A stretch of 20,303 nucleotides of DNA from a virus. Below the pieces are notes generated by a model. That model was given only the letters and a program-made list of their open reading frames with translations, was not told where the DNA came from and did not search any database. Shown here piece after piece: positions 1 through 20,303 of the stretch. Numbering within the stretch: position 1 is the stretch's first letter; every line of letters begins with the position of its first letter. Position numbers and translations under genes: made by a program. Location of the stretch: positions 1 through 20,303 of IMG/VR virus record IMGVR_UViG_3300006802_000791. One strand, given 5' to 3'.

Positions 1-1263
1 TAAATCACCTGTTGTCAATGCATCACCATCATTGTCTACGCTAGGATCACTAGCTTTAGCACCTAAGTATGTATCATCAAAATTATCGGCTGCTGCCTCT
101 GCTGCTGCTTGAGCAGTTTGAGCCGCAGTTGCAGATGTTGCCGCACTTGTTGCAGAAGTTGCTGCATTTGTTTCACTTGTCGCTGCATTCGTAGCAGATG
201 TAGAAGCATTAGAAGCCTGGGTTGTTGCTGTAGTAGCCGATGTAGCTGCATTCGTTTCTGACGTAGAAGCCGCCGATGCAGAAGAAGCCGCATTCGTAGC
301 GGAAGTCGCAGCATTTGTTTCGCTGGTTGCCGCATTGGTTGCGCTGGTACTAGCTTCACTTGCTTTTGTTGTAGCTGTTGTAGCAGAACTAGCAGCGGAT
401 GTTGCTGAACTAGCAGCATTTGTTGCCTGGGTACTAGCTGTTGTTGCGGAGGTTGCAGCGTTGGTTTCTGATGTAGCCGCATTACTTTCTGAAGTTGATG
501 CTGCTGATGCTGATGAAGCTGCCGCTGTAGCACTAGCTGCTGCCGCTGTAGCACTAGCCGCAGCGTTAGTTGCTGACGTTGTTGCGCTTGCTGCATCAAC
601 AATAAGATCCCATTTTGCACTATCTGTATTTGTTGTAAGTGGCTGTGAACCAGAAGAAGTATGAGCTGTATTAGCCATAAAGATATTATTAGTAGAAGTA
701 TCTTTTACTAAATCTCTTTCTGCATATGCTGTAGATGCTGACCAATCTCCCTGGAATGTACCTAATTCTTGTGTAACAGATAATTCACCAGAAGTATCAA
801 ATGCTAGTATTTTAGATGCACGATCTGTAGCTCCAACAGTAAATTCTGTAGAAGTCATTGTATTGGTACGTGATAGTTTAATAGATCTATCTACTTGTTC
901 CTGGAGATCTTGACCAATAATTGTTAATTTATCTAAAGCAGATTCATGTGTTTCTGCTGGGAAAGGATCATTAGCAACATAGTCAGTTGCTTGTGTTTTT
1001 GTTGTATTTCTTCGTAGTACAACAGTTTCTGTAGATAAAGGAGCTGTGACAAAAGTGACTGTTCCTCCAGATGCACTGCCAACACCAGATATGCTGTAGT
1101 CTGATGCGCCAACACCTTCAGAACGTACTGATTCTGTTCCTGTGCTAGATCTTACAATAACTTCTATATCACTAGATGTAGGGATATAAAAACTATAGGT
1201 AAATGCTGTAGTAGATCCGTTTCCACTATAGGAGTTTTTAGTCGTTGTTGAAGATATTGTCAT
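1..1263 (-). CDS. Tail fibre protein, T7 gp17-like N-terminus, truncated by window edge
   Basis: Receptor-binding fibre attached to the tail. The frame is open from an ATG at 1263 to the left edge (421 codons, C-terminus missing). Residues 1-150 read MTISSTTTKNSYSGNGSTTA, with FTYSFYIP, VVLRRNT and ALDKLTIIGQDLQEQVDRSIKL, the usual pattern of the T7-type fibre anchor domain that binds the tail. A linker follows (GDWSASTAYAERDLV, typical of phage fibres). Residues 224-392 are Ala/Ser/Thr-rich heptads, then YLGAKASDPSVDNDGDAL, a common start of the distal fibre region. No strong ribosome site is visible; the start was chosen because the conserved N-terminus begins there. It is the last gene of the left-going operon, as in T7. 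The distal receptor-binding tip lies outside the window, so host specificity cannot be judged. Confidence 0.9.
   Translation of the reverse strand, partial: MTISSTTTKNSYSGNGSTTAFTYSFYIPTSSDIEVIVRSSTGTESVRSEGVGASDYSISGVGSASGGTVTFVTAPLSTETVVLRRNTTKTQATDYVANDPFPAETHESALDKLTIIGQDLQEQVDRSIKLSRTNTMTSTEFTVGATDRASKILAFDTSGELSVTQELGTFQGDWSASTAYAERDLVKDTSTNNIFMANTAHTSSGSQPLTTNTDSAKWDLIVDAASATTSATNAAASATAAAASATAAASSASAASTSESNAATSETNAATSATTASTQATNAASSATSAASSATTATTKASEASTSATNAATSETNAATSATNAASSASAASTSETNAATSATTATTQASNASTSATNAATSETNAATSATSAATSATAAQTAQAAAEAAADNFDDTYLGAKASDPSVDNDGDALTTGDL
88..594 (-). repeat. Heptad (21-nt) repeat array within the tail fibre gene
   Basis: About 24 tandem seven-residue units of the type SATNAAT, SETNAAT, SASAAST and SATTATT run from residue 224 to 392 of the fibre. 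Units vary at the DNA level by synonymous changes, but larger blocks recur: the order SASAAST-SETNAAT-SATTATT-QASNAST-SATNAAT-SETNAAT partly duplicates an earlier block. The small residues and 7-residue period suit a thin trimeric shaft. The stretch is visibly richer in G+C than the rest of the window, mainly because it is full of Ala, Ser and Thr codons. Confidence 0.9.
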
Positions 1264-1308
1264 ACAGTTATAGTTTCATATTATAAATATTGCATTTCTT
1301 CAATATAA

Positions 1309-3843
1309 TTATTCAGTTAGTTGCGGTGGTCTTTCTGGTAATAATTCAGTCGGTTTCCACCAATAATCTGAACCTTTTTCATATAATAATCTTTCTCTCC
1401 TTCTTCTGTTCTTATAATGATTATTATTAATTTGATAATCTATTTGATCAAACAAATATCGTTGTAATAATAATTTTAAATAAAATGGTTTTGGAAACCA
1501 GCTACGAATAAAACGAGATACTCTACCTCCATAATTTACTTCTTCTTCTCCAGCTACTGCTTGATACAATGCACCGCCAGTAATTCCTAGTAAATCACCA
1601 AACAACCCTACTATTGGTCCACTTAACAAAAATCCTAATTCTCTTGCATCTGGATCACCAACAAGCGTATCACCAAATGGACCTAATGCTCCCCCTTTTA
1701 AAATAGCTTGTGTCCAAAAAGTTCCTGTATTTACATCTCTTGGATCTTTTCCATTAACAATATCATTTAATAAAAGAATAGTTGCACCAGATAAAGTCAT
1801 ACCGCCTGTTAATACTGCTGTATATTTTGCTTTATTAAGCAATCCAGGAGGAGCTGTAAAAGCACGTTGGATGTTATGAATAATAATATTGATAGGAAAA
1901 CTTTTAAACATAAACGCTGATAAACCAAATTCACCAGCAAAAGTACCTCTTCTTAATTGTGCTGAACGTGATTGTTGACGCAAAGAATTAACAACAACCA
2001 TATGATCTTGTTCTGTCTGAACTAAATCTTTTAATTTAAAAGCTGCTTCTCTTGCAAATTTTTCATCAACATCTGTTCTTGATGCAATAGCACCTGGATC
2101 TATAAATTTTAAATTACCTCTAGGATTCCATTTTTTTGTTGTTCTAATTAAATCCCACTCTTGTTTTGTAATACCGTATTGTTCTAGTAATTTTATTGTT
2201 TTCCCAAATTTATTAAAAGTTCCTTTAGCTTCTTTAATTAACTGATCGTAAGAATATTTTGTATATTGACCAAGACCGCTATCAGATAAAATAAATTTAC
2301 CGCCAGCATTTCTTCCCTGTTGTGTAAAACGGCTAACACCACCAGCTCTTAATAATGCTGTAGAATAGGCTTTTGAAAAACCTCCACTATCTGCATCTTC
2401 CATAAACCTAGACATTGCCATATTGTTTTGAATCATATCATCTAATATAATTTCTAAATACGCTGCATCTTGCCTTCCTTGTTTTCCTTTAAATTGTTCA
2501 CGTAAACTTTTCAAAACAGCCATCCATGGACTCCAACCACGCAAAGCTGCATTGTTAAATGTTGTTGCTAAATCACCAACTAAAACAACTGGTCCTGAAC
2601 CAGACAATAATGTACCTGTTGTATAATTACGAAAACCACTTCCTATTTTAGCAAATAATTTATTATCTGTTAAATATCCTTTACCTACAAACAAATCGTA
2701 TTCTGCATCTGCTTTTTTTATAAATTCATTTGCTCTATCTAACTCTTCTCTTCTTCCAAGAAATTTTCCTTTACCTAAACCACCTAATCTTTTTCTTGGT
2801 TTTAATCGTACTTTTCTTGATTCATCTAAAACATATTTTTTTAAACTATTACGTACAGTTGTTGGTTTTGGTCCAAATAATTCTGTTTCTGCAATAGCTC
2901 GTGATACTGTATCAAGATGTTGATATGTCATTTGTATAGGATTATCGCCGCCAAAACGTAAATTATATTCATAAAAAGAATTAGCATCTTTAAATATTAA
3001 AAAACGACTTTCTTGAAATTTTTTTAATCCTGTTTTTTTACCAACACCCAAACCATCAGTAATGATATTATTAAAAGAAGCCATTAAGGCTTTGTTGTAT
3101 TCTTGATCTGGTAATTTATCAAAAGTTAAACCAGTTTTATCATCAATCATTTTAGAACGATCTAACAATGGCTTAATATAATTAACCCACCCTTCATCAG
3201 TAATTTTACTTTTTTTAATTTTTGTTGTGTCATGTACTTGTGGAAATTTCCAGTTAGGATCTTTAGCAATAGCTACTCCATTTTTTGCCAACATAATACG
3301 AGATTTTTCAAAAGAATCAGATAGAGCTTTTGCCATCATTTCTGCACCTTTATTTCCTGTACTGCCAGGCTCAAACATTTCATCAATTAATGATTTAGGA
3401 TTTGCACGTTTATATTTTAAAATTAAACGATTAGCATAGGCTTCCATTAAATCACTTTGATTTTTCATTAAGTAAGAAAAGATAGAACGTTGTCGTATTT
3501 CTAAATTTTTTAAAATTCGTTTACCTTCTGCTTTTCCATGTAAAGCACGAAAACCTTGTCCAATGTCTATTTCATCATTACTATTTTTATACTGTGATAT
3601 TAATTCTTTTAATTCTTTTTCTTTAACAACAGATATTGTATTTTCTATAGCTTTAGTTTTTACTTTTCTTTTTTGTGCTAAAAAGGTAGCATTACTTGCT
3701 GCTTTCGTTGCTTCTGCATCTGACATAGACTTAGAAAACTGTTCTAAGTTATCATCAAACATATCCAACATTTCTTTTTCTCTATCTTTGCTAACCAATC
3801 CATTTTTTGCAGCAGCAATAATACATTCTCTAAAACTAGGCAT
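1309..3843 (-). CDS. Internal virion (ejection) protein, C-terminal gp16-like half
   Basis: An 844-residue protein of the internal core, expected to leave the head at infection and help DNA cross the cell envelope. The C-terminus has the pattern typical of gp16-like ejection proteins: FPKPFYLKLLLQRYLFDQI, an Arg cluster, then GSDYWWKPTELLPERPPQL near residues 823-842. Hydrophobic Gly-rich stretches lie near residues 405-430, 670-690 and 735-765, suiting membrane insertion. The N-terminus is charged and helical. No lytic transglycosylase motif was seen. Its ATG overlaps the stop of the upstream 701-residue gene in a TAATG junction. Together the two (about 1545 residues) correspond to one large T7 gp16-like protein. 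It is the final core gene before the fibre, the same order as T7. Family assignment is from motif recognition, not alignment. Confidence 0.7.
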   Translation of the reverse strand: MPSFRECIIAAAKNGLVSKDREKEMLDMFDDNLEQFSKSMSDAEATKAASNATFLAQKRKVKTKAIENTISVVKEKELKELISQYKNSNDEIDIGQGFRALHGKAEGKRILKNLEIRQRSIFSYLMKNQSDLMEAYANRLILKYKRANPKSLIDEMFEPGSTGNKGAEMMAKALSDSFEKSRIMLAKNGVAIAKDPNWKFPQVHDTTKIKKSKITDEGWVNYIKPLLDRSKMIDDKTGLTFDKLPDQEYNKALMASFNNIITDGLGVGKKTGLKKFQESRFLIFKDANSFYEYNLRFGGDNPIQMTYQHLDTVSRAIAETELFGPKPTTVRNSLKKYVLDESRKVRLKPRKRLGGLGKGKFLGRREELDRANEFIKKADAEYDLFVGKGYLTDNKLFAKIGSGFRNYTTGTLLSGSGPVVLVGDLATTFNNAALRGWSPWMAVLKSLREQFKGKQGRQDAAYLEIILDDMIQNNMAMSRFMEDADSGGFSKAYSTALLRAGGVSRFTQQGRNAGGKFILSDSGLGQYTKYSYDQLIKEAKGTFNKFGKTIKLLEQYGITKQEWDLIRTTKKWNPRGNLKFIDPGAIASRTDVDEKFAREAAFKLKDLVQTEQDHMVVVNSLRQQSRSAQLRRGTFAGEFGLSAFMFKSFPINIIIHNIQRAFTAPPGLLNKAKYTAVLTGGMTLSGATILLLNDIVNGKDPRDVNTGTFWTQAILKGGALGPFGDTLVGDPDARELGFLLSGPIVGLFGDLLGITGGALYQAVAGEEEVNYGGRVSRFIRSWFPKPFYLKLLLQRYLFDQIDYQINNNHYKNRRRRERLLYEKGSDYWWKPTELLPERPPQLTE

Positions 3844-5948
3844 TATACACTTAATCCTTCACATTTAGCTAATTCATCAATCATTGTTTTTTCATTAACT
3901 AATTCATTACGTATTTGTCTCATGGTCAATTCTTTTGTTGTTATTTCACCTGTTTCTTCATTAATTGTTGTTTCTACTGTTACTTTTTCATCTGGTGCTA
4001 TTTTTCCTTCTTCTAAATATGTTAACATTTCATCTAAGTAATCATCAGAAAAATTATCAATATATCCATCATCAGCAAATTTTGCCATATCATCTTGACT
4101 TACTTCTCTAATAGCACTTGTTAATGCAGCATCTAAATCTTCTTCTGATAAACCATAAGGATCAATTCCTTTTTCTTCTAAAATATTTAATTGTTGATCA
4201 ATCGCTTCTAAATTTTGATTATACTCTGCTAATTTTATTTCATCTCCTGGTCGTACAGGATTTTCACTAATTAAATTTAATATATCATTAATATCTAAAT
4301 CATCAACAACTCCAGGTTTTGCTTCAGGCAACCAACCATCCTCTCTAGCTCTTGTTAATAATTGATCTAATGTATAACCACCTTTTTTTGTAAAACGAAA
4401 TGTAGACTTATCTAAAATAGCTTTAACTTCACTAATTTGACCATCATCAGATTTTATTTTATTTCTACCAAGCCATTGTAAAAAATTTTGTGTTTTAGGC
4501 TCTTTTGGTGGTTGCAAAGATTTTGGTAGTACTCTTGGAGGAAATTTTTGTTGTTCTATTTCTTTTAATTTTTTTATTTCTTTTTTAGATTCATTTATTT
4601 CTTTTTGTAATTTTTTTCTTGCTACAGCAAGATCTTCTGTATCAGCAGTATCTTTTAATGTTTCTTCTTTTGCTTTTATGTTTGCTTCTTCTTGTTGTAT
4701 CTTTTGTTCTAAATCTATTGCTTTTGTTTCTACTGTTGGATCGTCTGTTAAAACAATAGGCTCATCTCTTGCTACTTGCTCATAGGCTTCTGTAAAATGT
4801 TTATCATGTAGTCGTTGACCTTGAGCTGTATTAACGTAAGGGTTTTGTTTTTCTTCTACAATAGCTTGTTGTAATTTATAAACCGCATCTTTGTACGTTG
4901 GATTATTTTTTATAGGTTGTGGTAATTCATTATAAATAGTAATTAAATCATCATCACTTATTTTTTCAAATATTTCTGTCATTGGTTGGTTTAAATTAAA
5001 TTTTTTAGAATCAATTAATTCATTTAATTTTTTACCAACAAAACGTTGAGGAAAAATATTTTTTTGTACTAAATCATTAAAACTATTAAATCCTTTTGAA
5101 GATGCTTGTAATACTGGTTTTGCAGCTGCACCAGCACCTCTTGTACCTAACATAAATGTTGGACCTAAAATAGCACCACCAGCAGTTGCCGCAAAAATAT
5201 TATATAAGGCTTGTCGTGTGCCGTAAGATAATCCTAAATCTTTTCTGTATGATTGTACTTGACCTTCTATTGCTGTAGATCTTGCAGCTTCAAAACCACC
5301 TTCCATTAAAGCTGTTTTAACAATAGCTTTTGTTGTTGCTTTAGGAATAGAATAACTTAGGGTTGCTGGTAATGTCATTGTCGTAATAGGATCTGTCATA
5401 TACACACCAAAACCAGAAACTAAACTTGAACCCCATTTGGTCATAAAACCACGACTTGATCGTTCCATCTCACCAATTAAAAATTCACTTGTAATTGCTT
5501 TTTGTTTTCTTTCTTCTTGGAAATCTTGAAAAGTTTTAAATTTTACATTAGGATTTTTTTCTTGCAGTCGTTGTACTTCATTATTCCACCAATCAAGTTG
5601 GTCTTTGTAGTTTTGTATAGTGAATTGTCCAAAACCTTTTTTACGTGTTCTTTCATATAAATAAAAAAAAGATTTACTAAGTTTACTTTTTCCAGCTAAT
5701 TGTTCTGCCATATCATCCACTAAAGGATTAGGTAATTCTACACCAAATGTTTTTTCTATTTCTTTATTAGCAAAATCATAATCATCAACAGTACCACTAT
5801 ATTTTGATGTTGATTGATTAAACTCTAAACCGTGTTGCCATTGCGCTGCTGTTTTTTCATAAAAATTAGTAGGAAGTAATGATCCTCGTTGATAGTTGGA
5901 TTTTATTCTTTTTCCTTCTATTGCATTTTTTGTATCAAAGAATTGCAT
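3843..5948 (-). CDS. Internal virion (ejection) protein, N-terminal gp16-like half
   Basis: A 701-residue protein between the gp15-like and gp16 C-terminal-like genes. Residues 1-180 are mixed and polar. A hydrophobic Ala/Gly-rich segment (about 250-272, with AATAGGAILGPTFMLG) could enter a membrane. Residues 408-468 form a strongly charged coiled coil (Lys/Glu-rich), and the last 150 residues are acidic (many DD and EE pairs). The T7 protein in this place carries an N-terminal lytic transglycosylase; no catalytic-Glu motif of that family is recognisable here, so murein cutting is not supported. The role as an ejected core protein rests on gene order and composition. The start ATG at 5948 follows the upstream stop directly (TAAA-ATG), and the stop overlaps the next start. 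Confidence 0.6.
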   Translation of the reverse strand: MQFFDTKNAIEGKRIKSNYQRGSLLPTNFYEKTAAQWQHGLEFNQSTSKYSGTVDDYDFANKEIEKTFGVELPNPLVDDMAEQLAGKSKLSKSFFYLYERTRKKGFGQFTIQNYKDQLDWWNNEVQRLQEKNPNVKFKTFQDFQEERKQKAITSEFLIGEMERSSRGFMTKWGSSLVSGFGVYMTDPITTMTLPATLSYSIPKATTKAIVKTALMEGGFEAARSTAIEGQVQSYRKDLGLSYGTRQALYNIFAATAGGAILGPTFMLGTRGAGAAAKPVLQASSKGFNSFNDLVQKNIFPQRFVGKKLNELIDSKKFNLNQPMTEIFEKISDDDLITIYNELPQPIKNNPTYKDAVYKLQQAIVEEKQNPYVNTAQGQRLHDKHFTEAYEQVARDEPIVLTDDPTVETKAIDLEQKIQQEEANIKAKEETLKDTADTEDLAVARKKLQKEINESKKEIKKLKEIEQQKFPPRVLPKSLQPPKEPKTQNFLQWLGRNKIKSDDGQISEVKAILDKSTFRFTKKGGYTLDQLLTRAREDGWLPEAKPGVVDDLDINDILNLISENPVRPGDEIKLAEYNQNLEAIDQQLNILEEKGIDPYGLSEEDLDAALTSAIREVSQDDMAKFADDGYIDNFSDDYLDEMLTYLEEGKIAPDEKVTVETTINEETGEITTKELTMRQIRNELVNEKTMIDELAKCEGLSV

Positions 5949-5949
5949 T

Positions 5950-8349
5950 TTATTTTAATTGATTTACAATTTTATTTAAGTCAAAAACAAAAGGATCACT
6001 TGTTCCTGGATAATGTAAATACTCAGGATTTTCTGTTAGTTTAGGATCAAATAAAGAAAATAAATATTGTCCTGGTCCAACTGTTTCCCAAAAAAATGCT
6101 TCACTTTCTCTTCCTTGTTCATCAGGACCACCAAATACAACATTAGAAGAAACTAATTGCTCTTCTCGTAAATCAATCGTCATAAAAGGAGTAACAGCTG
6201 GTAATGTATTTTGACCTCCAGCTATTCTTAATAATTTATCACCATTAGGATTATCAATAAAATGTGTTTCAATTAATTCACCTAAATCACCTTCATCAAA
6301 TTTTTTATTACGTGAAAATGACGAAGGTAATATAATTTTTTTATCTAACCATGTTGTAAATCCACCAGAATAAATTTCTCCTTTTGAATCATATTTTGCA
6401 CCAACAGATTCATTCATAATTCTAATAATTCTTTCTTCATTTTGATCTACTAATGAATCAGGAGATTGTCCAGCATCCATCCAACCTTCTGTTAAACCAA
6501 TAGAAATAATTGCATTTTTTATAGCATTTTGTTTTGTAATAAATGTAGGTGAATTATCAACCAAGGTATCACTAAATTGTTCTGTATACAATCTCCTAAA
6601 TGAAGAACTTGAAATTAAATTAGGCATAATTTTTTGATCTTCTAATAAAAATCCATTTGCAACATGATATGCAAAATCATTATTTCCGTTATTTATTTGA
6701 CCGCCTATTTCTGCTAACAATGGAGCTTTATCACTTAATTGTCCAAAAGCTGTTAAAGAGTCAATACCAAAAGTATCATCTATTCCTCTTGCTACATCAA
6801 TAATTTCGTTAGCTCCTTGTGCGTTTATTAAAATATCACTAAGAGATTCTGCTTCTTGTTTTGTAAAAAATTGAACATCTTCTCCATAATGTGATGCTAT
6901 TTGTTGTGCTTGTTCTTTTCGTTGATCAACTAAATCAGCAGATATATTTCCTTGATCATCATAAATAGGAATAACATCATCAATAATACCATAGTTTGCA
7001 GCTGCTTTAAAAATATCATCTTTTATTGTAGATTCTAAATTAGTATTAATAGATTGAAATAATTGTAATTTTTTTGCATCCATCTCAGAAATATTTGTAT
7101 TAGGATCGTTATCTGCTAAAATTTTGTTTTGTTGTGATATTAATTCATCTATAACTTCTTCTTGAACCTTAACATTTAAACTTCTAAATCTATCTAAATC
7201 ACCAACTAAATCAACATGCATTTCTAACTCAGCAATAAGTTCTGGTACACCTTCTGCTAATTGATTTGTTTCAGGATCTATTAATGTTTTTGCTTGTTCA
7301 ATATATGCCTTAAAAACATCTACATTTCCTCTATTTAATGAATTAATAATTTTATTTTCATCAGATATTAATGATCTAAAACCTTTAATAGTTGCATCAA
7401 TAGTAGCTTTTTCTTCACGAATACCTTTTTCAATAGCAAGTTCTGCTTGATCTTTATAATCTACAACTTGATCTGTTGTTAAAACATCTGTCCAAAGATT
7501 TTTTTCATTATCATCTAACCATCTTTGTGGATTTTCTTTTATTAATTTTTCTGATCGTAAACTATATAATGCATTTATATTTTTTCTTAATTGTTCTTCA
7601 GGATTAGTAAGTAATTTATTTTCCCACATTTCTTTTACAATTCCAGTTTCTGATATTAAAGTAGTTTCTGCTTTTAATCGTTCTGATGGATTAGTAGAAT
7701 ATGTTGCTGTATACAATAAATCATCTATTTCTTTATTGTACGTATCTATACCGCTATCAATAACGTTACTTCTAACTGTATTATTAAAGTTAATTTTTGT
7801 ATCAACAATACTTTTATTAAATTCTAAATCTAATAATTGTTTTGTTGATTCATCTGTTAAGTTATTTTTAAGAGAATCTTTTAGTTTTGTTAAATCTTGT
7901 ATAGAGTTATTAACATCATCAAAATTATTAGATGTTTGTAAATTAAATAATAAATCATTTGCTCTATTTTTTACTTCACCAAGAACAGTATTTATTTCTT
8001 GTTTTTGTTTTATTCTAAAAGCAGCAATTTTAAATTCATTTTCTTGGTTTTGTTGTATTTGATAAACCTTATCTTTATATTTTTGATCTACTTCATATAA
8101 TTTTTGTTCATTATTTTTTTCTTGTTTGTATGATTGTATTTCAAAATCTGTTTTTTGTTGTAATTTTTTATTTTGAAAATCTAATTTGTTTTGATAATCT
8201 TTTTGTGCCAACGATTGCATTTGATTACCTAACCTAGAAATAGCTTGAAAAGGAGCTGTAGCAGCAGTAGTAATATTAGGAATATTTGTTGTTAATCCAG
8301 CCGTTCTTGTTGGTGTACCTTTAGCTTCAAATGTTGGAATCTGTACCAT
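5950..8349 (-). CDS. Internal virion protein, gp15-like
   Basis: A 799-residue protein placed where T7 gene 15 lies. The N-terminus (MVQIPTFEAKGTPTRTAGL) has the short PTF/Y-x-Gly-rich opening often seen in gp15-like core proteins. Residues about 45-130 are a Gln/Lys/Glu-rich coiled coil, followed by a long, mostly helical, acidic body. The C-terminal part (from about 560) is more globular and ends FVFDLNKIVNQLK. No enzyme motif was recognised. In T7 the equivalent forms part of the periplasmic tunnel after ejection. It begins 1 nt after the upstream stop and ends 1 nt before the next ATG, so it is probably translated by coupling. Function is inferred from position, size and composition. Confidence 0.65.
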   Translation of the reverse strand: MVQIPTFEAKGTPTRTAGLTTNIPNITTAATAPFQAISRLGNQMQSLAQKDYQNKLDFQNKKLQQKTDFEIQSYKQEKNNEQKLYEVDQKYKDKVYQIQQNQENEFKIAAFRIKQKQEINTVLGEVKNRANDLLFNLQTSNNFDDVNNSIQDLTKLKDSLKNNLTDESTKQLLDLEFNKSIVDTKINFNNTVRSNVIDSGIDTYNKEIDDLLYTATYSTNPSERLKAETTLISETGIVKEMWENKLLTNPEEQLRKNINALYSLRSEKLIKENPQRWLDDNEKNLWTDVLTTDQVVDYKDQAELAIEKGIREEKATIDATIKGFRSLISDENKIINSLNRGNVDVFKAYIEQAKTLIDPETNQLAEGVPELIAELEMHVDLVGDLDRFRSLNVKVQEEVIDELISQQNKILADNDPNTNISEMDAKKLQLFQSINTNLESTIKDDIFKAAANYGIIDDVIPIYDDQGNISADLVDQRKEQAQQIASHYGEDVQFFTKQEAESLSDILINAQGANEIIDVARGIDDTFGIDSLTAFGQLSDKAPLLAEIGGQINNGNNDFAYHVANGFLLEDQKIMPNLISSSSFRRLYTEQFSDTLVDNSPTFITKQNAIKNAIISIGLTEGWMDAGQSPDSLVDQNEERIIRIMNESVGAKYDSKGEIYSGGFTTWLDKKIILPSSFSRNKKFDEGDLGELIETHFIDNPNGDKLLRIAGGQNTLPAVTPFMTIDLREEQLVSSNVVFGGPDEQGRESEAFFWETVGPGQYLFSLFDPKLTENPEYLHYPGTSDPFVFDLNKIVNQLK

Positions 8350-8350
8350 A

Positions 8351-9001
8351 TTATTTTATTTGTGTTTCTAGGTTATATCTATTTGTATTTGTTAAATCAG
8401 TTAACATTCTATTTTGTTCTGACATTAAATCAGAAAATTTTCTACTCATTGCATATTGTTGATTAATTAATGTCGTGTTATTAATTTTTTGTTGTTTAAT
8501 TAATTCTGCTTGTTGTGCTGCTTGTGTCTTAATTAAATTTTGTGTTGCATATGCGCCAACTAATGAACCAGCAGCATTAATAAATGATGCCATACGCTGT
8601 TGTCTTGCCTGGAACATTGCTAATTCTCCTTGCATACGTGACATAACAGCTTGTTGATTAAAATCATAACTTTGAACAGATGCATCATATTCTATATTAG
8701 ATATTTCTATTTCTGCTTGTGTTAAATTTTCTGCTAATACATTAAGCGGTGTACCAGTCATTTTAGCACCAGATTTTAAATAGGATATTTCTGTTGATGC
8801 TTGTATTTTGTCAAAATCTTTTTCAAATCTTCTGACATTGTTTTGTCCAATCGTATAGGCTTGATCTGCCTTCATTTCATACATAGCAGCATTACGTTCT
8901 GCTAGTGTTTGCTGGTAACGACCAGCAGCCATTGCTGCTTGACCAGCTAATAAACTTCCAGCAGCACTTACACCAGCTGCAACAACCATAGGAGGAGCCA
9001 T
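8351..9001 (-). CDS. Internal virion protein, gp14-like
   Basis: A 216-residue, helical, Ala/Gln-rich protein. It opens with a hydrophobic Ala/Gly segment (AAGVSAAGSLLAGQAAMAA, residues 8-26), then long amphipathic helices (YQQTLAERNAAMYEMKADQA) and a second Ala/Gly hydrophobic patch (FINAAGSLVGAYA, about 140-152). This is the usual look of the gp14-type ejection protein, which in T7 sits in the outer membrane after infection. The segment YLKSGAKMTGTPLNVLAEN matches the conserved 'G...GTPxxVL' centre of that family. The length is close to T7 gp14 (196). Its ATG overlaps the upstream stop as TAATG. Confidence 0.75.
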   Translation of the reverse strand: MAPPMVVAAGVSAAGSLLAGQAAMAAGRYQQTLAERNAAMYEMKADQAYTIGQNNVRRFEKDFDKIQASTEISYLKSGAKMTGTPLNVLAENLTQAEIEISNIEYDASVQSYDFNQQAVMSRMQGELAMFQARQQRMASFINAAGSLVGAYATQNLIKTQAAQQAELIKQQKINNTTLINQQYAMSRKFSDLMSEQNRMLTDLTNTNRYNLETQIK

Positions 9002-9438
9002 TAGATTATCCTCGCATATCTGTAATAATTTTCATTATTTTGGTATTGTTCCATCAATCCTTCTTGTTTCATTCCTAACCATTCTGCAAAACGATGACCA
9101 AGAGTAAAGTTTTCTTTTACGGCTGTTTGCAAACGTATTACTTTATAGTCTTTTATCAATTCATTCATTTCTTTTTTTATTATTTTAGCGGAAGAAAATT
9201 TGTTTTGCCATATCAAATTTGATGCCATAACCCATCCTTCAAAAACACCTTCCCATATAGGAATAATACCACCAGAACAAATAATGGTATCCTTATCCAT
9301 TGCTGTAAAAGACATATCAGGAACTTCTAATCCATCTAGGTGACTGTGCCAATCTTTATCTAATTCTGTATGAGGATCATTCATAATATGATTAACCATG
9401 TGGTGTGCGTGTTCAGCTTTAAATGGTATTAAGTACAT
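9001..9438 (-). CDS. GNAT-like acetyltransferase-fold protein, gp13 position
   Basis: A 145-residue protein with the layout of a GNAT-fold domain: opening MYLIPFKAEHAHHM, a central strand region (FTAMDKDTIICSGGIIPIWEG) and a C-terminal block RFAEWLGMKQEG...YQNNENYYRYARI, as in many phage 'GNAT' proteins. The acetyl-CoA pyrophosphate loop (Q/R-x-x-G-x-G/A) is not evident, so catalysis is doubtful. It occupies the place of T7 gene 13 (138 residues), needed for proper internal core assembly. It is coupled both upstream and downstream through TAATG overlaps. A structural assembly role is more likely than an enzyme role. Confidence 0.65.
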   Translation of the reverse strand: MYLIPFKAEHAHHMVNHIMNDPHTELDKDWHSHLDGLEVPDMSFTAMDKDTIICSGGIIPIWEGVFEGWVMASNLIWQNKFSSAKIIKKEMNELIKDYKVIRLQTAVKENFTLGHRFAEWLGMKQEGLMEQYQNNENYYRYARII

Positions 9439-11684
9439 TATCCCTCATTTATTGTTATACGTGGATAGATAGAAATGACTGTTAATGGTAATGGTTGTGT
9501 TTGTCTAACAAAGACAAATCCATCTGTATTAAAATCATCCCTAAATTCTACTTGTTTATCACCAGTAAATAATGGCACGGCTGCATCCATAGAAGCAGCA
9601 CTAGAACGAAATGGTATTCTTTCCATATCATTCAAGTTTGGACCAACTTCTACACCAACAGTTTCGTGTAAACGTAGTGTTACTTCGTGAATACGTTTAT
9701 CTTTAGATTGTGATGTACCGCCTTCGCCACCAGATTCTGCTCTCATTGTTTGCAAAGTAGAGGTATAAGGTAATCCAATATGTACTTTTGTTGCAGAACG
9801 ATCTAATGTCACCGCACCACTTGATACTGTTTTATCAGCGTGGGTTGCTCCATTAGCTAAGATTGTAACTGTTTCACCCTCTAGGTGATCTAATCCTGAA
9901 ATAGTTGTTACTGCACTACCAGAATAAGTTAGTCCACTATCAACATAAAATGCATCTTCCTGATCTGTGCCATAATCAAACAATGTTAAATATTCTACAT
10001 AGCGTCTTGTTGCACCATTGATAGTACGTTTAACAATCATATAAAATTCATCTTCGTTATCTTCTGTAGGAATAGATGCTACACTTTCTACAACAGCATT
10101 TCCTGAAGAAAAACTACCGCCAATAATGTGGCGATGCCATCCTGTTACTTGTTCTGCTCTTGCATAAGTAAAACCAAGTAATGTTCCATCATTTCTAACA
10201 CACCATAAAACACTGTCAGGTTCTTGCTGATATGACATTTCTATAATACCACCTTCGGTAATATGCTCGGCAAGTAATGTTAGATCTGTTGCCTGGTATT
10301 GGTCTATGTTTAGATTGTATGTTAGCTCACGTATTTTTCGTTTTGCTCGTTGTAAAAACATGGTAACGTTTTCTATTTGCACTGCATCTACATTGGCTGC
10401 ACCATAACTTGATTGGCGTTGTATCTGTACGTTTGTTGGGGTGATAGGTTGTGTTGTACCTGATGCACTAACAACAAATTCACCTCCTACTGTACCAACA
10501 ATCAAAGAACGTTGAGCAGATAAAAAACGTATTGCATTTACTTTATTGGATGCAATAGTATAAATCATTGCATCTGTATCATTTGTACCAGCAGTAAAAT
10601 TTTCGTATTGACCTGATTTAGAAAAAAATAAGGCTTGTGGTTGATCAGATGTACCAGCAAAAACTAATCGTTGTTCAAAGAAAGTTACACAAGATGGATG
10701 TCCAGTTGTGTCAGAAAAAGAACCAAGTGACCAATCAGTAGATGAGCTTGTAGAACCCATATCAATTAATATTTCTATTGTTACTACAGTTGTTGATGTA
10801 TATCCTGTAATTTTTCCATAACCATCTCTAAAACTAACTAACCTTCCAACATCTGTTGTTTGAAATCCTGTATCACTATTAATACCTGTTACTGCACTTG
10901 CCGTTAAAGTTCTTCCTGTGCCTACAGTATGTGCTGATGTTGAAAATGTTGTTGTTGTTGCATTAGCATCTAAGTATGGACCATCAACAAAATCAATATC
11001 TGCTAGTGTCCAGGATGTATGACCTGTTCGTGAAAGTTTTTCTACTTCATGGCTTGGATGCGTAATATACATAACGTCTGCACTTTGAGCAAATTTTAAT
11101 TGAAACAAATCCGTAGATGCATATGGACTAGATATTTCATAAATTTTATTCGCAACGCCACCAGATGTATAAGCTGTAAAACCTGTTGTATTAACATTGT
11201 TTCCATCAACATCTTGTAGTTCAAATGTGTTAGTTGTTTTATTAGCAACTTTAAATGTTTTACCATTAACTTCTGTCATTCCAACAACTTCAGTAATAAT
11301 GACATGATCGCCATTAGAGTAACCATGGGAGGAAATGGTAACTACTCCTGGATTAGCTTGTGTTATTCCAGTAATTGTTTTGTCAGATTCTGTAATAATG
11401 CCTTGGTCTTTATAAAAACGAATGTATTGATTACCAAATTCTAAAATATATGTTTGTGTCGTAGAAAATTCAAAAGGTATTAAGCGTGTTGCATTGGCAC
11501 TTGTTTTTACTTCATGCACAAACTTTGTGCCTGGTCTACGTGTTACTGCACCATGAGGATGCACTACCATATTTTCTAATGTTTTACATCCATTAAAATA
11601 TTTACCAATATCAGTTCTACCATCAAGTCGTGGTGATAATTCTCCAGCTGTAAAGTTGGTAAACGAAATGGTCGTTTTTGCCAT
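9438..11684 (-). CDS. Tail tubular protein B / nozzle, gp12-like
   Basis: A 748-residue, beta-rich protein expected to form the distal nozzle of the short tail. The N-terminus FTNFTAGELSPRLDGRTDI, followed by YFNGCKTLENMVVHPHGAV and TRRPGTKFV, is the hallmark of the podoviral gp12-like family. Residues 104-178 (VTISSHGYSNGDHVIITEV then GMTEVNGKTFKVANK and TAYTSGGVA) resemble the small beta domain similar to the E1 FCCH fold found inserted in such proteins. Later repeats of Gly/Thr-rich strands fit a beta-propeller. Length is near T7 gp12 (794). It starts directly after the stop of the gp11-like gene (TAA-ATG) and ends in a TAATG overlap with the GNAT-like gene. Confidence 0.85.
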   Translation of the reverse strand: MAKTTISFTNFTAGELSPRLDGRTDIGKYFNGCKTLENMVVHPHGAVTRRPGTKFVHEVKTSANATRLIPFEFSTTQTYILEFGNQYIRFYKDQGIITESDKTITGITQANPGVVTISSHGYSNGDHVIITEVVGMTEVNGKTFKVANKTTNTFELQDVDGNNVNTTGFTAYTSGGVANKIYEISSPYASTDLFQLKFAQSADVMYITHPSHEVEKLSRTGHTSWTLADIDFVDGPYLDANATTTTFSTSAHTVGTGRTLTASAVTGINSDTGFQTTDVGRLVSFRDGYGKITGYTSTTVVTIEILIDMGSTSSSTDWSLGSFSDTTGHPSCVTFFEQRLVFAGTSDQPQALFFSKSGQYENFTAGTNDTDAMIYTIASNKVNAIRFLSAQRSLIVGTVGGEFVVSASGTTQPITPTNVQIQRQSSYGAANVDAVQIENVTMFLQRAKRKIRELTYNLNIDQYQATDLTLLAEHITEGGIIEMSYQQEPDSVLWCVRNDGTLLGFTYARAEQVTGWHRHIIGGSFSSGNAVVESVASIPTEDNEDEFYMIVKRTINGATRRYVEYLTLFDYGTDQEDAFYVDSGLTYSGSAVTTISGLDHLEGETVTILANGATHADKTVSSGAVTLDRSATKVHIGLPYTSTLQTMRAESGGEGGTSQSKDKRIHEVTLRLHETVGVEVGPNLNDMERIPFRSSAASMDAAVPLFTGDKQVEFRDDFNTDGFVFVRQTQPLPLTVISIYPRITINEG

Positions 11685-12272
11685 TTAGTACCTCGAATTG
11701 ATAAAAGAACTAGAATCTATATTATCGGCTGTACCTTCAGTTGCATCTACAAAACGTGCTTCTCGTAGTTTTTGATTATACAATTCATACATTTGACCAG
11801 CTAATGATGTTGATGCGGTAATAGCATAACATAATTCTGACGCTAATCTTGCTGCTATTGTTTCAATCAATAATGTATCATATTCATTCGGATCAGTATT
11901 TTTAAAAATATATATTAAATAAATTGTTGTTTCATCGGTTAATAATTTTCTTCCTTCTATTTTAAATTTTTGTCCTGAATCTAAGTCAGAAGAAGATCCA
12001 TTATGATGACCGCCAACTTTCAAAACACGGATACAATCTGCTGGTAAAGTGTATTGATAATTATATTCATGTGTTGGTGTATCAGAGTCGGCAGCTAATT
12101 CTACTCGTTTAATTAAACAATTCCATGTATGTGAACGAAAAACAGAATCACGCACAGATTCATAACGTTGGTTTAGTAATCTTGCATTCTTACTATCTTC
12201 TGAAAGAGCTGTAATATTATTAGCACCTAACATATTAAGAGCTGAATTACATATTTCTACTACAGATGCCAT
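11685..12272 (-). CDS. Tail tubular protein A / head-tail adaptor, gp11-like
   Basis: A 195-residue adaptor that joins portal to tail. The opening SVVEICNSALNMLGANNITA, then NARLLNQRYESVRDSVFRSHTWNC, is characteristic of T7 gp11-like proteins (length of T7 gp11: 196). A beta region with YNYQYTLPADCIRVLKV follows, and a helix-rich C-terminus (LASELCYAITASTSLAGQMYELYNQKL) completes the fold. It lies immediately ahead of the gp12-like gene, the order universal in this phage group. Its ATG overlaps the preceding stop (TAATG). Confidence 0.85.
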   Translation of the reverse strand: MASVVEICNSALNMLGANNITALSEDSKNARLLNQRYESVRDSVFRSHTWNCLIKRVELAADSDTPTHEYNYQYTLPADCIRVLKVGGHHNGSSSDLDSGQKFKIEGRKLLTDETTIYLIYIFKNTDPNEYDTLLIETIAARLASELCYAITASTSLAGQMYELYNQKLREARFVDATEGTADNIDSSSFINSRY

Positions 12273-12544
12273 TATGATTTCTTATTCCTATTTGCAAAAT
12301 TTCTAGCTGATTCTACACTCCCAAAACCCCATGCTTTAAGTGCTAGTGCCTTTCTCGTTGGTCTACCTTTATCATCTTTCATTGGACCTTTCATTCCAGC
12401 AAATCTAGCAGCAAAAGAAATTCTTCTAGGATTAGTACCAGACTTTACTGGAGATTTTAAGTTAGAACCTTCTGTTCTTTTAAAATATTTTCTACCAGCT
12501 TCATTAAGACCGCCTTTCGGATTCTGATATTTTTTAGCAACCAT
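12272..12544 (-). CDS. Small basic conserved phage protein of unknown function
   Basis: A 90-residue, strongly basic protein: KKYQNPKGGLNEAGRKYFKR, then PVKSGTNPRRISFAARFAGM, then GRPTRKALALKAWGFGSVES. I recognise the pattern as a family common in marine and other phages (KGGLN...KSGxNPRRxSFAARF...KALALKAWGF) whose role is unknown; it may carry the DUF6321 label, from memory. Nucleic-acid or virion binding is possible from charge alone. The ATG directly abuts the stop of the upstream 44-residue gene and its stop overlaps the gp11-like start, so it sits firmly in the late operon. Confidence 0.75.
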   Translation of the reverse strand: MVAKKYQNPKGGLNEAGRKYFKRTEGSNLKSPVKSGTNPRRISFAARFAGMKGPMKDDKGRPTRKALALKAWGFGSVESARNFANRNKKS

Positions 12545-12679
12545 TTATTTTTTCTTTTTAGGAAACCCAGCTTTCATGTTTGCATAAGCCTTAGGTGTTA
12601 TTGTTGATTTAGATTTTGGTCTTGATGTACCAGCTTTTTTTCTTGCGTTTATGTTTGCGTATAATCCTTTTTTTGCCAT
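12545..12679 (-). CDS. Very short basic protein (MAKKGLYANI type)
   Basis: A 44-residue ORF reading MAKKGLYANINARKKAGTSR, then Ser/Lys-rich residues and a C-terminal AYANMKAGFPKKKK. The opening MAKKGLYANI is a recurring small phage protein family, usually found beside the 90-residue partner as here. It has an AAAGG Shine-Dalgarno site 6 nt before the ATG and its stop abuts the next ATG (TAA-ATG). Charge is strongly positive; the peptide KAGxxxxKS and the repeated YANxNA/YANMKA suggest an internal half-duplication. Function is unknown. It is the first gene after the hairpin at 12692-12717. Confidence 0.75.
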   Translation of the reverse strand: MAKKGLYANINARKKAGTSRPKSKSTITPKAYANMKAGFPKKKK

Positions 12680-12691
12680 ATTAAACCTTTC

Positions 12692-12717
12692 ATAGAGGGG
12701 ATAAAAATCCCCTCTAT
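12692..12717 (-). terminator. Perfect 11-bp hairpin after the capsid/decoration genes
   Basis: Arms at 12692-12702 and 12707-12717 (ATAGAGGGGAT / ATCCCCTCTAT) match perfectly around a 4-nt loop; the GC-rich core stands out in this AT-rich DNA. On the minus (late) transcript it comes 10 nt after the decoration stop, but the sequence after it is not U-rich. The U-rich tail (TTCTTTTAC) is on the plus side. Thus it could be a partial late terminator, an RNA-processing or stabilising stem, or a terminator for antisense transcripts. T7 has its main late terminator in the equivalent place, between capsid gene 10 and gene 11. Confidence 0.7.
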
Positions 12718-12727
12718 TCTTTTACAA

Positions 12728-13177
12728 TTATTCAGTTGAATATACAACCCACATATAAATTGTACCAGTAGCTGCTGCGCCACCAGTAGTAATTACAATG
12801 TCGGTTTCTGAAGTCACTCTATAACCTACGCCAGTTACCGCTGGTACTGGAGCGCCAGTTGAAGAACCAGCTAACATAGATTGAGATTGACCAGCTACGT
12901 TCCAAGTACCAACAACAGTTATATATCTGTCATCATCACCTGAATCGCCAACTTTTAATGTTACACCAGAACCCAATGCGTCACATTTTACAACAACGTC
13001 ATGGATTGTAGCGTAAGCTGGAATCTTTGCTAAAGTTATATCAGAACCTGAAGCTAGGGAAGATGCTTCGTATGTATCGTGAAATACTCTTAGCTTTCCT
13101 CCTACTTGCTCACTACTTGCTTTTACAACAGGAGTTGCAGTCAAGTTAGTGATATTTACACCTTTTACACTTGCCAT
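12728..13177 (-). CDS. Probable capsid decoration / head protein
   Basis: A 149-residue, Gly/Ser/Thr/Val-rich protein immediately after the capsid gene, with a strong Shine-Dalgarno (AGGAGG) 5 nt before its ATG and only 12 nt between the genes. Composition (LASGSDITLAKIPAYATIHD, then VVVKCDALGSGVTLKVGD) predicts an almost all-beta fold with no membrane part. Many marine podoviruses carry a similar protein here. The position, strong translation signal and shared transcript with the capsid imply an abundant virion protein, such as a capsid cementing or decoration protein. The exact role is inference. Confidence 0.65.
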   Translation of the reverse strand: MASVKGVNITNLTATPVVKASSEQVGGKLRVFHDTYEASSLASGSDITLAKIPAYATIHDVVVKCDALGSGVTLKVGDSGDDDRYITVVGTWNVAGQSQSMLAGSSTGAPVPAVTGVGYRVTSETDIVITTGGAAATGTIYMWVVYSTE

Positions 13178-13189
13178 AATTGCCTCCTA

Positions 13190-14062
13190 TTATTCGTTAC
13201 AAGGGATTTGAAATACTTTATTTTCTTCCATACGAGTCGCACCAACGCTCATGCAGTAGTAAACTTGTGTGCTGTATGATTTGTCTGCTCTTTCGCTAAT
13301 TTTAGCTTGAACATCTTTACCAACAGCAAGTTTAATTGCATCTTCAGTATAAGCGAAGCACAGTCTATCGTCAGTATTTGTTGCATCAAAAGGTAATCTG
13401 TTTGATGTTACAAATTTAAAGCCTAAGAAAGTGTCAATTTCACCTTGTACTAAAGCTCGTACAGTATTGAAGTCAGCAGAAGTAATTGTTGAGTCACCTA
13501 ACAAATCAGAAATTTGTTGAGCTCCACACACAATGTATCTTGCTAGACTTGGATCTACATCATTCGCATCAAAGAATTTTTTAGCAGAACGTAGTTTTGC
13601 TAAAGTTAATCCATCTGTTTGGTTAGATGTAGCAAATTTAGAGCCTGATGGTAGAGCAACCGAAGTTCCACCACTTACTCCTGTGTCAGCAGCTGCATTA
13701 AATGCTGTAATAATTACATCATCCATGCTTCTACCCATAGCTGCCGCAGCAGCTTTAGCGTAAGAGCTTGTTGGATCAATAAGCATTCTGACTTTATCTG
13801 AATCGTCAATAAGGTCAGCCCACTCATAGTCATCCAAACTAACTCTTCTTCTGTCGTGAGGTGTGTCTATTTGCGGAGTATCACCATGTCTGCTTAGTTT
13901 TTTCTGAGCAGCAGTTACGCCAATTTGTTCAAAAAAAGCGTGTTTACCAGTGATAGTTTCCACATCAACAGTTCCTCTCAACTTTGAACCCATTTGTTGA
14001 GAAAGCATAGACACGTTACGGCTATACTGTTCTACAAATGCTGTAGTTATTTGATTAGACAT
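13190..14062 (-). CDS. Major capsid protein
   Basis: A 290-residue shell protein. The opening ITTAFVEQYSRNVSMLSQQM, then LRGTVDVETITGKHAFFEQIG and RRRVSLDDYEWADLIDDSDK (residues 71-90), followed by YAKAAAAAMGRSMDDVIITAF, is the pattern of the phage capsid family found in BPP-1-like and many marine podoviruses. The size fits a HK97-fold subunit without a large extra domain. A strong AGGAG lies 7 nt before the ATG. It follows the scaffold gene after a 120-nt gap, the longest gap in this part of the operon, which may hold its own expression signals. Confidence 0.85.
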   Translation of the reverse strand: MSNQITTAFVEQYSRNVSMLSQQMGSKLRGTVDVETITGKHAFFEQIGVTAAQKKLSRHGDTPQIDTPHDRRRVSLDDYEWADLIDDSDKVRMLIDPTSSYAKAAAAAMGRSMDDVIITAFNAAADTGVSGGTSVALPSGSKFATSNQTDGLTLAKLRSAKKFFDANDVDPSLARYIVCGAQQISDLLGDSTITSADFNTVRALVQGEIDTFLGFKFVTSNRLPFDATNTDDRLCFAYTEDAIKLAVGKDVQAKISERADKSYSTQVYYCMSVGATRMEENKVFQIPCNE

Positions 14063-14135
14063 ACTAATCTCCTATAAGTTAAGTTGTTAATGCTTGATTG
14101 ATTTATCCTCACCAGAGGGATCATTCTTCATTTAA

Positions 14136-14148
14136 GGACTGATAGTCC
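14136..14148 (-). other. Short hairpin in the leader of the capsid gene
   Basis: GGACT and AGTCC (14136-14140 / 14144-14148) pair around a 3-nt loop, inside the 120-nt gap ahead of the capsid gene. On the minus strand a TTGACA lies just upstream (about 14165-14170), with only a weak TATCAG 18 nt on, so a host-type promoter is possible but poor. A second weak stem (CCTC/GAGG) lies at about 14107-14118. These may stabilise the capsid message. Confidence 0.3.
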
Positions 14149-14182
14149 ATCTTCTTTCAGATTGTCAACGGAGTCCATAGGA

Positions 14183-15031
14183 TTATTCCGTTTCTATCCC
14201 CAGCTTCATATTCTGAAGTTGGAAAACCTCTTCTACCGCAGCCTGGTGGTTTGGATGATTCTTATTCCAATAAGGATGATCCTTGTCACCAAGAATTTTA
14301 CTAATTTCTTTTTCTGCTTGAACTGGTGTTATACCACTATTTTCTTCTTGTCCAGTACCTAAATTATCTTCCGAAAATTTTTCTGATAAACCAGATAATG
14401 CTTTAATAAAAGCTGGATGATTTCCAAGACTTGTGCCATCTTGTAATTTCATTTCAGCCATATCATCTGCAAAAAAATTTTTAAAAACTTGATTTGCTTT
14501 TTGTACCTTGGAATCATACGCTAAACCAAATTCTTTTCTTAGTTCTTGCTCAGAATTTACCTTTGCAAGTTCTGCTTGCTTTTGTAATTCATCCCTTCCT
14601 TGGCTTTCAAGACTAGAATAATAATCTAATATTCCTTGTGCTTGATGCGGTAATAAACCTAGTTTATGTGCTTGTGATACAAACTCTTTAACAGGTTGAT
14701 CACTTGCTCCTTCTTGCACTTCATACTTAACTTCATATCCTTCAGGCGTTTCTGGTACACCCAACTTAGAATATACTTGTTTCCAATCATCCTCTGTTGC
14801 GTGTTTTCCTGGAATAGATATTTTATCTGCACCAACCATTTTTTGTGCATGAACTAAGCTCTTTGCCATATCTTCTACATTACGAAAATTTTGCAACGAA
14901 GGTTCTTTTCGTAAATCTTCTGGTAATGTTTCTAAAAAATTTACTTCTTGTGTTGGTTGTATTGTTGCTTGTTCTATAGGTTGTTGTTCTTCAGATTGCG
15001 GTTGATCTACCACAGTTGTCTGTTCTTCCAT
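14183..15031 (-). CDS. Capsid scaffolding protein
   Basis: A 282-residue, acidic, Gln/Glu-rich protein between portal and capsid, as scaffolds of T7-like phages are. The N-terminal 30 residues are disordered and Glu/Gln/Pro-rich; then FLETLPEDLRKEPSLQNFRN, VEDMAKSLVHAQKMVGADKI and TPEGYEV are typical of scaffold proteins of this group. The centre (YYSSLESQGRDELQKQAELA) is a coiled coil. The C-terminal part (about 225-282) is charged and helical, where scaffolds usually contact the shell. Length is near T7 gp9 (307). The ATG lies just past the Bbp19-like stop. Confidence 0.85.
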   Translation of the reverse strand: MEEQTTVVDQPQSEEQQPIEQATIQPTQEVNFLETLPEDLRKEPSLQNFRNVEDMAKSLVHAQKMVGADKISIPGKHATEDDWKQVYSKLGVPETPEGYEVKYEVQEGASDQPVKEFVSQAHKLGLLPHQAQGILDYYSSLESQGRDELQKQAELAKVNSEQELRKEFGLAYDSKVQKANQVFKNFFADDMAEMKLQDGTSLGNHPAFIKALSGLSEKFSEDNLGTGQEENSGITPVQAEKEISKILGDKDHPYWNKNHPNHQAAVEEVFQLQNMKLGIETE

Positions 15032-15032
15032 G

Positions 15033-15251
15033 TTATTTTTCCTTTTCTTTTTTTAACATTGATTTAATAAATAAAGTGACGGCTCTCATTCCCTCTAAAT
15101 TTGCTGCAACATATGGATCTTTGTCAAATGTTGATGTATGTATTCCTGTTCGTTGTTCCAAGTCTGCTAAAACTATTTCTCCTTCTTTAGAAGAAAAGCA
15201 TTGTTGATACGAAGAACGTAATTCTTTTAATTTATCTTCCTGTTGCGCCAC
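15033..15251 (-). CDS. Bbp19-like small protein
   Basis: A 72-residue protein: LKELRSSYQQCFSSKEGEIV, LADLEQRTGIHTSTF, DPYVAANLEGMRAVTLFI. The pattern 'Y..vF....G..VL.DL......TF...DP..t...EG.RaV.L.I' matches the small Bbp19-type protein found between portal and scaffold in BPP-1-like and related podoviruses. Role unknown, probably in head assembly or as a minor structural part. Its first 20 nt overlap the 3' end of the portal gene, and it ends 1 nt before the scaffold ATG. Confidence 0.7.
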   Translation of the reverse strand: MAQQEDKLKELRSSYQQCFSSKEGEIVLADLEQRTGIHTSTFDKDPYVAANLEGMRAVTLFIKSMLKKEKEK

Positions 15252-16830
15252 CAGCTAACTCCTTTAATAATGGTGCAGCTTTTCCTCCAGCTTCTGCAAG
15301 TTGTGATGTTTCATCTAACTCTGCTTGACGCTGTGCTGCTTCTGCTTGTTGTTGACGTATCTCTGCTACTTCTTGATCAGATCGTAATACTTTTCGTGGT
15401 ACACCCAATACATCTGTTACGTGCTTAACTAATTTATCACTATCAATGTAATCCATGACAGGCATTGACTGACCTAATGGAGCGATGATTTCTAGTGAAC
15501 GCAGTATTGCTTGTATTTCACCAGTACGTTGTGATCTTGCTAATGGTGATACATACTCAATATCAACTGTTTGACCTTGCAATGACATTGGTGGTGTTGG
15601 TAATATTTCTTTTCTTAGTAAAATATTAAAACAACGTGTAATTAATGGTTGCAACATTTCTGATTGTAGTCTGCCAAGGACAGGAGCAAGTAATCGCATT
15701 TTCTCCTCGTTTCGTTGCATAACTTCCGTTGCTGTCATCTGCACATTCTGTGATAATAATAATTGATCTACATAATAGGCTTGTCTGATTGCATTACGTC
15801 TTTGTTCTTCTAGGTTAATACCAACAGGTGTATTTGCACCTATGTTTAATGCCTCAATTCTATCTCTACTACCAGATCTATAATAGTTTAAACCACCAGG
15901 TTGTGTTCTTACAGGTAAAACAAAACTATCATCTGGTACTAATAATGGGGGATCTACCATCTTTTGTGCTGCTTTAATGGTTGTTTCAGCCATTTTATTT
16001 AACATTTTTATGTCTGGTAAGGCTGTCATACTAGGTGATCTGCCATATACTTCTGCACTAGACTCCAACCAACGTGGTACAACAAAAGGAAATTCATTGA
16101 ATCCTGATACAGATATGATGTTTCCATCCTCATTATCATAGTAAATAGAAGTAAATGCCATAGATTTATTATCCATTTTGTATGGATTGAGTTTATCATT
16201 AGGCTTAACACACTGATGTATTGTTACTTCATCATATGGACTATTCTTTGCTGCATCTAATAATCGTTTTGATAGTTTATTTCCAAATCTATTAAATGCC
16301 GCTTTAGCGGTCATTTTAAATTCACGATGAACTGTATCTACATACCCTTTATCATTTTCTGCAATATAAATTTCTTTGATATGTCTTGTAGAAAAACGCA
16401 ATAATTTTTGTTCATCTTCCTCAATCATCATACACGATGTGCCAAACGTACATAGATCTACATACAATTCATGGACTTCTTGTTGAAAGTTAGAACGTGC
16501 AAGAGCAATATACATTGCCTGGGTAGATGACTCTAACCATTCTCTACTTTCCTCATCCATGGCTAATGTTTCATCTTTGAAACGCATACTAAACCAAGGT
16601 GTTGCTGCATTGGTCAACATTCCATGCAACGAGGAAGAAAGTAATTCTGCGGCGTGTAATGCTGTTCCATCAAAAATAAATTCGGTACGTTTATCTCCTG
16701 GTGTTCTATCTATATTAACATCAGCTCTTCTTGGTAGCACATAGTCTGCTATTTCTTGCCAATGACTTTCCCAGTTTCGTCTTTTATTTTTTAATTCTGA
16801 AAACTGATTACTTAATTCTGATACATCCAT
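15232..16830 (-). CDS. Portal protein (head-tail connector, gp8-like)
   Basis: A 532-residue portal subunit (T7 gp8 is 536). Family signs are LKNKRRNWESHWQEIADYVL (residues 13-32), AAELLSSSLHGMLTN and PWFSMRF, the 'GYVDTVHREFKMTAKA' block, and a central YYRSGSRDRIEALNIG leading to IRQAYYVDQLLL and MTATEVMQRNEEKMR. The C-terminus is a charged Gln/Glu-rich helix. The portal forms the dodecamer through which TerL packages DNA and to which the gp11-like adaptor binds. An AGGA in the last codons of the preceding gene (TTAGGACAATAA) is its ribosome site, with ATG one base after the stop. Confidence 0.9.
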   Translation of the reverse strand: MDVSELSNQFSELKNKRRNWESHWQEIADYVLPRRADVNIDRTPGDKRTEFIFDGTALHAAELLSSSLHGMLTNAATPWFSMRFKDETLAMDEESREWLESSTQAMYIALARSNFQQEVHELYVDLCTFGTSCMMIEEDEQKLLRFSTRHIKEIYIAENDKGYVDTVHREFKMTAKAAFNRFGNKLSKRLLDAAKNSPYDEVTIHQCVKPNDKLNPYKMDNKSMAFTSIYYDNEDGNIISVSGFNEFPFVVPRWLESSAEVYGRSPSMTALPDIKMLNKMAETTIKAAQKMVDPPLLVPDDSFVLPVRTQPGGLNYYRSGSRDRIEALNIGANTPVGINLEEQRRNAIRQAYYVDQLLLSQNVQMTATEVMQRNEEKMRLLAPVLGRLQSEMLQPLITRCFNILLRKEILPTPPMSLQGQTVDIEYVSPLARSQRTGEIQAILRSLEIIAPLGQSMPVMDYIDSDKLVKHVTDVLGVPRKVLRSDQEVAEIRQQQAEAAQRQAELDETSQLAEAGGKAAPLLKELAGGATGR

Positions 16831-16831
16831 G

Positions 16832-17314
16832 TTATTGTCCTAATGTTGTTTTTCTTCTATTGTTACCCTTCATTCCTAATAATCCTAAAACTGTTCTATC
16901 ACTTGTAAAAGGTTTGCCTGATTGTTTTGCTTGAAACATTTTTGTATAATCTTCATATGCTTCTTTAGGTTGTGCAAAATCAGCAGCTGCTTTACCAGCC
17001 GCTATACGCATTGGAGCGCCTATGATTGTTGGAGCGCCTATAGATGCAGCAGCAAATATTAATGCTTTTGCTTTATTTTGTGATTTTAACATTTCACTAG
17101 AAATTGCTGTTGATGTTAATGCACCGCTTGGATCACCAGTACCCATTGCTGTACTTGTTCCACCAGCACCATATTTTAATCCAGCACCATATGATGTTAG
17201 TATTGGTCTACCTGATGCTGTTTTAATAATGTTACCAGATGAATCTTTCATTACTGCACCTTCTACATTTTTTAACGACATATCAATCGCTTCTGCTACT
17301 TTACCGCCATACAT
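16832..17314 (-). CDS. Hypothetical Gly/Ala-rich protein, 3' portion of a stop-interrupted gene
   Basis: A 160-residue ORF starting MYGGKVAEAIDMSLKNVEGA, with Gly/Ala/Ser-rich middle (LTSYGAGLKYGAGG), a hydrophobic Ala/Ile segment near 86-106 (IFAAASIGAPTIIGAPMRIA) and C-terminus VLGLLGMKGNNRRKTTLGQ. Its ATG at 17314 has no good ribosome site. The same frame stays open a further 27 codons upstream (QQNVVNKVKVKKAAAEEKQK, coiled-coil-like), up to a TAA at 17396-17398, and continues beyond that TAA to a well-placed ATG at 17479. The natural gene is therefore probably 16832-17479 (215 codons) and this is its larger, unbroken part. It lies between the small Pro-rich gene and the portal; function is unknown, possibly a minor head or core component. 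Confidence 0.65.
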   Translation of the reverse strand: MYGGKVAEAIDMSLKNVEGAVMKDSSGNIIKTASGRPILTSYGAGLKYGAGGTSTAMGTGDPSGALTSTAISSEMLKSQNKAKALIFAAASIGAPTIIGAPMRIAAGKAAADFAQPKEAYEDYTKMFQAKQSGKPFTSDRTVLGLLGMKGNNRRKTTLGQ

Positions 17315-17395
17315 TTTATTACCAGCTGCTATTTGTTTTTGTTTTTCTTCTGCCGCTGCTTTTTTTACTTTAACCTTATTAACAACATTTTGTTG

Positions 17396-17479
17396 TTATC
17401 TTCTATCTCTTTCACCACCGCCGTAACTTCCGCCGCCGCCTCCACTACTTCTTCCACTTGTTGCTGTACTTGCACCCAT
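17396..17479 (-). pseudogene. 5' Gly/Ser-rich fragment of the gene continued at 17395-16832
   Basis: An ATG at 17479, with AGGA 7 nt upstream, starts MGASTATSGRSSGGGGGSYG, then GGERDRR and a TAA. The 27-codon fragment is in the same frame as the 160-residue ORF downstream, with no frameshift needed. A Gly/Ser-rich start followed by a charged helix and Gly/Ala body is what one would expect of one protein. A single C-to-T change (CAA to TAA; the next two codons are CAA) would explain the break. Alternatives are genuine short-peptide translation, stop readthrough, or a base error. Confidence 0.55.
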
Positions 17480-17701
17480 TTATTGTCCTAACAATGTTTT
17501 CTTTGCTATTTCAGGTTCTGATTCATCACCTGTTGTGCTTGTTAAAATTGTTTCTGTGTATCCTTTTTTCTTTAAACGTATTGCTTCTGCTATTTTTTTC
17601 TTTTGCTCTTCTGATAAATCTTCTCCTGTTGCTGGAGGAGGACTAGGAGGAGGAGGAGCTATTGGTGGTAATGGTGGAGCTTTTGGTTTTAAAAATCCCA
17701 T
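17480..17701 (-). CDS. Small proline-rich protein next to terminase
   Basis: A 73-residue protein: a proline-rich head (KPKAPPLPPIAPPPPSPPPA), then a Lys/Glu helix (LSEEQKKKIAEAIRLKKKGY) and C-terminus TETILTSTTGDE...AKKTLLGQ. The last part matches a short motif, 'TILTS..GD...KKTLLG', seen in small proteins beside terminase and portal genes in many phages; the role is unknown. AGGA 7 nt before the ATG comes from the end of the terminase gene, and the stop abuts the next ATG. The C-terminal KKTLLGQ is echoed by KTTLGQ in the neighbouring gene. Confidence 0.75.
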   Translation of the reverse strand: MGFLKPKAPPLPPIAPPPPSPPPATGEDLSEEQKKKIAEAIRLKKKGYTETILTSTTGDESEPEIAKKTLLGQ

Positions 17702-17702
17702 A

Positions 17703-18995
17703 CTATATCCTATTTCCTAAAGGGTTATAATTTGTGCCAGTAGCTATTTTTTCAAATCTTTTTTGTTCGTTCATATCCAACTCTTGCAAAGCGACAGCAC
17801 AAGTTCTCCAGGCATCCGCATAATGCGAGGAGTGATCGTGTACTGGTTTAGAAAATACACGTTGCTTATCAATCCATTTACGATGATACCATTTCATCGC
17901 ATCAAGAAATTCTCTGCAATTACTTCTATCAATAAATGTCTTACTTAGCAAGATTTGTCCAGCATGAATACCATCTTCTAGTGATAATTTTGGACAAACT
18001 TTTATTGGTCGCATTCCCATGGAATATGCATACTCTTTCCTAGAGTGTCCAGTTGATAGTTCTCGTTGTTCAATATCATGCGGAAAAACATAATTACGAA
18101 TATTGTATTCTGTTTTATGAATATAATCAGCATAAAAATCTAATGACTTATTGCTATCAGCGTAACAATTTATAACAAACAATGCTCTTCCAATATGTTG
18201 CACAAACAAAATAACTGTTTTATCACTAATTCCTAAATCAAAATAAACATCTACTGGATACCCTGGATCATAAGGAAAGTGTGATATACGCTTTTCATCT
18301 TCCATTTTTTGTATAATTTTACCATAAATAGATCCTGATATATTCGCAGTCCAAGAACATTCAAATTCTTGCATATATTGATCTTCTGACATTAGATCTT
18401 TTGCGGAATCTAATTCTTCTTGTGGTACTAATCCTGTTTCACTTGCTTTGAACGTACACGTAAACCAGTCAGGTAATGATTTTGCTTCTTCAAACAAGTC
18501 ATAAAAATTATTTCCCATTCCAGCTGGTGTTCCTATAAAGCAAACTTTTCCACGTCTATCAGCGATTGCTGGTCGGATAATCTCTGCAAACATTCTACCA
18601 TCCATTTGTGCATACTCATCACACACAACGAAGTCAAAGTATTGACCTCTGGCACTATCAGGATTTTCTGCACCGAATAATGTTATTCTGCCACCAGTAG
18701 GATAGTCAGCACGTAGTTCTGTTTCGTTAAACTTGACTCCAGGAATCTTGCGTGAAAATTCTTTTAAGTAATCCCATGCTACTAATTTTGACTGCACCCT
18801 TGTTGGAGAAAAGAATGCACCCCTAAAATTCTTTTGTTGGCTTGTTAATGCGAGCTTAATAAGGTGATTAATCGCAAATACTGTTTTACCAGCTCTACGA
18901 TGCATAACCGCTACAGCGAACCTGTATTCGTCTAGTTTGCCGTGCAGCATCTTTTGTTGTGGTCTAGGAGAGTATGGTATTTTAATTACTTGCAT
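17703..18995 (-). CDS. terL: Terminase large subunit (packaging ATPase/nuclease)
   Basis: A 430-residue motor that cuts and pumps DNA into the head. Visible motifs: adenine-binding RPQQ (11-14), Walker A MHRRAGKT (31-38), Walker B DFVVCDE (121-127) with catalytic Glu127, and coupling motif VCFIGTPAG (151-159). The nuclease half follows: QYMQEFECSW (207-216), then VDVYFDLGISD with a likely metal-binding Asp254, and a late DHSSHYADAWR with a further Asp. The length (430) is shorter than T7 gp19 (586) but normal for many terminases. Its ATG overlaps the stop of a 54-residue ORF (TAATG). Confidence 0.9.
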   Translation of the reverse strand: MQVIKIPYSPRPQQKMLHGKLDEYRFAVAVMHRRAGKTVFAINHLIKLALTSQQKNFRGAFFSPTRVQSKLVAWDYLKEFSRKIPGVKFNETELRADYPTGGRITLFGAENPDSARGQYFDFVVCDEYAQMDGRMFAEIIRPAIADRRGKVCFIGTPAGMGNNFYDLFEEAKSLPDWFTCTFKASETGLVPQEELDSAKDLMSEDQYMQEFECSWTANISGSIYGKIIQKMEDEKRISHFPYDPGYPVDVYFDLGISDKTVILFVQHIGRALFVINCYADSNKSLDFYADYIHKTEYNIRNYVFPHDIEQRELSTGHSRKEYAYSMGMRPIKVCPKLSLEDGIHAGQILLSKTFIDRSNCREFLDAMKWYHRKWIDKQRVFSKPVHDHSSHYADAWRTCAVALQELDMNEQKRFEKIATGTNYNPLGNRI

Positions 18996-19159
18996 TAGTG
19001 TTGTGTTACTCCAATGTTGCCTTCAGGGATGTTGAGTAAAGATACAACGTATAGAGCTGCATTCATTGCTTCTTCTTTATCCTTGAAGTTTAAAAGTTCA
19101 ATAATAACTTTTTCGTTTTTTTCGTCATGCAATACGAGAGCTTGTACGTCTTTATCCAC
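18995..19159 (-). CDS. Short acidic ORF with GTG start, upstream of terL
   Basis: A 54-codon ORF from GTG at 19159: MDKDVQALVLHDEKNEKVII, ELLNFKDKEEAMNAALYVVS, LLNIPEGNIGVTQH. The amphipathic heptad pattern and TAATG overlap with the terL start support it being a real, translationally coupled gene. Only a distant GGGAG (about 13 nt before GTG) is available as ribosome site. The sequence resembles no family I can name. The frame is closed by TAG just upstream, so no longer ORF exists. Confidence 0.5.
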   Translation of the reverse strand: MDKDVQALVLHDEKNEKVIIELLNFKDKEEAMNAALYVVSLLNIPEGNIGVTQH

Positions 19160-19189
19160 GAGTGTCTAAATCTCCCATGTTAATATACA

Positions 19190-19321
19190 TCACACCGCAC
19201 CCAACAATCTGGGTATACGAGAAGGCATATTTGCAAAAAACATAACAAAAAACCTGACTATATTAGGATATGTTACGATAATTTTTATTATTGTAACAGA
19301 TAATTGGGAGAAAACAGCCAT
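19190..19321 (-). CDS. Doubtful tiny hydrophobic ORF
   Basis: A 43-codon ORF from ATG 19321: MAVFSQLSVTIIKIIVTYPN, IVRFFVMFFANMPSRIPRLL, GAV. It is rich in Ile, Val and Phe and could form one membrane helix with a basic tail. It starts 5 nt after the terS stop. However, there is no Shine-Dalgarno, it contains the palindrome at 19271-19298, and AT-rich non-coding DNA often reads hydrophobic. Treat it as a candidate only. Confidence 0.25.
   Translation of the reverse strand: MAVFSQLSVTIIKIIVTYPNIVRFFVMFFANMPSRIPRLLGAV
19271..19298. other. 12-bp imperfect hairpin between terS and terL
   Basis: TGTTACGATAAT (19271-19282) and ATTATTGTAACA (19287-19298) form an inverted repeat with one non-Watson-Crick position (G77-T92 wobble, on the + RNA) around loop TTTT. 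It could be a weak terminator or an operator. Neither side is followed by a clear U-run. It lies just after the terS gene on the late transcript. Confidence 0.45.
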
Positions 19322-19326
19322 TTATA

Positions 19327-19797
19327 TTAATTAATCTTGTAATCTTTTAAACTATTTTCTTCAACTTGGTCCGAACCTCTTAACTCGTGCGAATGGCTTT
19401 CCTCCTTGCGTTTATCAGAACTGACTTTACTACTACTATCATCATCCCAAACAATTTTAATAATCGGATCGCCTACATTTTCATTGATAACTTTATCATT
19501 AAAGACACTAACCAACTTTGACGCCATCCATCTTGAATGATGCAATCTTTCCCTACACCATTGAACTTCTTGTGGTTTAATATCCTGGTTCAATAGATCT
19601 GTCATTTTATCTAACCAGGTCATTGCTCCAATTCTACGAGCTTCTAATAGTTCCTTCTTAAAATCATCGTCTTTGTTCATCCACTTGTAAACAGTGGTCA
19701 AGCCTGGTTGATCTTTTTCCCTACAAATTGACGTTAACGTTTCGCCAAGCTGTATTCTTTCTATAATTATCCTCAATAATTCTTTTGATTTCTTCAT
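19327..19797 (-). CDS. terS: Terminase small subunit (DNA-recognition)
   Basis: A 156-residue protein from ATG 19797 (a GTG three bases earlier at 19800 would add one residue). Residues 6-18 (KELLRIIIERIQL) and 19-40 (GETLTSICREKDQPGLTTVYKW) form a helix-turn-helix close to the Sf6-type small terminase, followed by MNKDDDFKKELLEARRIGAM, the usual oligomerisation helix, then WCRERLHHSRWMASKLV. The C-terminus is highly charged and likely disordered. It recognises the phage DNA end and recruits TerL. AGGA 8 nt upstream supports the start. It overlaps the upstream zinc protein by 77 nt in another frame. Confidence 0.8.
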   Translation of the reverse strand: MKKSKELLRIIIERIQLGETLTSICREKDQPGLTTVYKWMNKDDDFKKELLEARRIGAMTWLDKMTDLLNQDIKPQEVQWCRERLHHSRWMASKLVSVFNDKVINENVGDPIIKIVWDDDSSSKVSSDKRKEESHSHELRGSDQVEENSLKDYKIN

Positions 19798-19996
19798 CAC
19801 TTTTATCCTTATACTGTTTTAATTGTTTAAGCGAGTTAATTTTACCTTGGAGCGTTCTTGGTCCTGTACTATAACCCCCATGAAATCTGCATAAATACCT
19901 TCCGTTATTCATCAATATACCTTTAGCCTGGCACTGGTTACCATCATATTTCCTTCTTGCCATACACTGGACTTTTTTACTGGGTCTGCCTACCAT
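19721..19996 (-). CDS. Zinc-binding HGG-motif phage protein
   Basis: A 91-residue protein whose N-terminus GRPSKK is basic and AT-hook-like. Cys11, Cys22, Cys36 and His39 can bind one zinc ion. HGGYSTGPRT (39-48) and the following basic helix (KINSLKQLKQYKDKSDEEIK) match small proteins common beside phage terminase genes. DNA binding, perhaps in packaging or regulation, is inferred. The start ATG at 19996 has only a weak ribosome site; the alternative Met12 would drop Cys11. The 3' end overlaps terS by 77 nt. Confidence 0.7.
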   Translation of the reverse strand: MVGRPSKKVQCMARRKYDGNQCQAKGILMNNGRYLCRFHGGYSTGPRTLQGKINSLKQLKQYKDKSDEEIKRIIEDNYRKNTAWRNVNVNL

Positions 19997-20028
19997 TTAA
20001 TTAATTTATATAACTTGTATTTTAATGC

Positions 20029-20057
20029 TTGACTATTAGCATTTTATGCTATAAATA
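20029..20057 (+). promoter_or_regulatory. Probable sigma-70-type promoter with operator-like palindrome
   Basis: TTGACT (20029-20034) is followed by TATAAATA at 20050-20057, with spacing of 15 (TATAAA) or 17 (TAAATA) bases. The element overlaps inverted repeats: AATGCT (20024-20029) pairs with AGCATT (20038-20043), and TAGCAT-TTT-ATGCTA (20037-20051). A mirror candidate on the minus strand has TTGTTA (20066-20071) and CATAAA (20043-20048) with a 17-bp spacer. The region thus looks like a divergent, regulated control point. Confidence 0.5.
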
Positions 20058-20088
20058 AAGATTATTAACAACTTAACAAGGAGAAAAT

Positions 20089-20303
20089 ATGATTAATACT
20101 AATATTGTTAATAAATGGAACTACGGCAAATATTCAAATGATAACTATGGATCTCATTCTCTAGCATTTACAGATAAGTTCAATAATACTTATTATTTTA
20201 GTTATGACACTTTAGTTGCATTTACTGGAAACGATGGTCTTGTAATTCGTGAAAATGTTTGGGGTAATACTACTGGAAAACATTTAAACTGGATTAATAA
20301 AGA
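20089..20303 (+). CDS. Conserved phage protein of unknown function, truncated by window edge
   Basis: The first 71 codons of a plus-strand gene, the only one divergent from the late operon, with an excellent AAGGAG 6 nt before the ATG. Reads MINTNIVNKWNYGKYSNDNY, then GSHSLAFTDKFNNTYYFSYD, TLVAFTGNDGLVIRENVWGN, TTGKHLNWINK. The pattern 'SYDTLVAF...GLV...N.WG.TTGKHLN.I' recurs in small phage and plasmid proteins of unknown function (likely the DUF8033 family, from memory). The 3' end is outside the window. Confidence 0.7.
   Translation, partial: MINTNIVNKWNYGKYSNDNYGSHSLAFTDKFNNTYYFSYDTLVAFTGNDGLVIRENVWGNTTGKHLNWINK

Follow-up and report, generated by a model that had tools for sequence, protein, structure and literature searches.

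Results

Organization of the interrupted reading frame

The window analysed, a virus record of 20,303 bases to the whole of which all position numbers refer, carries on its minus strand a reading frame interrupted by a single in-frame TAA, and the question is raised whether this stop takes part in the expression of the gene, through readthrough, bypass or restart of translation, or is a single changed base. The frame starts with ATG at 17479 and runs through 27 codons to the TAA at 17396-17398, beyond which no further stop occurs before the one at 16832-16834. An earlier note, made from the letters of this DNA, had described the frame with this start, this TAA, an ATG at 17314 and an end at 16834, all of which are borne out in the sequence (Table 1). 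Two details of the same description had to be corrected. The AGGA in front of the start, placed by the note inside the preceding stop codon, belongs to the codons with which the upstream gene ends (TTA GGA CAA TAA), and the ribosome site of ATG 17479, taken there as the best of the region, is a moderate one, with a calculated anti-Shine-Dalgarno pairing of -3.9 kcal/mol against -10.2 to -5.8 kcal/mol for several neighbours.

Table 1. Features of the interrupted gene and its surroundings in the window
Feature	Position	Strand	Remarks
Terminase large subunit	17703..18995	minus	
73-aa gene upstream of the interrupted gene	17480..17701	minus	PHROG 831
AGGA, Shine-Dalgarno sequence of ATG 17479	17486..17489	minus	Within the last codons of the upstream gene
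Frame of the interrupted gene	16832..17479	minus	215 codons plus stop; codon 28 is TAA; unbroken in L001/L015 and L002/L012
Gly/Ser-rich head, codons 1-27	17399..17479	minus	Predicted disordered up to residue 20; only synonymous changes between L001 and L002
In-frame TAA	17396..17398	minus	Sister contig: Glu codon
Perfect 8-bp inverted repeat, TAACAACA-AAA-TGTTGTTA	17380..17398	minus	Completed by the stop-making change
Codons 29-55, charged helix, from the stop to the possible restart ATG	17315..17395	minus	
160-aa frame beginning MYGGKV at the possible restart ATG	16832..17314	minus	Every one of the 16 residues that do not vary among 18 family members lies here
Portal (head-to-tail connecting protein)	15232..16830	minus	

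The late genes on the minus strand are those for the terminase large subunit, the 73-aa protein, the interrupted gene product, the portal, a 72-aa protein, a capsid-assembly-like protein (assigned by position), the major capsid protein and tail proteins. Among annotated records, isolated HTVC010P-type pelagiphages (HTVC010P, HTVC024P, HTVC100P, Greip, and Skadi) come closest; they are about 66-69% identical in DNA over terminase and portal and share the order of terminase large subunit, small genes, portal, capsid assembly and major capsid. The window comes from a marine podovirus related to the HTVC010P-type pelagiphages, and since its nearest annotated records are of this type, we infer a SAR11 bacterium as the host. 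The gene at the equivalent position in these phages differs in that its product has no detectable homology to the protein studied here (hhalign probability 0.5%; no match by tblastn).

Both genes preceding the portal gene (17480-17701 and 16832-17479, minus strand) end in TLLGQ / TTLGQ, and the Leu-Gly codons TTA GGA of these ends serve at the same time as ribosome-binding site for the gene that follows. In the other loci compared (L016-L020, L021-L042), this overlap recurs in most loci of the family of the interrupted gene, and LLG-type endings are found also in the genes before the portal of the cultured, HTVC010P-type pelagiphages, the proteins being otherwise unrelated. No promoter or terminator above the chance level was detected near the split. 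A probable tail-fibre gene at 1-1263 of the window (minus strand), cut by the window end, contains long Ala/Ser/Thr repeats of the type SATNAATSETNAAT.

The gene is unbroken in its relatives

The population itself is represented by two contigs, the window and a sister contig (L015; IMG/VR 3300025769_002593), which is 99.84% identical to the window over 12,013 bases, with 19 substitutions and no insertions or deletions. At the position of the TAA in the window, the sister contig carries Glu, and its gene is a single unbroken frame of 215 codons. A relative at about 96% (L002/L012) also has a sense base at this site and an intact frame, and L013/L014, which are more distant, agree with the sister contig in this base. 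In a wider search, no internal stop was found in any of 31 family loci, a set that includes some near duplicates and four loci lacking the 5' end because the contig ends there.

Family loci with the 5' end present start at the position matching ATG 17479, with the head in frame, and none at the methionine of MYGGKV, where a start in all homologues, with unrelated sequence upstream, had been named by the earlier note as speaking against a split gene. Their heads are mostly rich in Gly, Ser and Asn and often MGxST-like. In most loci the start of the gene touches or overlaps the stop of the upstream gene, and the order of terminase, this gene and portal is kept in those loci in which matches to these neighbours are present.

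Comparison of L001 with L002 gave 13 synonymous and seven nonsynonymous changes over the whole gene (pS 0.088, pN 0.014), and four synonymous and no nonsynonymous changes over codons 1-27. The ratio of 4 to 0 in the head, together with the excess of pS over pN in the gene, indicates that the gene evolves as one protein under purifying selection. The proposal in the note that the 27 codons after the TAA form a charged helix connecting head and body agrees with the AlphaFold2 model, in which a helix is predicted at residues 21-51, with a block pLDDT of 84-89 from residue 31 on. Because this predicted helix spans the stop, and because the 99.84% identical contig and all homologues carry both parts as an unbroken frame, the comparison indicates that the parts on either side of the TAA are one gene and not a chance alignment of frames.

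Two other arrangements were considered and ruled out. A pair of independent genes, of which the upstream one would be unrelated to the body, disagrees with the in-frame head of the homologues and with the changes between L001 and L002 in codons 1-27, all of them synonymous; a frameshift disagrees with the alignments, which are without a gap.

Nature of the stop-making change

The stop was generated by a single G-to-T change on the coding strand, which turned the Glu codon at position 28 into TAA. Among the 19 differences between the window and the sister contig, 10 are synonymous, eight are nonsynonymous and one is the stop. Random single changes are expected to be synonymous in 21%, nonsynonymous in 73% and stops in 5.5% of cases, the fraction of stops rising to 16.5% for G-to-T changes, and one stop among 19 differences therefore needs no special cause. 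The interrupted gene is the only true gene with a stop in the compared stretches, in line with the earlier view that TAA is not recoded generally in this genome. The exact 36-base sequence bearing the stop was found in no other contig of IMG/VR, from which search the record of the window itself was evidently left out.

On these comparisons, the stop is very probably a derived and private nonsense change that splits a gene found unbroken in every known relative; it is either a real allele that is rare, or else an error at this base. The single private substitution is consistent with two of the three readings offered previously, a point mutation and a wrong base; the third, readthrough or bypass as a property of the gene, is not supported, because the codon at this site is a sense codon in the relatives.

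Hairpin at the stop codon

The stop codon is part of an inverted repeat (Table 1). In the sister contig, the same site lies next to a hairpin of which the arm has 7 bp and the loop three bases, and the change in the window adds one outer pair, giving the 8-bp arm. Only about 0.03% of the possible single changes extend an arm of this kind (at least 7 bp, with a loop of up to 5). Perfect repeats (arm of at least 7, loop of up to 6) are formed by three of the 19 differences against 0.25 expected, at a nominal p of about 0.002 with thresholds set after the site had been seen. At window positions 10134 and 7806, two further differences complete 7-bp hairpins in the sister contig.

An excess of hairpins was detected neither among 164 isolated differences to L012 nor among 391 differences within other near-identical contig groups (three observed against 6.65 expected). 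These wider comparisons give no support to hairpin-templated mutation as a general force, the nominal excess in one pair not being reproduced in the others.

Template-switch mutation at quasipalindromes has been documented (Ripley 1982, in the account given in PMC7202029), as have library artefacts at inverted repeats (PMC10908179). The present change resembles the former in that a substitution lengthens or perfects an inverted repeat, but differs in that it concerns one site with one outer pair added, and in that the controls showed no general excess. Since the changed base stands at the end of the hairpin arm, which it lengthens, the change may have arisen when a strand folded back during replication or library preparation; the hairpin as the cause of a mutation or an artefact at this one site is weakly suggested.

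Structure and possible function of the intact protein

The AlphaFold2 model of the intact protein is helical and of moderate confidence (pLDDT 71, pTM 0.62), with disordered ends. The predicted helical body includes a short hydrophobic stretch, and the head, rich in Gly, Ser and Asn, is predicted to be disordered. The family has an invariant core around AMGxGDxxG...IS..M...Q. No match to the family was found in Pfam or PHROGs or among PDB sequences, and a fold search of PDB with the model gave no match with E below 2.7. By tblastn with three family members, no relatives were found among isolated phages, and bacterial and archaeal genomes likewise yielded no relatives of the family. A library of viral structures contained one relative, A0A516LGP4 (E 2e-9, 32% identity); this entry gives no hint of a function.

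From the position of the gene between the large terminase and the portal, and from the general character of the product, with its disordered Gly/Ser/Asn-rich head, its body of predicted helices and the short hydrophobic stretch in that body, we infer that the normal product is probably a small protein of virion assembly or ejection. Small virion genes are placed before the portal gene in other podoviruses such as T7. In T7, the core protein gp6.7 is located at the portal, and gp7.3 serves as a scaffold at the adaptor-nozzle junction for nozzle assembly (J Virol 2024, PMC11784390), and in phage Peru-2, unplaced small open reading frames upstream of the portal gene were given gp6.7- or gp7.3-like roles by position (PMC13320782). 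The intact protein would play a part like that of T7 gp6.7 or gp7.3, which are also small podovirus proteins, its gene being likewise small, within the structural module and beside the portal gene. It differs from them in showing no match in sequence or fold, and gp6.7 has 88 amino acids against 215 for the present protein.

Discussion

For the G-to-T change at codon 28, two origins come into question, a loss-of-function allele present at low frequency among the sampled phages and an incorrect base in the assembled contig; from the sequence, both fit about equally well, each with a little less than an even chance of being correct. If the base is wrong, through sequencing, library preparation or assembly, the phage has an intact gene. 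The stop is private to the contig of the window, and no other of the 19 differences from the near-identical sister creates a stop; errors escape selection, and a stop is hence more likely among errors than among real variants. In addition, the end of a hairpin arm is the kind of place for which fold-back artefacts of libraries have been described (PMC10908179). Against an error, however, the base of a contig is normally the consensus of several reads, and the remaining differences, with 10 synonymous to eight nonsynonymous instead of the 21% to 73% expected at random, resemble real variation.

The same pattern of a single lesion would be left by a real and recent loss-of-function allele, a reading that stands close to even as well, and three of the 19 differences, the stop included, fall within this gene. 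Phage populations carry rare deleterious variants. Genomes with such an allele would be defective, or the gene would be dispensable or complemented in mixed infection; the gene, however, is conserved, intact in all relatives and under purifying selection, and neither a second lesion nor any sign of decay is present. If the allele is real, a Gly/Ser-rich peptide of 27 residues would be made, and the full-length protein would be lost, save for any product restarted from 17314.

That the split gene is functional, with restart at ATG 17314 giving a working 160-aa body, with or without the head peptide, is improbable. All the invariant residues sit in the body, so that some function might survive, and the calculated pairing of ATG 17314 (-3.6 kcal/mol) is near that of the true start; however, a fifth of background ATGs pair equally well, a start equivalent to 17314 is present in no relative, and the predicted helix at residues 21-51 would be lost. 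Still less probable is a phage lineage in which a conserved gene of the structural module works in split form, as a free Gly/Ser head peptide and a restarted body of 160 amino acids.

Programmed readthrough or bypass of the TAA, for which the open frame on both sides and the involvement of the stop in the 8-bp hairpin could be counted, is hardly credible, since all relatives have a sense codon, leaving no programmed stop to be read through and no recoding signal that could have been kept, and since the surrounding sequence is, apart from one base, that of the sister contig; as a conserved feature it is refuted.

The comparison of contigs thus gives no support to a new way of reading genes and points instead to a one-off mutation or a sequencing error, of the two kinds considered above. 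The phenomenon itself is ordinary, as mutation or error can be expected to leave single private stops in contigs of environmental phages, and the lesson is that sister contigs should be consulted on any such stop before recoding is proposed. As a by-product, a defined and unannotated protein family is recognized between terminase and portal in marine podoviruses, represented here almost only by uncultured contigs together with A0A516LGP4.
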